A DNA stretch of 64,000 nt, from positions 1 to 64,000 of the forward strand of contig NZ_QDFT01000002.1 in NCBI RefSeq assembly GCF_003075375.1, read 5' to 3'. The notes beneath the pieces are model-generated. The model was not told the DNA's origin, did not search any database, and worked only from the letters and a program-made list of their open reading frames with translations. Position numbers and translations under genes: made by a program. This stretch comes from Microbacterium testaceum (GTDB taxonomy: Bacteria; Actinomycetota; Actinomycetes; Actinomycetales; Microbacteriaceae). Positions 1-64,000 of the stretch are shown piece by piece; within the stretch, counting starts at the first letter, position 1; each line of letters starts with the position of its first letter.

Positions 1-547
1 ACCACTCCACGACCGAGTTGATCATGCCGAACAGCAGGCGCGCGGCGACGGCGGCGTCGACGTCGTCGCGGACCTCGCCCTCGGCCTGCGCCGCGGCGAC
101 GAGGGCCGTGACGCGATGGTCGAAGACGCGCCGGCGCTCGAGCGCAGCCTGCTCGACCGCGCTGTTGCCGCGCACGCGCAGCAGCAGGGTCACCGCGGGC
201 AGCTGCGCGACCAGGACGTCGGTCGCGCCGGTGAGGACGAACCGCAGGCGGTCGGATGCCGCTCCGGTACGGGCCGCGGGCTGGTCCAGCACCGCCTCGA
301 GACCGCCCAGGGCCGCCTCGAGCGCAACCGAGAGCAGCTCCTCCTTCGAGGAGAAGTGGTGGTAAAGCGCGGACTTGGTCAGGCCGAGACGGCGGGCCAG
401 GTCCGACACGCTCGTGGCGTCGTACCCTTGCTCATTGAACAGCTGGACGGCCACGTCCAGGATGCCGTCGCGGTCGTACCCGGGGCGTCCCCGCTTGGCG
501 GGGGAGCCGGCGGGCGCGGTCGTCGGGACGGGATCGGCGGCGGTCAC
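1..547 (-). CDS. TetR family transcriptional regulator, C-terminus cut by window edge
   Basis: The reverse strand reads from GTG at 547 (VTAADPVPTTAPAG...) to the window edge without a stop. About 25 basic and proline-rich residues precede a typical TetR helix-turn-helix: YDATSVSDLARRLG, then LTKSALYHHFSSKEEL, whose YHHF is the classic TetR recognition helix. The ligand-binding half is only partly present. It lies 12 bp after the stop of an FAD oxidoreductase on the same strand, so the two are probably cotranscribed and the regulator may control that enzyme; this is inference. Family call is firm, target and ligand unknown. Confidence 0.85.
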   Translation of the reverse strand, partial: MTAADPVPTTAPAGSPAKRGRPGYDRDGILDVAVQLFNEQGYDATSVSDLARRLGLTKSALYHHFSSKEELLSVALEAALGGLEAVLDQPAARTGAASDRLRFVLTGATDVLVAQLPAVTLLLRVRGNSAVEQAALERRRVFDHRVTALVAAAQAEGEVRDDVDAAVAARLLFGMINSVVEW

Positions 548-559
548 GGTCTCAGTGTG

Positions 560-1969
560 TCACTCCAGCAGCGCGGGGGCGTCGGCGTGCAGGAGCGCCC
601 GCGCCGCGTTGCCGATCACCGCGCTGTAGGTCGGGTACGCGAAGCGGACCCCCGCGAGCGTCGCCACGTCGATGCCGGCGGCCATCGCCGTGGTGACCGA
701 CTGGATCACCTCGACCGCGTTCTCGCCGACGGCGTGCGCGCCGAGGACGAGTTCGCGACGCCGGTCGGCGATCAGCATGAGGAAGCCGTTCTCGCGATCG
801 TCGATGACCGCGCGATCCAGCGCGGCGAACCGCACGGTCGCGACGACGCACGAGGGGTCGCGGTCGCGCGCCTGCTCCTCGGTCAGGCCGACTCCGGCGT
901 AGTCGGGGTCGGTGAACCCGCCGGCGGGCAGCAGGTGATGGGGCGTGCGCCGGTTGGCGCCGAGGACGGCGTTCTCGGCCGCCGCCTCGCCCTCGAACTG
1001 GGCCGCCTGCACGAGCATGTCGCGGCCGTTCGCGTCGCCGACCGCCAGGATGTGCGGCACGATCGTGCGGAAGTACCGGTCGACGGGGATCGCCGAGCGC
1101 TCCACCTCGACGCCCGCGTTCTCGAGGCCCAGGTCCTCGACGTCGGCGGGCCACCCGGTCGCCATGACGACGACGTCGACATCGACCGTGCGGGCGTCCC
1201 CGCCCTCGCGCCAGGTGAGTCGGATCGACCCGTCGTCCTGCCGGTCGAGACGCTCGACCGTGTCGATACCGGTGCGCACGTCGACGCCGTGACCCGTGAG
1301 GGCCTCGGCGATCGCCCGCGAGATGGAGGCATCGGATGCCATGAGCACCCGCGGAGCCACGTCGAGCAGCGTGACCTCGGAGCCGAAGGAGCGGAACACC
1401 GTCACGAGCTGCGCCCCGGTGTTGCCCGCGCCGATCACGGCGACGCGGTCCGGCAGCTCGGACAGTGACAGGACGTCCTCGGGGACGGTGGCCAGCTCCG
1501 CGCCGGGGATCGGCAGGCGGCGCGAGTGTCCGCCGACGCACACGAGGATCGACTCGGCGCGCACGCGGCGGCCGCTGTCGAGGACGAGCGTGTGGTCGTC
1601 GGCGAAGCGCGCGCGGCCCTCGTGCACCAGGTCGACGCCGGCTGCCGCGAAACGCTCGGCCTCGCGCTTGATGGAGCGCACGGCATCCACCCGTTCGTGC
1701 ACGCGCGCGACGACGGCCGTCCAGTCCACGCGCGGTTCGTCCACGACGATGCCGTAGTCATCGGCGGAGCGGGTCTCGCGCATCAGACGCGCGGCCTTGG
1801 CGAGCACCCGCGTGGGGACGCACCCGGTGTTGACACACGTGCCGCCCACGCGCCCGGCCTCGAGGACCACCACCGACGCGCCGAGTTCGGCGGCGCGCAG
1901 GGCGGCGGCGGTTCCGGCCGGGCCCGCGCCGATCACGGCGATGTCGTAGGTGTCGGCGTCGTGGCTCAC
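560..1969 (-). CDS. NAD(P)/FAD-dependent pyridine nucleotide-disulfide oxidoreductase (mercuric reductase/LPD-like)
   Basis: A 469-residue class I flavoprotein disulfide reductase. It begins with the FAD-binding Rossmann motif GAGPAGTAAALRAAELG (about residues 14-30) followed by the redox-active disulfide segment GGTCVNTGCVPTR (about 42-54). A second NAD(P)-binding motif, GAGNTGAQLVTVF, lies mid-protein and the FAD-contacting ILAVGD late. The C-terminal dimerisation domain ends YPTYSAVIGNAARALL, so the His-Glu pair that protonates thiolate in dihydrolipoamide dehydrogenase and glutathione reductase (HxxxxE) is not obvious. The enzyme is thus more like uncharacterised mercuric-reductase relatives than true LPD. 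Substrate unknown. The downstream TetR gene is 12 bp away. Confidence 0.88.
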   Translation of the reverse strand: MSHDADTYDIAVIGAGPAGTAAALRAAELGASVVVLEAGRVGGTCVNTGCVPTRVLAKAARLMRETRSADDYGIVVDEPRVDWTAVVARVHERVDAVRSIKREAERFAAAGVDLVHEGRARFADDHTLVLDSGRRVRAESILVCVGGHSRRLPIPGAELATVPEDVLSLSELPDRVAVIGAGNTGAQLVTVFRSFGSEVTLLDVAPRVLMASDASISRAIAEALTGHGVDVRTGIDTVERLDRQDDGSIRLTWREGGDARTVDVDVVVMATGWPADVEDLGLENAGVEVERSAIPVDRYFRTIVPHILAVGDANGRDMLVQAAQFEGEAAAENAVLGANRRTPHHLLPAGGFTDPDYAGVGLTEEQARDRDPSCVVATVRFAALDRAVIDDRENGFLMLIADRRRELVLGAHAVGENAVEVIQSVTTAMAAGIDVATLAGVRFAYPTYSAVIGNAARALLHADAPALLE

Positions 1970-2045
1970 GGTGGTCCTCCCGGCAAGTCGAGGACCCCAG
2001 TCAAACCGGGGCGACCCGGCTGACGGCGGGGCTTGCGCGCGCGGG

Positions 2046-2336
2046 TCAGAACCGTTCGTACAGATCGGTGGCGGTCAGACCCGTGCCGCCGATCGCGTGC
2101 ACGCCGGGTGCCGGGTGCAGCGCGAATGTCTCGCCGTCGAAGAGCAGCACGGCGGTGTAGTCGCCGCGGGTGTCGAGCTTGACCTCGAAGCGGCCCGTGT
2201 CGATCAGACGCAGGGTCACCACCGCACCGCTGCGGGCGAGGTAGCTGACCTCTTTCTCGTGCGCGGTGGGCAGCGGGATCACGGGCTCGTCGTCGTGCGG
2301 TGCCGGAGGGGGCGTGGTGGGGTTCTCGGCATCCAT
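2046..2336 (-). CDS. hypothetical protein, 96 aa
   Basis: A short protein with a proline- and acid-rich N-terminus (PTTPPPAPHDDEP) and a compact beta-rich remainder (GAVVTLRLIDTGRFEV, YTAVLLFDGETFAL). Start is ATG at 2336 behind GGCGG. I do not recognise a family. It sits alone between two reverse-strand genes with gaps of 76 and 34 bp. Its start context, tcggcatccatccgccgag on the plus strand at 2328-2346, is identical over 19 bp to the start context of the nuclease-like gene at 41812. Codon use is that of a real gene; function not assigned. Confidence 0.6.
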   Translation of the reverse strand: MDAENPTTPPPAPHDDEPVIPLPTAHEKEVSYLARSGAVVTLRLIDTGRFEVKLDTRGDYTAVLLFDGETFALHPAPGVHAIGGTGLTATDLYERF

Positions 2337-2370
2337 CCGCCGAGTCTGTCACGCCCCCGCCGGGCCGGGG

Positions 2371-3213
2371 TCAGCGCTCGTCGCGCCAGGAGTGCTGCGG
2401 GTCGTAGCCCAGCAGGCGTCGCGCCTTGTCGATCGACAGCAGGGTCGTGTTCTCGCCGAGGTCGCCGTGCACGGGGGTGTCGGGGAACACCTCGGCCACC
2501 AGCTCGGCGTTGGGCCGGGTCATCACGGTGTCGGCCGCGGCGATGATGAAGGTGTCGAAGCCCGCCGGAGCGGTCTGCAGGGCGCGCTCGATCGCCTGGG
2601 CCCCGTCGCGGGCGTCGATGTAGCCCCACAGGTTCCACTTGCGGGTGCGGGCGTCGGCGTCGAAGGGGAACTCGGCGTAGTCCTCGGGCACCATGACGTT
2701 CGAGAACCGCAGTGCGGTGACCGACAGGTCGGGGTGCCAGCGCACGAGCTCGGTCGCCAGGCGCTCTTCGAGGGTCTTGACCAGCGAGTACACCGACTCG
2801 GGGCGCGGTGCGTACTCTTCGTCGACCGGGATGTAGGGCGGCGGCACGTCGAAGGGCAGCCCCAGCACGGTCTCGCTGGACGCGTAGACGATGCGGCGGA
2901 TGCCGAGCCGCACGGCCGCCCAGAAGACGTTGAACGAGCTCGTCATGTTGTTGTGGAAGGTCGCGATGTCGGAGCGGATGCCGGGCGCCGGGATCGCGCC
3001 CAGGTGGACGACCGCGTCGAATCCCTGATGCTGGTCGTTCACGCCCGCGAGGGCGTCGATCACCTGCCCGTAGTCGGTGAGCTCGACCTGGACGAAGCCG
3101 GGACCGCGCTCGCCGCGCACGTCGAGGCCGATCACGTCGTGGCCCGCGGCGCGCAGTTCGCGCGCGACGACGGTGCCGAGTTTGCCGGACGAGCCGGTGA
3201 GGGCGATGCGCAT
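2371..3213 (-). CDS. NAD-dependent epimerase/dehydratase (extended SDR)
   Basis: A 280-residue extended short-chain dehydrogenase. The N-terminus MRIALTGSSGKLGTVVAREL carries the glycine-rich nucleotide site, and GLDVRG ends the second strand with the acidic residue that favours NAD. The catalytic Tyr-Lys pair is in YSLVKTLEE (about residue 140) and the upstream serine is in YASSET. ATG at 3213 is chosen over an upstream in-frame start because AGGAG stands 5 bases before it. The LALRFSNV-like segment (TALRFSNVMVPEDY) fits sugar-nucleotide or uronate-type dehydrogenases, but the substrate cannot be told. It stands apart from its neighbours. Confidence 0.85.
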   Translation of the reverse strand: MRIALTGSSGKLGTVVARELRAAGHDVIGLDVRGERGPGFVQVELTDYGQVIDALAGVNDQHQGFDAVVHLGAIPAPGIRSDIATFHNNMTSSFNVFWAAVRLGIRRIVYASSETVLGLPFDVPPPYIPVDEEYAPRPESVYSLVKTLEERLATELVRWHPDLSVTALRFSNVMVPEDYAEFPFDADARTRKWNLWGYIDARDGAQAIERALQTAPAGFDTFIIAAADTVMTRPNAELVAEVFPDTPVHGDLGENTTLLSIDKARRLLGYDPQHSWRDER

Positions 3214-3307
3214 GGGACTCCTGGGGGTGAGAGGGAGGATGCCGCCGAGGCTAGCGGGCGGCTCCGACATCGCCCAGCGGATTGACGCCGGGTCGTGGGA
3301 CGGCGAA

Positions 3308-3333
3308 GGCCCGCGAGCCGCAGCTCGCGGGCC
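3308..3333 (-). terminator. hairpin terminator after the Asp23 gene
   Basis: Perfect 11-bp stem GGCCCGCGAGC / GCTCGCGGGCC with a 4-base loop, directly downstream of the reverse-strand Asp23 gene that stops at 3346. On the reverse strand it is followed by TTCG and not by a strong U-run, so termination may be weak. Confidence 0.6.
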
Positions 3334-3345
3334 GGGGACGGCATG

Positions 3346-3759
3346 TCAGTGGACGCGCGCCTCCTCCTGCTCGTCGTCGTCGTCGCCGGGGATGAAGACG
3401 TCGACCACCGTCACGTTGACCTCGACGGCCTTCATGCCGACGATCTCGCTGATCGCCTTCTCGACGGCCGCGCGGACGTTCGAGGCGACCCGCTGGATGC
3501 GCTCGGGGTAGTCGACCTGGATGGCGATGTCGGCGGCGACCTCGGTCTCGCCGACCTCGACGCTCACGCCCTGGGCGTAGTCCTTCGAGCCCACGGCCTG
3601 GCGGATGTTGCCGATGACACGGGCCGCGCCGCCACCGAGGGCGTGCACGCCGGGAACCTCGGCCGCGGCGATGCCGGCGACCTTGGCGACGACGGGGTCG
3701 ACGATGACGGTCTTGCCGCCGTTGGCGCGGGCGTCGGTGGAGGAGGTGGTGTTTGCCAT
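3346..3759 (-). CDS. Asp23/Gls24 family envelope stress response protein
   Basis: A 137-residue protein that fits Asp23/Gls24 along its whole length: KTVIVDPVVAKVAGIAAAEVPGV opens the domain and is followed by LGGGAARVIGNI, the conserved VSVEVGETEVAADIAIQVDYP strands, IQRVASNVRAAVEKAI, and a final VNVTVVDVFIPGDDDDEQ tail rich in acid. These proteins are membrane-linked factors for cell envelope homeostasis in Gram-positives. Start ATG at 3759 has AGGAG-like bases just upstream (rc of gaggagc). It is divergent from an ECF-like sigma factor whose operon encodes two more Asp23-like proteins, so all are probably one stress regulon (inference). Confidence 0.9.
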   Translation of the reverse strand: MANTTSSTDARANGGKTVIVDPVVAKVAGIAAAEVPGVHALGGGAARVIGNIRQAVGSKDYAQGVSVEVGETEVAADIAIQVDYPERIQRVASNVRAAVEKAISEIVGMKAVEVNVTVVDVFIPGDDDDEQEEARVH

Positions 3760-3880
3760 GAGGAGCGTCCTTTCGTCAAGATCCCGGACCGAAGACGTAC
3801 CGGGGTGTTTCGCTATGTGGACGGGACGGGTTCGTGAAACGTCACGACCCGTCGCTGAAAGATTGCTGACAGGAACCGCG

Positions 3881-4423
3881 ATGCCCTCTTTGTCTTCCGC
3901 CACCGACGCCTTTCTCGCGTCGCGCGCGGCCGACGGCGACCAACTCGCGTTCGGCGTCCTCGTGCGCCGGCACGCCCCCTTCCTCGTCGCCTTCGCGACG
4001 CGCCTCACCGGCTCGCGCGCGGACGCCGACGACTGCGTGCAGGAGGCGCTCATCACGGCGTGGCGCCGTCTGCCGGACCTGACCGATCCCGAGAAGGTGC
4101 GAAGCTGGTTGACGACGATCGTCTCGCGCAAGGTCACCGATCGGATGCGCTCGCGGAAGATCTCGGATCAGATCGACGAAGAGATGGTGTCCGCGAAGGA
4201 CGACCCGGAGCGTGCCGCGGTGGCGTCGTCGCAGCTGGACGCCCTCAAGAGGGTTCTCGCCGATCTGCCCGAGGAATTGCGCGTGGTCTGGGTGCTGCGC
4301 GAGGTCGGCGGTCACAGCTACGACGAGATCGCCGTCGAGGTGGGCGAATCGGCGGCGACCGTGCGCGGTCGTCTCGCCCGTGCCCGAAAGACCGTGTTGG
4401 AACGCATGCAGGAGTGGAGGTGA
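3881..4423 (+). CDS. ECF-type sigma-70 family RNA polymerase sigma factor
   Basis: A 180-residue group IV-like sigma factor. Region 2 is visible as AFGVLVRRHAPFLVAFATRL and DADDCVQEALITAWRRL (about residues 22-65), and region 4 as LADLPEELRVVWVLREVGG, YDEIAVEVGESAATVRGRLARARK (about 128-172), including the sigma4 helix-turn-helix. ATG at 3881 follows AGGA. The stop at 4423 overlaps a good Shine-Dalgarno (GGAGTGGAGGTG) for the next gene. No classical anti-sigma gene follows; the next two genes are Asp23-like. Divergent from the Asp23 gene at 3759, so the 121-bp gap should hold promoters for both. Confidence 0.9.
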   Translation: MPSLSSATDAFLASRAADGDQLAFGVLVRRHAPFLVAFATRLTGSRADADDCVQEALITAWRRLPDLTDPEKVRSWLTTIVSRKVTDRMRSRKISDQIDEEMVSAKDDPERAAVASSQLDALKRVLADLPEELRVVWVLREVGGHSYDEIAVEVGESAATVRGRLARARKTVLERMQEWR

Positions 4424-4425
4424 CC

Positions 4426-5001
4426 ATGATGAGCGAGAACGGCGACGACATCGGAGGCTCCGGCTACTCCCTCGAAGACCTCTCGGCCTACCTCGACCGC
4501 GGACGCACCCCCCGCATCCCCGCGATCGAGCGCAACGCCGAGTGCCAGGCCATCCTGGCGTCCATGGACCGGATGGGGCGCCTCTCCCGAGAGATCGTCG
4601 AGGAGCAGGCGGCCGAGCCCCTGGCGGAGTCCTGGTACGACGACATCATGCGCGAGGTCATGCGCGAGTTCCGCGCGGGGCGCGACATCCCCCTCGCGCG
4701 CACCGCGGACGGCACCGAACTGGTGGTGACCGAGGGGGCGCTCTACGAGCTGATCCGGAGCGTCGGAGACGGCATCGACGGTCTGTTCGTCGGGCGCGTG
4801 CGCGTCGATCAGGCCGAGCCCGAGGCCCCGCTCGACGTCCGCGTGACCGTGAGCGTGCGTTTCGGGCGGCCGATGGCCGCCGTCGTCGAGCAGATGCGCG
4901 ACGGCATCCGTTCCGCGATCGAACAGCACGGCGATCTGAGGGTGGGCCGGGTCGACGTGACGGTCGGCGACGTCCACATCGACGAGGGGGAAGACCGATG
5001 A
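4426..5001 (+). CDS. Asp23/Gls24-like protein with N-terminal anti-sigma-like helices
   Basis: A 191-residue protein two bases after the sigma factor gene. Its N-terminus (YSLEDLSAYLDRGRTP, then IERNAECQAILASMDRM) resembles the helical start of zinc-less anti-sigma domains (LsAYLDG...). The C-terminal two-thirds has Asp23-like strands: VTEGALYELIRSVGDGIDGLFVGRVRV and VRVTVSVRFGRPMAAVVEQMRDGIRSAI. Two adjacent ATG codons (4426 and 4429) are both possible starts behind GGAGG. Position and fold suggest a partner or regulator of the sigma factor, which is inference. The stop overlaps the next start by ATGA. Confidence 0.75.
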   Translation: MMSENGDDIGGSGYSLEDLSAYLDRGRTPRIPAIERNAECQAILASMDRMGRLSREIVEEQAAEPLAESWYDDIMREVMREFRAGRDIPLARTADGTELVVTEGALYELIRSVGDGIDGLFVGRVRVDQAEPEAPLDVRVTVSVRFGRPMAAVVEQMRDGIRSAIEQHGDLRVGRVDVTVGDVHIDEGEDR

Positions 5002-5318
5002 CCACCATCACCGCGGCCGAACTGGCCCCGCGCATCGATCTGGCCGTCACCGCGGTCGAGGGCGTGCGCGAGGTGTACTCCGCTCGTCCCGTCGTGGCGC
5101 GGGCGTTCGAGCACGTGACCGACGCCGACGGCTCGCTGACCGCGGTCGACGAGACCGCCGGAGCCCGGGCGATCACGGTGTGCATCGGCGTCTCGCGCGA
5201 CGACGATGCGGCGGCCGTGGCGGCGGCCGTGGCCGCGGCGGCGCGGGGCGCGGGCGACGACGAGACGCCCTCGAGCGTGCGCGTGCGCGTGTCTCGCCTG
5301 ATCGTTCCGGCTTCTTAG
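4998..5318 (+). CDS. small Asp23-like hypothetical protein, 106 aa
   Basis: Translation is coupled to the previous gene through an ATGA overlap at 4998-5001. The sequence has the alternating pattern of a minimal Asp23 domain: DLAVTAVEGVREVYSARPVV, then ITVCIGVSRDDDAAAVAAAVAAAARG and a terminal VRVRVSRLIV strand. An Ala/Asp-rich helix occupies residues 70-90. It is the third gene of a sigma-Asp23-Asp23 set. The Asp23 relation is my reading of the strand pattern and is weaker than for the other two genes. Confidence 0.65.
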   Translation: MTTITAAELAPRIDLAVTAVEGVREVYSARPVVARAFEHVTDADGSLTAVDETAGARAITVCIGVSRDDDAAAVAAAVAAAARGAGDDETPSSVRVRVSRLIVPAS

Positions 5319-5387
5319 CCGGTTCCCGGCCGACGGCGGCGGCCAGGTCCTACGCTGAGAGGACCGCCCACTCGTCCCGGAGGCCGC

Positions 5388-6236
5388 ATGTCCCAGTCGC
5401 CCGTCGTCGCCGTCACCGGCTCCACCGGAGCCGTCGGAGGTCGTGTCGCCCGCGATCTCGCCGCCCGCGGCATCCCGCAGCGACTGGTGGTGCGCGACGC
5501 CTCGCGCGCTCCCCGCCTGGACGGTGCCGAGGTGCACGTCGCCCGCTATTCCGAGGGGGATGCCGTCCGCGCCGCCCTGCAGGGCGTGGACACCCTGCTG
5601 ATGGTCTCGGCGTCCGAGACCGCCGACCGCGTCGAGCACCACCGCACCTTCGTCGAGGCGGCCGCGTCCGCGGGCGTCCGGTCGATCGTCTACACGTCGT
5701 TCCTCGCGGCCGCGCCCGACGCGGTCTTCACGCTGGGGCGCGACCACGCCGCGACCGAGGAGATCATCCGGGCATCGGGCATGTCGTGGACGTTCCTGCG
5801 CGACAACTTCTACATGGACATGATGGAGCTCTTCGCGGGGGACGACGGCGTCATCCGCGGACCGGCCGGTGAGGGCCGCTGCTCGCTCGTCTCGCGCGCC
5901 GACGTCGCCGCCACCGCGGTCGCGGTGCTGCGGGATCCCGCCGCGCACGCCGACACCGCCTACGACCTGACCGGCCCCGAGGCGTTGAGCCTGGCCGAGG
6001 TCGCCGAGAAGATCTCGGCCGTCCGCGGGCACCCGGTGCGCTTCCACGACGAGACGGTCGACGAGGCCTACGCCTCGCGCGCCGCCTTCGGCGCGCCGCG
6101 CTGGCAGGTCGACGCGTGGGTCAGCACCTACACCGCGATCGCCAGCGGCGACCTCGCGGGGGTCTCCGACGACGTCGAGCGCGTGACCGGTCGCCCGGCG
6201 CAGAGCTTCGAGGAGTTCCTCGGCGCGGTCGCGTGA
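5388..6236 (+). CDS. NmrA-like SDR / NAD(P)H:quinone oxidoreductase 2 (QorB) type protein
   Basis: A 282-residue atypical SDR. It opens with VVAVTGSTGAVGGRVARDL, a TGxTGxxG nucleotide motif, and contains LMVSASETADRVEHHRTFVEAA, IVYTSFLAAAPDA and SWTFLRDNFYMD, which match the QorB/NmrA family that binds NADP(H) and reduces quinones or senses redox state. GGAGG lies 6 bases before ATG at 5388. A TACGCT hexamer at about 5351 may be its -10. Single gene; no catalytic Tyr-Lys is expected in this family. Confidence 0.85.
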   Translation: MSQSPVVAVTGSTGAVGGRVARDLAARGIPQRLVVRDASRAPRLDGAEVHVARYSEGDAVRAALQGVDTLLMVSASETADRVEHHRTFVEAAASAGVRSIVYTSFLAAAPDAVFTLGRDHAATEEIIRASGMSWTFLRDNFYMDMMELFAGDDGVIRGPAGEGRCSLVSRADVAATAVAVLRDPAAHADTAYDLTGPEALSLAEVAEKISAVRGHPVRFHDETVDEAYASRAAFGAPRWQVDAWVSTYTAIASGDLAGVSDDVERVTGRPAQSFEEFLGAVA

Positions 6237-6271
6237 TCGGCCGCGCGGGCGCGACCGGCCGATCCCTCGGG

Positions 6272-6383
6272 TATGCTGGCCGCGTGCTGACCTGTCGCTG
6301 TTGTCGCTGAACGCCCCCGCGTTCTTCTTCGACGACCCCGTCAGCCGCGCCGTTCCGGCGCATCGACCCCACAGGATCACACC
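6272..6383 (+). promoter_or_regulatory. candidate cysteine-responsive attenuator leader of cbs-metB
   Basis: A -10 hexamer TATGCT (6272-6277) places the transcript start at 6284, exactly the GTG of a nine-codon ORF rich in Cys codons. After its stop (6310) come 73 nt to the cbs start, including a short hairpin GCGCCG-ttc-CGGCGC at about 6347-6361 and the Shine-Dalgarno AGGA at 6372. Leaderless polycysteine ORFs upstream of sulfur genes act as cysteine-sensing attenuators in mycobacteria; this arrangement matches that pattern. No clear -35 was seen. Confidence 0.65.
6284..6310 (+). CDS. leaderless leader peptide MLTCRCCR
   Basis: GTG-CTG-ACC-TGT-CGC-TGT-TGT-CGC-TGA: eight residues, three of them Cys and two adjacent. 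The start codon coincides with the predicted transcription start (+1 = -10 hexamer plus 12). Cysteine is otherwise rare in this proteome, so three TGT codons in eight before a cysteine-forming operon are unlikely by chance. Expected role: ribosome stalling at Cys codons when Cys-tRNA is scarce alters folding around the cbs ribosome binding site. Confidence 0.65.
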   Translation: MLTCRCCR

Positions 6384-7388
6384 GTGCGTTACGCCCAGAG
6401 CGTCGCCGACCTCGTCGGTGACACCCCCCTCGTCCGCCTCTCCCGCGTCACCGACGGCATCGCCGCCACCGTGCTCGCGAAGATCGAATACTTCAACCCC
6501 GGAGGCTCGGCGAAGGACCGCATCGCCGCGAACATCGTCGACGCGGCCGAGCGCGACGGCCACCTGCGACCCGGCGGCGTGATCGTCGAGCCCACCAGCG
6601 GTAACACCGGGGTGGGACTCGCCCTCGTCGCGCAGCAGCGCGGGTACCGCTGCGTGTTCGTGGTGCCCGACAAGGTCGCCGAGGACAAGCGCGCGGTGCT
6701 GCGCGCCTACGGTGCCGAGGTCGTCGTCACGCCTACGAACGTCGAACCCGACGACCCGCGGTCGTATTACAGCGTCAGCGATCGGCTCGTGCGCGACATC
6801 CCGGGGGCCTTCAAGCCCAACCAGTACGCCAACCCCAACGGCCCCCGCAGCCACTACGAGACCACCGGTCCCGAGATCTGGCGCGACACCGACGGTGCGC
6901 TGACGCACTTCGTCGCGGGCGTCGGAACCGGCGGCACCATCACCGGCACGGGACGCTACCTGCGCGAGGTCGCCGGGTCGTCGGTGCGGATCGTCGGCGT
7001 CGACCCCGAGGGGTCGATCTACTCGGGCGACGACATCCACGGCTACGACGTCGAGGGCGTCGGCGAGGACTTCTGGCCCCCGGCGTTCGACCCCACCCTC
7101 GTCGACGCGTACGAGCGCGTCTCCGACGCCGAGTCGTTCGCGATGACCCGCCGCCTCGCCCGCGAAGAGGGCCTGCTCGTCGGCGGGTCCAGCGGCATGG
7201 CGGTCGTGGGCGCACTGCGCGTGGCGCGGGAGCTCCCCGCCGACGCCGTGGTCGTGGTGGTCCTGCCCGACCACGGGCGCGGCTACCTCAGCAAGATCTT
7301 CGACGACGAATGGATGACCGCGCGCGGCTACGAGGTCGAGGCCGTGGCATCCCTTCTTCCCCCCACCACCGAGGAGCACTCCGCATGA
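6384..7388 (+). CDS. cbs: cystathionine beta-synthase catalytic-domain protein (PLP, cysteine synthase fold)
   Basis: A 334-residue fold-type II PLP enzyme. The lysine that forms the Schiff base is in NPGGSAKDRIA (about residues 38-48), the phosphate or substrate loop in PTSGNTGVGLAL, and the PLP-phosphate cup in GVGTGGTITGTGRYL. The stretch FKPNQYANPNGPRSHYETTGPEIW is typical of cystathionine beta-synthases and less so of CysK/CysM. Mycobacterial Cbs carries a C-terminal pair of CBS regulatory domains; this protein ends soon after the catalytic core and lacks them. GTG start at 6384 follows AGGA by 8 bases. It overlaps metB by ATGA, completing a reverse transsulfuration pair. Confidence 0.88.
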   Translation: MRYAQSVADLVGDTPLVRLSRVTDGIAATVLAKIEYFNPGGSAKDRIAANIVDAAERDGHLRPGGVIVEPTSGNTGVGLALVAQQRGYRCVFVVPDKVAEDKRAVLRAYGAEVVVTPTNVEPDDPRSYYSVSDRLVRDIPGAFKPNQYANPNGPRSHYETTGPEIWRDTDGALTHFVAGVGTGGTITGTGRYLREVAGSSVRIVGVDPEGSIYSGDDIHGYDVEGVGEDFWPPAFDPTLVDAYERVSDAESFAMTRRLAREEGLLVGGSSGMAVVGALRVARELPADAVVVVVLPDHGRGYLSKIFDDEWMTARGYEVEAVASLLPPTTEEHSA

Positions 7389-8545
7389 GCACCCACGACG
7401 CCGCCCGCGGCTTCGACAGCCTCGCCGTCCACGCCGGCCAGGCGCCCGACGAGACCACCGGCGCGGTCATCCCGCCGATCCACGTCTCGACGACGTACGC
7501 GCAGGACGGCATCGGAGGTCTGCGCGGCGGGTACGAGTACGGGCGCAGCGGCAACCCCACCCGCACGGCGCTCGAGACCCAGATCGCGGCCCTCGAGGGC
7601 GGGGCACGCGCCCTGTCGTTCGCCTCGGGCCTCGCGGGCGAGGACGCCCTGCTGCGCGCGGCCCTCGTCCCGGGCGACGAGGTCCTGCTCGGAAACGACG
7701 TCTACGGCGGCACCTATCGCCTGCTGGCTCGGGTGCTCGGCCCGTGGGGTGTGAAGCTGCGGGTGGTCGACATGAGCGATCTGGATGCCGTGGCATCCGC
7801 TATCCAGGAGCGCGCGCCGAAGATGGTCTGGGTCGAGACGCCCAGCAACCCGATGCTGCGCATCACCGACATCGAGGGTCTCGCCCGCCTCGGCCACGCG
7901 GCCGGTGCCCTGGTGGTCGTCGACAACACCTTCGCGTCGCCGGCCCTGCAGCGTCCGCTCTCGCTGGGTGCCGACGTGGTCGTGCACTCCGCGACCAAGT
8001 ACCTGGGCGGCCACAGCGACGTCGTCGGGGGCGCGCTCGCGTTCGCCGACGCCGGCTTGGCCGAGAAGGTGCAGTTTCTGCAGTTCGCCGCGGGCGCGGT
8101 GTCGGGTCCGTTCGACGCGTACCTGACCACGCGCGGCATCAAGACCCTCGCGGTCCGCATGCAGCGGCACAGTTCGAACGCGCAGGCGGTGGCCGAGCAC
8201 CTGCTCGCGCACGACCGCGTGGCGACGGTGTACTACCCGGGACTGCCCTCGCACCCCGGTCACGAGCTGGCCGCGCGGCAGATGAGAGGCTTCGGCGGCA
8301 TCGTCTCTCTCGAGCTCGCCGACGCCGCAGCCGCCCGCCGCTTCGCGGAGTCGACCCGCCTGTTCACGCTCGCGGAGTCGCTCGGCGGTGTGGAGTCCCT
8401 GGTGAACTACCCGGATGCCATGACCCACGCCTCGGTGCGCGGGACCGAGCTGGCGGTTCCCGAGACGATCGTGCGCCTGTCGGTGGGCATCGAGTCGGTC
8501 GAGGATCTCGTCGCCGACGTCGATCAGGCGCTCGCCGCGCTCTGA
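7385..8545 (+). CDS. metB: cystathionine gamma-synthase/gamma-lyase family PLP enzyme
   Basis: A 386-residue member of the Cys/Met metabolism PLP family. The PLP lysine sits in [16 protein letters not shown] (about residues 197-212); [13 protein letters not shown] near the N-terminus binds the phosphate of the neighbouring subunit; [17 protein letters not shown] is the usual substrate-site segment. With cbs in the same operon, gamma-lyase action to cysteine is as plausible as gamma-synthase. ATG at 7385 overlaps the cbs stop. The last 33 bases (8513-8545, encoding [10 protein letters not shown] and the stop) are repeated twice downstream at 8838-8870 and 9004-9036. Confidence 0.9.
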
Positions 8546-8648
8546 CCGCGGGGCGCCGTCGTCGGCCGTCGACGTCGGGGCGCCGCGTCGACGGCATCTG
8601 TATGCCGTCGTCGGCCGTCGAGGTCGGGGCGCCGCGTCGACGGCATCC

Positions 8649-8711
8649 ATAAACGCTCTTCCTGCCGAGGAACGCGGCAGCGCGGCGTGTTTCGGCACGG
8701 AGAGCGTTTAT
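8649..8711. repeat. family A palindrome, copy 1 (63 bp, solo)
   Basis: Nearly perfect inverted repeat with ends ATAAACGCTCT ... AGAGCGTTTAT and inner arms TGCCGA ... TCGGCA. Same length and core bases as the palindromes around the nuclease-like gene at 40853-41812, so it belongs to that family although no such gene is near. Confidence 0.9.
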
Positions 8712-8740
8712 CAAGGTGTCCCGGCGCCGTGCGCCCAGCG

Positions 8741-8838
8741 CACGGCACCGGACACACGGCACCGGACACACGGCACCGGACACACGGCACCGGACACACG
8801 GCACCGGACACACGGCACCGGACGCACGGCACCGGACG
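8741..8838. repeat. 14-bp tandem repeat, about 7 copies
   Basis: The unit cacggcaccggaca repeats head to tail with almost no change; the last copies vary at one base (gacg for gaca). It lies between palindrome copy 1 and the first duplicated metB tail. There are no spacers between units, so it is not a CRISPR. Confidence 0.95.
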
Positions 8839-8870
8839 CCGACGTCGACCAGGTGCTCGCCGCGCACTGA
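8838..8870 (+). repeat. duplicated 3' tail of metB, copy 1
   Basis: Thirty-three bases matching 8513-8545 with few changes, still in frame as ADVDQVLAAH and a TGA. Twenty-eight bp further lies palindrome copy 2. Confidence 0.88.
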
Positions 8871-8898
8871 TCGCCGGGGTGCCGCGTCAACGGCATCC

Positions 8899-8961
8899 AT
8901 AAACGCTCTTCCTGCCGAGGAACGCGGCAGCGCGGCGTGTTTCGGCACGGAGAGCGTTTAT
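8899..8961. repeat. family A palindrome, copy 2 (63 bp, solo)
   Basis: Identical over its length to copy 1 at 8649-8711. It begins 28 bp after the duplicated metB tail, in the same arrangement as copy 3. Confidence 0.9.
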
Positions 8962-9003
8962 CGAGGCGTGCCAGCGCCCAGCGCCCGGCGCCGGGCGCCC
9001 GGC

Positions 9004-9036
9004 GCCGATGTCGACCAGGCGCTTGCCGCGCTCTGA
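9004..9036 (+). repeat. duplicated 3' tail of metB, copy 2
   Basis: Again matches 8513-8545 ([13 protein letters not shown]) with a few silent differences, and again is followed after 28 bp by a palindrome. Confidence 0.88.
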
Positions 9037-9064
9037 CCGGCGGGGCGACGCGTCAACGTCGCCC

Positions 9065-9127
9065 ATAAACGCTGTTCGTGCCGAGGAACGCGGCAGCGCG
9101 GCGTGTTTCGGCACGGAGAGCGTTTAT
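9065..9127. repeat. family A palindrome, copy 3 (63 bp, solo)
   Basis: Ends ATAAACGCTGT ... AGAGCGTTTAT; differs from copies 1 and 2 at only a few bases in the left arm. Confidence 0.9.
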
Positions 9128-9287
9128 CGAGCTGTCCTGGCGCACGGCGCGGGGCGCCCGGCGCCGGAGCTCAGCCCCAGGCGCTGGCGCCCAGCGTCCG
9201 ACGCCCGGCGCCCGACGCCCGGCGCCCGACGCCCAGCGCTCACCGCCCGACGCCCGGCGCCCAGCGCCGGACGCCCGGCGGCGGAGC

Positions 9288-9923
9288 TCAGCGCTCGGCG
9301 CGGGCCAGGTTCTGCGTCAGCTCGTCGGCGTTCTGACGGACGACGTACGCGGGCTGGTCGCGCTCGACGCGCCAGCTCTCGGACAGGGGTCCGACGTTGA
9401 CGGTGTCGAAACCGAACTCGTCGTAGATGCGCGTCACGAGGGCGACGGCCTCGTCGGTGTCCGCCGAGGTGGCGAGGGCGCGTCGGTTCTCGCTGCCGGC
9501 GGGGGCGCCGTCGGTCAGGATGTCCGCGGCGGGGATGTGGTTGAACGCCTTGACGACGACCGAGTCGGGCAGGCGCTGCTGCAGCATCTCGGAGGTGGTC
9601 GTCTTCTTCTCGTCGAGCTCGGCGATGCGGCCGTCGCGCTCGAAGTAGTAGTTGTTCGTGTCGAGCACGGTCTTGCCGGCGAGCGGGGCGACGGGGAGGT
9701 CGTCGATGGCCTTCAGCGGCACCGTCACGACGACGATCTCTCCGGCTTCGGCCGCTTCCTGAGCGGTCGCGGCGCGAGCGCGCGACCCGACCTCGGCGAC
9801 CAGGTCGCTCAGGGTCTCGGGGCCGCGGGAGTTCGCGATCACGACGTCGTAGCCGTTCTGCGCGAAGCCCTTCGCGAGGGCCGAGCCGATGTTTCCTGCT
9901 CCGATGATTCCTACGGTTGTCAT
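9288..9923 (-). CDS. NADPH-dependent F420 reductase-like / NAD(P)-binding oxidoreductase
   Basis: A 211-residue protein beginning MTTVGIIGAGNIGSALAKG, the Rossmann motif of the F420-dependent NADP oxidoreductase-like family (pfam03807). NSRGPETL follows the second strand and marks NADP preference. Later segments VVTVPLKAIDDLP, DTNNYYFERDG and VVKAFNHIPAADIL are typical of the small YdeN/NpdG-like bacterial proteins of this family. ATG at 9923 is used because homologous proteins begin at MxxVGIIG. It has a strong promoter at 9992-10020 with repeated TAACTA sites, which suggests regulated expression. Physiological substrate unknown. Confidence 0.85.
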   Translation of the reverse strand: MTTVGIIGAGNIGSALAKGFAQNGYDVVIANSRGPETLSDLVAEVGSRARAATAQEAAEAGEIVVVTVPLKAIDDLPVAPLAGKTVLDTNNYYFERDGRIAELDEKKTTTSEMLQQRLPDSVVVKAFNHIPAADILTDGAPAGSENRRALATSADTDEAVALVTRIYDEFGFDTVNVGPLSESWRVERDQPAYVVRQNADELTQNLARAER

Positions 9924-9991
9924 GAGCGACCGGAACCGCGGCGGCGGGGCGACTATTCCCGGGAGCGCTACCAAGAGTTCATCGGTCTAAA

Positions 9992-10020
9992 TAGTTAGCA
10001 GTTCTAGTTATCAGTGTCAA
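9992..10020 (-). promoter_or_regulatory. consensus promoter with direct-repeat operator for the NADP reductase gene
   Basis: On the reverse strand TTGACA (10015-10020), 17-bp spacer, TAACTA (9992-9997). The spacer also holds TAACTA, giving two copies of the hexamer 13 bp apart, a plausible operator for a redox-type (HxlR or MarR) repressor. The region is strikingly AT-rich for this genome. The leader to the ATG would be about 60 nt. Confidence 0.7.
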
Positions 10021-10067
10021 CCGGTCCCGGGCGAGGGGGAGGGGTGCTTATCGTTTCTTCTGTCGCA

Positions 10068-10127
10068 CCCTCACGCGAGTGGTCGCAGTCCGGTGTTCGG
10101 GTCACCGTCCTGCTTGACCTGTGAGGG
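10068..10127 (+). ncRNA. candidate structured RNA element upstream of the TSUP gene
   Basis: The sequence folds as one long interrupted hairpin: CCCTCAC (10068-10074) pairs with GTGAGGG (10121-10127), GTC with GAC, GCAG with CTGC and CGGTG with CACCG around a TTCGGGT loop. It is followed within 4 nt by a strong intrinsic terminator. This looks like a cis-regulatory leader or a small RNA. It does not match any riboswitch consensus I know, and it might instead be one more solo palindrome. Confidence 0.4.
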
Positions 10128-10130
10128 CGA

Positions 10131-10180
10131 CGGCCCCCGGTGGACGCGGCTTCGGACCACCGGGGGCCGCTTTCTTTTCT
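10131..10180 (+). terminator. intrinsic terminator or attenuator ahead of the TSUP gene
   Basis: Stem CGGCCCCCGGTGG / CCACCGGGGGCCG, then CTTTCTTTTCT. No plus-strand gene ends nearby, so it must terminate a leader or a small RNA. Ten bases of its left arm (10136-10145) are exactly complementary to 10206-10215 (gtccaccggg), so an alternative pairing exists before the gene start. Confidence 0.75.
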
Positions 10181-10266
10181 CCGGGCGTCTGTCGTGACGC
10201 CCGACGTCCACCGGGTGGGAGACTGGTCTGTCGGCCGCCCCCGCCCGGCCGCTATCAGAGGACACC

Positions 10267-11064
10267 ATGACGACCGACACCCGCCCGCCCCGCACCGCCC
10301 GGCTGTACCTGGTCTGCGTGGGCGTCGGATTGCTCGCCGGCCTGATGTCGGGACTGTTCGGCGTCGGCGGCGGCACCGTGATCGTGCCGCTGCTGGTGCT
10401 GCTGCTGGGCTTCGATCAGCGACTCGCGGCCGGCACTTCGCTCGCGGCGATCGTGCCCACGGCATCCGTCGGCGTCGTCACCTACGCCATCGACGGTCAC
10501 GTCGCGTGGATCCCCGCCCTGATCCTCGCCGCCGGCGCGGTCGGCGGCGCGCAGATCGGGACCTGGCTGCTGCCCAAGCTCTCGCAGACGGCGTTGCGAT
10601 GGGCCTTCGTGACGTTCCTGCTGGCGGTCATCGTGAGCCTGTACTTCGTCATCCCCTCGCGGGACGCCGCCCTCGAACTGACCTGGCTCACCGGCCCGGG
10701 CCTCGCGCTGCTCGGCGTCGTCACCGGCATCCTCGCGGGGCTGCTCGGGGTGGGCGGGGGGATCGTCGTCGTTCCGGCCCTCCTGCTGCTCTTCGGCACC
10801 AGCGACCTCGTCGCCAAGGGCACCTCGCTGCTGATGATGATCCCGACCGCCGTGTCCGGGACCGTGGGAAACCTGCGGCGCTCCAACGTCGACCTTCGCG
10901 CCGCGCTGTGCGTCGGCGTCGCCGCGTGCGCCACGACCGCGGTGGGGGCGCAGATCGCGAAGGCGGTGGATCCGTTCGTGGCCAACGTGCTGTTCTCGAT
11001 CTTCCTCGTCTTCATCGCCACGCAGATCGCCGTCAAGGCCGTGCGCGGTCGGCACCAGCGCTGA
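10267..11064 (+). CDS. sulfite exporter TauE/SafE (TSUP) family membrane protein
   Basis: A 265-residue integral membrane protein with two homologous halves, each containing the family glycine-rich signature: GLMSGLFGVGGGTVIVPLLVLLLGF (N-terminal half) and GILAGLLGVGGGIVVVPALLLLFG (C-terminal half). Roughly eight hydrophobic segments are visible. TSUP proteins move small organic or sulfur anions such as sulfite and sulfoacetate. GAGGA precedes ATG at 10267. The upstream structured leader with a terminator suggests transcription attenuation. The signal is unknown, though sulfur status would fit the family. Confidence 0.9.
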   Translation: MTTDTRPPRTARLYLVCVGVGLLAGLMSGLFGVGGGTVIVPLLVLLLGFDQRLAAGTSLAAIVPTASVGVVTYAIDGHVAWIPALILAAGAVGGAQIGTWLLPKLSQTALRWAFVTFLLAVIVSLYFVIPSRDAALELTWLTGPGLALLGVVTGILAGLLGVGGGIVVVPALLLLFGTSDLVAKGTSLLMMIPTAVSGTVGNLRRSNVDLRAALCVGVAACATTAVGAQIAKAVDPFVANVLFSIFLVFIATQIAVKAVRGRHQR

Positions 11065-11148
11065 GCGACGGTTCTCGCGGGCCGCGCCCTCCCGCGCCGG
11101 CATTCCGCGAGCCGGGGCGCGACACCGCGCCCTCGGTAGACTGAGCCG

Positions 11149-11598
11149 GTGCCCGTGAATCCTGAACTCGTCGGTCGTGCCTTCGCGCCGACCGCGCCGT
11201 ACCTGGTCGGCCGGGAGAAGGTGCGCGAGTTCGCCCGCGCGGTCTTCGCCGACGCCCCCCAGCACACCGACCCCGAGGCCGCCCGCGCGCTCGGGTACGC
11301 CGACGTCGTGGCTCCGCCCACGTTCGCGATGGTCGTGCAGGACCTCACGCTGCAGCAGCTGCTCGGCGACCCCGACTCCGGCATCGAGTTGTCCCGCCTG
11401 GTGCACGCCGAACAGCGATTCCGCTACAGCCGCCCCATCGTCGCGGGCGACGAGCTGGTTGCGACGCTGTCGGTTACCGGCATCCGTTCCATGGGCGGCA
11501 ACGCCATGATCACCAGCGAAGCCGAGATCGTGGATGCCGACGGCGCCCACGTCGTCACGACCACGAGCGTCCTGCTCGCGGGGGAGGCCGGAGCATGA
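11149..11598 (+). CDS. MaoC-like dehydratase N-terminal domain protein (HadA-type)
   Basis: A 149-residue hot-dog fold protein of the FAS1-like dehydratase/HadA family: VGREKVREFARAVFADAP, then VVAPPTFAMVVQDLTLQQLL and HAEQRFRYSRPIVAGDELVATLSV. Such subunits lack the catalytic Asp-His and pair with a HadB partner, which is the next gene, overlapping by ATGA. Together they would dehydrate 3-hydroxyacyl-ACP. GTG at 11149 is also the predicted transcription start: TAGACT at 11137-11142 lies 6 bases before it, so the mRNA is probably leaderless. Confidence 0.85.
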   Translation: MPVNPELVGRAFAPTAPYLVGREKVREFARAVFADAPQHTDPEAARALGYADVVAPPTFAMVVQDLTLQQLLGDPDSGIELSRLVHAEQRFRYSRPIVAGDELVATLSVTGIRSMGGNAMITSEAEIVDADGAHVVTTTSVLLAGEAGA

Positions 11599-11999
11599 GC
11601 GCGTTCACCGTCGGCGAGGTCATCGCCGAGCGTTCCGTCCACCTCACGCGCGAATCCCTCGTGCGCTACGCCGGGGCCTCGGGCGACTTCAACCCGATCC
11701 ACTACCGCGACGACGTCGCCGCCGCCGTCGGGCTGCCGGGCGTCCTCGCGCACGGCATGCTCACCATGGGCATCGCCGTCGGCGCACTCGGCGAGGCCCT
11801 GGGCGACTCCGGCCGGATCCTCGAGTACGGCGTCCGCTTCACGCGTCCCGTCGTGGTCGATCCCGAGACCGGGGCCGACCTGCACGTGAGCGCCAAGGTC
11901 GGCGCCGTCGACGACGAGACCGCCCGCATCGACCTCACCGTGACGTTCGCCGAGACCACCGTGCTCGGCAAGGCGCAGGTGCGGGTGCGGGTGCGCTGA
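11595..11999 (+). CDS. MaoC family (R)-specific dehydratase/hydratase (HadB-type)
   Basis: A 134-residue MaoC hot-dog protein with the hydratase 2 signature YAGASGDFNPIHYRDDVA, where the Asp and His of the D-F-N-P-I-H segment form the active site, followed by GVLAHGMLTMG. This is the catalytic partner of the preceding HadA-type subunit (ATGA overlap). Its stop overlaps the murB start (TGATG), so lipid and cell-wall genes are translationally coupled, as is common in Actinobacteria. Confidence 0.9.
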   Translation: MSAFTVGEVIAERSVHLTRESLVRYAGASGDFNPIHYRDDVAAAVGLPGVLAHGMLTMGIAVGALGEALGDSGRILEYGVRFTRPVVVDPETGADLHVSAKVGAVDDETARIDLTVTFAETTVLGKAQVRVRVR

Positions 12000-13135
12000 T
12001 GCCCGAGGTCGATGCCGTCCCGCTCGCGCGGCTGACGACGCTGCGCACCGGCGGTCAGCCCGCCCGCCTCATCGAGGCGACGACGACCGACGAACTGGTC
12101 GCCGCCGTCCGCGAAGTCTGGGCCGAGGGCGGCGCGTGGTTCGTGCTGGGCGGGGGATCGAACCTCTTCGTGGGCGACGAGCCGTTCGACGGCACCGTCA
12201 TCCGCGTGCGGACCACCGGCATCGACGAACTCCCCGGTTCGCGGCCCGACACCGTCCGGCTGCGCGTGCAGGCCGGCCACGACTGGGACGCCTTCGTCGC
12301 CGAGACCGTCGCGCGCGGCTACGCCGGCGTCGAGGCCATGTCCGGCATCCCGGGCACCGTGGGCGCGGCTCCCGTGCAGAACGTGGGCGCTTACGGACAG
12401 GAGGTCGTGCAGACGCTCGTCGAGGTCGAGCTGCTCGACGAGTCGACGGGCGAGGTCTCGACGGTCCCCGCCGCCGAGCTGGGTCTGGGCTTTCGCACCT
12501 CGGTCTTCAAGCACCACTACGGCTCGGTTCCCGAGCGTCCTGCGGTGATCCTGTCGGCGACGTTCGAGCTCGAACGCGTCGGCGACGACGCGCGTCCGAT
12601 CGCCGGTGCGCAGCTGCGCGGAGCTCTCGGACTGGATGCCGACGAGGCGGTGTCGCTGCGCTGGATCCGCGACCATGTGCTCGCGACCCGCGCGCGCAAG
12701 GGCATGGTGCTCGACGCCGAGGACCCCGACACCTGGAGCGCGGGGTCGTTCTTCCAGAACGCGATCGTGTCGGAGTCCTTCGCCCGCACCCTTCCCGAGG
12801 CGTGCCCGAAGTGGCCGATGGCGCCCGAGATCGATCCGGTGACCGTCATCCCGCTCGCCGCGTTCGACGGCATCCTGCCCCCGCCCCCGGTCGAGCGGCG
12901 CGAGGTCAAGGTGAGCGCGGCGTGGCTCATCGAGAACGCCGGGCTGTCGCGCGGGTTCCGCTTTCCCCGCTCGCGCGCCGGGCTGTCGACCAAGCACACC
13001 CTCGCGTTGACGAACCGCGGTGAGGCGACCGCCGCCGAGATCGCGCAGCTCGCCCGCTTCGTGCAGCAGCGGGTGCAGGCCGAGTTCGGTCTGCTGCTGC
13101 AGCCCGAGCCCGTCCTGGTCAACGTCGAGCTGTAG
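11999..13135 (+). CDS. murB: UDP-N-acetylmuramate dehydrogenase
   Basis: A 378-residue FAD enzyme that reduces UDP-GlcNAc-enolpyruvate to UDP-MurNAc in the cytoplasm. LTTLRTGGQPARLIEATT opens the FAD domain, WFVLGGGSNLFVGDEPFDGTVI is the flavin pyrophosphate site, GYAGVEAMSGIPGTVGAAPVQNVGAYGQEV holds the conserved Arg/Tyr-Gly region, SAGSFFQNAIV carries the catalytic Ser in type I MurB, and AAWLIENAGLSRGFR plus STKHTLALTNRGEATAAEI end the substrate domain. Start is the ATG in TGATG shared with the hadB stop. Last gene of the hadA-hadB-murB operon. Confidence 0.95.
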   Translation: MPEVDAVPLARLTTLRTGGQPARLIEATTTDELVAAVREVWAEGGAWFVLGGGSNLFVGDEPFDGTVIRVRTTGIDELPGSRPDTVRLRVQAGHDWDAFVAETVARGYAGVEAMSGIPGTVGAAPVQNVGAYGQEVVQTLVEVELLDESTGEVSTVPAAELGLGFRTSVFKHHYGSVPERPAVILSATFELERVGDDARPIAGAQLRGALGLDADEAVSLRWIRDHVLATRARKGMVLDAEDPDTWSAGSFFQNAIVSESFARTLPEACPKWPMAPEIDPVTVIPLAAFDGILPPPPVERREVKVSAAWLIENAGLSRGFRFPRSRAGLSTKHTLALTNRGEATAAEIAQLARFVQQRVQAEFGLLLQPEPVLVNVEL

Positions 13136-13147
13136 GCGCGCCCCCGG

Positions 13148-13203
13148 CCGCGCGAGTCGCCGGGATTTGCCGTCAGTGCGAAACGTTCCGGCGACTCGCG
13201 CGG
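13148..13203. repeat. 56-bp palindrome between convergent murB and aminotransferase genes
   Basis: Perfect 16-bp arms CCGCGCGAGTCGCCGG / CCGGCGACTCGCGCGG around a 24-base loop. It could be a bidirectional terminator, yet the loop is long and there is no U-run. Its size is like that of the palindrome families elsewhere in this window, so it may be a solo dispersed element. Confidence 0.8.
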
Positions 13204-13210
13204 GGGAGGG

Positions 13211-14410
13211 TCAGGAGAACAGGCGCTGGAGGCGCTGTACACCCTCGAGGAGCTGGTCGTCACCGAGGGCGTACGACAGGCGCAGGTAGCCGCTCGGGCC
13301 GAAGGCCTCGCCGGGGACCACGGCGACCTCGGCCTGCTGGAGGATGAGGTCGGCCAGCTCGAGCGAGGTCGTCGGGGTGACGCCACCCCACTCGCGGCCC
13401 AGCAGGCCCTGCACGTCGGGGTAGACGTAGAACGCGCCGAGCGGGTTGGGCACCTCGACGCCGTCGATCTTCGACAGCTCCGACACGATCAGCTGGCGGC
13501 GGCGGTCGAAGGCGAGGCGGAACTGCTCGGCTTCGTCCTGCGGGCCGTTCAGCGCGGCCGCGGCGGCGATCTGCGCGACGTTGTTGACGTTGCTCGACAG
13601 GTGCGACTGCAGGTTGCCGGCGAGCTTCATGGCATCCGCGGGTCCCACCATCCAGCCCACGCGCCAGCCGGTCATGGCGTAGGTCTTCGCGACGCCGTTG
13701 ACGAGGATCGTCTGCGCCGCGAGCTCGGGCACGGCCTCGACGATCGACACGGCGCCGACGCCCTCGTAGGTCAGGTTCTGGTAGATCTCGTCGGTCACGA
13801 CCCAGATGCCGTGCTCGAGCGCCCAGCGACCGATCTCAGCCGTCTCTTCGGGGGTGTACACCGAGCCCGTGGGGTTGGACGGCGACACGAACACCAGCAC
13901 GGTGGTCTTGTCGGTGCGGGCGGCTTCGAGCTGGGCGACGGTGACCTTGTAGTCCTGGTCGGCGCCGGCGAACACCTCGACGGGCGTGCCGTCGGCGAGG
14001 GCGATGGCCTCGGGGTAGGTGGTCCAGTAGGGGGCGGGCAGCAGCACCTCGTCGCCGGGGTTCACCACCGTCTGGAACGCCTGGTACACGCTCTGCTTGC
14101 CGCCGTTGGTCACGATGACCTGCGAGGGCGACACCTCGAGGCCCGAGTCGCGCAGCGTCTTCGCGGCGATCGCCTCGCGCAGCACGGGCAGGCCCGCGGC
14201 GGGGGTGTAGCGGTAGTTCTTGGGGTCCTGCAGCGCCTTCGCCGCCTCGTCCACGATGAAGGACGGCGTCGCGAAGTCGGGCTCGCCGGCGGCGTACGAG
14301 ATGACGGGACGGCCGGCGGCCTGGAGGGCCTTGGCCTTGGCGTCGACTTTGAGGGTCGCGGACTCGGCGATGGCGGACAGCTTGCGGGAGAGCGGAGCAC
14401 GGGAGGTCAC
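13211..14410 (-). CDS. pyridoxal phosphate-dependent aminotransferase, AspC/class I
   Basis: A 399-residue fold-type I aminotransferase. [17 protein letters not shown] is the usual N-terminal substrate segment, [15 protein letters not shown] binds the cofactor phosphate, [14 protein letters not shown] holds the conserved Asn-Pro, [12 protein letters not shown] contacts the pyridine ring, and the Schiff-base lysine is in [33 protein letters not shown] carries the arginine that binds the substrate carboxylate. Best fit is aspartate or broad-range aminotransferase of the AspAT Ib group. Single gene, convergent with murB. Confidence 0.9.
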
Positions 14411-14489
14411 GGGACCGAGCCTAGTATTTCCGCCCTCACGGGCCGAGGGTCGTGACGACTCCGAAACACGGCTCCACTAACGTGGCCGG

Positions 14490-15785
14490 GTGACCGCCCC
14501 CCTTGCTCCACCCGTGCGCTCCCGACGTCGCGGATTCGGCACCCTCGTCCGCCTCGGCCTCGCGACGCTCGTCGCCGGGGTCGCCACGGGACTCGCCGTG
14601 CTGTTGCTGGTGTGGATCGTGCACAGCCTCGAGCACCTCGTCTGGGGTCACGAAGAGGGCCCCTTCCTCGACGGTCTCGCCTACCCCGAGGTCTGGTGGC
14701 TGCCGATCGTCACGGTCGGCGGCGCGGGCGTCGTGGCGGCGGTGGGCTGGTACCTGCTGCGCCGTTTCGGTCGCAGGATCGCCACCGTCGAGCAGGGTGT
14801 GGACGGGGCGCGGATGCCGTGGTGGGAGACCCTCGTCGACACCGTCCTGCAGGTGGGGTCGGTGGCCATGGGCGCCGCGATCGGCAAAGAGGTCGCGCCC
14901 CGCGAGCTCTCGGCCATGGCGGGGTCGAAGATCGTGCGGTGGTTCCGCCTCGACGCGCGGTGGAGCCGCATCCTCATCGCCTCGGCCGCCGGCGCGGGTC
15001 TCGGCGCGGTGTACAACGTGCCGTTGGCGGGCGCGCTCTTCGCCGTCGAGATCCTGCTGGCGCAGTTCAGTGTCGGCGCGGCCGTGGTCGCCCTGACCGT
15101 GAGCACGGTCGCGACGCTCGTCGCACGTCCGCTCGTGGGCGACGGCTCGCTCTACACGGTGGGGGCGCTCGAGGTGAACGCGTCGCTCATCGTCGCCGCC
15201 GTCCTCATCGGTCCCCTCATGGGGTGGGGGGCGACGAGCTTCTCGGCGGTGACGAAGAAGCTGTCGCGCTTCCGGCCCGAGGGCTGGAAGCTGCTGGTCG
15301 TCCTGCCGCTGACCTTCACGGCCGTCGGTGCCCTCGGCGCGGCGTTCCCCCTCCTCCTCGGAAACGGTCGGGCCCTCGCGACGGCCGGGTTCGACCTCTC
15401 GCAACCCGCCCTGCTGCTGCTCGCTCTCGCGGTGATGCGCTACGTCGCCACGGCGGTCTCTCTCGGCGCCGGCGCGATCGGCGGAACCCTCCAGCCCTCG
15501 GTCGCGATCGGTGCGGCGCTCGGAGCCGCCGCGGCGGCGGGGTGGGCCTTCGTCTGGCCCGGCGCCGACGGCACGGCGCTGGCGATCGTCGCGGCGGCGG
15601 CGTTCCTGGCATCCAATATGCGGGCCCCGTTCACCGCGATCGCGCTCATCATCGAGTTCACGAACACGGGTTTCGACCTGCTGCTGCCAATCTTCCTGGC
15701 CGTGGCGGGCTCGCTCGTCGCCTCGCGGTTGACCTCGCGCGAGAGCCTGCGCGGGTTCGCCCCGATCGACCCCGCGCGTCCGTAG
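14490..15785 (+). CDS. ClC-type chloride channel/antiporter family protein
   Basis: A 431-residue membrane protein with about ten hydrophobic segments. The family filter motif appears as GAAIGKEVAPRELSAM (the usual GREGP is GKEVAP, keeping the Glu), followed by AAGAGLGAVYNVPLAGALFAVEILL and the late GAIGGTLQPSVAIGAALGA. The early GSGIP motif is not clear, so ion selectivity is uncertain and fluoride- or proton-coupled forms are possible. TAACGT at 14478-14483 places transcription start on the GTG at 14490: another leaderless gene. Confidence 0.85.
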   Translation: MTAPLAPPVRSRRRGFGTLVRLGLATLVAGVATGLAVLLLVWIVHSLEHLVWGHEEGPFLDGLAYPEVWWLPIVTVGGAGVVAAVGWYLLRRFGRRIATVEQGVDGARMPWWETLVDTVLQVGSVAMGAAIGKEVAPRELSAMAGSKIVRWFRLDARWSRILIASAAGAGLGAVYNVPLAGALFAVEILLAQFSVGAAVVALTVSTVATLVARPLVGDGSLYTVGALEVNASLIVAAVLIGPLMGWGATSFSAVTKKLSRFRPEGWKLLVVLPLTFTAVGALGAAFPLLLGNGRALATAGFDLSQPALLLLALAVMRYVATAVSLGAGAIGGTLQPSVAIGAALGAAAAAGWAFVWPGADGTALAIVAAAAFLASNMRAPFTAIALIIEFTNTGFDLLLPIFLAVAGSLVASRLTSRESLRGFAPIDPARP

Positions 15786-15832
15786 CGGACGGGTGCGCGG
15801 GATCGGCGCGCGCCTCGCCCTAGGCTCGACGG

Positions 15833-16441
15833 GTGATCGAGTGGATTCTGGCCGAGTGGACGCAGATCCTGGGTTTCGCGACGGGGGCCGCCTGCGTCCT
15901 CCTGGCGGCCCGGCGCAACGTGTGGACGTACCCGATCGGCATCGCCAACAACCTCGTCTTCCTCGCGGTCTTCGTGCCCGCGGGGCTCTATGCGAGCGCC
16001 GCACTGCAGATCGTTTACCTGGTGCTCGGCGTGCACGGCTGGCTGCGGTGGACGCGCGGCGTCGAACACGACCGGGAGTACGTCGCGCGCACGCCCCGTC
16101 GCGTCGTCCCCTGGCTGGTCGTCGCGGCCCTCGCGGGCACCGCCGTGCTGACCGTGGTCCTCACGGTCTTCACCGATTCGCAGGTCGCTCTCGCGGACGC
16201 CGCGACGACCTCGGCGAGTCTCGTGGCGCAGTACATGCTGAACCGCAAATGGATCGAGAACTGGTGGGTCTGGATCGGCGTCGACGTCGCCTTCGTCGCG
16301 CTGTCGATCGCGACCGGGTTGTGGATCATCGCCGCCCTCTACGCCCTGTTCGTCGTGCTCTGCGTCGGTGGTCTGCGCTCGTGGCGCCGCGTGGAACGCG
16401 AGTCGACGGATGCCGGGATCCCGGCCGACGCGCGTGCCTGA
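15833..16441 (+). CDS. pnuC: nicotinamide riboside transporter PnuC
   Basis: A 202-residue membrane protein with about seven hydrophobic helices. WTQILGFATGAACVLLAARRNVWTYPIGIANNLVF is typical of PnuC (WPxGixxN substrate site), as are LYASAALQIVYLVLGVHGWLRW and YMLNRKWIENWWVWIGVDV. It imports nicotinamide riboside by facilitated diffusion, with trapping by the kinase encoded next door. TAGGCT (15821-15826) sits 6 bases before GTG 15833, so the transcript is leaderless. It overlaps nadR by 8 bases. Confidence 0.93.
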   Translation: MIEWILAEWTQILGFATGAACVLLAARRNVWTYPIGIANNLVFLAVFVPAGLYASAALQIVYLVLGVHGWLRWTRGVEHDREYVARTPRRVVPWLVVAALAGTAVLTVVLTVFTDSQVALADAATTSASLVAQYMLNRKWIENWWVWIGVDVAFVALSIATGLWIIAALYALFVVLCVGGLRSWRRVERESTDAGIPADARA

Positions 16442-17504
16442 GCGCCGGTACCGCCACGGGGTGGTGGTCGGCAAGTTCTACCCCCTGCACGTGGGTCACG
16501 ACCATCTCATCCGCTCGGCGGTGCGCGCGTGCGAGCGCGTGACGGTCGAGGTGATCGCGGCATCCGTCGAGTCCATCCCGCTCGAGCGGCGGGCCGCCTG
16601 GGTGCGGGAGAACCACCCGACCGTGCGCGTGGTCGACCTGCTCGACGACACCCCGGTCGATTTCGCCTCCGACACCGCGTGGCAGGCGCATACCGCGACC
16701 ATCGCCGGTCTCGTCGACGAGCCGGTCGACGTCGTCTTCACCTCCGACGAGTACGGGGCCGAGCTGGCGCGCCGTCTCGGTGCCGCGTGGGAGCAGGTCG
16801 ATCCGGGCCGGCGGCTCAACCCGGTGTCGGGCACGGCGATCCGCGCGGATCCGGACGCCCACTGGCACGAGCTCTCGCCCGCGGTGCGTGCCGATCTGAT
16901 CGCCCGCGTGGTCGTCCTCGGAGCCGAATCGACCGGGTCGACCACGCTCGCCGAGGCGCTCGCCGCCGAACTCGGCACGCTGTGGGTCCCCGAGTACGGC
17001 CGCGAGTTGAGCGTGACGCGCGAGGGCGGACTGGACGCTCCGTGGCGCAGCGACGAGTTCGACCTCGTCGTCGACCGTCAGATCGCGTGGGAACGGGATG
17101 CCGCGCGCCGCGCCCCGCGACCGGTGCTGGTGTGCGACACGGACGTGCTCGCCACGGCGCTGTGGCACGAACGCTACGTGGGCTCTCCGGCGCCGCGGAT
17201 CCTCGCGCGGGCCGCCGCTCACCGCCCCGCGCTGTACATCCTCACCGGAGACGAGATCCCCTTCGTCCAGGACGGGATGCGCGACGGCGAGCACATCCGC
17301 GCGGGGATGCAGGAACGCTTCCGCGAGGTGCTCGCGGCCCAGCCCGTGCCGTGGTTCGAGGTGCGCGGCTCGGTCGCCGAGCGGGTGGCATCCGCTCTGC
17401 CCGCCATCCGTCGGGCGGTGGCGGACGCGAGCTCGTTCGCGGCCCCGATGGAGGGGCGGCCGTACGCCGAGCAGCAGGAGCTGCAGCGGCGGGCGGCCGG
17501 TTAG
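16434..17504 (+). CDS. nadR: NadR-type bifunctional NMN adenylyltransferase / nicotinamide riboside kinase
   Basis: About 356 residues. The N-terminal nucleotidyltransferase has GKFYPLHVGHDHLI (HxGH motif) and a late LNPVSGTAIRADP. The C-terminal kinase has the P-loop-like GAESTGSTTLAEAL at about residue 160, where the usual Lys is Ser, and later VLVCDTDVLATALWHERY and LYILTGDEIPFVQDGMRDG. Together with PnuC it makes NAD from imported nicotinamide riboside: NR to NMN to NAD. GTG at 16434, overlapping the pnuC stop, is chosen because it starts just before the GKFYPLH motif; ATG at 16410 is possible. No N-terminal DNA-binding domain, unlike the enteric NadR. Confidence 0.88.
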   Translation: MPERRYRHGVVVGKFYPLHVGHDHLIRSAVRACERVTVEVIAASVESIPLERRAAWVRENHPTVRVVDLLDDTPVDFASDTAWQAHTATIAGLVDEPVDVVFTSDEYGAELARRLGAAWEQVDPGRRLNPVSGTAIRADPDAHWHELSPAVRADLIARVVVLGAESTGSTTLAEALAAELGTLWVPEYGRELSVTREGGLDAPWRSDEFDLVVDRQIAWERDAARRAPRPVLVCDTDVLATALWHERYVGSPAPRILARAAAHRPALYILTGDEIPFVQDGMRDGEHIRAGMQERFREVLAAQPVPWFEVRGSVAERVASALPAIRRAVADASSFAAPMEGRPYAEQQELQRRAAG

Positions 17505-17513
17505 GCTGGCGCG

Positions 17514-19085
17514 ATGGCGGACCGCTGGCACAGGCTCTCGCAGTCACCCACCACCTCGGGCGTCGTCGACGGGGTCGCCCCGCTCACCGCGGAGGATCTG
17601 TTCCGCTCGCCGCCGGACGCGTCGGCCGTGCCCCTCGACGAGAAGCTGCGGCAGACCTACTACTGGATCGTCAACCGCGCCGTCATCTCGCCCTACTACG
17701 ACGTCGAGTTCTCGAGCGGGGCGCCGTTGGCCTTCACCCTGGGCGATGCCGGGGCCGAGCTGACCCTGCCGAGCGAACCGTCGTTCTCGTCGAACGTGCT
17801 GCTGCCGCTGTTGAGCTTCGCCGTCGGCGGGAGGTGTCTGCTCATCGGCGGTCCGGGGCGTGGCAAAACGACCGTCGCCGTGCTCATGGGGGTCCTGTCG
17901 GGGTCGACGCCCGACGACGTGCGGCGCGGCGTGCAGCAGGGTCAGCCGCAGCTCACGATCAGCGATCTGGTCGGCATCCCCCTTCCCCGCGACCTGATGA
18001 ACGCGTCGAGTCTCGCCGAGGTGGGCGTCGCGTGGCGCGACTGGCTCTCGCGACCGGTGAAGATCGTCGACGAATACAACCGCATCCCCACCAAGACCCA
18101 GTCGGCGCTGCTGACGATGGTGGCCGAGGGGTACGTCGAGAGTCACGACCAGATGCGGCGCACCGCCCCGGCGGAGGGCGTCGAGAGCTGGTTCTTCACC
18201 GCCAACGACGACGCGGGCGGCGGGACCTTCCCGGTCATCCAGGCGCTGCGCGACCGCATGGACGTGACGGTGCCGGCGGCGGGCTTCAACAGTCGGTTCC
18301 TCGACGAGCTCATCACGCGCGTCGAGGCGGGCGAGAAGCCCGAAGAGCACGTTCCGGCCGAGCTGGTTTTCGGCCCCGACGAGCAGACCGCGATGCGAGC
18401 GGCGATCCGGGCGGTGCCGGTGCCGGCCGAGGTGCGACGACGCCTGGAGTTCTTCCTCAGCCACTTCGAGTTCGTCCAGGGCGGGGGGCGCCGGTTCGAG
18501 TACCGCACGAAGGACACCGTGACCACCGCGGGCGGGCGCGTGGCCGAGACCATCGAGGCGAATTCCGGAGCGGATCTGATGGCCGATCTCGGCGCGCAGA
18601 CGTTGAACGGTCTGTCGGTGCGGGCGCTGCAGACCCTCATCGTCTACGCAAAGGCCGTGGCGTGGTTCCGGGGGCGCGACGCGGTCTCGCTCGCCGACGT
18701 CGCGGCGATGGTGCCCTTCGTCCTGCGCGGAAAACTCCTGCCCAACCCCACGCACCCGCGATTCGACGTGGGCGTCGAGCGCGAGTTGTCGACCGACACG
18801 ATGAGCTGGCTGAGCGACGTCTTCGCCGAGTCGTGCCGTCAGTACGACGCCCTCGGCCGGGGCGCCGAGGATCCGGTGCGCGACCTGTTGACGCAGCTGG
18901 ATGCCGGCCTCGACGGGGTCTCGGCGGTCGAGGCGTCGCGCCGGCTGACCTCGATCGAGGCGCGTCTGCGCGCGATGTCGACGACGGGCAAGCTCTACGG
19001 CCGCGACTTCGACGACCTCACCGCCCTGAAGTACCTGCACCAGCGCTACACCGCCTACCTTCGGTGGGTCGAGGGGCGCGCGTGA
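17514..19085 (+). CDS. MoxR/CbbQ-like AAA family ATPase, first gene of a five-gene operon
   Basis: A 523-residue protein. Walker A is GGPGRGKTTVAV (residues 112-123) and Walker B PVKIVDEYNRIP (about 181-192), with a sensor-like WFFTANDD (about 229). The pore and lid region (VRALQTLIVYAKAVAWFRGRDAVSLADV) resembles MoxR ATPases, which work as chaperones with vWA partners. A ~95-residue N-terminal extension has no match I know. Transcription probably starts on the ATG itself (TAGGCT at 17502-17507). It overlaps the next gene by GTGA. Downstream come a zincin-vWA protein and an adenylating enzyme, so the set looks like one machine. Confidence 0.85.
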   Translation: MADRWHRLSQSPTTSGVVDGVAPLTAEDLFRSPPDASAVPLDEKLRQTYYWIVNRAVISPYYDVEFSSGAPLAFTLGDAGAELTLPSEPSFSSNVLLPLLSFAVGGRCLLIGGPGRGKTTVAVLMGVLSGSTPDDVRRGVQQGQPQLTISDLVGIPLPRDLMNASSLAEVGVAWRDWLSRPVKIVDEYNRIPTKTQSALLTMVAEGYVESHDQMRRTAPAEGVESWFFTANDDAGGGTFPVIQALRDRMDVTVPAAGFNSRFLDELITRVEAGEKPEEHVPAELVFGPDEQTAMRAAIRAVPVPAEVRRRLEFFLSHFEFVQGGGRRFEYRTKDTVTTAGGRVAETIEANSGADLMADLGAQTLNGLSVRALQTLIVYAKAVAWFRGRDAVSLADVAAMVPFVLRGKLLPNPTHPRFDVGVERELSTDTMSWLSDVFAESCRQYDALGRGAEDPVRDLLTQLDAGLDGVSAVEASRRLTSIEARLRAMSTTGKLYGRDFDDLTALKYLHQRYTAYLRWVEGRA

Positions 19086-19735
19086 TCCGTCGCCCCGGTC
19101 ATCAGGCCGACGTGGAGCCCCCGCGCGGCGTGCCGACGCCGGTGCCCGGTCTCGACCTCGACCGCGCCGCGACCGCGGTGGTGGCGGCGGGTGGATCGGC
19201 GGCTCGCTTTGGGCACGCGCTCGCCGCCGGGCAGGCGCAGCTCGCCGCCGACGCACCCGTCGACCTCGTCGTGACGCTCGCCGGGATCGCCGGGTGGCGC
19301 GCGGGCGTCCTGGGGCTGCGCGACGACGCGCTGGCCCGCATCGTCGACGTCCCGCCACCGGCCGCGGCGGCCGCGCTCGGTCTCGCCGAGGCGGATCTGC
19401 GGGCCTTCACCGACCGTCAGCGGATCGATCGGTTCTGGTGGCCCGGCCGCACGGCGAGCCGCGGGTACGTGTGCGCGATCGGCGGCTTCGCGGGCTTCGG
19501 CGGCGCGTGGACGGCGCCCCCGGCCGATGCCCGGTCGCTCGCCGAGCCGGGCGCCTTCGCCGTGCGCACCGCGCGACGGTGGTGGCGAGTCGACGCCGAT
19601 GTCTGGGGGTCGAGGCTGACGGAGCTCCCCGCGGAGCCGACCGCCGCCGCGCCCCGGGGCGGTGGGGCCACGGCATCCCTCGTCACCTTCTCGGAGTCCT
19701 ACCTGGCCGGGGTCCACGTGGCGGAGTCCGCGTGA
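19082..19735 (+). CDS. unknown protein of the MoxR-vWA operon, 217 aa
   Basis: Starts at GTG 19082 overlapping the ATPase stop (GTGA) and ends overlapping the next start the same way. It is Ala-rich in the first half (DLDRAATAVVAAGGSAARFGHALAAG) with a central aromatic segment RIDRFWWPGRTASRGYVC and a Trp-rich ARRWWRVDADVWGSRL. No domain recognised, no signal peptide or membrane helix. The tight coupling implies it functions with the ATPase and the zincin-vWA protein. Confidence 0.8.
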   Translation: MIRRPGHQADVEPPRGVPTPVPGLDLDRAATAVVAAGGSAARFGHALAAGQAQLAADAPVDLVVTLAGIAGWRAGVLGLRDDALARIVDVPPPAAAAALGLAEADLRAFTDRQRIDRFWWPGRTASRGYVCAIGGFAGFGGAWTAPPADARSLAEPGAFAVRTARRWWRVDADVWGSRLTELPAEPTAAAPRGGGATASLVTFSESYLAGVHVAESA

Positions 19736-21549
19736 AGACGATGCCGCTCGCCGGGGACGACCGCCGCGCGTGGGAGAGCGCCCAGCAGCTGTGGGGCGTG
19801 CGGATGCACGACGCCACCCTGCGACCGGGCGCGGGGAGGGAGCACGGCGCACCCGCGTGGTTCACCTTTCCCCCGCAGATCGTCGTGGACCCGCGGATGG
19901 TCGCCGACCTCGGCGGCGCGGACGAGCTCGAGAGCGTCTTCGCGCACGAGCTCGGCCATCACGCCCTCGCCCCCGGCACACGGTTGGATGCGCTGAAGAT
20001 CCGCCACCAGTTGGCGCGCACCCTCGTCGCCGCCGGAGCCACGTCGCTGCGCGACGACGACCTCGCGATGCTGGCGAACCTGTGGACCGATCTGCTCGTG
20101 AACGCGCGGGTGGCACTGCTGCAGCGGCGGCGGGACGGCCCCGGCGAACCGGGGATCACGCGGCTGTCGCGCTCGCTCTTCCGCGCCTCGCGCGACACGG
20201 GAGGGCGGCTGTGGTGGGTGTACCTGCGCACGTATGAGCTGCTGTGGAACCTGCCCCCGGGCACGCTCTGCGCGGTCCAGCCGCCGCCCGCGCCGCGGCT
20301 GCCGCAACCGAGGCGGGCCGACGTCGAGGCCTCGGAGCCGTACCGCCGCCGGGCCGACGACAGAGTGCGCGCCGCGCGGGTCGAGGCCGAGCGCGTGGCG
20401 CGGGAACTGGCCGAGGCGACGATCACGCGCCCCGTCCTGGACGCCGACCTCCTCGCCGAGCTCGTGCGGACCTTCGCGGGCGACGCGGTGTCGGGGGCGC
20501 TGCGGTTCGGTGTGCTGATGGCGCCCTACGTCGTCGCTGATCGCGCGACGCTCGAGCGCATGCCGAGCGGGGTGTGCGCGGCCGACGATTCCCCGCCCGG
20601 CGGGTCGGAGCTCGGGAGGGTGCTGGCCGATCGCAGACTGCACGAACCGCTCCCCGCGCGCGAGATGCCCGGGCGCGGGCCCGCGAGCGGCGTCACGCGT
20701 TCGGACGGGGGTGGGGCGGGACAGGCCCTGGGGATCGCCGAGACCCTCGAGCTCTACGATGCAGCGGACCAGGATGCCGTGCTCGCCGCGTGGTACCGCT
20801 CCGAGGCCGCGCGGTGGGTGCGTCCGCTGACGCGGCGCGCTCCGTCGACGCCGTCCGAGGAGCTGCCCGGACCGGTCGAGACGTGGGAGACGGGCGACGA
20901 TCTGGCCGACCTCGACTGGCCGGCGACGCTCCGAGCCGGGGGAGTCGTGGTGCCGGGGATCACGACGCGGCGCCGCTCCTTCCTCGCCGACGAGCCGCTG
21001 CCGCGCGAGACGAGCATCACGCTCGACCTGTACATCGACTCGTCCGGCTCGATGCCGGACCCGCAGACCGGCTCGCCCGCGGTGCTCGCCGGCACCATCC
21101 TCGCGCTGTCGATCCTGCGGGGCGGGGGTCGCGTCCGCGTCGCGAGCTTCTCGGGGCCCGGCCAGGTGGGGGGCAGCGAGGACTTCTCGCGCGACCCGGT
21201 CCGCGTGGTGCGCGATCTCGCCCTGTTCTTCGGCGGAGGGACGACGTTCCCCCTCGATCTGCTCGAGCGTCGCTCGCTCGGGAGGCAACCGGCCACTCGG
21301 GAACGCCGCCATCTGGTCGTCCTGTCGGACGACGGGCTCGTGTCGATGTTCGGCGAGGGCGATCCCGATCGAGCCGGGGTCGCCGCGCAGGTGCGCGCGA
21401 CGCTGTCGACGGGCACTCTCGTCGTCCTCGACAGCTCGCGGCAGGTGGAACCCCTCGCCCGGGCGGCGGGGTACGACCTGCTGTACATCGAATCGATGGA
21501 CGACGCCCCCCGGGCGTGCGCCGAGCTGGCGGAGGTGCTCAATGGCTGA
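19732..21549 (+). CDS. zincin-like metallopeptidase fused to vWA domain
   Basis: A 605-residue protein. The N-terminal part has VFAHELGHHALAPG (HELGH at residues 72-76), a zincin HExxH motif. The C-terminal part is a von Willebrand A domain with the MIDAS motif LYIDSSGSMPD (residues 434-444), the Thr-bearing GGGTTFP and a third LSDDGLVSMF. This arrangement resembles DUF2201-type putative metallopeptidase plus vWA proteins that pair with MoxR ATPases. Between the two lies a charged linker of about 200 residues. GTG start at 19732 overlaps the previous stop. Likely client or adaptor of the ATPase; protease activity is inferred from the motif only. Confidence 0.82.
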   Translation: MKTMPLAGDDRRAWESAQQLWGVRMHDATLRPGAGREHGAPAWFTFPPQIVVDPRMVADLGGADELESVFAHELGHHALAPGTRLDALKIRHQLARTLVAAGATSLRDDDLAMLANLWTDLLVNARVALLQRRRDGPGEPGITRLSRSLFRASRDTGGRLWWVYLRTYELLWNLPPGTLCAVQPPPAPRLPQPRRADVEASEPYRRRADDRVRAARVEAERVARELAEATITRPVLDADLLAELVRTFAGDAVSGALRFGVLMAPYVVADRATLERMPSGVCAADDSPPGGSELGRVLADRRLHEPLPAREMPGRGPASGVTRSDGGGAGQALGIAETLELYDAADQDAVLAAWYRSEAARWVRPLTRRAPSTPSEELPGPVETWETGDDLADLDWPATLRAGGVVVPGITTRRRSFLADEPLPRETSITLDLYIDSSGSMPDPQTGSPAVLAGTILALSILRGGGRVRVASFSGPGQVGGSEDFSRDPVRVVRDLALFFGGGTTFPLDLLERRSLGRQPATRERRHLVVLSDDGLVSMFGEGDPDRAGVAAQVRATLSTGTLVVLDSSRQVEPLARAAGYDLLYIESMDDAPRACAELAEVLNG

Positions 21550-22150
21550 CGCCGACGAACTCCTGCGGGTGTGGTCGACCCTCGCGCCCCCCGAGGCCGA
21601 GGCCTGGGCGCTCGCGAGCCCCGGCCCGGCGCTCGACGCGGTCGCCGTCCGACTGTCGAGCGTGCCGCGCCCGTTCCTCGACGACGAGGTCTCCCTCGCG
21701 GCCCTGTCGGGCGATGTGATCGGGGCGGTCTGCGCCTCGGCCGCCCACGCGGACGACCCGCGCGTGCGCCGCGGGGCGGCGATCGGTCTGTGGTTGCTGG
21801 CCAGCGAACAACTCGTCGAGCCGTTCCGACCGTCGCCGGCCGGTCCGCGGGCGATGCGCGCCGTCGACGCGTTGGCGCTCCGGCTCGCACCGGTGGTGGA
21901 CCCGCTCGACTGGTTGTCCGACGACGAACGGCGAGAGGAGGCCGCGCGCACCTTCCTGCTGTGGGCGGGGTTCCTGCCCGCGGGTGAGGACCGTTCGACC
22001 GCGCAGGCGCTGTGGCAGGCGCGGGACTCCCTGCGCCGTAGCAGCGCCCTCGCCGAGGCCTACGCGGCGCACGAGCACCGTGCCGAGATCGCCCGGCGTC
22101 TCGCGGAGGCCCGAGCCAGAGAGGCTGCGGCGAGGTACTCGAGTGAATGA
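21542..22150 (+). CDS. unknown helical protein of the MoxR-vWA operon, 202 aa
   Basis: ATG at 21542 overlaps the end of the zincin-vWA gene by 8 bases. The protein appears all-alpha, with regions such as LAALSGDVIGAVCASAAHA and MRAVDALALRLAPVVDPLDWLSDDERREEAARTFLLWAGF, and ends in a charged likely coiled coil (EHRAEIARRLAEARAREAAARY). No family recognised. Its stop overlaps the next start. Confidence 0.8.
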   Translation: MADADELLRVWSTLAPPEAEAWALASPGPALDAVAVRLSSVPRPFLDDEVSLAALSGDVIGAVCASAAHADDPRVRRGAAIGLWLLASEQLVEPFRPSPAGPRAMRAVDALALRLAPVVDPLDWLSDDERREEAARTFLLWAGFLPAGEDRSTAQALWQARDSLRRSSALAEAYAAHEHRAEIARRLAEARAREAAARYSSE

Positions 22151-23555
22151 CCACGGCACGTCGGCGCTGCCCGACCGCGACGGGACGACGGCGACCCACG
22201 ATCCTGACGACCCTCTCGCGCTGGGGGAGTACCGCCCGGGTGCGACGGCGGTGCTGACGGATGCCGAACGCTGGCCGACCCTGGACGCCGCGGCCGCGGC
22301 CCGCCTGGACCGCTGGCGGTCCCACCCCGCCGCTCCCGCGTGGGTGCACGCGACCGGCGACCGGCTGACGGCGGAGGCGGTCGAACGGACGCGCCGGCCG
22401 CTGCCGCTCGCGGGGTGGATGGACGAGCATCTCGCCATCGCCCGGAGGCTGCCGTTCTACCGGGGGATGACGGGCCTGGAGTCCCTGGCGGATTTCCCCC
22501 TCATCGGTCGGTCCGACCTCGTGAGCGACGTCTCGGCGTTCGTCCCCCTCGACGCCGACCTCGACCGCTTGCTCCACGGCACGAGCTCGGGCTCCACCGG
22601 GGCGGCGCTCGTCATCCCCGACGACGTCGAAGAGGTCGCGCGGGGGTTCCATCTGCTCGTCGATCTCGTCCGCCGCGCCGGGGTCGAGTGGCGCCCGGAC
22701 GCGGAGAGGATGGCCCTGGTGTGGGTGCTGCAGCAGCGTCAGGCGTTCACCTACGTCTCGGTGATCAGCGGGTTCGCGCACCGAGCCATGGCCCGGGTGA
22801 ATCTCGACGAGCGTGCCTGGCGGGTGGCATCCGACCGCTCCCTCTTCCTCGCCGACGCCGATCCGCAGGTGATCTCGGGAAACCCGACGAGCCTGGCCGA
22901 GCTGCTGCGCGACGACCTGCGCTCCATCGTGCGTCCGCTCGCGCTCTTCTCGGGCGCGATGGCCCTGGCGGCGCCGCTGCGCGCTGAGCTCGAGGCCGCC
23001 TTCGCGTGCCCGGTGATCGACGTCTACGGTCTGCACGAGACGCGGCCGATCGCGGCGCGCACCGACGACGGTCCGTTCCGCGTGCTGGATCGCCGGGTCC
23101 ATGTCGAGGTCGTGGATGCCGCGGGGCGGCCGCTGCCCGAGGGCGGCGTCGGAGAGCTCGTCGTGACGGCGGGCGAGAACCCCCTGCTGCCCCTGGTCCG
23201 CTATCGCACGGGAGACGTCGGGCGCCTGGTGCGGCTCGCAGACGGAGCGGTGGGCATCGCCGACCTCGAGGGCCGCGAGCACACCGAGTTCGTCACCGGG
23301 GCGGGAGGCCGCATCCCCTCGGTCGATCTCACGCAGCAACTGCAGACGTACGGCGCACGCGGCTGGGCCGTCGTGCAGGCCCCCGACGGTGCGGTCGAGG
23401 TCACGATCGCGGGGGGCGATGCCGCCCGGGTGCGGCGGGCGCTGCAGGCGCTGCTCGATCAGCGGGTCGTCGTCACCCGCGTCGAGCGGCTGATTGACCT
23501 GGGTGAGGGCAAGCCCCGGCGGTTCGTCTCGCACGCGGCCCCGCGGCCCGCATGA
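22143..23555 (+). CDS. phenylacetate-CoA ligase (PaaK/CapK)-like AMP-forming enzyme
   Basis: A 470-residue ANL-superfamily enzyme in the PaaK/CapK branch. HGTSSGSTGAALVIP (about residues 145-159) is the ATP phosphate loop, VYGLHETRPIA the adenine and Mg site, and LPLVRYRTGDVGRLV the segment with the conserved Asp. CapK-type relatives activate carboxylates in polysaccharide or antibiotic pathways; here no such genes are near. As fifth gene of an operon with a MoxR ATPase and a metallopeptidase-vWA protein its acyl substrate may be a protein or peptide tag, which is speculation. GTG start at 22143 overlaps the previous stop by 8 bases. Confidence 0.8.
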   Translation: MNDHGTSALPDRDGTTATHDPDDPLALGEYRPGATAVLTDAERWPTLDAAAAARLDRWRSHPAAPAWVHATGDRLTAEAVERTRRPLPLAGWMDEHLAIARRLPFYRGMTGLESLADFPLIGRSDLVSDVSAFVPLDADLDRLLHGTSSGSTGAALVIPDDVEEVARGFHLLVDLVRRAGVEWRPDAERMALVWVLQQRQAFTYVSVISGFAHRAMARVNLDERAWRVASDRSLFLADADPQVISGNPTSLAELLRDDLRSIVRPLALFSGAMALAAPLRAELEAAFACPVIDVYGLHETRPIAARTDDGPFRVLDRRVHVEVVDAAGRPLPEGGVGELVVTAGENPLLPLVRYRTGDVGRLVRLADGAVGIADLEGREHTEFVTGAGGRIPSVDLTQQLQTYGARGWAVVQAPDGAVEVTIAGGDAARVRRALQALLDQRVVVTRVERLIDLGEGKPRRFVSHAAPRPA

Positions 23556-23556
23556 C

Positions 23557-23590
23557 GCGAGCCCCCTCCCGTAGCGGGGAGGGGGCTCGC
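23557..23590. terminator. bidirectional hairpin between the ligase gene and aceB
   Basis: Stem GCGAGCCCCCTCCC / GGGAGGGGGCTCGC with a short loop, placed 1 bp after the ligase stop and 12 bp from the aceB stop; both convergent genes can use it. Confidence 0.8.
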
Positions 23591-23601
23591 GCCGGCACCC
23601 C

Positions 23602-25293
23602 TCAGTCGAGGTACTTTGCGTAGGCCGGGAGCGTGAGGAACGCGGGGAACTCCTCGCGCAGGGCCACCTCGCGGAACACCGCGGCGGCGTCGTCGAAGCG
23701 GTCGCCCTCGGACCGCGGCGTCTCGGCGAGCATCTCGGTCACGATCCGCTCGACGAGGTCGCGCGTGATCGGGGTCCCCTCGACGGTGCGGTGGTCCTGG
23801 TGGATCCACTGCCAGATCTGCGAGCGCGAGATCTCGGCGGTCGCGGCGTCCTCCATCAGGTCGTCGATCGCGACGGCGCCCAGACCCCGCAGCCACGCCT
23901 CGATGTACCGCAGGGTCACCGACACGTTGCCGCGCACGCCCGCCTCGGTCACGGGCCGGCCGATGCGCACGTCGAGCAGGTCGGCCGGTTCGACCGTCAC
24001 CTCGTCGCGGGTGCGGTGCAGCTGGTTCGCCGCCGTCCCCAGCACCGCGTCGAACTCGGCGCGGGCCACCGGGATGAGATCGGGGTGGGCCACCCACGTG
24101 CCGTCGAAGCCGTCGCCCGCCTCGCGCCGCTTGTCGGCGGCGACCTTCTCGAACGCCGCCTCGGTCACCTCGGGCTTGCGCCGGTTGGGGATGAACGCGC
24201 TCATGCCGCCGATCGCGTAGGCGCCGCGCTTGTGGCACGTGCGCACGAGCAGCTCGGTGTAGGCCCGCATGAAGGGCACCGTCATCGTCACCTCGCTGCG
24301 GTCGGGGAGGACGAAGCGCGCCCCGCGGCCGCGGTAGGTCTTGATGATCGAGAAGATGTAGTCCCACCGCCCGGCGTTCAGGCCCGCGCAGTGGTCGCGC
24401 AGGGCGAAGAGGATCTCCTCCATCTCGAACGCCGCGGGCAGCGTCTCGATCAGCACGGTCGCGCGGATCGTGCCGTGGGCCAGACCCAGCCGCTCCTCGG
24501 TGAACGAGAACACGTCGTCCCACAGCCGCGCCTCTTCGGCGGACTCGATCTTCGGCAGGTAGAAGTACGGACCCCGGCCCGCGGCGATCAGCGCGTGCGC
24601 GTTGTGGAACACGTACAGGCCGTAATCGACGAGGGAACCGGATGCCGGCAGCTCCCGCCCCGCCCGGTCGATGAACGTCACGTGCTTCTCGGGCAGGTGC
24701 CATCCGCGCGGGCGCATCACGATGGTGGGCGTGCGCTCGGCGGTGACCTCGTAGCGCTTTCCCTCGGCGCTCGTGAACGACAGCTGCCCGCGGATCGCGT
24801 CGAACAGCGACACTTGTCCGCCGATGACGTTCGCCCAGGTGGGGCTCGTGGCATCCTCCTGGTCGGCGAGCCAGACCCGCGCTCCGGAGTTGAGCGCGTT
24901 GATGGTCATCTTCGGGTCGGTGGGGCCGGTGATCTCGACCCGTCGGTCCTCGAGGCCGGGACCCGCTCCGGCCACGCGCCACGAGGGGTCCTCGCGGATG
25001 TGCGCCGTGTCGGCGCGGAAGTGCGGGTCGTCCCCCGTGCCGATCTCGAAGCGGCGGCGCAGGCGCGCAGCGAGCCGGTCGTGGCGACGCCGGGCGAAGC
25101 GGTCGTGCAGCTCGGTGACGAAGGCGAGCGCGGCGGGGGTCAGGATCTCGCCGTCGCGTCCCTCGAGGGGGCGCTCGAGACGCAGATGGGGGAGGGATGC
25201 CGAGGGTGCCGGCATCCGGGATTCTTCGGCGTCGGTACGGCTCCCGGTCGGCGGGGTCGCGGCGGTGGGCGGGGGAGAGGTGATGAGGGTCAT
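23602..25293 (-). CDS. aceB: malate synthase A
   Basis: A 563-residue type A malate synthase, which condenses glyoxylate and acetyl-CoA in the glyoxylate bypass. ITGPTDPKMTINALNSGARVWLADQEDATSPTW contains the signature region, PRGWHLPEKHV the conserved catalytic Arg region, and RWDYIFSIIKTYR the family signature block; the late IEAWLRGLGAVAIDDLMEDAATAEISRSQIWQW holds the catalytic Asp in DLMEDAATAE. ATG at 25293 is taken in preference to an upstream in-frame GTG at 25338. It follows aceA on the same strand after a 184-bp gap that contains a long palindrome. Confidence 0.95.
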   Translation of the reverse strand: MTLITSPPPTAATPPTGSRTDAEESRMPAPSASLPHLRLERPLEGRDGEILTPAALAFVTELHDRFARRRHDRLAARLRRRFEIGTGDDPHFRADTAHIREDPSWRVAGAGPGLEDRRVEITGPTDPKMTINALNSGARVWLADQEDATSPTWANVIGGQVSLFDAIRGQLSFTSAEGKRYEVTAERTPTIVMRPRGWHLPEKHVTFIDRAGRELPASGSLVDYGLYVFHNAHALIAAGRGPYFYLPKIESAEEARLWDDVFSFTEERLGLAHGTIRATVLIETLPAAFEMEEILFALRDHCAGLNAGRWDYIFSIIKTYRGRGARFVLPDRSEVTMTVPFMRAYTELLVRTCHKRGAYAIGGMSAFIPNRRKPEVTEAAFEKVAADKRREAGDGFDGTWVAHPDLIPVARAEFDAVLGTAANQLHRTRDEVTVEPADLLDVRIGRPVTEAGVRGNVSVTLRYIEAWLRGLGAVAIDDLMEDAATAEISRSQIWQWIHQDHRTVEGTPITRDLVERIVTEMLAETPRSEGDRFDDAAAVFREVALREEFPAFLTLPAYAKYLD

Positions 25294-25360
25294 GGTCGTG
25301 GCTTTCTGTGCGGTGCGCCCCAGCCCGTGGCCCGTCACCCGCTCGCGGCCCGCCGCAGAT

Positions 25361-25422
25361 GTCGAGTGTCCAGAACACGCCGCGAGAGTCGAGGCGGTTA
25401 CGGCGTGTCCAGGACAGTCGAC
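25361..25422. repeat. 62-bp palindrome between aceA and aceB
   Basis: Arms of 22 bases (25361-25382 and 25401-25422) pair with three mismatches; outer ends GTCGA / TCGAC, inner ACACGCCG / CGGCGTGT, 18-base loop. It could be an attenuator or mRNA stabiliser between aceA and aceB or a solo dispersed palindrome of the kind seen elsewhere here. Confidence 0.85.
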
Positions 25423-25477
25423 GGGCTGACGAACGGGTGGGCGGGGAGGGGCGGACGGACGGGGCGTGAAAGTGAGG

Positions 25478-26794
25478 TCAGTGGAACTGGGCGGTCTCGG
25501 TCGAGCCGGCCAGGGCGAGCGTGGCGCTGTCGGGGTTGAGCGCGGTCGAGACGACGTCGAAGTATCCGGTGCCCGCTTCGCGCTGGTGGCGCGTGGCGGT
25601 GTACCCGTTCGCTTCGGCGGCGAACTCGGCCTCCTGCAGCTCGACGTACGCGCTCATGGCGCGCTCGGCGTAGCCGCGGGCGAGGTCGAACATCGAGTGA
25701 TTCACGGCGTGGAAGCCGGCCAGCGTGATGAACTGGAAGGCGTAGCCGAGAGCGGCCAGGTCGGCCTGGAACGTGGCGATCTGCTCGTCGTCGAGGTGGC
25801 GCTTCCAGTTGAAGCTCGGCGAGCAGTTGTAGGCGAGCTTCTTGCCCGGGTAGCGGGCGTGGATCGCCTCGGCGAAGCGGCGGGCCAGCTCGATGTCGGG
25901 TTCGCCCGTCTCGACCCAGATCAGGTCGGCATAGGGGGCGAAGGCGAGACCGCGCGAGATCACGGCATCCAGTCCGGGTCGCACCCGGTAGAAGCCCTCG
26001 CTGGTGCGCTCGCCGGTGAGGAACGCCGCGTCGCGCTCGTCGACGTCGCTGGTGAGCAGGTCGGCGGCCAGGGCGTCGGTGCGGGCGATGATCACCGTCG
26101 GCACCCCCGCGACGTCCGCGGCCAGGCGGGCGGCGTTCAGCGTTCGGATGTGCTGCTGCGTGGGCACGAGCACCTTGCCGCCGAGGTGACCGCACTTCTT
26201 CTCGCTGGCGAGCTGATCTTCCCAGTGGATGCCGGCGGCCCCCGCCGCGATCAGCGACTGCGCCAGCTCGTAGGCGTTCAGCGGCCCACCGAACCCCGCC
26301 TCGGCGTCGGCGACGATCGGCGCGAGCCAGTCCTGCGTGATCTCTCCCTCGGCGCGCTCGATCTGGTCCTGGCGCAGCAGCGCGTTGTTGATGCGCCGGA
26401 CGACCGCGGGCACGCTGTTGGCGGGGTACAGGCTCTGGTCGGGGTAGGTCTGCCCCGCGAGGTTGCCGTCCGCGGCGACCTGCCAGCCGCTCAGGTAGAT
26501 GGCCTTGAGCCCGGCGCGCACCTGCTGGACGGCCTGGCCGCCGGTGTAGGCGCCGAGCGCGCGGACGTACTCCTCGGTGTGGATGAGGTTCCACAGGTTC
26601 TCCGCTCCCCGGCGCGCGAGCGTGGACTCCTCGCGGACGCTCCCGCGGAGGCGGACGACGTCCTCGGCGGTGTATGTCCGCTCGATGCCGTCCCAGCGCG
26701 GGTCGTTCTGCCACGCGGCGCGGATCTCATCGGCGGTCTCGGTCTGGTCGCCGGGGCGCAGGGGCTGCTGGGCGGGGGTGGCCTGGATCGTCAT
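25478..26794 (-). CDS. aceA: isocitrate lyase
   Basis: A 438-residue enzyme that splits isocitrate into succinate and glyoxylate. The active-site signature is [11 protein letters not shown] (catalytic Cys), with [31 protein letters not shown] and the late [15 protein letters not shown]. Start ATG at 26794 has a perfect GGAGG 6 bases upstream. It is divergent from a RamB-like regulator whose Corynebacterium homologue represses aceA and aceB. Confidence 0.97.
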
Positions 26795-26923
26795 GTCGTC
26801 CTCCTTCGGGTGCCGGGGCGTCGGTGCCCCGTGCAGACCACTGTCCGCGAAGAACCACCCCCTGCAAGAGAAATGTCGCAGTGAAGTTCGACCGATCTTC
26901 TGTTCGTGTGAGAACCTTCCGGT
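26795..26923. promoter_or_regulatory. divergent control region of aceA and the RamB-like gene
   Basis: A 129-bp gap. The segment around 26860-26895 is less GC-rich, with an interrupted inverted repeat CTGC-(N)-GCAG at about 26864-26882 and ttgcag-like half-sites, a plausible place for RamB-type binding. I see no unambiguous -35/-10 pair. Confidence 0.4.
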
Positions 26924-28399
26924 ATGGACACCGGCGTCTCCCTCCCCGCGGCACCCCTCCCGCTCGACCATGAAGAGGTGGACACCCTCACCATCGGTCG
27001 GCGCATCCGGCAGCTGCGCACCGCGCGCGGTCTGACCCTCGACGACCTCGCCGCGGCCGTCGGGCGCGCGCCGAGCCAGATGTCGATGATCGAGAACGGC
27101 CGCCGCGAAGCGAAGCTCACCCTGCTGCAGGCGATCGCGCGGGCGCTGGAGTGCCGGCTCGATCAGATCCTGGATGCCGAACCCCTCGACGCCCGCGCGG
27201 CGCTCGAGATCTCGGTGGAACGGGCCATGCGGGGCCAGACGTTCCAAGCGCTCGGGATCGAGCCGTTCCGTGTCGGCCGGTCCGTCCCCGACGAGGTGCT
27301 GTCCGCGATGCTCGCGCTGCAGGGCGAGATCGAACGCCTGCGCGAGGAGCGGTCGGCCACCCCCGAAGAGGCCCGCCGCGCCAACGTCGCGCTCCGGCGG
27401 CTGATGCGCACACAGGACAACCATTTTCCCGAGCTGGAGCGCGTGGCATCCGGGATGCTCGCGGCGATCGAGCATCCGGGCGGGCCGCTGACGCAGCGCG
27501 GGGCGAGCGACATCGCCGCGCACCTCGGGTTCACGCTGCACTACGTCCCCGACCTGCCGTCGTCGACGCGCAGCATCGCCGACGTGAAGAACGGACGGCT
27601 GTACCTGTCGACGCGGGTCGCGAAAGGCGACCCGCGCGCCGCGGTGCTGCAGGCGCTGTCGAGCCGCATCCTCGGCCACGGCGAACCGACGAGCTACGAC
27701 GAGTTTTTGCGCCAACGCGTCGAGACGAACTACCTCACGGGTGCCCTGCTCATGCCCGAGGAGCACGTCGTCCCGACCCTGCACGAGGCGAAGGAGCGAC
27801 GCGCGCTGAGCATCGAGGACCTGCGCGACGCCTACTCGGTGTCGTACGAGACCGCCGCGCACCGCTTCACCAACCTGGCGACGGTGCACCTCGGCATCCC
27901 GGTGCACTTCCTCAAGGTGCACGAGTCGGGCACGATCACGAAGGCGTACGAGAACGACGACGTGAACTTCCCCACCGACCGGCTGGGCTCCATCGAGGGG
28001 CAGATGTGCTGCCGGCGCTGGACGAGCCGCGTGGTCTTCGACGAGGACGATCTGTTCAACCCGTACTACCAGTACACCGACACGGGCAACGGCACCTACT
28101 GGTGCACCGCCCGCGTGGAGCAGTCGAGCGAGGGCGCGCACTCGGTCAGCGTGGGCGTGCGCTTCGACGACACGCGGTGGTTCAGAGGCCGCGACACGAC
28201 CAACCGCGCCGTCTCGCGTCACGCCGTCGAGACCTGCTGCCGACGGGCGCCCGCCTCGCTCGAGAACGCCTGGCGCGGTCAGGCGTGGCCGAACGTCCGG
28301 ACCCCGCGCACGCTGCTGGCGACCCTGCCGACCGGGTCGTTCCCGGGCGTCGACACGACCGAGATGTACGAGTTCCTGGAGGCGCACGCCCCCCGGTGA
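26924..28399 (+). CDS. RamB-like XRE family short-chain fatty acyl-CoA regulator
   Basis: A 491-residue ScfR-type regulator. The N-terminal XRE helix-turn-helix spans about residues 20-80 ([20 protein letters not shown], then [25 protein letters not shown]). A middle ImmA/IrrE-like region ([32 protein letters not shown]) and the C-terminal Cys-rich domain ([23 protein letters not shown]) match the RamB/ScfR family that senses acyl-CoA and regulates acetate, propionate and glyoxylate genes. Its divergence from aceA supports autoregulation and control of aceA-aceB. Start ATG at 26924 has no clear Shine-Dalgarno. Confidence 0.88.
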
Positions 28400-28483
28400 C
28401 CCCGCCGGGGGCGGGGGCCCACCGCGGCGGGTCACCGGTGCTGTCGCGGCGACGGCGGCAGTGGTGCGGTGGTGGGGCCGGGC

Positions 28484-28569
28484 GTGCACAGCGGCGGGTT
28501 GCGGGTGCGACACGCCGGGGGAGGGATGCCGTGGCGCGGCGTGTCGGAGAAAGTCCCGCCGTTGTGCAC
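28484..28569. repeat. family B palindrome, copy 1 (86 bp)
   Basis: Outer arms GTGCACAGCGGCGGG / CCCGCCGTTGTGCAC, inner arms CGACACGCCG / CGGCGTGTCG. Located 56 bp past the stop of the DUF559-like gene; the other three copies lie on the far side of that gene. All four are 86 bp. Confidence 0.9.
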
Positions 28570-28624
28570 GGGTGCGCGTCGGCCGGGGGTTTCGGCCGGG
28601 GCGCGGTGTCGGCCGGCGGGGACG

Positions 28625-29452
28625 TCAGCGGCCCAGGTGCAGACCGCGATCGACGTAGGCGAGGATGGCCGCTTCGACGGTCGGCCAGTCGTGCACGATC
28701 AACGCGTGATCGAATCGGAGTGTCACGAAGCCCCACGCGGCCGCCCGCGCGTCACGTCGGAGGTCACGGTGTCGTTGGTTTTCTCCCTCGTGAAACGGTG
28801 CACCATCGGCCTCCACGATGAGTCGGTCGCCGATGAGGAGGTCGACCCGGCCCCCCGAAACGACGCGCGTCTGCGTGCGTACGGCGAGCGCGTGCGTGCG
28901 GAGCCGCCACCTCATCAACGATTCGAGACCGCTGTCGGCATCCGATCGGGCAAAAGCCAGTGCCGCGCGTCCGGATTCGTTGATGTGACCGTGGAGCCAG
29001 GCTCGGTCCGCCGCCGTGAGCAGTCGCTTCCGCAGTGCCGACTCGACCGCCACGAAGAACTCCTCGACGCCGAGGCACCTCAGGATCTGGCGGAGGGCCA
29101 CCGCGACCCGGGGGAGGTCGAAGAAACCGCCGGTGGGGAGGTCGTCCCAGTGCGGGCGGCACGCGCAGTCCTCGTGGGCGTGCGTGTGGCCTGAGCCGTG
29201 CAGCCACACGTGGACCACGTCGGTCGCGTCCAAGACCCACAGTCCGAGATGACGAGCCGCCGTCACGCAGGCGAGCGCGCCGCCGTGCCGTGCCGCCGAT
29301 ACGACCGGTCGGCACGCGCCCGCGTCGACGTAGACGCCGCGACGCAGATGAAGCAGGGAGCCCGACGACACGGCGGCGGCGAGGGCGCGGCGGGTCAGTC
29401 CCTCTGCGCGCAGTTCGGCGTAGGTCCGGACGGGGGTTCGATTCGTGCACAT
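28625..29452 (-). CDS. AbiEi-like wHTH plus DUF559/Vsr-fold nuclease-like protein (locus 1)
   Basis: A 275-residue protein. The N-terminal third resembles the winged helix of AbiEi-type antitoxins (YAELRAEGLTRRALAAAVSSG, then LHLRRGVYVDAG). The C-terminal third has the Vsr/DUF559 nuclease pattern: GLESLMRWRLR, GRVDLLIGDRLIVEADG with D204, E214 and D216, H221, then RDLRRDARAAAWGFVTLR. Many actinobacterial proteins with this layout are annotated only as domain-of-unknown-function. It is bracketed by 86-bp palindromes (1 downstream, 3 upstream) and has no operon partner. ATG at 29452 is preceded by GGAGGA with a short gap. Activity is not known. Confidence 0.8.
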   Translation of the reverse strand: MCTNRTPVRTYAELRAEGLTRRALAAAVSSGSLLHLRRGVYVDAGACRPVVSAARHGGALACVTAARHLGLWVLDATDVVHVWLHGSGHTHAHEDCACRPHWDDLPTGGFFDLPRVAVALRQILRCLGVEEFFVAVESALRKRLLTAADRAWLHGHINESGRAALAFARSDADSGLESLMRWRLRTHALAVRTQTRVVSGGRVDLLIGDRLIVEADGAPFHEGENQRHRDLRRDARAAAWGFVTLRFDHALIVHDWPTVEAAILAYVDRGLHLGR

Positions 29453-29572
29453 TCCTCCACCATCCGGCTGCGCATCCGCGCCGGAGGGCGTGCGGCCGCT
29501 GACCGTGGAGAACTCACCCCTGGGGAGAGGTCGCGACCGTCCGCGCCCCCGGCCCGGTGTCTCCCTCGCGCC

Positions 29573-29658
29573 GTGCACAACGGCGGGCCGATCGTCCGAC
29601 ACGCCGTGTTCGGCCGCCGTGTGGTCGGCGAGTCGTGAAAGTTCCCGCCGTTGTGTCC
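29573..29658. repeat. family B palindrome, copy 2 (86 bp)
   Basis: Starts GTGCACAACGGCGGG and ends CCCGCCGTTGTGTCC; begins 121 bp upstream of the nuclease-like gene. First palindrome of a tandem array with ~163-bp period. Confidence 0.9.
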
Positions 29659-29735
29659 GGTGGAGGATCCGCCGAGTCCTGCCCGTCCGGTCAGGCCCCT
29701 CGTCGCCCCGGTCCTGGTCCTGTCACCCTCGCGCC

Positions 29736-29821
29736 GTGCGCAACAGCGGGCCGATTGTTCGACACGCCGTGTTCGGCCACCGTGTCGTCGGCGAGTCGTG
29801 AAAGTTCCCGCCGTTGTGTCC
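29736..29821. repeat. family B palindrome, copy 3 (86 bp)
   Basis: Same register as copy 2, 163 bp further; the 77 bp between them is repeated (with changes) after this copy too, showing tandem duplication of a palindrome-plus-flank unit. Confidence 0.9.
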
Positions 29822-29900
29822 GGTGGGGGATCGGCCGAGTCCTGCCCGTCCGGTCAGGCCTCTCGTCGCCCCGGTCCTGGTCCTGTTCTCCCTCCCCGCC

Positions 29901-29986
29901 GTGCACAACGGCGGGCCGATTGTCCGACACGCCGTGTTCGGCCGCAGTGTGGTCGGCGAGTCGTGAAAGTTCCCGCCGTTGTGTCC
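29901..29986. repeat. family B palindrome, copy 4 (86 bp)
   Basis: Third unit of the tandem array, 165 bp after copy 3. The array ends here and turns into a C-rich simple repeat. Confidence 0.9.
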
Positions 29987-30103
29987 GGCCGACCCCGGAC
30001 CCGGGGCCCCGGACACCCGAGCCCGACCCCCGACCCCCGACCCCCGACCCTGCCCCCGACCCCGACCCCGACCCTGCCCCCGACCCTGCCCCCAAGCCCC
30101 CGC
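29987..30103. repeat. C-rich low-complexity tract
   Basis: Degenerate runs of gacccc / gccccc between the palindrome array and the end of the PucR gene. No coding or regulatory signal seen. Confidence 0.8.
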
Positions 30104-31633
30104 CTACTCCGCCAGCCGCAGCGCGGCCCACACCTCGGCGCGCGCGGCGAAGCCCGACAGGTCGCGCCCCAGGACGCGCTCGGCCTGCGCGATGCGGGCG
30201 CGCACGGTATGGCGGTGGATGCCGAGGGCCTGCGCCGTCGCCTCGTGCGAGCAGTCGTGGGCGAGCCACGCGTCAAGGGTGTCGAGCAGGGCGGACCCCT
30301 GGGCCGCGTCGTGGGTGCGCAGCGGCGTGAGCGCGCCGAGCGCGACCGTGCGGGCGGCCTCGGACCCGAGGGCGGCGAGCAGCCCCGCGCGCGCGGTGTC
30401 GGCGAAGTCGGCGACACCGGGGGTCGAGAGGCGGTCTCGGGCGGTCCGCGCCTGGGTGAGGGCGTTCGAGAATCCGTCGTACCCGGTGGGGGCCGAGCAC
30501 CCGACGACCAGCTCGAAGCGCTCGGCGATCTCGTCGAGCGGCGCGCGGGCGCCCGCCGGGACGACGAGCACGATCCCGTCGTCGCCGCGACCGAAGAACA
30601 GTTCGCCCCGCCCCTCCTGGGCGCGTACCTCGAGCCACTCGGTCAGCGCCGTCGAGCGGAGGGATGCCGCGGGCGTCAGCGCCACCACGACGGGCGCCGC
30701 GGGCAGGGGGCCGAACAGGTCGCGGCCCGCGCGGCGCGCGAGCGCGGGGTCGTCCGTGCACAGCGACTGGATCAGGCCCGCGCGGAAGGTGCCGATCGCC
30801 CGTCCGAGCCCGTCCTGCTGCTCGAGGGCGAGGGCCGCCATCGCGACGACCGCGGTCACGACGCTGCGGGCCTCGTGGTCGAGGTCGTCCGCGGCGATCG
30901 CGAGCGCGCCGCGCAGGTGTCCGCCGCGGCCGAGGGTCTGCAGCGTCACCGACACGCCCTCGGCACGCAGGGGCGAGGCCGCGCGCGTCCCGCGCCGAAG
31001 CATGGCGATCACCTCGCCGGTCACCGCCTCGACGGCGCCCGCTTCGAGGCCGTCTCGGGGGTATTCCGTACGCAGTGCCCCGGCGGCGTCGAACAGCCCC
31101 ACCCAGCAGCCGAGCTGGCGGGACAGCTCGGCGAGCGTGGCCGAGAGCCCGTCGGGGCGCAGAGCGGCGAGCGAGACGGCGCGCTGCGCGGCGAGAGACC
31201 AGCTGCGGCGGGCATAGGCGTCGGCGGCGATGGCCTCGGCGCCGGCCCGCGCCACCGCGATGAAGGGCGTGCGGTACGGGACCTCGAACAACGGCATCCC
31301 GCCCTCCAGGCAGGCTGTCGTCAGACCGGAGGGGATGCCGTCGCGCACGACCTCGGTGCCGAATCCGAGCGCGCGGACACCGCGGGCGAGCAGGCGACCG
31401 ACGTAGGCGGGGTAGTCGGCCGCGTCGTCGAACTGCGTGCCGGTCGTCAGCAGGACCAGGCCCTCGCTGAGGAACGGCGTGGGGTCGACGAGGTCGCTGG
31501 AGTGCACCCAGCGCACGGGGCGGTCGATGCTCCCGGCGGGCAGATCGGCCTCGTCGACGACGAGGCGCAGGCGCAGGTCGGAGCGCGCGAGCAGCGCGCG
31601 CAGACTCGGCGGGGCGACGGCGGCGTCGGCCAT
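30104..31633 (-). CDS. PucR family transcriptional regulator
   Basis: A 509-residue regulator. The N-terminal PucR domain (LRALLARSDLRLRLV, WVHSSDLVDPTPFLSEGLVLLTTG, TACLEGGMPLFEVPYRTPFIAV) senses a purine- or amine-derived ligand; the C-terminal HTH is LDAWLAHDCSHEATAQALGIHRHTVRARIAQAERVLG. ATG at 31633 is preferred over GTG at 31639 because AGGAG stands 5 bases before it. It is divergent from gabT, so it most likely controls the adjacent putrescine/GABA genes, as PucR-type GabR/PuuR analogues do in other Actinobacteria (inference). Confidence 0.9.
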   Translation of the reverse strand: MADAAVAPPSLRALLARSDLRLRLVVDEADLPAGSIDRPVRWVHSSDLVDPTPFLSEGLVLLTTGTQFDDAADYPAYVGRLLARGVRALGFGTEVVRDGIPSGLTTACLEGGMPLFEVPYRTPFIAVARAGAEAIAADAYARRSWSLAAQRAVSLAALRPDGLSATLAELSRQLGCWVGLFDAAGALRTEYPRDGLEAGAVEAVTGEVIAMLRRGTRAASPLRAEGVSVTLQTLGRGGHLRGALAIAADDLDHEARSVVTAVVAMAALALEQQDGLGRAIGTFRAGLIQSLCTDDPALARRAGRDLFGPLPAAPVVVALTPAASLRSTALTEWLEVRAQEGRGELFFGRGDDGIVLVVPAGARAPLDEIAERFELVVGCSAPTGYDGFSNALTQARTARDRLSTPGVADFADTARAGLLAALGSEAARTVALGALTPLRTHDAAQGSALLDTLDAWLAHDCSHEATAQALGIHRHTVRARIAQAERVLGRDLSGFAARAEVWAALRLAE

Positions 31634-31650
31634 GGACACTCCTGTACGAC

Positions 31651-31685
31651 TCGTATACGACGGCGCCTGCGACTGTACACGCAGG
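31651..31685. promoter_or_regulatory. candidate PucR operators between pucR-like gene and gabT
   Basis: Perfect palindrome TCGTATACGA at 31651-31660 and an inverted repeat CCTGCG-(8)-CGCAGG at 31666-31685, in the 92-bp divergent gap. The gabT -10 (TAGCAT, 31713-31718) lies just beyond, so a bound regulator would sit over the -35 zone. Confidence 0.55.
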
Positions 31686-31725
31686 AGAGTGCGGGGCGCG
31701 CCGCGCCGTCCGTAGCATCGCGGCC

Positions 31726-33075
31726 ATGAGCCTCGACACCCTCCCCCTCGTCGGCGGTCCGTCCCTCGCCCAGGAGCGCCGCCTCGTCACCGCCATCCCC
31801 GGTCCGCGCTCGCAGGAGCTGCTGGAGCGCAAGGCCGCCGCCGTGGCATCCGGCGTCGGTCACACCGTGCCCATCCAGGCCGTCGCCGCCGGTGGCGGGG
31901 TCGTCGTCGACGCCGACGGCAACTCGCTCATCGACCTGGGTTCGGGCATCGCCGTGACCAGCGTCGGCAACGCCCACCCCGCCGTCGTCAAGGCCGTGCA
32001 GGAGCAGGTCGCCGCGTTCACGCACACGTGCTTCATGGTCTCGCCCTACGAGTCGTACGTGTCGGTCGCCGAGGCGCTGAACCGTCTGACCCCGGGCGAC
32101 CATGCCAAGAAGAGCGCGCTGTTCAACTCGGGTGCCGAGGCCGTCGAGAACGCCGTCAAGATCGCCCGCAAGTACACCAAGCGCCAGGCGGTCGTCGCGT
32201 TCGACCACGGCTACCACGGCCGCACCAACCTGACCATGGCGCTCACGGCCAAGAACATGCCGTACAAGAGCGGCTTCGGTCCGTTCGCGGCCGAGGTCTA
32301 CCGCGCCCCGCTGTCGTACCCCTTCCGCGACGGTCTGACCGGACCCGAGGCCGCGGCCAAGGCGATCTCGGTCATCGAGAAGCAGGTCGGCGCCGAGAAC
32401 CTCGCCGCCGTCATCATCGAGCCCATCCAGGGCGAGGGCGGCTTCATCGTCCCCGCCGACGGCTTCCTCAACGCGATCGTCGACTGGTGCCGTGACAACG
32501 GCGTCGTCTTCATCGCCGACGAGGTGCAGTCCGGCTTCGCCCGCACGGGTGCGATGTTCGCCAGCGAGCACTTCGGCATCGTCCCCGACCTCGTCACCAC
32601 CGCCAAGGGCATCGCGGGCGGCCTTCCGCTCGCCGCCGTCACCGGTCGCGCCGAGATCATGGATGCCACCCACACCGGCGGTCTAGGTGGCACCTACGGC
32701 GGCAACCCGATCGCGTGCGCCGCGGCTCTGGCATCCATCGACGCCTTCGAGAACGAGGGCTTCGTCGAGCGCGCCCGCGAGATCGGCGTCCTGCTCAAGG
32801 ACCGCCTGCACGCGCTGCAGCAGAACGACCCGCGCATCGGCGACGTCCGCGGACACGGCGCGATGATCGCCGTCGAGTTCGTCGACCCCACCACGGGCGC
32901 GCCCGACGCGGCTCTCACGTCGGCGGTGGCCAAGGCCGCGATCGCCGAGGGCGTCATCGTGCTCACGTGCGGCACGTACGGCAACGTCATCCGGTTCCTC
33001 CCTCCGCTGTCGATCGGCGACGAGCTGCTGACCGAGGGCCTCGACGTCGTCGCGGCCGCCCTCGCCCGCAGCTGA
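31726..33075 (+). CDS. gabT: 4-aminobutyrate--2-oxoglutarate aminotransferase
   Basis: A 449-residue class III PLP aminotransferase. NSGAEAVENAVKIARKYT binds the cofactor phosphate, FIADEVQSGFARTGAMFA contains the conserved Asp over the pyridine ring, and the PLP lysine is in TTAKGIAGGLPLAAV. It moves the amino group of GABA to 2-oxoglutarate, giving succinate semialdehyde for GabD, encoded four genes downstream. TAGCAT ends 7 bases before ATG, so the mRNA has at most one base of leader. Confidence 0.93.
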   Translation: MSLDTLPLVGGPSLAQERRLVTAIPGPRSQELLERKAAAVASGVGHTVPIQAVAAGGGVVVDADGNSLIDLGSGIAVTSVGNAHPAVVKAVQEQVAAFTHTCFMVSPYESYVSVAEALNRLTPGDHAKKSALFNSGAEAVENAVKIARKYTKRQAVVAFDHGYHGRTNLTMALTAKNMPYKSGFGPFAAEVYRAPLSYPFRDGLTGPEAAAKAISVIEKQVGAENLAAVIIEPIQGEGGFIVPADGFLNAIVDWCRDNGVVFIADEVQSGFARTGAMFASEHFGIVPDLVTTAKGIAGGLPLAAVTGRAEIMDATHTGGLGGTYGGNPIACAAALASIDAFENEGFVERAREIGVLLKDRLHALQQNDPRIGDVRGHGAMIAVEFVDPTTGAPDAALTSAVAKAAIAEGVIVLTCGTYGNVIRFLPPLSIGDELLTEGLDVVAAALARS

Positions 33076-33166
33076 CCGGCGTCCCGACGGCGGCGGAGGA
33101 CCCGAAGAGCCCGCCGCCGTCGGGGCCATCCCCTTGAACGCGAACGCGAAAGAGAAAGCAGATCCC

Positions 33167-34627
33167 ATGGACGAGATCACCCGCGACGTCGTCGTGATCG
33201 GTGCCGGCGCCGCCGGCCTCACCGCCGCGAACGACCTGCGAAAGGCCGGCCTCTCGGTCGTCGTGCTCGAGGCGCGCGACCGCGTCGGCGGGCGCCTGTG
33301 GACCGACGTCATCGACGGCGCCATGCTCGAGCTCGGCGGGCAGTGGGTCTCTCCCGACCAGACCGCGCTGATCGACACCGTCGCCGAGCTGGGTCTGTCG
33401 ACCTACAGCCGCTACCGCGAGGGCGACAGCGTCTACGTCGGTGCCGACGGCCAGGCCAAGCGCTTCACCGGCGAGATGTTCCCCGTCGCGCCCGAGACCG
33501 AGAAGGTCATCGACGAGATCACGGCGAAGCTCGACGCGATGGTCGCCGAGATCGACCCCGACAAGCCGTGGGAGCACCCCCGCGCGGACGAGTGGGACAA
33601 GATCTCGTGGGACGCCTGGCTGCGTCAGCAGACCGATGATGACGAGGCCGTGCGAAACCTCGCCTTCGCGACCGGTTCGGCGATGCTCACCAAGCCGACG
33701 CACACGTTCTCTCTGCTGCAGTCGCTGCTGATGGCGGCATCCGCGGGCTCGTATTCGCACCTGGTGGATGCCGACTTCATCCTCGACAAGCGCGTCACCG
33801 GCGGGCTGCAACAGGTGCCCGAGCTGCTCGCCGAGCGTCTCGGCGACGACGTGCTGCTCAACCAGCCCGTGCGCCGCATCATCTGGGGCGACGAGTCCGC
33901 CGCCACCGAGCGATCGGTCGACGCGGGTACGGGGCGGCGGGTCGAGGATCTGCGCGCCCTGACCGCGCGGGTCGAGACGGCGAAGACGGCGTCGGCGGGC
34001 GTCACGGTCGTCGCCGACGGCGTGACGGTACGCGCGCGCTTCGCCATTCTGGCGCTCGCACCCGTTCTCTACTCGCGCATCTCGTTCGAGCCGCCGCTGC
34101 CGCGCCTGCAGCACCAGATGCACCAGCACATCTCGATGGGCTTCGTCATCAAGGTGCACGCCGTCTACGACACGCCGTTCTGGCGCGAGCAAGGCCTGTC
34201 CGGCACCGCGTTCAGCCCCTACCAGCTGTGCCACGAGGCCTACGACAACACCAACCACGGCGATGAGCGGGGCACGCTCGTCGGTTTCGTCTCGGACCAG
34301 AACGCCGACGACCTGTTCCGCCTGACCGCCGAGGAGCGCAAGGAGCGCATCCTCGACTCCCTGGCGCGCTATTACGGTCCGCAGGCCAAGGACCCCGTCG
34401 TGTACTACGAGAGCGACTGGGGCACCGAGGAGTGGACGCGCGGAGCATACGCCGCGAGCTTCGACCTCGGCGGTCTGCACCGTTACGGCGCCGACCAGCG
34501 TCAGCCCGTGGGTGCGATCCACCTCGCGTGCAGCGACATGGCCGGCGCCGGCTACCAGCACGTCGACGGGGCGATCCGCCAGGGGCACCGCGCCGCCGAC
34601 GAGATCCTCGAGCGGACGCGCGGATGA
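33167..34627 (+). CDS. flavin-containing amine oxidase, putrescine oxidase-like
   Basis: A 486-residue FAD amine oxidase. DVVVIGAGAAGLTAANDLRKAGLSVVVLEARDRVGGRLWT is the dinucleotide-binding start, GAMLELGGQWVSPDQ the RxGG/GGxW region, and the C-terminal segment YGADQRQPVGAIHLACSDMAGAGYQHVDGAIRQGHRAA closes the flavin site. Location between gabT and a permease suggests oxidation of putrescine to 4-aminobutanal on the way to GABA. ATG at 33167 follows GAGAAAGC; a TTG at 33134 is in frame but less likely. Confidence 0.88.
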   Translation: MDEITRDVVVIGAGAAGLTAANDLRKAGLSVVVLEARDRVGGRLWTDVIDGAMLELGGQWVSPDQTALIDTVAELGLSTYSRYREGDSVYVGADGQAKRFTGEMFPVAPETEKVIDEITAKLDAMVAEIDPDKPWEHPRADEWDKISWDAWLRQQTDDDEAVRNLAFATGSAMLTKPTHTFSLLQSLLMAASAGSYSHLVDADFILDKRVTGGLQQVPELLAERLGDDVLLNQPVRRIIWGDESAATERSVDAGTGRRVEDLRALTARVETAKTASAGVTVVADGVTVRARFAILALAPVLYSRISFEPPLPRLQHQMHQHISMGFVIKVHAVYDTPFWREQGLSGTAFSPYQLCHEAYDNTNHGDERGTLVGFVSDQNADDLFRLTAEERKERILDSLARYYGPQAKDPVVYYESDWGTEEWTRGAYAASFDLGGLHRYGADQRQPVGAIHLACSDMAGAGYQHVDGAIRQGHRAADEILERTRG

Positions 34628-35496
34628 GCGGCGACCGCGTCGTCGTCGGCTACACGGCGACCGACGCGGGCGCGGACGCCCTCGCGTTGGGCGCCCGCCT
34701 GGGGGCGGCCCTCGAGACCTCGGTCCATGTCGTCGTCATCCTGCCGTCGGCGCAGGGCAACGTCTCGATTCCCAGCGACGCCTCGTACGACCGGCTCGTC
34801 GAGGACACCGCCCGCGGGTGGTTGCGCGACGCCCTGGCGCCGTTCCCCGGCATCCGGGGTCACGTCCGCTACGCCGCCGACGTGTCCGACGGTCTCGTCG
34901 CCGCCGCCGAGGAATTCGGGGCGGCCGTCCTGGTCGTCGGCACCGGCGGGGGAGGCCCGCGGGGTCGTCACCGTCTCGGCACGACCGCCGAGGAGCTCGT
35001 GCACTCGGCTCCCGTTCCCGTCGCCCTCGCCCCGGAGGGGGCGCGCCACGTCGATCCGTCGGTGGGGCTGCCGCGCATCACCACCGCGATCGGCACCCGA
35101 CCCGGCGCCGACGTCCTGCTCGACACCGCGGTGGCGACGGCGCGGCGCGCGCATGCTCCGCTGCGACTGCTGTCGCTCGCGGGCGTCGACCTCCCCGGTC
35201 GCGTCGATGCGGGCCTGACCCGCCTGACCGCTCAGGCGCACGCGCAGGACGTCCTCGACACCGTGCGCGGCTCGTTGCCCGCCGAGATCGAGGCTGAGGC
35301 GCTCGTGGGCGCCGGCAGTGACATCGAGGATGCCGTGTCGCGCATCGACTGGCTGCCCGGCGAGGTCGCGCTGGTCGGGTCGAGCCGGCTCGCGCAGCCG
35401 CGCCGACTGTTCCTCGGCTCCACCGCAGGGCGAATCCTCCGCGCCCTGCCCGTCCCCATGATCGTGGTGCCGCGCACCTCGGAGACCTCCTCATGA
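34624..35496 (+). CDS. universal stress protein, two tandem UspA domains
   Basis: A 290-residue protein made of two UspA-like halves: DRVVVGYTATDAGADALALGARLGA with VLVVGTGGGGPRGRHRLGTTAEELVHSAPVPVALAP, then ITTAIGTRPGADVLLDTAVATARRA with VALVGSSRLAQPRRLFLGSTAGRILRALPVPMIVVP. The G-x2-G-x9-G(S/T) ATP-binding pattern is visible in both. It overlaps the oxidase by ATGA and the permease by ATGA, an unusual fixed place for a stress protein; such Usp domains often modulate the neighbouring transporter. Confidence 0.88.
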   Translation: MSGDRVVVGYTATDAGADALALGARLGAALETSVHVVVILPSAQGNVSIPSDASYDRLVEDTARGWLRDALAPFPGIRGHVRYAADVSDGLVAAAEEFGAAVLVVGTGGGGPRGRHRLGTTAEELVHSAPVPVALAPEGARHVDPSVGLPRITTAIGTRPGADVLLDTAVATARRAHAPLRLLSLAGVDLPGRVDAGLTRLTAQAHAQDVLDTVRGSLPAEIEAEALVGAGSDIEDAVSRIDWLPGEVALVGSSRLAQPRRLFLGSTAGRILRALPVPMIVVPRTSETSS

Positions 35497-37058
35497 CCTC
35501 ATCTCGCAACGACGCGAGCCCCGCCCCGGGCCCCGACGCCGCCGTCACCACCGGCATCTCCAACAAGGGCCTGCGGGTCGGGTCGATCGGCATGGTGGGC
35601 GCCGTCGTCATCGGCATCTCGACCATCGCCCCCGCCTACACGCTCACCGGCGCCCTCGGGCCCACCGTGTCCGCGGTCGGGTTCCAGGTGCCGGCCATCA
35701 TCCTCGTCGGCTTCATCCCCATGCTCCTGGTCGCGCTCGGCTACCGGGAGCTGAATTCCCGGATGCCGGATGCCGGCACCTCGTTCACGTGGGCCGCGCG
35801 CGCCTTCGGGCCCTGGGTCGGATGGATGGCCGGGTGGGGGCTGGTCGCGGCGACGGTGATCGTGCTGTCGAACCTGGCCGGGATCGCGGTGGACTTCCTG
35901 TTCCTGCTCATCGCCCAGATCACCGGCAACGCCGAGATCGCGGAGCTCACCCGGGTCGTGCCGATCAACATCGCGGTGTGCCTGCTGTTCATGCTGCTCG
36001 CCACGATCGTGTCCTACCGCGACCTGCAGACCACGCAGCGCCTGCAGTACGGCCTGGTGGGCTTTCAGATCCTCGTGCTCCTGGTGTTCGCGGGTGCGGC
36101 CGTCGTCGAGATGATGAACGGCAACGCCTTCGATGCCAGCCCCGTGCAGGCATCGTGGTTCAACCCGTTCGAGGTCGACTCCTTCAGCTCCTTCGCCGCC
36201 GGCCTGTCGCTGTCGATCTTCATCTTCTGGGGGTGGGACGTCATCCTCACCATGAACGAAGAGACCAAGGACCCCGACCGCACCCCCGGTCGCGCGGCGA
36301 CCGTCACCGTGTTCCTCATCGTGGCGCTGTACCTGCTGATCGCGGTCGCGCTGCTGATGTTCGCCGGCAACGGCACGGGCGAGCTGGGCCTGGGCAACGA
36401 GGACATCCAGGAGAACGTCTTCTTCCACCTCTCCGGACCGATCCTCGGCCCGCTGGCGTTCCTCGTCTCGCTCGCGGTGCTCACCAGCTCGGCGTCGTCG
36501 CTGCAGGCCACGTTCGTGGGGCCTGCCCGCACGCTTCTCGCGATGGCGCACTACGACGCCCTGCCGCGGACGTTCGCGAAGGTCAGCCCGCGGTTCTTCA
36601 CCCCCGGCTACGCCACGATCGTGTCCGCGATCGTCGCCTCGGCCTTCTATGCGATCATGCGCGTGCTGAGCGAGAACGTCCTGACAGACACCATCACGGC
36701 GCTGGGCGCGATGATCTGCTTCTACTACGGCCTGACCGCCTTCGCGTGCGTCTGGTACTTCCGCAAGCAGTGGTTCGACTCGGTGCGCAACGTCTTCCTG
36801 ACGCTGCTGGCCCCGCTCGTGGGCGGTGTCATCCTGGCCGTGCTGTTCGTGACCACCCTCATCGACAGCGCGGATCCCTCGTACGGCTCCGGTTCCGAGA
36901 TCGGCGGTGTGGGGCTGGTCTTCGTCATCACGGTCGTCATCATCGTGGTCGGCGTCGTCCTGATGATCGCGCAGCGTGTGAAGAGCCCGGCGTTCTTCCG
37001 CGGTGAGACCCTGGGACGCGAGGCGCCCGCCAGCGCCCGCCGTCGCCGCACGTCCTGA
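35493..37058 (+). CDS. APC superfamily amino acid/polyamine permease
   Basis: A 521-residue permease with about twelve hydrophobic helices. The start GSIGMVGAVVIGISTIAPAYTLTGALG is the usual unwound TM1 substrate segment; SRMPDAGTSFTWAARAFGPWVGWMAGWGLV is typical of APC amine or amino-acid permeases. Position suggests uptake of putrescine, GABA or a related amine. Start ATG overlaps the Usp stop. Confidence 0.9.
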   Translation: MTSSRNDASPAPGPDAAVTTGISNKGLRVGSIGMVGAVVIGISTIAPAYTLTGALGPTVSAVGFQVPAIILVGFIPMLLVALGYRELNSRMPDAGTSFTWAARAFGPWVGWMAGWGLVAATVIVLSNLAGIAVDFLFLLIAQITGNAEIAELTRVVPINIAVCLLFMLLATIVSYRDLQTTQRLQYGLVGFQILVLLVFAGAAVVEMMNGNAFDASPVQASWFNPFEVDSFSSFAAGLSLSIFIFWGWDVILTMNEETKDPDRTPGRAATVTVFLIVALYLLIAVALLMFAGNGTGELGLGNEDIQENVFFHLSGPILGPLAFLVSLAVLTSSASSLQATFVGPARTLLAMAHYDALPRTFAKVSPRFFTPGYATIVSAIVASAFYAIMRVLSENVLTDTITALGAMICFYYGLTAFACVWYFRKQWFDSVRNVFLTLLAPLVGGVILAVLFVTTLIDSADPSYGSGSEIGGVGLVFVITVVIIVVGVVLMIAQRVKSPAFFRGETLGREAPASARRRRTS

Positions 37059-37080
37059 CAACGAAACGAAAAGGAGCACC

Positions 37081-38442
37081 ATGAGCGACTACGCCGTCGT
37101 CAACCCCGCCACCGGTGAGACCCTCGCCGAGTACGACACGCTCACCGATGCCGGAGTGCAGGGTGCCATCGCCTCCGCCCACGACGCGTACCGCGCGTGG
37201 TCGCGCACGGCGCCCGCGGACCGTGCCGCGGCGCTGCGCCGAGTCGCAGAGCTGCACCGTGAGCGCCGTGACGAGCTCGCCGCGATCATCGTGCGCGAGA
37301 TGGGCAAGCCGCTCGCCGCGGCCGAAGGCGAGGTCGACTTCGCCGCCGACATCACCGAGTACTACGCCGACAACATCGACAAGATCACCGGCGACACCCC
37401 GCTGGACATCCTGGCCGAGGGATCCGCCGTGATCCGGCGCTCGCCCCTGGGCGTGCTGCTGGGCATCATGCCGTGGAACTTCCCGTACTACCAGGTGGCC
37501 CGCTTCGCCGCGCCCAACCTGGCGGTGGGCAACACGATCCTCCTCAAGCACGCGCCCCAGTGCCCCGAGTCCGCCGAGGCGCTGCAGGCGATCTACCGCG
37601 ACGCCGGTCTGCCCGAGGGCGCCTACGTCAACATCCGTGCGACCAACGACCAGGCGGCGACCATCATCGCCGACCCGCGCGTGCAGGGCGTGTCGGTGAC
37701 GGGTTCCGAGCGCGCCGGGTCGGCCGTCGCCGCCCTCGCCGGCCAGCACCTGAAAAAGGTCGCCCTCGAGCTCGGCGGGTCCGACCCGTTCATCCTGCTC
37801 TCCACGGACGACCTGGATGCCGCCGTGCAGGCCGCCGTGGATGCCCGCCTCGACAACAACGGCCAGTCGTGCAACGCGGCCAAGCGCTTCATCGTCGCCG
37901 ACGACCTGTACGACGGCTTCCTCGCGAAGTTCACCGCAGCGCTCGGTGAGGCGAAGGTGGGCGACCCGTTCGCCGACGACACCGTGCTCGGACCCCTGTC
38001 GTCCCTGGCCGCCGCCGAGCGCCTCGACGAGCAGGTCCAGCGCGCCGTCGCCCAGGGGGCGACGGTCGAGGTGGGCGGCCGGCGCGACGGCGCCTACTAC
38101 CCCGGCACCGTGCTGACCGGGGTCACGAAGGACATGGACGCGTACGGCGAGGAGTTCTTCGGCCCCGTCGGCACCGTCTACCGCGTGTCGAGCGAGGAGG
38201 AGGCGATCGAGATCGCCAACGGCACGGGCTACGGCCTGGGCTCGTACGTCTTCACCACGGATGCCGAACAGGCCCAGCGCATCGCCGACCGCATCGAGGC
38301 CGGCATGGTCTACGTCAACGTCGTGCTCGCCGACTCGCCCGAGCTGCCGTTCGGTGGGGTCAAGCGCAGCGGCACCTCGCGCGAGATGGGCCTTCTGGCG
38401 GCGGACGAGTTCGTCAACAAGAAGCTCATCCGCTCGGCCTGA
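37081..38442 (+). CDS. gabD: NAD(P)-dependent succinate-semialdehyde dehydrogenase
   Basis: A 453-residue aldehyde dehydrogenase. [21 protein letters not shown] is the NAD-binding entry, [34 protein letters not shown] includes the general-base Glu (LELGG), and [14 protein letters not shown] carries the catalytic Cys. The short length and ETLAEYDT-type start match GabD/SSADH. It also can oxidise 4-aminobutanal in some bacteria, so it may serve two steps of putrescine use. AAGGAG lies 5 bases before ATG. Last gene of the operon, followed by a hairpin. Confidence 0.9.
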
Positions 38443-38452
38443 TCCGTGTCGC

Positions 38453-38483
38453 GTCCCCCGGCCGGTTCGCCTCGCCGGGGGAC
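38453..38483 (+). terminator. hairpin after gabD
   Basis: Stem GTCCCCCGGC / GCCGGGGGAC, 11-base loop, no strong U-run. It separates the gabD operon from the tRNA/secE promoter. Confidence 0.65.
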
Positions 38484-38489
38484 ATGACA

Positions 38490-38495
38490 TAGACT
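38490..38495 (+). promoter_or_regulatory. -10 element for the tRNA-Trp / secE / nusG unit
   Basis: TAGACT in gacaTAGACTggg about 120 bp upstream of the tRNA, just after the gabD terminator; the -35 is not clear. Only candidate promoter between gabD and the tRNA. Confidence 0.45.
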
Positions 38496-38613
38496 GGGAC
38501 GTGCAGTCGAAATCTGCATTCTTTCGCTGTGCCCCCCGGGTACACGGCATCCCTCCCCGAGAGATTCCAGGCGATAGCGTGCGGATCTCGCTTCCCGGAT
38601 CCTTCGGGATCTT

Positions 38614-38686
<73 letters not shown>

Positions 38687-38728
38687 CGCACAGCGCACGC
38701 TGGCACAGACACAGACCTAGGTGGTTCG

Positions 38729-39004
38729 ATGACGCAGGACGAGGCGCAGGGCGAGATCGTCGCCGAGCGCGGTGCGCCCCGCGAGAAGAAGCTCAACTTC
38801 TTCGCGCGGATCGCCCTCTTCATTCGTCAGGTCTTCGCGGAACTGCGCAAGGTCGTCACCCCGACGCGGCAGGAGCTGTTCAAGTTCACCGCCGTCGTCC
38901 TCGGGTTCGTCGTCGTCATGATGGCGATCGTCTACGGCCTCGACGTGCTGTTCGTGTGGATCACCACCGCCGTCTTCGGCGTCCCCGGTACCGCCGGCGC
39001 CTGA
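38729..39004 (+). CDS. secE: preprotein translocase subunit SecE
   Basis: A 91-residue protein with the SecE signature FIRQVFAELRKVVTPTRQEL and one C-terminal membrane helix (FTAVVLGFVVVMMAIVYGLDVLFVWI). It clamps SecY in the translocon. ATG at 38729 is 43 bp after the tRNA; an acidic N-terminal tail of about 20 residues precedes the conserved part. Confidence 0.95.
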   Translation: MTQDEAQGEIVAERGAPREKKLNFFARIALFIRQVFAELRKVVTPTRQELFKFTAVVLGFVVVMMAIVYGLDVLFVWITTAVFGVPGTAGA

Positions 39005-39064
39005 CCGGCGTCTGGGCGGACGCGCGGCGCCAAGGGCGGCCGCCTCTGAACGGAAGAGATCACA

Positions 39065-40186
39065 GTGTCTGAAAGATATGTCGACGACGCCGATTGGGCG
39101 ACGGCAGCCGAGCAGTCCAGCGAGGACGACGAAGCCCAAGAGGGCAACGTGCTCCAGTCGCAGGAGCGCGCCTCCGACTCGGCCGAGCACTCGGCCGTCC
39201 ACATCGTCGATGACGAGACCGACGCCGATGACGCCGACCTGAGCGACATCGACATCACCGACCCGGAGGCGGACGCGATCGTGAACGACGCTCTCGAGAT
39301 CGACGAGGCCAGCGAGGCCGAGGCCGCCGCCGAGGTGCTGAACGACTCCCTCGCCGAGGAGCAGGCCGAAGAGGCCGCCGAGGCTGCCGACGAGGTCACC
39401 CCCTACGACGGCCCCGACGTCAACGGCGAGCCCGACGAGCCCGTTCTCGACGAGGACTTCGTCGACGAGGTCTCGGCCGCGGCATCCGTCGTCGACGAGG
39501 TCGAGTCCGACGAGTCGCCCGCCGATGCGCCCACCGACGTCGACGCGGCCGACGACGAAGACCTCGACCCCTACGACGCGTTCCGCGCGGAGCTCCGCTC
39601 GCTTCCGGGCAAGTGGTACGTCATCCACTCGTACGCCGGTTTCGAGCGCAAGGTGAAGGCCAACATCGAGCAGCGCAAGTCGACGCTCGAGGTCGAGGAC
39701 GACATCTACCAGGTCGAGGTCCCCATGGAGGACGTCGTCGAGATCAAGAACGGCCAGCGCAAGATGGTCAACCGCGTGCGCATCCCCGGCTACGTGCTGG
39801 TGCGCATGGACCTCAACGAAGACACCTGGTCGGTCGTGCGCCACACCCCCGGTGTCACCGGCTTCGTGGGCAACGCCCACAACCCCACGCCGCTGCGCTT
39901 CGAAGAGGCCTTCAACATGCTGAAGAGCCTCGTCGAGGTCAAGGAGTCCGCTCCCGCCAAGGCCGGAGCCGCCAAGGGCGCCCCGACCGCTCAGCGCGTC
40001 ATCCCGGCCGAGGTCGACTTCGAGGCCGGCGAGACGATCACGATCAAGGAGGGCTCGTTCGCGGGCCTGCCCGGCACGATCAGCGAGATCAAGCCCGAGA
40101 GCGGCAAGCTCACCGTGCTGGTGTCGCTCTTCGAGCGCGAGACCCCCGTCGAGCTGTCGTTCGACCAGGTCACCAAGATGGTGTGA
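39065..40186 (+). CDS. nusG: transcription termination/antitermination protein NusG with long acidic N-terminal extension
   Basis: A 373-residue NusG. The NGN domain begins about residue 170 ([34 protein letters not shown]) and the KOW domain ends the protein ([31 protein letters not shown]). The first ~168 residues are a disordered tract rich in Asp, Glu and Ala, far longer than in E. coli (about 180 aa in all). GTG at 39065 follows GGAAGAG. The unit ends at a terminator at 40203, and the ribosomal genes that usually follow are displaced by a repeat-nuclease locus. Confidence 0.95.
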
Positions 40187-40202
40187 CGCCCCGCGCGTCC
40201 CC

Positions 40203-40242
40203 GCGAACGCCCCGCCCGGCTCCTGCCGCGCGGGGCGTTCGC
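40203..40242 (+). terminator. hairpin terminator after nusG
   Basis: Stem GCGAACGCCCCGC / GCGGGGCGTTCGC with a 14-base loop, 16 bp past the nusG stop; short T-containing tail. Confidence 0.75.
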
Positions 40243-40265
40243 CGTTCTCCCGCGCCCTCCCCACC

Positions 40266-40330
40266 GATAAACGCCGTGTGTGCCCAAACACGCGGCGGCG
40301 GACCGTGTCTCGGCACGAACGGCGTTTATC
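40266..40330. repeat. family A palindrome, copy 4 (65 bp)
   Basis: Ends GATAAACGCC ... GGCGTTTATC, core aligned base for base with the solo copies at 8649-9127. First of three downstream of the nuclease-like gene at 40853-41812. Confidence 0.92.
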
Positions 40331-40354
40331 GCCGTCGAGCGCGCCGCGCGGGGC

Positions 40355-40490
40355 CGCTTGCCCGCGGTGCCGCTCACCGCGCCGCACCGGGCCGCTCGCC
40401 CGCTGCGCCGGTCGCCGCGCCGGGCCGCTTGCCCGCTGCGCCGGTGCGCCGGGCCGCTCGCCCGCTGCGCCGGTGCACCGCGTTCCGGGC
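40355..40490. repeat. ~30-bp tandem repeats between family A palindromes
   Basis: Three to four imperfect units of gccgggccgctcgcccgctg plus cgccggtgc. They lie between palindromes 4 and 5. No gene. Confidence 0.75.
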
Positions 40491-40502
40491 CTGACACCGC
40501 TC

Positions 40503-40567
40503 GATAAACGCCATCTGTGCTCAGACACGCGGTGGCGGACCGTGTCTCGGCACGGACGGCGTTTATC
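40503..40567. repeat. family A palindrome, copy 5 (65 bp)
   Basis: Same ends as copy 4. Its left flank gcgttccgggcctgacaccg recurs before copy 6, so copies 5 and 6 are in tandemly duplicated units of about 138 bp. Confidence 0.92.
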
Positions 40568-40640
40568 GCCGCTCGCCGCTCTGCCGCCCGCCTCCCCGCC
40601 GACCGCGCCAGTACGCCGCGTTCCGGGCCCGACACCGCTC

Positions 40641-40704
40641 GATAAACGCCATCCGTGCTCAGACACGCGGTGGCGGCCCGTGTCTCGCACGAACGGCGTT
40701 TATC
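40641..40704. repeat. family A palindrome, copy 6 (64 bp)
   Basis: As copy 5 with one base deleted in the right arm (gtctcgcac for gtctcggcac). Ends 149 bp from the stop of the nuclease-like gene. Confidence 0.9.
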
Positions 40705-40852
40705 GCCGTCGAGCGCGCCGCCCGCCGCCCGCCCCGCTGTCCGCCGGGCCTCGCCGCAGCGCGCCGTGCCTCCGCGAGCGCGCGCGTCTCGCTCCGGCGC
40801 CGCGCCGCAAGCAGCGTCCGCCGCGCCGCAAGCAGCGTCCGCCGCGCCGCCG

Positions 40853-41812
40853 CTACTCGGAACGCGGGTTGAGGCCGACGCTGCGGAGGTTGCGCCCGTC
40901 GACCCGCGACACCACGGGCAACCCCGCTGCCCTCAACGCATCGCGGAGGCCGTCGACCCTCAGTGCACCGGCGAAGTCCCACCGCGCGATGCGCCATCCC
41001 GCCCGCCGCAGCGCGTCTTCGCGCGTCTTCTCCGCCCGGACGGCCGTGGCGGCGGCCTCCGGGTCGTGCCCGTCGTACTTCGCCCAGCCGTCGAACTCGC
41101 CGATGACGCGATGCTCCGGCCAGCAGAAATCGGATCGATAGGTGCGGCCGGCGACGCGGTGTTCGGTCTGCAGGTCGGCCGCGGGGAACCCGCACCACTC
41201 GACGACCGCCCGGCTCACCGATTCGCCCACGGATTCCGACCGCAGATCGCCACGGGCCAGGACCCAGTCGAGCTTCCTCCGACCGCGCGGATTGCGCCGG
41301 GACGCGGCGAGGTCTTTCAGCTCGGTCGAGGTGATCCCATCGGTCCGGAGGGCGGCATCCGCCATCGCCAGGGCGAACGCGGGCGGTAGGACGCGCGCGA
41401 GGTCCACCACGACGTCCGCGAGAGGAGAGCATCGGATGCCGTCGCGCTCGAGGGTGCGGCGACGGTCGGCGCTCGTGTGCACGCGCACGTCGCCGTAGGC
41501 GAGCGAGCGTGCGCGTCGTCCGTCGAAGAGGTGGATGTGCCGGGGGTGGCCGAAGACGGGCAAGCCGTGAAGAACCGCTGCCGACTCGTGGGAGAAGACC
41601 GCACCGGCGTTCACGAGCCGGAACGCGTGCACGCGCAGGAGATATCGGTCCCACGGCGGCAGCGCAGCCCACCCGGCCGCATCCGTGTACACGCCCGTCC
41701 GAATGCGATGCAGGTGCGGGTCGCGCGACGGGTGCGACCCGAGGGAAGGAGTCTCAGCCGCGGCGAACAAGGGCAGGGGCGCGCCGCGGAACGCGGGAGG
41801 ATCGGCATCCAT
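40853..41812 (-). CDS. AbiEi-like / PD-(D/E)xK-like nuclease-fold protein (locus 2)
   Basis: A 319-residue protein of the type often annotated as AbiEi-family antitoxin domain protein. The N-terminal winged-helix part is shortened ([27 protein letters not shown]). The middle has [17 protein letters not shown] and [16 protein letters not shown]. The C-terminal nuclease-like pattern is [22 protein letters not shown] with D218, E229, D231 and K235, then [20 protein letters not shown]. It is reverse-oriented between nusG and rplK and flanked by four 64-65-bp palindromes. ATG at 41812 is preceded by GGCGG; an upstream ATG at 41860 is possible. Function unknown. Confidence 0.8.
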
Positions 41813-41885
41813 CCGCCGAGGGTGCCGCAAACGGCGCACCCGCGGTGACCGGGTGTGCATAACCCGGGCGCCCGGCGCCTCCGCC

Positions 41886-41950
41886 GATAAACGCCGTTTG
41901 TGCCGAGACTCGCGGCGGCGCACCGTGTCTCGACACGGACGGCGTTTATC
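41886..41950. repeat. family A palindrome, copy 7 (65 bp)
   Basis: GATAAACGCC ... GGCGTTTATC, 74 bp upstream of the start of the nuclease-like gene and about 85 bp before the rplK promoter. Confidence 0.92.
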
Positions 41951-42034
41951 GGGGAATGGGGCGACGGGACAAGGGCGCCGGGGGACAGGGCGACGGGGAG
42001 GGAGCACCGGGATGACGGGGCGGCCGGCATCGCG

Positions 42035-42143
42035 TATGATGAGGAGGTTGCGTGCGTCCGCGCGCGCGACGACCGCTGCCCGGAACCGCCGGGTCGCGGG
42101 AGAGAGGGAGCCGCGAGGCCCCCGCTCGAGAGAGGAAAAGGAT
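42035..42143 (+). promoter_or_regulatory. promoter -10 and leader of rplK-rplA
   Basis: TATGAT (42035-42040) gives a leader of about 97 nt, GC-rich with several short hairpins (for example GCGGTC / GACCGC-like pairs), ending in AGGAAAAGGAT before rplK. L1 autoregulates this operon in other bacteria; a precise L1 site was not identified. Confidence 0.55.
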
Positions 42144-42575
42144 ATGGCACCCAAGAAGAAGGTGACCGGCCTGATCAAGCTCCAGATCAAGGCGGGTGCG
42201 GCCAACCCCGCGCCCCCGATCGGTCCGGCGCTCGGTCAGCACGGCGTCAACATCATGGAGTTCTGCAAGGCGTACAACGCGGCGACCGAGGCCCAGCGCG
42301 GCAACGTCATCCCCGTCGAGATCACCGTCTACGAGGACCGCAGCTTCACGTTCATCCTGAAGACGCCCCCCGCCGCAGAGCTCATCAAGAAGGCCGCCGG
42401 CCTCGCGAAGGGTTCGCCCACCCCGCACACCACCAAGGTCGGCAAGCTGACCAAGGAGCAGGTCCGCGAGATCGCCACCACGAAGCAGCCCGACCTGAAC
42501 GCGAACGACATCGAGGCCGCCTCGAAGATCATCGCCGGTACCGCCCGTTCCATGGGCATCACGGTCGAGGACTGA
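42144..42575 (+). CDS. rplK: 50S ribosomal protein L11
   Basis: A 143-residue L11 of normal length. [40 protein letters not shown] is the N-terminal domain that contacts thiopeptides and elongation factors, with the proline-rich hinge; the C-terminal rRNA-binding part ends in [30 protein letters not shown] precedes ATG. It is separated from nusG by 1.96 kb of palindromes and a reverse nuclease-like gene, so it needs its own promoter. Confidence 0.98.
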
Positions 42576-42586
42576 GGGAGATAACA

Positions 42587-43279
42587 ATGGCTACCAAGTC
42601 CAAGGCATTCCGCGCCGCTGCTGAGAAGATCGCGGCCGACACGTTCTACACTCCCGCCGAGGCCGTCGCCCTGGCGAAGGAGACCGGCTCGAAGAAGTTC
42701 GACTCGACCGTCGAGGTCGCGCTGAAGCTCTCGGTCGACCCCCGCAAGGCCGACCAGATGGTCCGCGGCACGGTCATCCTGCCCCACGGCACGGGTAAGA
42801 CCGCGCGCGTCATCGTCTTCGCCAACGGCCCCGCGGCCGAGGCGGCCCTGGCCGCCGGTGCCGACGAGGTCGGCGGCGCCGAGCTCATCGAGAAGGTCGC
42901 CGGCGGGTACACCTCGTTCGACGCCGCCGTCGCCACGCCCGAGCTCATGGGCCAGGTCGGTCGCCTCGGTAAGGTCCTCGGACCCCGCGGCCTCATGCCG
43001 AACCCCAAGACGGGCACCGTGACCCCCAACCCGGCCAAGGCCGTCGAGGAGATCAAGGGCGGAAAGATCGAGTTCCGCGTCGACAAGCACGCCAACGTGC
43101 ACTTCGTCGTCGGCAAGGCGTCGTTCTCGGCCGAGCAGCTCGACGAGAACCTCAAGGCCGCGCTCGAAGAGATCGTCCGCCTCAAGCCGTCCAGCTCGAA
43201 GGGCCGCTACATCCAGAAGGGCGCCGTGTCGACCACCTTCGGTCCCGGCATCCCGCTGGACGTCAACGCCATCGTCTGA
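42587..43279 (+). CDS. rplA: 50S ribosomal protein L1
   Basis: A 230-residue L1. [34 protein letters not shown] and the signature [22 protein letters not shown] are clear. L1 forms the mobile stalk by the E site and can repress its own operon. Start ATG at 42587 is 11 bp after rplK, with GGGAG upstream. Followed by a strong terminator. Confidence 0.98.
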
Positions 43280-43290
43280 CGTTCGTCACC

Positions 43291-43326
43291 GAAAGCCCCG
43301 CCGCGCCCCGTGCCGGCGGGGCTTTC
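43291..43326 (+). terminator. intrinsic terminator after rplA
   Basis: GAAAGCCCCGCCG / CGGCGGGGCTTTC with a 10-base loop, 11 bp past the rplA stop. Confidence 0.85.
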
Positions 43327-43473
43327 GCGTTCCCGGGCGCGGTGTCGACGGCCCACCCCCGTGCACGGACGTGCAACACAGCGTCATGAGGGAAGACCAT
43401 CGCGCCCGATCGTGTTGTGCTGGAGGGTCGCGCTTCGCGATCCGACCCCCGATCTCACATGTCTGGAACAGCT

Positions 43474-44280
43474 ATGCCCCGTCGTCGTCTGACCGTCCTC
43501 GCCGCCACCCTGGGCCTGAGCGCCCTCGCGCTGACCGCCTGCAGCGGCGGTGCGACCTCTTCGGCCGACCCCGCAGCTGGTGCCGACTACGGTCTGGTGT
43601 CGGGCGGCACCCTCACCGTCGCCACCGAGGGCACCTACCGCCCGTTCTCTTACCACGAGGGCGCGGGCGACCTCACCGGCTTCGACGTCGAGATCGCGAA
43701 GGCCGTCGCCGACAAGCTCGGCCTCGAGGTCAAGTTCCAGGAGACGCAGTGGGACGCGATCTTCGCGGGCCTGGATGCCGGTCGCTTCGACGTCATCGCG
43801 AACCAGGTGTCGATCAACCCCGAGCGGCAAGAGAAGTACACCTTCAGCGCGCCCTACACCGTCTCGCGCGGTGTCATCGTGACCCCCGAGGACGACAGCT
43901 CGATCTCGAGCTTCGCCGACCTGTCGGGCAAGACCACGGCCCAGTCGCTCACCAGCAACTGGTACGAGCTCGCCACCTCCAGCGGCGCGCAGGTCGAGGC
44001 CGTCGAGGGATGGGCGCAGGCCGTCGCGCTGCTCAAGCAGGGTCGCGTGGATGCCACCGTCAACGACCAGCTCACCTACCTCGACTACGAGAAGACGAAC
44101 AGCCCGACGGGCTTGAAGATCGCCGCCGAGACCGAGGACACGTCCGAGAGCGCCTTCGCGTTCAAGAAGGGCCAGGACAAGCTGGCCGAGGCCGTCGACG
44201 GCGCCCTCGAGGAGCTGCGCGCGGACGGGACGCTGACCCAGATCAGCGAGAAGTACTTCGGCGCCGACGTCACCCAGTAA
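43474..44280 (+). CDS. cystine-type polar amino acid ABC transporter, substrate-binding lipoprotein
   Basis: A 268-residue precursor. The lipobox LALTAC (Cys 23) follows a short basic start and hydrophobic core, so the protein is a membrane-anchored lipoprotein. GTYRPFSYHEGAGDLTGFDVEIAKAVADKLGLEV, FQETQWDAIFAGLDAGRFDVIANQVSINPERQEKYTFS and YTVSRGVIV closely follow FliY/TcyA cystine-binding proteins. ATG at 43474 is favoured over 43459 because it begins just before the MPRRR signal sequence with GGAA upstream. First gene of a three-gene importer; a hairpin separates it from the permease. Confidence 0.9.
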   Translation: MPRRRLTVLAATLGLSALALTACSGGATSSADPAAGADYGLVSGGTLTVATEGTYRPFSYHEGAGDLTGFDVEIAKAVADKLGLEVKFQETQWDAIFAGLDAGRFDVIANQVSINPERQEKYTFSAPYTVSRGVIVTPEDDSSISSFADLSGKTTAQSLTSNWYELATSSGAQVEAVEGWAQAVALLKQGRVDATVNDQLTYLDYEKTNSPTGLKIAAETEDTSESAFAFKKGQDKLAEAVDGALEELRADGTLTQISEKYFGADVTQ

Positions 44281-44299
44281 GCGTCCCGCTGTAAACCCC

Positions 44300-44347
44300 G
44301 CGGATCATCCGCCTCGCACCCCCTAGCGTGAGAGGCGGATGATCCGC
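44300..44347 (+). promoter_or_regulatory. perfect 16-bp hairpin between binding-protein and permease genes
   Basis: GCGGATCATCCGCCTC (44300-44315) pairs exactly with 44332-44347 around a 16-base loop. No U-run follows. Such intercistronic hairpins commonly protect the 3' end of the abundant binding-protein mRNA and lower permease expression. Confidence 0.8.
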
Positions 44348-44388
44348 TCCCGCGTGCGCGCGTTCGTCCGTCAGGCAAGAGGAGGCCC

Positions 44389-45054
44389 ATGAACGACCTG
44401 TGGACGCTGCTGCTGGATTCGTTCTGGCCGATGGTCCTGGCCGGCATCACGGGCACGATCCCGCTGTCGCTGGCATCCTTCGCCATCGGCCTGGTGATCG
44501 CCCTGCTGATGGCGCTGCTGCGACTGTCGCCCAACGTCGTGCTGTCGGGGTTCGCCCGTTTCTACATCTCGATCATCCGCGGCACGCCGCTGCTCGTGCA
44601 GCTCTTCGTGATCTTCTACGGTCTGCCCGCGGTGGGTCTGACGATCGATCCGTTCCCCGCCGCGATCATCGCCTTCTCGCTGAACGTGGGCGGGTACGCG
44701 GCGGAGGTCATCCGCGCGGCGATCCTCTCGGTCCCGCGGGGGCAGTGGGAGGCCGCGCACACCGTCGGCCTGTCGCGCGGCAAGACCCTCTCGCGGATCA
44801 TCCTGCCGCAGGCCGCACGGGTGTCGGTGCCGCCGCTGTCGAACACGTTCATCTCGCTCGTCAAGGACAGTTCGCTGGCATCCCTGATCCTCGTGTCGGA
44901 GCTGTTCCGGCAGGCGCAGAACATCGCGGCCTTCTCGTACGAGTTCATGGCCGTCTACCTCGAGGCGGCGTTGATCTACTGGTTGTTCTGCCTCGTGCTG
45001 TCGTTCGCCCAGAACGCCCTGGAGAAGAGGTTGGACCGCCATGTCGCCCACTGA
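44389..45054 (+). CDS. amino acid ABC transporter permease
   Basis: A 221-residue permease of the HisM/TcyB type with about five membrane helices. [26 protein letters not shown] starts the domain; the EAA loop reads [34 protein letters not shown] and couples to the ATPase. GAGGAGG-like bases precede ATG at 44389. It overlaps the ATPase gene by 14 bases. Confidence 0.93.
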
Positions 45055-45832
45055 CCCCACCGCGCCCCTGCTCGCCGCCCACGGGCTCGAGAAGAGCTTC
45101 GGCACCAATCGCGTGCTCGACGGCGTCGACCTCGAGGTGCGCCGCGGCGACGTGCTCGTCCTGATCGGCCCCTCCGGCTCGGGCAAGACCACCGTGCTGC
45201 GCTGTCTGAACGGGCTCGAGACGCCCGACGCCGGGGTGGTCTCGTTCGACGGCGGTCCGCGCGTGGACTTCGCGCAGAAGGTGTCGAAGGCCGATCGCAC
45301 CGCCCTGCGGGACCGCTCGGCGATGGTGTTCCAGCACCACAACCTGTTCCCGCACCTGACGGTCCTGCAGAACGTCATCGAGGGGCCGGTGCAGGCGCAC
45401 GGCGTGCCGAAGGCGGAGGCCGTGGCCCGGGCCGAGCGACTGCTGGCCCGCGTGGGCCTCGCCGACAAGCGCGACGCCTACCCCTCCGAGCTGTCGGGCG
45501 GGCAGCAGCAGCGCGTCGGTATCGTCCGCGCCCTGGCGCTCGAGCCGCAGCTGCTGCTCTTCGACGAGCCGACGAGTGCGCTCGACCCCGAGCTGGTGGG
45601 CGAGGTGCTGACGGTCCTGCGCGAACTCGCGAACGAGGGCTGGACCATGGTCATCGTCACGCACGAGCTCGGTTTCGCCCGGCAGGTCGCCGACGAGGTG
45701 CTCTTCTTCGACGGCGGGGTGATCGTCGAGCGCGGCGCTCCCGCGCAGCTGTTCACCGCGCCGCAGAAAGAGCGCACGCGCCGGTTCCTCGATCGTCTGC
45801 TGCGTCCCCTCGACGGTCCCGACCCCGCCTGA
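45041..45832 (+). CDS. amino acid ABC transporter ATP-binding protein
   Basis: A 263-residue ATPase: Walker [16 protein letters not shown]-loop [14 protein letters not shown], signature [18 protein letters not shown], Walker [17 protein letters not shown], and switch His in [15 protein letters not shown]. All key residues are intact. It energises uptake by the preceding permease and cystine-type binding protein. Confidence 0.95.
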
Positions 45833-45837
45833 GCGCC

Positions 45838-46881
45838 GTGGACCGCCTGACCGATCTGCTGGGCGTCGACGCCCCCATCGTGCTCGGCCCGTTCGGCGGG
45901 TTGTCGTCGGTGGCGCTCACCGCCGCGGTCAGCGACGGGGGAGGACTCGGCTCCTTCGGCCTCTACGGCTACGCGCCGCCGCGCATCCACGACACGATCG
46001 CCGCGCTCCGGGCCGCGACGGATCGTCCGATCGCGGTGAACCTGTGGATGCCGCGCGGCGACGAGGTCACCCCCGACACCGTCGACGCGACGGCGGCCCT
46101 GGACGCCGCCGAGCCGCTCTTCCGCCGCGCGGGCATCGCCCGGCCCGCCCTCCCCGCCGCGTTCCTGCCGGCCGTCGACGAGCAGCTGGACGCCGTCCTG
46201 GCGGCGAGGCCCGACGTGCTGAGCGTGGTGTTCGGGGTCCCGGATGCCGAGACCCTCGCCCGCGCGCGACAGCACGGCATCCGCGTCATTGGCACCGCCA
46301 CTTCGGTCGCCGAGGCCGTCGCGCTCGACGCGGCCGGGGTCGACGCGATCGTCGCGACGGGCATGGAAGCCGGCGGCCACCGTGTGTCGTTCCTGCGCGA
46401 TGCGGCGGCGTCGCTCGTCGGGACGTTCGCCCTCGTGCCCCAGGTGGTCGACGCCGTCGGCGTCCCCGTGATCGCCGCGGGAGGCATCGCCGACCGCCGC
46501 GGCGTCGCCGCCGCCTTCGCGCTCGGGGCGGCGGGCGTGCAGGTGGGCACCGCGTTCCTGCGGACGAGGCAGTCCGCGGCCACGGCCGCCCATCGCGCCG
46601 CGATCGCGAGTGCGGCGGACACCGACACCGTCCTGACCCGGGCGATGAGCGGCAGGCTGGCGCGCGGCATCCCGAACATGGCCGTCCACGAGCTCGAGGC
46701 GGCGGGCGAGATCGCGCCGTTCCCGGCGCAGAACTGGCTCACCGGGGTGTTCCGACAGGCCGCGGCCGCGTCGGGCGACCGCGAACTGCTGTCGCTGTGG
46801 GCCGGGCAGGCCGCGGGGCTCACGCGTTTCGACGACGCCGCCGACGTGCTCGCCGAACTGCGGGCCGGGGTGCCCGCCTAG
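45838..46881 (+). CDS. NAD(P)H-dependent FMN enzyme of the nitronate monooxygenase family
   Basis: A 347-residue TIM-barrel flavoprotein. VDAPIVLGPFGGLSSVALTAAVSDGGGLGSFGLYGY at the start, ATSVAEAVALDAAGVDAIVATGMEAGGHR, VIAAGGIADRRGVAAAFALGAAGVQVGTAFL (FMN phosphate site) and ALTRAMSGRLARGIPN-like segments define the family (2-nitropropane dioxygenase fold). It detoxifies alkyl nitronates such as propionate-3-nitronate. GTG at 45838 is 5 bp after the ABC ATPase stop. Ends overlapping the convergent acylphosphatase gene by 4 bases. Confidence 0.88.
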   Translation: MDRLTDLLGVDAPIVLGPFGGLSSVALTAAVSDGGGLGSFGLYGYAPPRIHDTIAALRAATDRPIAVNLWMPRGDEVTPDTVDATAALDAAEPLFRRAGIARPALPAAFLPAVDEQLDAVLAARPDVLSVVFGVPDAETLARARQHGIRVIGTATSVAEAVALDAAGVDAIVATGMEAGGHRVSFLRDAAASLVGTFALVPQVVDAVGVPVIAAGGIADRRGVAAAFALGAAGVQVGTAFLRTRQSAATAAHRAAIASAADTDTVLTRAMSGRLARGIPNMAVHELEAAGEIAPFPAQNWLTGVFRQAAAASGDRELLSLWAGQAAGLTRFDDAADVLAELRAGVPA

Positions 46882-47153
46882 GCGGTCGGTCGGATCTCGA
46901 AGCCGGTCGAGAGCTCGGACGCCTCGTCGAGCACGTCGACGTCGTCCACCTGCGCCGCGGGAGGGCCGTCGTGCGCCCAGGCGATGACGTCCTCGACGGC
47001 GTCGGCGTCGCCCGCGAGGCGGGCTTCGACCCGGCCGTCGCGCCGGTTGCGCACCCACCCGGCGACTCCTCGGCTCGACGCCTCCTGCTGCAGCGCGTAG
47101 CGGTAGCCCACGCCCTGGACGCGGCCGCTCACCGTGATCGTCACCGTTCTCAT
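46878..47153 (-). CDS. acyP: acylphosphatase
   Basis: A 91-residue enzyme with the signature VSGRVQGVGYRYALQQEA (catalytic Arg) and GWVRNRRDGRVEARLAGDADAVEDVIAWAHDGPP (catalytic Asn in VRN). Hydrolyses acyl phosphates. Start ATG at 47153 is shortly after the LysE gene stop on the same strand. Confidence 0.93.
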   Translation of the reverse strand: MRTVTITVSGRVQGVGYRYALQQEASSRGVAGWVRNRRDGRVEARLAGDADAVEDVIAWAHDGPPAAQVDDVDVLDEASELSTGFEIRPTA

Positions 47154-47181
47154 CACTCCATCATGCGCGCTGCGGCGGACG

Positions 47182-47826
47182 TCAGTGCGGCAGCACCAGC
47201 GACACGGCGAGGACGAGCATGACGACCGCGATGACGGCATCCACGATCCGCCACGCGCGCGGTGTATCGAGCCAGCGTCCGAGGTAGCGCGCCCCGTAGC
47301 CGAGGGCGGTGAACCACACGACGCTCGCCAGACACGCGCCCAGCGCGAACGCCCACCGCCCCTCACCGTGGGTGGAGGCGACGGATCCGAGTAGGAACAC
47401 CGTGTCGAGGTAGACGTGCGGGTTGAGCCAGGTGAGGGCCAGGCAGGTCGCCACGGTCGCCGCCAGGCCGGTCCGGGTGCGCACCGCGACGGCGCCCGCC
47501 GCGGGGGAGGGGGAGTTCGCGTCGACGTGCAGGGTCCGGCCGCTCGGCCGCAGGGCTCGACGCGCCGCGAGCAGCGCGTAGCCGAGCAGGAAGGCGGCGC
47601 CCGCCCCGCGCACCGCGACGAGCAACCACGGCACGGCCTGGAGCGCCAGACCGACGCCCGAGACGCCGAGCAGGATGAGCACCGCGTCCGAGATCGCGCA
47701 CACGGCCACGACGGCGAGGACGTGCTCACGACGGATGCCCTGGCGCAGCACGAACAGGTTCTGAGCGCCGATGGCGACGATGAGCGAGAAGCCGAGTCCG
47801 AGACCGGCGAGGACGGAGGGGAGCAC
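47182..47826 (-). CDS. LysE/ArgO family amino acid exporter
   Basis: A 214-residue membrane protein with about six helices: GLGLGFSLIVAIGAQNLFVLRQGIRREHVLAVVAVCAISDAVLI is the typical LysE start, and LTWLNPHVYLDTVFLLGSVA the conserved Asn-Pro segment. It exports basic amino acids (Lys, Arg). GTG start at 47826; TATCGT (47834-47839) implies an almost leaderless transcript. Divergent from an ArgP/LysG-type LysR regulator, the usual controller of lysE. Confidence 0.9.
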   Translation of the reverse strand: MLPSVLAGLGLGFSLIVAIGAQNLFVLRQGIRREHVLAVVAVCAISDAVLILLGVSGVGLALQAVPWLLVAVRGAGAAFLLGYALLAARRALRPSGRTLHVDANSPSPAAGAVAVRTRTGLAATVATCLALTWLNPHVYLDTVFLLGSVASTHGEGRWAFALGACLASVVWFTALGYGARYLGRWLDTPRAWRIVDAVIAVVMLVLAVSLVLPH

Positions 47827-47896
47827 GACGACGACGATAGGCGGGCCCGCGTCCGAAGCACAGCTCAGGATTCTGCAGCGGCGTTAGCATCGCTTC

Positions 47897-48781
47897 ATGT
47901 CGATCCCGCTCGATCTCGCGCGCACCCTCGCCACGGTGGTGGAGGAGGGGACCCTGGATGCCGCTGCCCGCCGCCTGCACGTCAGCCCGTCCGCGGTGAG
48001 CCAGCGGATCCGGGCGCTCGAGGACCAGCTCGGGCGGGTGCTGCTCGTCCGCTCGAAGCCCGTCCGGGCCACCGAAGCCGGGGACGCGGTCGTGCGTCTC
48101 GCGCGCCAGCTCGCGCTGCTCGAGCACGACGCCCTCGCCGCGATCGGCGCGGAGGGCGGTGCCGTGGCATCCCTTCCGCTCGCCGTGAACGCCGACTCGC
48201 TCGCGACCTGGTTCCTGCCGCCGCTGGCGCGTGTCGCCGCGCGGCGCGAGGTCGTCTTCGACCTGCACCGCGACGACCAGGACTTCACGGCCGGCCTGCT
48301 GGAGTCGGGCACCGTCATGGCGGCGGTGACCTCGCGCGAGGCGCCGGTGGCGGGATGCCGCGTCAGCCGGCTCGGCATCCTGCGCTACGAGGCGGTCGCC
48401 ACCGCCGCCTTCGCCGCCCGCTGGTTCGCGCGCGGCGCGGACGCCCAGGCGCTCGAGGACGCCCCGCTGGTCGACTTCGACCGCCGCGACGACCTGCAGA
48501 CCCGCTGGCTCATGCGGCGCGGTGTCTCGGCCGCGGCACCGCCGCGGCACCGCGTGCCGGCCTCGCAGGACTTCGCCACCGCGATCGAGCTCGGCCTGGG
48601 GTGGGGGCTGCTTCCCGGCTTCCAATCCGAGCGGGGCCTCGCCGACGGATCCCTCGTGCGACTCGCCGCGGACCCGGTCGACGTGCCCCTGTTCTGGCAG
48701 CGGTGGAACCTCACCTCGCCGCTCCTGGACGAGGTGGCCGACGAGGTCGTCGACGAGGGGCGCCGCCGCCTCGCGGCCTGA
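47897..48781 (+). CDS. LysR family regulator, ArgP/LysG type
   Basis: A 294-residue LysR protein. HTH: LDLARTLATVVEEGTLDAAARRLHVSPSAVSQRIRALEDQLGRVLLVRSKPVRAT. The effector domain has LPLAVNADSLATWFLPPLA, typical of ArgP/IciA, which binds Lys or Arg. Divergent from lysE, it should activate export when basic amino acids accumulate. TAGCAT (47885-47890) lies 6 bases before ATG: leaderless. Confidence 0.9.
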   Translation: MSIPLDLARTLATVVEEGTLDAAARRLHVSPSAVSQRIRALEDQLGRVLLVRSKPVRATEAGDAVVRLARQLALLEHDALAAIGAEGGAVASLPLAVNADSLATWFLPPLARVAARREVVFDLHRDDQDFTAGLLESGTVMAAVTSREAPVAGCRVSRLGILRYEAVATAAFAARWFARGADAQALEDAPLVDFDRRDDLQTRWLMRRGVSAAAPPRHRVPASQDFATAIELGLGWGLLPGFQSERGLADGSLVRLAADPVDVPLFWQRWNLTSPLLDEVADEVVDEGRRRLAA

Positions 48782-49801
48782 TCAGTCGTCGCCGACGTGC
48801 AGGACGATCTTGCCGCGCGTGTGGCCCCGCTCCAGCTCGGCGTGCGCGGCGGCGGCGTCCGCCAGGTCGAACACGCGATCCACGTACACCCGCACCGCGC
48901 CGGAGTCGAGCAGCCGCGCGATCGTCGCGAGGGCGCCGCCGTCGGGGATCGTCTTGTAATCGGTGGAACGGATGCCGCGCGCCGCGGCGGCCTCGCGGAA
49001 CCCGGGCCACGCGCCGGTCGGCACCTCGATGAGCAGCCCGCCGGGCTTGATCACATCGAGCGAGCGGGTCCCGGTGTCGTCCGCCACGTTGCCGACCAGA
49101 TCGACGACGACGTCGACGGGCTCGACGACATCCTCGAAGCGCTCCGACGTGTAGTCGACCACCTGCGCCGCGCCGAGCTCGGACAGCCAGTCCAGCGTGC
49201 GCCCCGAACCGGTCGCGATCACGTGGGCGCCGAAGTACGTGGCGAACTGCACCGCGAAGTGGCCCACGCCGCCCCCGCCGGCATGGACGAGGATGCGTTG
49301 ACCCTGGTGGGCGAGGGCCGTCTCGACGATGACGCCCCACGCCGTCAGCGCGGCGACCGGGACGCCCGCGGCCTCGACGTGCGACAGCGACGAGGGCTTG
49401 CGCGCGAGCGAGAGGGTGGGCACGACGGCGTACTCGGCGTACGCCCCGGGCGTGCGGGGGACCGCGGCCATGCCGTACACCTCGGTGCCGACCGGGAACG
49501 GGTGCGCGTCGAAGGGCGTTCGCACGACCACGCCGCTCACGTCCAGGCCCAGGACGCACGGGCCCTGCTCGATCGCCGCCGACAGTCCACGGCCCGCGCG
49601 CGTCTTGGCGTCGATGGGGTTCACTCCCGCGGCGACCACCCGCACGAGCACTTCGCTCAGCACGGGCGTCGGCACGGGCACTTCCGCGGTGCGCAGCACC
49701 TCGGTCGAGCCGGGATCGTCGAACACGACGGCCCGCATCGAGTCGGGCACCGCCGGAGCGGGAAGAAGGGCTGTCTCGGGACGCGTCGATCGGAATCTCA
49801 T
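48782..49801 (-). CDS. NADPH:quinone reductase-like zinc-free alcohol dehydrogenase (MDR family)
   Basis: A 339-residue medium-chain reductase. The core starts MRAVVFDDPGSTEVLRTAEVPVPTP about residue 22, and contains VRVVAAGVNPIDAKTRAG, VLGLDVSGVVV and the NADPH site GQRILVHAGGGGVGHFAVQFATYFGAHVIATGS, ending LERGHTRGKIVLHV. No zinc-binding Cys set, so quinone oxidoreductase or enone reductase. ATG at 49801 gives a 21-residue leader; ATG at 49738 is the alternative that matches the conserved start. Confidence 0.88.
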   Translation of the reverse strand: MRFRSTRPETALLPAPAVPDSMRAVVFDDPGSTEVLRTAEVPVPTPVLSEVLVRVVAAGVNPIDAKTRAGRGLSAAIEQGPCVLGLDVSGVVVRTPFDAHPFPVGTEVYGMAAVPRTPGAYAEYAVVPTLSLARKPSSLSHVEAAGVPVAALTAWGVIVETALAHQGQRILVHAGGGGVGHFAVQFATYFGAHVIATGSGRTLDWLSELGAAQVVDYTSERFEDVVEPVDVVVDLVGNVADDTGTRSLDVIKPGGLLIEVPTGAWPGFREAAAARGIRSTDYKTIPDGGALATIARLLDSGAVRVYVDRVFDLADAAAAHAELERGHTRGKIVLHVGDD

Positions 49802-49945
49802 CGTGCGCTCTCTCTCGCCGGGGCCGCCACGCGGCGACTCCGCCGCGCGTGCTCCCAGCTAAGCGCGCCATTGTCTCGGCGGTGTTTCAGCTCCGTCACC
49901 GTGGCGCGAAGCCCGGATCCGTGGGCGCCGCAGCCCCGGCGCCGC

Positions 49946-50419
49946 TCAGTCGCGCGCGGGCACTTCTCCGACCGCGAGCGCGTGCAGGAGCGTCGAGAGG
50001 TGGCGGATGTCGTCGATCGACCAGTCGGCGATGGCCTCGAACAGACGGCTCTCGTGCGGGGCCCGGGCCTCGGCGAGACGCGCGTGGCCGAGCTCGGTCA
50101 CGGCGATGAGCCGTGAGCGGCCGTCGTTGGGGTCGGGCGTCCGGGTCACGAGACCGAGGTCCTCGAGTTCGCTGATCCCGCGGCTGAGGAAGCCCTTGTC
50201 GGCGGCCAGGCGCTCGGCCAGCGCCGAGAGCGTCAGCGGACCGAAGCGGCTGACGACCGACAGCGCCTTGAAGGTCGCGGGGAGCATGCCGGGACTGACC
50301 CGTTCCGCCGCCTCCGAGACGAAGCGGCGGAACACGGTCATGAGCTCCGAGAACGACGATTCCAGGGCCTGCACGGCCTCACGGCGGTCATCGTCCACGT
50401 CGCTCATCACGTCAGACAT
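49946..50419 (-). CDS. MarR family transcriptional repressor
   Basis: A 157-residue winged-helix protein: LPATFKALSVVSRFGPLTLSALAERLAADKGFLSRGISELEDLGLVTRTPDPNDGRSRLIAVTELG is the classic MarR DNA-binding and wing segment (DPxDGRSR). Start ATG at 50419 overlaps the end of the MFS gene by 8 bases, so both are cotranscribed. Two palindromes upstream of the MFS gene (52157-52199) are likely its operators. Confidence 0.93.
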   Translation of the reverse strand: MSDVMSDVDDDRREAVQALESSFSELMTVFRRFVSEAAERVSPGMLPATFKALSVVSRFGPLTLSALAERLAADKGFLSRGISELEDLGLVTRTPDPNDGRSRLIAVTELGHARLAEARAPHESRLFEAIADWSIDDIRHLSTLLHALAVGEVPARD

Positions 50420-52106
50420 CTTCTCCCATCCCGGCGCTGCGGTGTGCACGGCGCGGGGATCCGGCATCCGGGGTCCGTACCGTGCCGGTCGCCGAGAGGG
50501 TGGCCATGGCCTCGGGGACCGACACCGTGGCGAGGTCGGCCTCGCTGGCGGCCACGCGCTCGCTCGTGGTCATGCGGGTGAGCGGACGGTTGGGCAGGAA
50601 CAAAATCGCGATGAGACTGACGACGGCGACGGGCACCGCGATGAGGAACGAGTGCGCGATGGACTGGGCGTAGATGTCCTCGACGATGACCCTCACGCTC
50701 TCGGGCAGCATCGACACCTGCGGGATCGTGCCCGACTGCAGGCTCTCGGCGACAGCGGCGCCACCGGCGCCGAGGCCCATGATGGCCGTGCGCAGGTCGT
50801 CGGCGCGATCGGTGAACAGGCTCGTGGCCATGCTCGCCAGCGCCGCACCCATGACCGAGACGCCGATGGTGCCGCCGAGGCTCCGGAAGAACGTCACGCC
50901 CGAACTCGCCGCACCCATCTGGGCGGGGTTCGCGGTGTTCTGCACCACGAGGACGAGGTTCTGCATCGTCATGCCGACGCCGGCGCCCAGCAGAGCCATG
51001 TAGAGCGAGACGAGGGCGAAGTTGGTGTCGTAGTGGATGGTCGACAGCAGGAAGGACCCCGCGATCAGCAGCACCCCGCCGACGATGAGGAACGGCTTCC
51101 ACCGACCGAAGCGCGAGATGAGCGCGCCCACGACGATCGACGACACCAGCAGTCCGCCGATCATCGGGATCGTCATGACGCCGGCCTCGGTGGGCGTGGC
51201 ACCGCGGGCCATCTGCATGTACTGGCTGAGGAAGACCGAGGTGCCGAACATCGCCAGGCCCGTCGCGATCGACGCGATGGTGGCGAGGGTGAAGGTGGCG
51301 TCGCGGAAGAGGGTGAGCGGCACGAGCGGCTCGGACGAGCGCAGCTCGACCACGACGAACAGGACCGCGGCGACGACGGCGCCGCCGACCATCAGCAGGG
51401 TCTCGACGCTCGCCCAGTCGAAGGTCTTGCCGGCATTGGTGACCCAGATGAGCAGCAGCGAGACGGCCGCCGACAGCAGCACGATGCCGAGGTAGTCGAT
51501 CTTGACCGCGCGCTTGGCTCGCGCGGGCAGGTGCAGGGTGCGCTGCTGGATGAGCAGGGCGGCGACGGCGAAGGGCAGGGCGACGAAGAAGTTCCAGCGC
51601 CAGCCGAACGCGTCGGTGATGACCCCGCCGAGGAGGGGGCCGCCCACGGTGGCGACGGCCATCACGGCGCCGAACAGGCCCATGTAGCGACCGCGCTCGC
51701 GGGGGCTGATGATGTCGGCCATGATCACCTGGCTGAGGGCGGCGAGACCGCCCGCGCCCAGGCCCTGCACGGCGCGGAACGCGATGAGCATCTCGGTGTT
51801 CTGAGAGAAGCCCGCGGCCGCGGTGGCGAGGACGAAGACCGCGATGGCGATCTGGATCAGCACCTTGCGGTCGAACAGGTCGGCGAGCTTGCCCCAGATC
51901 GGGGTCGAGATCGCGGTGGTGAGCAGGGTCGCGGTGATGACCCAGGTGTAGGCGTTCTGGTCGCCCGACAGGTCGTGCACGATGACGGGCAGCGACGTCG
52001 AGACGACGGTCGAGGCGAGCATCGACACGAAGGTGCCGAGCAGCAGCCCGATGAGGGCCGGGAGCACGCGCCGCGGGGCGGCGGTCTCGGGGGAAGCGGT
52101 GGTCAT
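50412..52106 (-). CDS. MFS multidrug efflux transporter, DHA2 (EmrB/QacA) family
   Basis: A 564-residue, roughly 14-helix transporter. Motif A is WGKLADLFDRKVLIQ, antiporter motif C-like GAVMAVATVGGPLLGGVITDAFGWRWNFFVALP, and the start LPALIGLLLGTFVSMLASTVVSTSLPVIVHDLSG with ATLLTTAISTPI is typical DHA2. ATG at 52106 is preferred to an in-frame GTG at 52118. The C-terminal cytosolic tail runs about 60 residues. First gene of an operon with its MarR repressor; exports drugs or toxic organics. Confidence 0.93.
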   Translation of the reverse strand: MTTASPETAAPRRVLPALIGLLLGTFVSMLASTVVSTSLPVIVHDLSGDQNAYTWVITATLLTTAISTPIWGKLADLFDRKVLIQIAIAVFVLATAAAGFSQNTEMLIAFRAVQGLGAGGLAALSQVIMADIISPRERGRYMGLFGAVMAVATVGGPLLGGVITDAFGWRWNFFVALPFAVAALLIQQRTLHLPARAKRAVKIDYLGIVLLSAAVSLLLIWVTNAGKTFDWASVETLLMVGGAVVAAVLFVVVELRSSEPLVPLTLFRDATFTLATIASIATGLAMFGTSVFLSQYMQMARGATPTEAGVMTIPMIGGLLVSSIVVGALISRFGRWKPFLIVGGVLLIAGSFLLSTIHYDTNFALVSLYMALLGAGVGMTMQNLVLVVQNTANPAQMGAASSGVTFFRSLGGTIGVSVMGAALASMATSLFTDRADDLRTAIMGLGAGGAAVAESLQSGTIPQVSMLPESVRVIVEDIYAQSIAHSFLIAVPVAVVSLIAILFLPNRPLTRMTTSERVAASEADLATVSVPEAMATLSATGTVRTPDAGSPRRAHRSAGMGEDV

Positions 52107-52156
52107 GCGGAACTCCACGGAGAAGAAGGATGCCGCGACGACGATGGCGCGATTAG

Positions 52157-52199
52157 TTGACTGATGTCAACGATACGCCTCTTACTTGACTTGCGTCAA
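52157..52199 (-). promoter_or_regulatory. two MarR operators over the MFS-marR promoter
   Basis: TTGAC-TGAT-GTCAA at 52157-52170 and TTGAC-TTGC-GTCAA at 52186-52199, 29 bp centre to centre. On the reverse strand TTGACG (52194-52199) and TATCGT (52170-52175), 18 bp apart, read as -35 and -10 and are overlapped by the two palindromes. This is a textbook autorepressor layout. Confidence 0.85.
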
Positions 52200-52202
52200 C
52201 CA

Positions 52203-52877
52203 TTAATCGAGCAGAGCGAGCGCGCGATACCTCTCCGAGGGTTCGTGTCGAACCGGTGCCGGGCGACGCGCCTCCATGGTGCGCCGGTACAACTCGTCGA
52301 TCAGCGAGGTGGCCAGGCCCACGAGCTTGGCGATCTCGCGCTCGTCGCGGTCGATCCACTGGCAGCGCGGTTCGTCGTGCAGGGGGACGAACCCGTCGTG
52401 CTGCTCCCAGGCGACGAGGGTGCGCTCGGCGCCGAGTACGTGCTGCTGCCACCAGATCTGCCGCATGTACGTCTTGGGGATGGACCGCCACGCCTTGTTC
52501 GTCGTCTTGATCTCGGCGAGCACGATGCGTCCCTCGCCGTCGACGACGACGCCGTCGGGGGTCGCCAGGTGACGCTTCTCGACGACCGCGTGGTACAGCG
52601 CGGAAGAGGGGCGGATGCCGTGCGTCGCGGCCACCCAGGCGGCGATCTCGGGCTCCCGGCGGCGTCCGTGCGCGGTGTAGGCGTTACCCGAGAAGCTCGA
52701 GCCCATCAGCTTCGCGTCCGCGGCTCGGGCGATCGCGTTCGCGCTGGTGAGGGCCGCGACGTCGGTCGCGGTGATGCCGCGCGAACGAGCGCGGATCCAG
52801 GCGACGCGGTCGCGGGAGTCGGCCACGATCCGGGCGTCGAGGTCGGCGCTGCGCGACGCGACGAGCTCGGGGGACAT
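52203..52877 (-). CDS. YqaJ-type viral recombinase / PD-(D/E)xK exonuclease domain protein
   Basis: A 224-residue protein with the lambda-exonuclease-like YqaJ fold. RSRGITATDVAALTSAN begins the domain; GNAYTAHGRRREPEIAAWVA holds the conserved Glu, ATPDGVVVDGEGRIVLAEIKTTNK gives the D...ExK catalytic set, and MRQIWWQQHVLGAERT the conserved Gln. Usually phage-encoded with a RecT/Bet partner, here it stands alone with no annealing protein or phage gene in view. ATG at 52877. Probably a domesticated nuclease. Confidence 0.85.
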   Translation of the reverse strand: MSPELVASRSADLDARIVADSRDRVAWIRARSRGITATDVAALTSANAIARAADAKLMGSSFSGNAYTAHGRRREPEIAAWVAATHGIRPSSALYHAVVEKRHLATPDGVVVDGEGRIVLAEIKTTNKAWRSIPKTYMRQIWWQQHVLGAERTLVAWEQHDGFVPLHDEPRCQWIDRDEREIAKLVGLATSLIDELYRRTMEARRPAPVRHEPSERYRALALLD

Positions 52878-52944
52878 GCGTTCGACCCTAACCCCGCGAC
52901 GCTCGGGAGTGCCTGCGAGGCGCGGCGCGTCGGCATCCGGGGTC

Positions 52945-52973
52945 TTGTCATCCAGGTAAGGGTGCCCTAAATT
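52945..52973 (+). promoter_or_regulatory. promoter with DtxR/IdeR-like box for the SIP-domain gene
   Basis: TTGTCA (52945-52950), 17-bp spacer, TAAATT (52968-52973), then +1 at 52980, the ATG itself. Bases 52952-52970 (ccaggtaagggtgccctaa) match the DtxR consensus TTAGGTTAGGCTAACCTAA at 13 of 19 positions and overlap the -10. Iron repression is therefore likely. Confidence 0.65.
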
Positions 52974-52979
52974 CGTCGC

Positions 52980-53381
52980 ATGACCCTCGACCCCCGCGTG
53001 CTGCGCCGCCCCGACGGCGGCCTGTGGAGCGAGCTCGAGGGAGCCGTGCTGCTCGGTGGAGACGCGCGCAACGTGCCCGAGATGCAGCGGATCGCGGCAG
53101 CCCTGTCTCCCGCCGCGCACCTGACCGTGATCGTCGAGATCTGCGGGTCTGCGCAGCTCGGCGTGATCGACGCGGGCGAGGGCCGCGTGAGCTGGCTCGA
53201 CCGCACGCTCGACGGCGAGCTGCGCCCCCGCGGCGAGCGGCTGGCGCAGGCGATCCACGCCTGGTGCGCCGAGTGGGCGTGCGGCGACGACGCCGTGTGC
53301 ACGGTGTGGCTGGGGGCGCGCACCCCCGCGCGCATCGTGCGCATGACCCGCGCCCTGCTGCCCGAGCCGCGCGTTTCGTGA
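52980..53381 (+). CDS. small SIP-domain protein (siderophore-interacting protein C-terminal domain)
   Basis: A 133-residue protein resembling only the NAD(P)H-binding half of siderophore-interacting ferric reductases: AVLLGGDARNVPEMQRIAAALSPAAHLTVIVEICG parallels the GDETALPAI...-type SIP start, and CTVWLGARTPARIVRMTRALL its end. The flavin-binding half is absent. A DtxR/IdeR-like box overlaps its promoter, linking it to iron starvation. The transcript is leaderless. No siderophore genes are nearby. Confidence 0.7.
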   Translation: MTLDPRVLRRPDGGLWSELEGAVLLGGDARNVPEMQRIAAALSPAAHLTVIVEICGSAQLGVIDAGEGRVSWLDRTLDGELRPRGERLAQAIHAWCAEWACGDDAVCTVWLGARTPARIVRMTRALLPEPRVS

Positions 53382-53506
53382 GGCGAGGCGGCGTCCGCTC
53401 GCCCGCCCTCCGCCCGCCCTGCCGTCGGCGGGTCCTCAGTCCGGTGTTCTCCCGCCCGCCCGTCCGCTGCCCGCCCGCCCACCCGGCGACCGCCCACCCG
53501 GCGAGG
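53382..53506. other. C-rich spacer before the locus 3 palindrome
   Basis: Repetitive cgcccgccc / cacccggcga tracts without a gene. They resemble the low-complexity sequence seen next to the other palindrome families. Confidence 0.7.
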
Positions 53507-53574
53507 CCGCACACCATCGTCGAGACCGCACGTCTTTGCGAGCCAACGCATGCGGTTTCGCTGATCGCCTGCGG
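53507..53574. repeat. family C palindrome, copy 1 (68 bp)
   Basis: Outer ends CCGCA / TGCGG; inner arms CGAGACCGCA / TGCGGTTTCG; intervening ATC / GAT also pair. It lies 99 bp upstream of the nuclease-like gene at 53674, with its partner copy downstream in the same register. Confidence 0.82.
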
Positions 53575-53673
53575 TCTGAATGGGTGGCCGTCGATGCCGC
53601 CCACCTTCCTCCCCAGGTGGGGGCCTGGAGATAGGCGCGGTGGCGCGTACGCGTAGGCGGGCAGTGTGGGCGG

Positions 53674-54666
53674 ATGACGGACGCTCTGGACATCCCGCGG
53701 GCGCGACGGATGGTCCTCACCCGCGAGGAGTTGGAGAACCGCGAGGTCGGGCCGAGTGAGCTGCGGGCTGCGGGCGCGGACCAGGGCGGCAGGTGGTTGC
53801 GCATTCGGCCGGGTGCGTACATCGACCGGGCGGCGTTCGATGCGCTGCGACCCGTGGACCGCCACCTGATCGGTGTCGTGGCCGCGATAGGGCGGTCCCG
53901 GGGCTCGGCCGGCGTGGTCTCGCACCTCTCCGCCTCGGTCCTTCATGGCCTTCCCCACTATCGGTTCCGACCGCGGCCCATCTCGATGACGGTGCCGGAT
54001 GCCACCCACCCGCCGAGTCGCGCGGGTCTGCGTCGACACACCGACGAGTTGCCCGACCAGGACGTGGTGGAGATCCACGGCATCCGGTGCACGTCCTTGG
54101 AGCGCACGATCTTCGACGTGGCGCGGACGGAGCCGTTCGAGACCTCCGTGCCGTGCGCCGATGCCGCATTGCGGCGCGATGTCGTGAGGGGCAGGGAGTT
54201 CGACGCCGAGGCGCAGGGCCTCTGGCGCGAGGTGCTCTCGCGTCGGGCAGAACGCGCCAGCGGTCGCCGCGGCGTGCGCCGAGCGTCCTGGGTCGGCGCC
54301 TTCGCCGACGGGCGGGCCGAGCTGCCCGGCGAGAGTGTGAGCCGTCTGCAGCTCCACCGGCTGGGGTTCCGCGACTTCGACCTGCAGGTCGCGGTCGAGG
54401 GACCGCGCGGTCGCGACTACTTCGTCGACATCGGGCTGCCCGGGGCGAAGACGTTCTGGGAATTCGACGGCGAGGGGAAGTACCGCGACGAAGCACTTCG
54501 CAACGGGAGGTCGCTCGAAGACGTGTTGCTCGCCGAGAAGCGGCGTGAGGACTGGATCCGCGGCCGCACGAGATGGGGACTGTGTCGTGGCGGGTTCGCC
54601 GACATCGCCTCGCCCGAGAGGCTCGCCGCGAGGTTGGCGGCGTTCGGCGTCCAGCCGCCTCGCTGA
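53674..54666 (+). CDS. AbiEi-like wHTH plus PD-(D/E)xK-like nuclease-fold protein (locus 3)
   Basis: A 330-residue protein of the same subfamily as the one at 40853-41812. N-terminal winged-helix part: LTREELENREVGPSELRAAGA and WLRIRPGAYIDRAAFDALRPVDRHLI; middle: SHLSASVLHGLPHYRFRP and CTSLERTIFDVART. The nuclease-like end YFVDIGLPGAKTFWEFDGEGKY places D252, E263, D265 and K269 with exactly the same spacing as in locus 2, then AEKRREDWIRGRTRWGLCR. ATG at 53674 has a weak Shine-Dalgarno. One 68-bp palindrome lies on each side. No function is established. Confidence 0.8.
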   Translation: MTDALDIPRARRMVLTREELENREVGPSELRAAGADQGGRWLRIRPGAYIDRAAFDALRPVDRHLIGVVAAIGRSRGSAGVVSHLSASVLHGLPHYRFRPRPISMTVPDATHPPSRAGLRRHTDELPDQDVVEIHGIRCTSLERTIFDVARTEPFETSVPCADAALRRDVVRGREFDAEAQGLWREVLSRRAERASGRRGVRRASWVGAFADGRAELPGESVSRLQLHRLGFRDFDLQVAVEGPRGRDYFVDIGLPGAKTFWEFDGEGKYRDEALRNGRSLEDVLLAEKRREDWIRGRTRWGLCRGGFADIASPERLAARLAAFGVQPPR

Positions 54667-54725
54667 TCCCGCGTCCCGCGTCCCGCGTCCCGAGTCCCGC
54701 GGCCCGAGTCGCGAGTCCCGCGAGG
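54667..54725. repeat. 8-bp tandem tract (cgcgtccc / cgagtccc)
   Basis: Six or so degenerate units of cccgcgt/cccgagt directly after the nuclease-like gene, leading into the second family C palindrome. Confidence 0.75.
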
Positions 54726-54793
54726 ACGCACGTGATGGTCGAACCCGTAGTCGTCGGCGGCCAGGGGCGTGCGGTTTCGACGACCACGTGCGG
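54726..54793. repeat. family C palindrome, copy 2 (68 bp)
   Basis: Aligns with copy 1 without gaps; the block TGCGGTTTCG sits at the same offset (position 45-54) in both. Outer ends CGCAC / GTGCG. Located 60 bp past the nuclease-like gene stop. Confidence 0.8.
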
Positions 54794-54882
54794 TTTCGGC
54801 GACCGGCCGGCCCGTCCGGGGCGGGGGGCCCGGGTGGCCGGGGCGGGCCGGGGCGGGCCGGGGCGGGGCGGGGCGGGGCGGA
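54794..54882. repeat. G-rich tract upstream of the rplJ promoter
   Basis: Runs of ggggc(c)gggcc/ggggcgggg; on the plus strand many GGGG tracts could form a G-quadruplex just upstream of the rplJ promoter. No gene. Confidence 0.7.
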
Positions 54883-54912
54883 TTGGCGCGGCGGCGCGGG
54901 ATCGGGTATAGT
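54883..54912 (+). promoter_or_regulatory. rplJ-rplL promoter
   Basis: TTGGCG (54883-54888), 18-bp spacer, TATAGT (54907-54912); start about 54919, giving a leader of about 198 nt. Confidence 0.7.
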
Positions 54913-54918
54913 AGGGGC

Positions 54919-55048
54919 CAAGCCAAAGACCGTCGGTCATCGTCGTGCTCGCATGTCGATCGAAGCGTCTGCTGAAAAGCAGGGGACCTACGCAGGTAAA
55001 GGAAACTCTTCCGAGCTCCGTGCGCCTGCGCCGGAGCTCTTCTTTTTG
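54919..55048 (+). ncRNA. ribosomal protein L10 leader with attenuator
   Basis: The leader before rplJ holds a helix-rich segment (gtctgctgaaaagcag hairpin at about 54967-54982) and then an intrinsic terminator GAGCTCCG (55013-55020) / CGGAGCTC (55032-55039) followed by TTCTTTTT. This fits the L10 leader of Gram-positives, in which the L10(L12) complex binds the RNA and terminates transcription early. Confidence 0.8.
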
Positions 55049-55116
55049 TCCGGACCCCGGTGTCTTCGGCCGGCGCCCCGCCTCCGCGGAGCGCCTCGTT
55101 CACACAAGGAGTGGCC

Positions 55117-55632
55117 ATGGCGCAGAAGGATGCATCGGTCGCCGAGCTCACGAAGAACTTCGAGAACTCGACCGCCGTTCTGCTGACCGAGTACCGCGGT
55201 CTGACGGTTGCCCAGCTCAAGCAGCTGCGCAACGACATCCGTCAGGACGCGGATTACGCCGTGGTGAAGAACACGCTGACCAAGATCGCCGCGAACAACG
55301 CGGGGGTCACGGGACTGGACGACGAGCTCAAGGGCCCGTCTGCCATCGCGTTCGTGCACGGTGACCCTGTCGCCGTCGCGAAGAGCCTGCGTGCCTTCGC
55401 CAAGGCTAACCCTCAGCTCGTGGTGAAGGGCGGCTACTTCGATGGCGCCCCCCTGTCCGCGGATGAGGTCAACAAGCTCGCCGATCTCGAAAGCCGTGAA
55501 GTCCTGCTGGCGAAGCTCGCCGGTGCGATGAAGGCGACGATGACCAAGGCGGCATACGTCTTCCAGGCGCTTCCGTCGAAGGCCGTTCGCACGGTCGACG
55601 CGCTGCGCGAGAAGCAGGACACCGCGGCCTGA
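55117..55632 (+). CDS. rplJ: 50S ribosomal protein L10
   Basis: A 171-residue L10. [39 protein letters not shown] and [15 protein letters not shown] form the rRNA-binding domain; the C-terminal helix that carries L7/L12 dimers follows. AAGGAGTGG lies before ATG at 55117. Regulated by the upstream leader. It is 11.8 kb from rplA, with transport genes and locus 3 in between. Confidence 0.98.
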
Positions 55633-55670
55633 CCCGGCCCGGCTGATTAACCCGATCAAGGAGATACAAC

Positions 55671-56057
55671 ATGGCTAAGCTCAGCACCGAAGAGCTGCTC
55701 GACGCGTTCAAGGAGCTCACGCTCATCGAGCTGTCCGAGTTCGTCAAGGCGTTCGAGGAGACCTTCGACGTCACCGCCGCCGCCCCCGTGGCCGTGGCCG
55801 CAGCCGGCGCTGCCGGTGGCGCCCCCGCCGAAGAGGTCGAGGAGAAGGACTCGTTCGACGTCGTCCTCGAGGCCGCCGGTGACAAGAAGATCCAGGTCAT
55901 CAAGGTCGTCCGCGAGCTCACCTCGCTCGGCCTCGGCGAGGCCAAGGCCGTCGTCGACGGTGCCCCCAAGGCCGTGCTCGAGGGCGCGAACAAGGAGACC
56001 GCCGAGAAGGCCAAGGCTGCCCTCGAGGAGGCCGGCGCCTCGGTGACCCTGAAGTAA
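55671..56057 (+). CDS. rplL: 50S ribosomal protein L7/L12
   Basis: A 128-residue L7/L12: N-terminal dimerisation part ([29 protein letters not shown]), Ala-rich hinge ([21 protein letters not shown]), and the C-terminal factor-binding domain ([41 protein letters not shown]). AAGGAG before ATG. Cotranscribed with rplJ. Confidence 0.98.
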
Positions 56058-56088
56058 TTTCAGCAACACCGTCGCTTTCCGCGATACC

Positions 56089-56121
56089 GGAGACCCGGAT
56101 GCCACTGGCATCCGGGTCTCC
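56089..56121 (+). terminator. intrinsic terminator after rplL
   Basis: Perfect 15-bp stem GGAGACCCGGATGCC / GGCATCCGGGTCTCC with a 3-base loop, followed by GTCGTTTCC. Confidence 0.88.
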
Positions 56122-56325
56122 GTCGTTTCCGGGCCTCGACAGCGATGGGCGAGGACCGGTCGGACGGGAGCTGGGACGCGGTGTCACCCGAGGAGGGACC
56201 GATGTTCACCGGATCGAAACAAAGAAGTCTGGGAAAAGGGTATGTGGATCGTTTACGGTCGTTGAGACCCCCCGTCGATCCCCCCACCCCGACGTCGCCC
56301 TGCGCGCGTCGGTCCTTGGAGACCC

Positions 56326-59300
56326 ATGCCTTCCGCTGCTTCGCGCGTGCCCGCACGCCGTTTCACGACCGCACTGAGCGCCGCTCTCGGCGTCGCTCTG
56401 CTCGGATCCGCTCTCGTCCCGCTTCCGGCTTCGGCCGCGGTCGGTTCGAAGGTGGTGATCAACGAGGCCTACCTGAAGGGTGGGAGCGCGAACGCGTTCT
56501 ACACGAACAAGTTCGTCGAGCTCTACAACGCCGGCGACACCGCTCAGGACCTGAGCGGCTGGTCGCTGCAGTACCGTGCCGCCACGTCGACGACGGCGCC
56601 CAACGCCGCCAACACCCTGCCCCTGACCGGATCGATCGCCGCGGGCGGGTACTACCTCATCGGCCTGACGAGCAACGGCGAGAACGGCGCCCCCCTGCCG
56701 ACGGCCGACATCACGAGCACCGGCCTGAACCCCGGGGGCGAGCGCGGACAGCTCGTCCTCGCCAACGTCGCCGAGTCGCTCGCCCTCCCGGCGGGCAACG
56801 TCTCGGACGGTCGCGTGGTCGACTTCCTCGGATACGGCACCGCCACCACCTTCGAGACGGCGGCAGCCGCGGTCACCGGTGGCAACAGCACCCCCAACGC
56901 CCTCGTGCGCACCGGCTTCGCCGACACGAACGACAACTCCGCCGACTTCACCAACACCACGACGGTGACCCCCCAGGGCTCGGGCGGCACCACCCCCGCG
57001 CCGACCCAGAGCCCCAGCGCTTCGCCGTCGCCGACGCAGAGCGCCAGCCCCTCGCCCACGACCGCCCCCACCCCGGGGGTCGTCACGCCGATCCGCGACA
57101 TCCAGGGCACCGGCGCCACCACCCCCCTCGCGGGCCAGACGGTCACGACGCGCGGCGTCGTCACGGCCGCCTACCCCACGGGCGGCTACAACGGCTTCTT
57201 CATCCAGACCCCGGGCACCGGGGGAGTCCTCGACCCCGCCACGCACCGCGCTTCAGACGCCGTCTTCGTCTACGGATCCGCCGCGACCGCGAAGGTGAAG
57301 ATCGGCCAGCACGTCGAGGTGACGGGGACCGCGGGCGAGTTCTCGGGTCAGACGCAGATCACAACGGATGCCGCCTCGGTCACCGTCCTGACGGAGCAGG
57401 CCGAGGGCGTGGCCCCGGCTCAGGTGTCGTGGCCCAAGACCGACGAGGAGCGCGAGCGCTTCGAGGGCATGCTCCTCGCGCCGCAGGGCGACTTCACCGT
57501 CACCAACAGCTACTCGACCAACCAGTACGCCGAGGTGGGGCTCGCCGCGGGCACGACGCCGCTGCGGACCCCCACCGACGTCGCGCGCCCCGACTCCCCG
57601 GAGTACGTCGCCGCGGTGGCCGACAACAACGCGCGCGCCGTCATCCTCGACGATGGTGCGTCGATCAACTTCCTGAACAGGGCGAACCAGGGCATCCCCC
57701 TGCCCTACCTCTCGCTGACCGAGCCGGTCCGCGTGGGCGCGCCCGTGACGTTCACCGGGCCCGTCATCCTGGATTACCGCAATAACGCGTGGAAGTTCCA
57801 GCCGACGACCCAGCTGACCGTCGACAACGCCGAGACGGTTCAGCCCGCGACCTTCGCGAACACCCGCACCGCGGCGCCCGCCCCGGTGGGCGGCACCGTG
57901 AAGATCTCGAGCTTCAACGTGCTGAACTACTTCACCACGACGGCCGAGAGCGTCGGCTGCACCTCGACGTACAAGGACCGCGAGGGGAACCCCGTCACCG
58001 CCGACACGTGCCCCGCCCCGGGACCGCGCGGTGCCGCGGACGCCGCGAACCTGAAGCGTCAGCAGGACAAGATCGTCGCCGCGGTCAACGGCCTGGGCGC
58101 GGACGTGGTCTCGCTCGAAGAGATCGAGAACTCCGCGAAGTTCGGCAAGGACCGCGATGCGGCCCTGTCGACGCTGGTCGGCGCGCTGAACGCCGCGGCC
58201 GGTTCGGAGCAGTGGGCCTTCGTGCCCTCGCCCGCCGCACTGCCGGCCACCGAGGACGTCATCCGCACCGCCTTCATCTACAAGAAGGCCGTCGTCGCCC
58301 CCGTCGGCGACAGCGTGATCCTGGACGATGCGGCGTTCCGCAATGCCCGCCAGCCGCTCGCCCAGGCCTTCGCCCCGGTCGGCTCGCCGGACGCCAAGAT
58401 CCTCGCGATCGTCAACCACTTCAAGTCGAAGGGCGACAGCAACCCCAAGGCCACCGGCGACAACGCCAACGGCATCCAGGGCGCCTTCAACGGCGACCGC
58501 GTCCGCCAGGCCGACGCTCTCGGCACGTTCGCGAAGGAGCGCGCCGCGGCCGTGGGCACCGAGGACGTCTTCCTGCTGGGCGACTTCAACTCCTACGCGC
58601 AGGAGGACCCGATCGAGAAGCTGCGCCAGTACGGCTTCGAGACGCTCGAGGCGGGGACGGGCAAGTACTCGTACTCGTTCAGCGGGCAGTCGGGTTCGCT
58701 CGACCACGTCCTCGGATCCGCCTCGGCGCGCGAGCTCGTCACGGGCACCGACATCTGGAACATCAACGCCGTCGAGGCGCTGGCTCTGGAGTACAGCCGC
58801 TACAACTACAACGCGACGAACTTCTACGACGCCTCGCCGTACCGCTCCAGCGACCACGACCCGGTGGTCGTGGGTCTCGACCTGGGCGACGCCGTCACCC
58901 CGATCAACCTCGTCGGCATCAACGACTTCCACGGTCGCATCGACGCCAACACGGTGAAGTTCGCGGGAACGGTCGAGCAGCTGCGCGCCGAGTACGGTGA
59001 CGCCAACTCGCTGTTCCTCTCCAACGGTGACAACATCGGCGCCTCGGTGTTCGCCTCGTCGTACTTCGGCGACGAGCCGACGATCGACGTGCTGAACGCG
59101 CTCGAGCTGGCGGCCTCGGCGACGGGCAATCACGAGTTCGACAAGGGCGCGACCGACCTGACCGGTCGCGTCACGGACCGCGCCGACTTCCCCTACCTCG
59201 CCGCGAACGTCTTCAAGGACGGCAAGCCCCTGCTGCCCGAGTACGCGATCTTCGAGGTCGACGGCGTGCGCGTCGGCGTCATCGGAGCCATCACCGATTC

Positions 59301-61056
59301 GACCCCGACGCTGGTCACGCCCTCCGGCATCCAGGGGATCGAGTTCCGCGAGCCGGTCGCCGAGGTCAACCGTGTCGTCGCCGAGATCGACGACCAGGTC
59401 GACGTCATCGTCGCGCAGTACCACGAGGGCTCCGGCACCGGGCAGAAGACCACGACGATCGAGCAGGCCGTCGCGGCGGGAGGCCCGTTCGCCGCCATCG
59501 TGAACGAGACCTCTCCCGAGGTGGATGCCATCTTCACCGGCCACACGCACCAGCTCTACGCGTGGGACGCTCCGATCCCGGGACGCGAGGGCACCCGCCC
59601 GATCGTCCAGACCGGGAGCTACGGCGAGAACGTCGGTCAGATCGTCCTCGACGTCGACCGTGACGGCGACGTCGTGGACTACACCGCTCGCAACGTCGCT
59701 CGTCTCGTCCCGGCCGAGAAGCAGACGGCCGCGCAGCTCGACACGCAGCTGATCGACACCTACCCCCGTGTGAAGGAGGTGTCGGAGATCGTCGCCGACG
59801 CCCGCCAGCGGGCCGACGTCGTCGGCCAGCAGCCCGTGGGCAAGGTGACCGCCGACATCACGACGGCCTTCAGCGGCGGTTCGTACGTCGACGGGGTCTA
59901 CACCGGCGGCACCCGCGGCGACCGCACCAAGCAGTCCGCCCTCGGCGGCCTCGTCGCCGACGCCCTGCTGGACTCGCTCTCGGATGCCGACCGCGGCGGC
60001 GCGGAGGTGTCGTTCGTCAACGCGGGCGGTCTGCGCGAGGAACTGCTCTACGGCACCGACGGCGTCATCACGCTCGCCGAGGCGAACGCGGTGCTGCCGT
60101 TCCTGAACAACCTGTGGACCACCACGCTCACGGGTGACCAGCTGCGACGCGTCCTCGAGCAGCAGTGGGGCGACTTCGCCCAGCGCAAGGACGCGGCGAA
60201 CCTGTCGCTCGGTGTCTCGGAGAACCTCCGCTACACCTACGACGCCTCGCGTCCGGCGGGCGAGCGCATCACCGGCATCTGGATCGACGGCGCCGCCGTC
60301 GACCCGGCCCGCGGGTACCGCGTCGGTTCGTTCAACTTCCTGCTCGGCGGCGGTGACAGCTTCTCGGTCTTCGCCCAGGGCACCGACACCCGCGACTCGG
60401 GGCTCATCGACCGCGACGCGTGGATCGCCTACCTCGACGAGAACAAGGACCCGGGCCTGAGCCCCGACTTCACGGCACGGGGTGTGCAGGTCTCGACCCT
60501 CGCGCAGCCCGTCGCGGCGGGCTCGGACGTCAGCGTGACGGTCTCGAACCTCGACCTCACCTCGCTCGGGGCGCCGGCCAACACCTCCCTCGACGCCTCG
60601 TTCGGCGCGGCGGTGGCCTCGACCCGCGTCGCCGATCTCGTCGCCCCCACGGCGAACGCCTCGGCCCTGGCCGCCCCGGCGGCCACGAGCGTCGCCGTCG
60701 TCGACGGCTCGGCGACCGTGACCGTGGGCGTTCCCGCGGACGCCACCGGAACCCTGCAGCTGCGCCTGACGGCCCAGCCCACGGGGACGGCCGTGACGGT
60801 TCCGGTGCAGGTCGCCGTCGCCGGTGACGGTGCGGGCACGCCCGGCACCGGTGCCGGTCAGGGTGGCACGGGCCAGAACGGCGCGGGTCAGAACGGCGCG
60901 GGTCAGAGCGGCTCCGGCGGAGCGGGCTCGAGCACCGGAGCACTGCCGGTGACCGGTTCCGACACCGCGTGGATGGGTGCGGGCGTACTCGCGGCCCTCG
61001 CGCTGCTGGGACTCGGACTGGTGGCCCGTCGACGGGCGACGCGCCAGCTCGACTGA
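56326..61056 (+). CDS. LPxTG-anchored ExeM/NucH-type nuclease and 5'-nucleotidase fusion
   Basis: A 1576-residue secreted protein. Signal peptide at 1-38 (ARRFTTALSAALGVALLGSALVPLPASAA). Lamin-tail domain about 40-165 (VVINEAYLKGGSANAFYTNKFVELYN). A Pro/Ser/Thr linker precedes an ExeM-like OB part and an endonuclease/exonuclease/phosphatase domain from about 525 (KISSFNVLNYFTTT, SLEEIENSAKFG, LLGDFNSYAQEDP, SDHDPVVVGLDL). From 862 a 5'-nucleotidase with INDFHGRID, SNGDNIGAS, TGNHEFDKG and GHTHQLY metal motifs, then its C-terminal substrate domain. A Gly/Gln repeat, LPVTG at 1540, a hydrophobic helix and RRR tail form a sortase signal. Likely function: digest extracellular DNA and release nucleosides and phosphate at the cell wall. 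Confidence 0.92.
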   Translation: MPSAASRVPARRFTTALSAALGVALLGSALVPLPASAAVGSKVVINEAYLKGGSANAFYTNKFVELYNAGDTAQDLSGWSLQYRAATSTTAPNAANTLPLTGSIAAGGYYLIGLTSNGENGAPLPTADITSTGLNPGGERGQLVLANVAESLALPAGNVSDGRVVDFLGYGTATTFETAAAAVTGGNSTPNALVRTGFADTNDNSADFTNTTTVTPQGSGGTTPAPTQSPSASPSPTQSASPSPTTAPTPGVVTPIRDIQGTGATTPLAGQTVTTRGVVTAAYPTGGYNGFFIQTPGTGGVLDPATHRASDAVFVYGSAATAKVKIGQHVEVTGTAGEFSGQTQITTDAASVTVLTEQAEGVAPAQVSWPKTDEERERFEGMLLAPQGDFTVTNSYSTNQYAEVGLAAGTTPLRTPTDVARPDSPEYVAAVADNNARAVILDDGASINFLNRANQGIPLPYLSLTEPVRVGAPVTFTGPVILDYRNNAWKFQPTTQLTVDNAETVQPATFANTRTAAPAPVGGTVKISSFNVLNYFTTTAESVGCTSTYKDREGNPVTADTCPAPGPRGAADAANLKRQQDKIVAAVNGLGADVVSLEEIENSAKFGKDRDAALSTLVGALNAAAGSEQWAFVPSPAALPATEDVIRTAFIYKKAVVAPVGDSVILDDAAFRNARQPLAQAFAPVGSPDAKILAIVNHFKSKGDSNPKATGDNANGIQGAFNGDRVRQADALGTFAKERAAAVGTEDVFLLGDFNSYAQEDPIEKLRQYGFETLEAGTGKYSYSFSGQSGSLDHVLGSASARELVTGTDIWNINAVEALALEYSRYNYNATNFYDASPYRSSDHDPVVVGLDLGDAVTPINLVGINDFHGRIDANTVKFAGTVEQLRAEYGDANSLFLSNGDNIGASVFASSYFGDEPTIDVLNALELAASATGNHEFDKGATDLTGRVTDRADFPYLAANVFKDGKPLLPEYAIFEVDGVRVGVIGAITDSTPTLVTPSGIQGIEFREPVAEVNRVVAEIDDQVDVIVAQYHEGSGTGQKTTTIEQAVAAGGPFAAIVNETSPEVDAIFTGHTHQLYAWDAPIPGREGTRPIVQTGSYGENVGQIVLDVDRDGDVVDYTARNVARLVPAEKQTAAQLDTQLIDTYPRVKEVSEIVADARQRADVVGQQPVGKVTADITTAFSGGSYVDGVYTGGTRGDRTKQSALGGLVADALLDSLSDADRGGAEVSFVNAGGLREELLYGTDGVITLAEANAVLPFLNNLWTTTLTGDQLRRVLEQQWGDFAQRKDAANLSLGVSENLRYTYDASRPAGERITGIWIDGAAVDPARGYRVGSFNFLLGGGDSFSVFAQGTDTRDSGLIDRDAWIAYLDENKDPGLSPDFTARGVQVSTLAQPVAAGSDVSVTVSNLDLTSLGAPANTSLDASFGAAVASTRVADLVAPTANASALAAPAATSVAVVDGSATVTVGVPADATGTLQLRLTAQPTGTAVTVPVQVAVAGDGAGTPGTGAGQGGTGQNGAGQNGAGQSGSGGAGSSTGALPVTGSDTAWMGAGVLAALALLGLGLVARRRATRQLD

Positions 61057-61069
61057 TCGAGGAACATCG

Positions 61070-61103
61070 GAAGACCCCGGATGCCACGGCATCCGGGGTC
61101 TTC
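61070..61103. terminator. bidirectional terminator between the nuclease/nucleotidase and LacI genes
   Basis: Perfect 16-bp stem GAAGACCCCGGATGCC / GGCATCCGGGGTCTTC, 14 bp past the plus-strand stop and 18 bp from the reverse-strand LacI stop. The stem tip again contains GGATGCC/GGCATCC. Confidence 0.85.
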
Positions 61104-61120
61104 TGCGTTCGAGCCCGTCC

Positions 61121-62134
61121 TCAGTTCGACGCGCGCGGGGGAGCGGTCGAGGTGCGCACGACGAGACGCGTGTCGGCCTCGGTGCGCCACGACGGCTCAC
61201 CCGTGCCCTCGATCATCGAGACCAGGATGCGCGTCGCCTCGACCCCCTGGGCCTCGGGGAACTGCTCGATCGTGGTGAGCGAGAACATCTCGGCGTAATC
61301 GTGGCCGTCGATCCCCACGACGCTGAGCTCGGTGGGCACCGAGATGCCCATGCGGCGTGCGGCGATGATGACGCCGATCGCGACCTCGTCGCACGCTGCG
61401 ACCACCCCGGTGGGGCGCGACGCCGCATCGGCGAGGAAGGATGCCGCCGCGGCGTAGGCGTCGGTGATGGTGAGGGTCGAGGGGACGTTGCGGATGCGCA
61501 CGGCCAGGCCGTGGTCGTTCATCGCGTTGCGATAGCCGATCGAGCGTTCGTCGACGTCCTTGGCGGGGGCGTCCGTGGGAGGCGTGCTGCCCACGAAAGC
61601 GATGTCGGTGTGGCCGAGGGCGATGAGGTGCTGCGTGATGATGCGCGTGATGGCGATGTTGTCGAGACCCAGCGTGGGGACGCCGGTCAGGGCGTTGCCG
61701 ATGCTGACGACCGGTTTGCCGATGTTGGCGAGGCGTTCCAGGTCGGCGTCGTCTGGCTCGAGGGCGACCGCGATGATGCCGTCGAATCGCTTGCGGGCGA
61801 GATAGGTCGAGTACAGGCTCTCGCGGTCGTTCGACCCGGGCTCGGCGACGTACAGCGTGACGTCGTAGCCCAGGGGGATGAGCGTGCGCTCGACGCCTTC
61901 GACGATCGAGCCGAAGTACCAGCGGTTGACCTTGGGAACGATGAGGGCGATGGTGCGGGTACGTCCGGTCGCCAGACTCACCGCGCTCGTCGAGGGTACG
62001 TAGCCCAGCGACGCCGCGGCATCGGTGACGCGTCGGCGCGTGTCGTCCGAGACGTAGCCGCCGCCCGTGAGCGCGCGGCTCGCCGTCGACTTGGAGACGC
62101 CGGCCAGGCGTGCCACATCGGCGATTCCGCTCAT
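61121..62134 (-). CDS. LacI family transcriptional regulator
   Basis: A 337-residue repressor. HTH and hinge: GIADVARLAGVSKSTASRALTGGGYVSDDTRRRVTDAAASLGYVPSTSAVSLATGRT. The periplasmic-binding-like core has TIALIVPKVNRWYFGSIVEGVERTL and the conserved GVVAACDEVAIGVIIAARRMGISVPTELSVVGIDGHDYAEMF. ATG at 62134 fits the family start; upstream in-frame codons lack homology. Divergent from a sugar ABC operon with two GGAAYCGGTYCC operators between, so it very likely represses that uptake system. Confidence 0.93.
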   Translation of the reverse strand: MSGIADVARLAGVSKSTASRALTGGGYVSDDTRRRVTDAAASLGYVPSTSAVSLATGRTRTIALIVPKVNRWYFGSIVEGVERTLIPLGYDVTLYVAEPGSNDRESLYSTYLARKRFDGIIAVALEPDDADLERLANIGKPVVSIGNALTGVPTLGLDNIAITRIITQHLIALGHTDIAFVGSTPPTDAPAKDVDERSIGYRNAMNDHGLAVRIRNVPSTLTITDAYAAAASFLADAASRPTGVVAACDEVAIGVIIAARRMGISVPTELSVVGIDGHDYAEMFSLTTIEQFPEAQGVEATRILVSMIEGTGEPSWRTEADTRLVVRTSTAPPRASN

Positions 62135-62206
62135 GCGTGATCTTTCTCGTCCCGCGTCGACGTCCGTGTCGACGTCGAAGAAGAGTATCCGATATTCCAC
62201 AATCCT

Positions 62207-62218
62207 GGAACCGGTCCC
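62207..62218. promoter_or_regulatory. LacI operator 1
   Basis: GGAACCGGTCCC, near-perfect palindrome with the central CG step typical of LacI-family operators, 73 bp upstream of the lacI-type gene. Confidence 0.7.
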
Positions 62219-62316
62219 GGGTCGTTTTATCGTGCTTCTCGCGCGTCTTTTCGCCCGTTATCGGTCCGTAACATGACACCGGTTGCGGTGCTTCGGAATT
62301 GCCTCTACGGTTACCT

Positions 62317-62328
62317 GGAATCGGTTCC
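62317..62328. promoter_or_regulatory. LacI operator 2
   Basis: GGAATCGGTTCC, same pattern as operator 1 and 110 bp away (about ten helical turns), 44 bp before the sugar-binding protein ATG. Looping between the two sites is possible. Confidence 0.7.
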
Positions 62329-62371
62329 CTACGGATCCGGTGCACCACAGAACTCAAAGAGGAGAGACCAC

Positions 62372-63703
62372 ATGGGTATGTCACAGCGGACCCGCCTGCT
62401 GGCGCCCGTCGGACTGCTGGCGGTCGGTGCGATCGCCCTCGCGGGCTGCGCCGAGGGCGACAGCAGCGGATCGAGCGGCTCAGGCGGCGGCGAGACCACG
62501 GTCCGCATCGCCGGCGGTATCACCGGCACCGAGGCCGACGCGCTGAACCAGAGCTTCGAGCAGTTCACCGCGGACACGGGCATCAAGGTCGTCTACACCG
62601 GCGACAAGAGCTTCGAGGGCAACATCGTCACCAAGGTGTCCGGTGGAGACGCCCCCGACATCGCGATCGTCCCCCAGCCGGGTCTGCTCAAGACCCTCAT
62701 CGGAACCGGCGAGGTGCAGAAGGCGTCCGACGCCGTCTCGTCGAACGTCGACGAGTACTGGGGCGAGGACTGGAAGTCCTACGGCACCGAGGACGGCACG
62801 TTCTACGCCGCCCCGATGCTCGCCAACCTCAAGGGCTACGTCTGGTACTCGCCGGCGAAGTTCAAGGAGTGGGGCGTCGAGGTGCCCAAGACCCTCGACG
62901 AGCTCATGACCCTCACCCAGACGATCCAGCAGAAGACCGGCGCCGCTCCGTGGTGCGCGGGCTTCGCGTCCGACGCCGCCTCGGGCTGGCCCGGAACCGA
63001 CTGGGTCGAGGACATGGTCCTGCGCCTGTCGGGTCCCGACACGTACGACAAGTGGGTCGCCAACGAGGTCAAGTTCACCGACCCCGAGATCAAGCAGGCC
63101 TTCGACGCGGTGGGCGACATCCTGCTCAACCCGAACTACGTCAACGCCGGCTTCGGCGATGTCCGCAGCATCAACTCGACCGCGTTCGCCGACGTGGCCG
63201 CCAAGGTCGCCGACGGCAGCTGCCCGATGACGCACCAGGCGTCGTTCCTGTCGGCCAACTTCCTGACGGTGACCAACGCCGCGGGCCAGACGCCCACGAT
63301 CGCGCCCGACGGCGACGTCTACGCGTTCCTGACCCCGGGCGTCACCGAGGGCGAGCTCGCGGTCGAGGGTGGCGGCGAGTTCGTCGCGGCCTTCTCCGAG
63401 GACGAGAACGTGCAGAAGGTCGTGGAGTTCATGTCCACCCCCGAGTTCGCGGACGCCCGCGTCAAGCTCGGCGGCGTGATCTCGGCCAACAAGGGCGCCG
63501 ACCCGTCGCTGGCCTCCAGCGAATTCCTCACCGAGGCGATGAAGACGCTGCAGGACCCGAAGACCACGCTCCGCTTCGACGCGTCGGACCTCATGCCGGC
63601 CACCGTCGGCGCCGGTTCGTTCTGGAAGGGCATGGTCAGCTGGATCGACGGCACGCCGACCGACCAGGTGCTCAGCGACATCCAGGCCGGGTACGACAAC
63701 TAA
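62372..63703 (+). CDS. sugar ABC transporter substrate-binding lipoprotein (CUT1 family)
   Basis: A 443-residue precursor with lipobox ALAGC (Cys 26) and Ser/Gly linker. TTVRIAGGITGTEADALNQSFEQFTADTGIKVVYTG, NIVTKVSGGDAPDIAIVPQPG, WYSPAKFKEWGVEVPKTLDELM and the closing LSDIQAGYDN match alpha-glucoside or oligosaccharide binding proteins. AGAGGAGAG precedes ATG. First gene of an operon that continues past the window edge; repressed by the divergent LacI protein (inference from the operators). Confidence 0.92.
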   Translation: MGMSQRTRLLAPVGLLAVGAIALAGCAEGDSSGSSGSGGGETTVRIAGGITGTEADALNQSFEQFTADTGIKVVYTGDKSFEGNIVTKVSGGDAPDIAIVPQPGLLKTLIGTGEVQKASDAVSSNVDEYWGEDWKSYGTEDGTFYAAPMLANLKGYVWYSPAKFKEWGVEVPKTLDELMTLTQTIQQKTGAAPWCAGFASDAASGWPGTDWVEDMVLRLSGPDTYDKWVANEVKFTDPEIKQAFDAVGDILLNPNYVNAGFGDVRSINSTAFADVAAKVADGSCPMTHQASFLSANFLTVTNAAGQTPTIAPDGDVYAFLTPGVTEGELAVEGGGEFVAAFSEDENVQKVVEFMSTPEFADARVKLGGVISANKGADPSLASSEFLTEAMKTLQDPKTTLRFDASDLMPATVGAGSFWKGMVSWIDGTPTDQVLSDIQAGYDN

Positions 63704-63715
63704 TTCACCCGATCA

Positions 63716-63750
63716 CTGATGGGCCGTCCGCGACGCGGGCGGCCCATCAG
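63716..63750 (+). terminator. hairpin between the binding-protein and the next transporter gene
   Basis: CTGATGGGCCGTCCGC / GCGGGCGGCCCATCAG with a small loop, 12 bp past the stop, no U-run; a likely partial terminator or mRNA stabiliser that favours binding-protein expression. Confidence 0.75.
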
Positions 63751-63827
63751 GTCCATACTTCTATTCCGCCCCACGCATCACGCGGGCACTCATCGATGAG
63801 CACGAAGGCGTGTTCGGGAGGGACGTC

Positions 63828-64000
63828 ATGACCGATATCAAGAACGCGGAGACGACGCCGTCGGCGTCGCCGCCGCCGTCCCGCGGGCAGGAGGTGCGCC
63901 CGCGACGCGGGTCCGCGTCCACCCGGCGGACCACGCTGCTGGTGGTCCTGGTGGGGCTCATCCTCGTGGTGGCGCTCTTCCTCTTCATGGTCACGCGGGC
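63828..64000 (+). CDS. probable sugar ABC transporter permease, N-terminus only
   Basis: ATG at 63828 (MTDIKNAETTPSASPPPSRG) opens a frame running off the window end. About 35 polar, Pro/Arg-rich residues are followed by one hydrophobic segment TLLVVLVGLILVVALFLFMV. Position right after a CUT1 binding protein suggests the MalF-type permease, some of which have such cytosolic tails; the visible part alone cannot prove this. GGGAGGGACG lies upstream. Confidence 0.65.
   Translation, partial: MTDIKNAETTPSASPPPSRGQEVRPRRGSASTRRTTLLVVLVGLILVVALFLFMVTR

Follow-up and report, generated by a model that had tools for sequence, protein, structure and literature searches.

Conserved five-gene cassettes of a MoxR ATPase, a metallopeptidase-vWA fusion and a PaaK-like enzyme are linked to NAD salvage genes

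A run of genes in Microbacterium testaceum, which we call A to E, belongs to a five-gene unit that spans two bacterial phyla as one travelling cassette, and that in Actinomycetota is tied to the NAD salvage genes for PnuC and NadR. We consider this tie the strongest clue to what the cassette does. The window, i.e., the whole stretch of DNA analyzed, comprises the first 64,000 nucleotides of contig NZ_QDFT01000002.1 (Table 1). In the reading that we prefer, with about even confidence, the five products are a MoxR-vWA-metallopeptidase remodelling complex that has its own acid-activating enzyme and would serve the NAD economy of the cell.

Table 1. Genes and motifs of the cassette and of the two genes upstream (window coordinates)
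Feature	Size or residues	Position	Strand	Remarks
PnuC, nicotinamide riboside transporter	202 aa	15833..16441	+	TIGR01528 82.2 vs 42.45 bits; same place in other cassette loci
NadR-like NMN adenylyltransferase / ribosylnicotinamide kinase		16434..17504	+	TIGR01526 186.3 bits, cut-off 341.15
Gene A, MoxR-type AAA+ ATPase	523 aa	17514..19085	+	ATG start; AAA_lid_2 above cut-off, AAA_3 borderline
Walker A of A, GGPGRGKT	112-119	17847..17870	+	G112-T119 invariant in A-family alignment
Gene B, no Pfam family	217 aa	19082..19735	+	GTG start; model pLDDT 90.4
Gene C, zincin fused to vWA	605 aa	19732..21549	+	GTG start
Zinc motif of C, HELGHH	72-77	19945..19962	+	HExGHH 53/53 outside two-gene group, 0/14 in it
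MIDAS motif of C's vWA, DSSGSM	436-441	21037..21054	+	D-x-SGS 53/53; two-gene group 14/14
Gene D, all-helical, no Pfam family	202 aa	21542..22150	+	ATG start; model pLDDT 91.9
Gene E, PaaK-like adenylate-forming enzyme	470 aa	22143..23555	+	GTG start; AMP-binding 36.6 bits
P-loop of E, SSGSTG	148-153	22584..22601	+	From alignment; variants in relatives
C-terminal lysine of E, K457	457	23511..23513	+	17/17 in alignment; lost or moved in few wider relatives

The first-pass annotation had described five genes with overlapping junctions at 17514-23555, and the overlaps of 4, 4, 8 and 8 bases were confirmed; however, it had overlooked PnuC and NadR directly upstream of A, so that the true run comprises seven genes rather than five. 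The fixed stoichiometry that it had deduced is not implied by gene overlaps; the attachment and removal of a protein-bound group, which it had proposed as the function, would be one candidate role. The order A-B-C-D-E is identical in all 19 loci in which all five genes were called, and E, which had been taken for a syntenic member of the operon, is indeed in place in these 19 and in all 10 of the additional loci mapped. The A/B and B/C overlaps are each of 4 bases in 18 of the 19 loci, and overlaps are present at C/D in 19 and at D/E in 16 of them, although these counts favor short overlaps, as the start codon nearest the preceding stop was chosen by script. Order and overlaps are maintained from Actinomycetota to the MAG locus L010, at 44% identity for A and 25% for C and E. 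Throughout the 29 Actinomycetota loci mapped, the order is stable and effectors are not exchanged. Some loci of the second phylum have E absent or replaced, with an isochorismatase/TCAD9-APH/phosphatase protein in its place in locus L168; judged by eye, a protein in locus L169 resembles this replacement. The Actinomycetota cassettes form one clade (support 97/93) and are patchily distributed (10 cassettes in 249 genomes of one family). Relatives are also present in named Microbacterium strains.

The domains originally assigned to A, C and E were borne out. A is an AAA+ protein having both the Walker A motif and the lid of the MoxR clade: AAA_lid_2 scores above its cut-off (37.2 bits), AAA_3 just under it (26.5 against 27 bits), and Walker A is kept in 47 of 48 homologues, the remaining one being cut by a contig end. 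C qualifies as a vWA/MIDAS partner through its MIDAS motif, VWA_2 matches being weak (6 of 17 members, best 0.032), and it terminates with the vWA domain, with no C-terminal effector or propeller. Its N-terminal zincin scores 19.7 bits against the Peptidase_M48 cut-off of 20.3, and 12 of 17 members match this family at E up to 1. The zinc motif, whose conservation had been anticipated, occurs in 53 of 53 C proteins when the best copy per locus is counted (L186 has a second C copy lacking HExGHH), and it is followed by an N-x3-D-x3-N signature at residues 116-124 that is equally conserved (53/53) and that is missing from a two-gene group discussed below (0/14). DUF2201 proteins are likewise metallopeptidase-vWA proteins; a kinship with C found no support, as none of the 17 members gave such a Pfam match at E up to 1.

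An AMP-binding domain (36.6 bits, cut-off 29.9), a P-loop, the RYRTGD motif (RYRT[GS]D in 39 of 44 homologues) and a C-terminal lysine, the last lost in a few relatives, identify E as an ANL adenylate-forming enzyme, and by profile it matches the PaaK structure 2y4o at 3.8e-20. While E has the AMP-binding fold motifs in common with the PaaK phenylacetate-CoA ligases, its 43.7 bits fall far short of the 646.3 bits set for the PaaK equivalog TIGR02155, and E is not assigned to it.

B and D had been said to have no recognizable domain, and Pfam gave no confident family, whether for the window proteins or for their homologues (17 of B, 16 of D); results from iterated profiles were left out of the B and D data, as those profiles had drifted onto wrong-frame ORFs. 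B, which the alignment reveals to be fast-evolving, consists of a helical N-terminal part and a beta C-terminal part with WPG and GGFxGxGG motifs. The best Foldseek E-value for B was 0.65, and the best VIA comparison (Z 6.6) was a middling match of the C-terminal part to propeller blades, the comparisons having hardly covered the N-terminal part. For D, Foldseek gave 1.6 as its best E-value, and all of the 101 chains compared stayed below a Z of 2. The conserved C-terminal glutamate of D was considered as a MIDAS ligand and dropped, as the D protein of locus L034 has a different end.

The NadR gene, whose GTG start was placed at 16434 from the sequence itself, shares 8 bases with PnuC and stops 9 bases before A. 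We call it NadR-like because its TIGR01526 score is under the cut-off, although the match spans nearly the whole model. PnuC-NadR lie at most 10 bases from A, or overlap it, in 20 of the 24 Actinomycetota loci holding both, and a survey of 21 loci turned up no constant partner besides these two. The replacement of the NadR Walker A lysine by S/T was dropped as a special clue, as cassette-free genomes have it too.

NadR was present in all 30 cassette-bearing Actinomycetota genomes found, including six in which it is not linked to the cassette. It occurs in 10/10 cassette genomes but only 3/239 cassette-free genomes of one family, in 10/10 new cassette genomes as against 2/69 cassette-free genomes of the order, and in 11/11 as against 0/9 of other genomes; because the Actinomycetota cassettes form one clade, these counts, which are uncorrected for kinship, are not independent. 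The link is weaker in the second phylum (10 of 23 cassette genomes, 3 of these 10 having supplied the query, versus 5 of 55 cassette-free genomes). There, NadR is lacking in 3 of 12 type I genomes, including G1134, whose cassette lies on a 10.3 Mb contig, and in 10 of 11 genomes other than type I; in three loci (L175, L186 and L187) it adjoins the cassette in different arrangements, and one of these loci also has nicotinate phosphoribosyltransferase beside the cassette. Within what is, going by the genome handles, a single genus, G250 has PnuC-NadR without the cassette and G901 has them with it. NadR is therefore neither necessary nor sufficient for the cassette. In cassette-free G154, PnuC-NadR are in pieces. 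Furthermore, NadA is present in 19 of 21 cassette genomes examined (the ten new genomes of the order lay outside this sample), indicating that NAD is made de novo; salvage is thus not the sole NAD source of most of the genomes examined, and NAD auxotrophy was rejected as an explanation for NadR.

Machines of the MoxR-vWA kind occur widely, and for many of them no client is known. In the reading that we favor, A to E would assemble into a single ATP-driven complex with A as the MoxR motor, C as its vWA partner carrying a predicted working metallopeptidase, and B and D as dedicated subunits or adaptors. By analogy with NorQ/NorD, the vWA domain may grip a client that A pulls and that the zincin trims, unless a subunit is trimmed instead, while E would convert a small carboxylic acid to its adenylate and then pass the acid on. 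The complex might mature, repair or control a reaction that requires or consumes NAD, which would explain why it is co-produced with PnuC and NadR, which import nicotinamide riboside and convert it to NAD. A very improbable elaboration is an NAD-fed reversible modification machine: E would adenylate a small acid, perhaps pyridine or aromatic, and load it onto B, D or NadR as subunit or client, and the MoxR-vWA-zincin pair would present, mature or strip the client; a protein would thereby record how well the cell is supplied with NAD, and the record could be read out again. If true, this modification, with its coupling to an ATPase that remodels proteins, would constitute a new class. For the remodelling complex as we prefer to see it, the NAD salvage link is a first lead on the role of an unnamed machine, providing a named pathway partner together with an enzyme open to assay on a range of acids; hypothetical genes thereby become a testable machine, which would connect AAA+ remodelling, proteolysis and NAD metabolism.

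The cassette could instead be a conflict system, anti-phage or stress-related, of the MoxR-vWA kind: a complex kept off until an invader or a loss of NAD is sensed, whereupon peptidase and motor would release or activate something harmful and PnuC-NadR would refill NAD. Published MoxR-vWA ternary systems are read in this way and can carry peptidases, according to the accessible part of PMC7159879, and the patchy spread within the family, the fast evolution of B and the swap of E in L168, with the similar-looking protein in L169, are consistent with it. However, A and C had no match on plasmids or phages, nor A in viral contigs, results on which a mobile element was also rejected; PADLOC gave nothing for B to E and only an E-value of 0.01 for A; no defence genes were noticed in the neighborhoods inspected by eye; and the mapped Actinomycetota loci show the stable, exchange-free order described above. 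We therefore regard a conflict role as unlikely.

We consider it improbable that inheritance alone accounts for the NAD link, with PnuC-NadR having come to lie beside the cassette in an ancestor by chance and the role of the cassette being unrelated to NAD. The single Actinomycetota clade and the G250/G901 pair would agree with such a history, but NadR accompanies the cassette even when unlinked, in the six Actinomycetota genomes, and in another phylum it adjoins the cassette in different arrangements. A further candidate is a factor that matures E or an enzyme encoded elsewhere: it would insert a metal or cofactor, in the manner of NorQD with nitric oxide reductase, while the peptidase removes a leader. 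In its favor, MoxR-vWA pairs already described act in the maturation of partner enzymes (PMC7159879 and PMC13036017, in the parts accessible). E, however, is not of a known metalloenzyme family, and the 21 loci offer no constant partner beyond PnuC and NadR, which makes this role, too, seem rather doubtful.

Among known systems, the conflict-associated ternary systems (VMAP, iSTAND, FtsH, beta-propeller) resemble the cassette in combining MoxR and vWA with other proteins that are always present, in an unvarying order, as far as the accessible part of PMC7159879 describes them. The VMAP system was rejected, as its order is given there as VMAP, MoxR, vWA, whereas here MoxR is first and vWA third; when searched as regular expressions, the VMAP MoxR N-terminal motifs WxhapG and PsWRxa were absent from the window's A and each present in 1 of 48 homologues. 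The beta-propeller system was likewise rejected, as GxxxTAKS, the form that its P-loop often takes, occurs in 0 of 48 A proteins and C has no trailing propeller. None of the five genes is FtsH or iSTAND, the neighborhoods having been inspected by eye only.

A two-gene pair in Actinomycetota (families f38/f44) has adjacent A and C homologues, as does the cassette, but differs in lacking the zinc motif (14/14); no B or D was detected and no E was found at the pair in 15 loci, and NadR was absent from the 4 genomes examined. NorQ/NorD, RavA/ViaA and CbbQ/CbbO share with A and C the MoxR motor and the MIDAS vWA partner; to our knowledge, these pairs have no peptidase domain.

In titles and the beginnings of abstracts, with few subscription journals covered, we found no literature linking MoxR-vWA to PnuC, NadR or PaaK, and the accessible part of PMC7824862 treats MoxR and NAD salvage in separate sections. 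The closest architecture is described there for jumbo-phage group 2.2, in which a MoxR ATPase adjoins a vWA protein with an N-terminal metallopeptidase, as in A and C, and a role in virion assembly is proposed; that text does not mention B, D, E or NAD genes with the pair. Sequence-level homology was not found, phage records giving no match to A at E 1e-5 or to C at E 0.01. Neither the five-gene unit nor its NAD link is described in the literature that our searches covered; a MoxR gene beside a metallopeptidase-vWA fusion is already known from jumbo phages.

The five genes of the cassette (A-E, 17514-23555) were found to exist where the first-pass annotation, made by a reader of the sequence alone, had placed them. 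Gene A encodes a MoxR-type AAA+ ATPase, the lowest scoring of the four AAA_3 matches in the window's own genome; C carries HELGHH in its N-terminal part and a MIDAS vWA domain (DSSGSM) in its C-terminal part; and E is a PaaK-like adenylate-forming enzyme in which the P-loop, the RYRTGD motif and the C-terminal lysine are all present. That B (217 aa) and D (202 aa) have no recognisable domain, as annotated, agrees with the lack of a confident match for either window protein in Pfam, NCBIfam or PADLOC, and 17 B and 16 D homologues likewise yielded no confident Pfam family. Their predicted models are confident (pLDDT 90.4 and 91.9, respectively), none of the matches in structure comparison points to a firm structural relative, and both look like scaffold or adaptor parts.

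Loci were drawn from a contig collection of genomes (6 loci), 58 relatives (5 matches, including the window's own), 249 genomes of the family (11 matches, of which that in genome G074 is weak and without a cassette), 297 genomes of the order (12 matches), 396 genomes of the phylum (18 matches: cassettes in G000 and G463, the other 16 in families f38 or f44), and 282 genomes of a second phylum (23 matches), that of locus L010. Fifteen of the 16 f38/f44 matches were fetched, and all 15 are two-gene A-C pairs. The closest named loci are from Microbacterium (C identity 78–82%). L010, from a 'Proteobacteria bacterium' MAG, has all five genes, with identities of 44% (A) and 25% (C, E) and gene overlaps of 4, 4, 4 and 8. 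Gene order was identical in 19/19 loci with all five genes called and in a further 10/10 from the order sample. In a tree of 61 A proteins, the 30 Actinomycetota cassettes form a single clade (97/93), which nine second-phylum relatives (type I) adjoin; eight others, less tightly grouped (type II, including L010), lie farther out, and the two-gene pairs fall far outside. Among the loci read, B of Actinomycetota and type I has a GGFxGxGG-like motif, which is missing from the gene of about 300 aa that occupies the space after A in seven type II loci.

The conservation of the zinc motif, on which the first-pass annotation had relied, was borne out. Taking the best C per locus outside the two-gene group (53 proteins, 22 of the loci from the second phylum, and several of these 22 cut by contig ends or without some of B, D and E), we determined that HExGHH, N-x3-D-x3-N and D-x-SGS are each kept in 53/53. 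The C proteins of the two-gene group keep the MIDAS (14/14) and not the zinc motif (0/14). These loci (L070-L084, f38 and f44) pair MoxR with a vWA protein whose zincin-like domain has lost HExxH (0/14); L070 and L072 each have a third gene after the pair, of 300 and 281 aa, respectively. Downstream of E, L186:12649-15095 holds a second C-D pair, its C without HExGHH. E is more variable: RYRT[GS]D is present in 39 of 44, and the C-terminal lysine is gone in a few loci. After D, in E's place, L168:2419-4725 (-) encodes a 768 aa protein with isochorismatase, APH/TCAD9 and dual-specificity-phosphatase domains, and L169:5652-8030 (+) one of 792 aa that resembles it by eye. Between C and D, L185:9157-13003 has a 736 aa GHKL ATPase-like protein and a separate Ser/Thr kinase-like protein (both read by eye).

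The run extends farther upstream than annotated: pnuC and nadR, directly 5' of A, had been overlooked. Members of the PnuC family import nicotinamide riboside. Those of the NadR family convert it to NMN and NAD, as is also described in the abstract of PMC7221760.

Genes flanking the cassette in the window
Feature	Coordinates	Location	Junction
ClC-type channel-like gene (read by eye)	14490-15785 (+)		ends 47 bases before PnuC
PnuC	15833-16441	directly upstream of A	overlaps NadR by 8
NadR	16434-17504	directly upstream of A	9 bases from A
Malate synthase-like and isocitrate lyase-like ORFs (read by eye)	23602-28513 (-)	convergent with E	

Both PnuC and NadR lie inside the fetched stretch in 24 Actinomycetota loci. 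With the start of A taken as that nearest the NadR stop, NadR ends between 29 bases inside A and 10 bases before it in 20 of these (overlapping by 4 in L034, L127, L128, L129 and L135), and lies 0.4 to 3.4 kb upstream in four. In Micrococcales loci with a readable motif, the Walker A lysine of the NadR kinase half is replaced by S or T (GAESTG[ST]TT), cassette present or absent; NadR of L115, L116, L186 and L187 has the usual K. An isochorismatase-family hydrolase gene (PF00857, 113 bits; L126:4189-4797 (-), genome G901) is divergent from PnuC, and ClC-type channel-like and malate-synthase-like genes lie near the cassette in 6 and 9 of 21 loci, respectively.

In the family sample (249 genomes; E at most 1e-30), NadR was found in 13 genomes, including 10/10 with the cassette and 3/239 without (G076, G250 and G154, the last with PnuC and NadR in pieces at L105:8906-10038; Fisher p = 1.4e-15, kinship ignored). 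A fresh test on the order sample (E at most 1e-20; cassette-free genomes taken as every third handle) gave NadR in 10/10 new cassette genomes versus 2/69 cassette-free ones (p = 4.6e-11). A further set (E at most 1e-5) gave 11/11 cassette genomes (G001, G009, G030, G047, G463, the L010 genome and five Microbacterium records) versus 0/5 cassette-free genomes of the genus Microbacterium and 0/4 two-gene-pair genomes. Altogether, NadR is present in 30/30 Actinomycetota cassette genomes (10 from the family, 3 from the genus, the 5 Microbacterium records, G047, G463 and 10 from the order), lying distant from the cassette in six (G134, G174, G196, G229, G278, G463). NAD auxotrophy is not the rule in these organisms: NadA was found in 19 of the 21 cassette genomes examined.

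The NAD salvage signal is weaker in the second phylum, where NadR occurs in 10/23 genomes with a C-family match versus 5/55 comparison genomes, taken as every fifth handle (p = 0.001); excluding G692, G964 and G1145, three of the ten positives that had contributed rows to the query alignment, leaves 7/20 versus 5/55 (p = 0.012). By type, NadR is found in 9/12 type I genomes and 1/11 others, a pattern rather than a test, since the split was post hoc and six of the 23 loci, with A lost at a contig end, were assigned from B or from the motif of C. In three type I loci, NadR adjoins the cassette on the side opposite to that in Actinomycetota: PnuC-NadR is convergent with E in L175, NadR-PnuC lies downstream and antisense in L186, and NadR directly follows E, overlapping by 4, in L187. 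In L186, a nicotinate phosphoribosyltransferase gene (NF006695, 589 bits, cut-off 469) also ends 54 bases before A. The same partner adjoining the cassette in several layouts argues for function, beyond inheritance alone; against this stand the type I genomes G1134, G1025 and G1099, in which NadR had no match.

Since NAD supply genes steadily accompany the cassette, our results suggest a machine that spends, guards or serves NAD. A conflict system of the MoxR-vWA kind has precedent in published MoxR-vWA systems and would accommodate the exchange of E for the isochorismatase/TCAD9-APH/phosphatase protein of L168 and the protein of similar look in L169; however, we rank it lower because neither mobility nor effector turnover was seen in Actinomycetota. 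A and C would be expected to behave like other MoxR-vWA pairs, and E is predicted to activate an acid.

Our literature search found no published account of a five-gene unit with the ligase, of its two-phylum spread, or of a tie to PnuC, NadR and, once, PncB. The A-C core pair is of a known kind, since group 2.2 jumbo phages have already been described as carrying MoxR next to a metallopeptidase fused to vWA (passages of PMC7824862). In NorQ/NorD, as set out in the abstract of PMC13036017, the motor strains the linker of its vWA partner so that metal enters the client; C differs from a partner of this type in its added peptidase.
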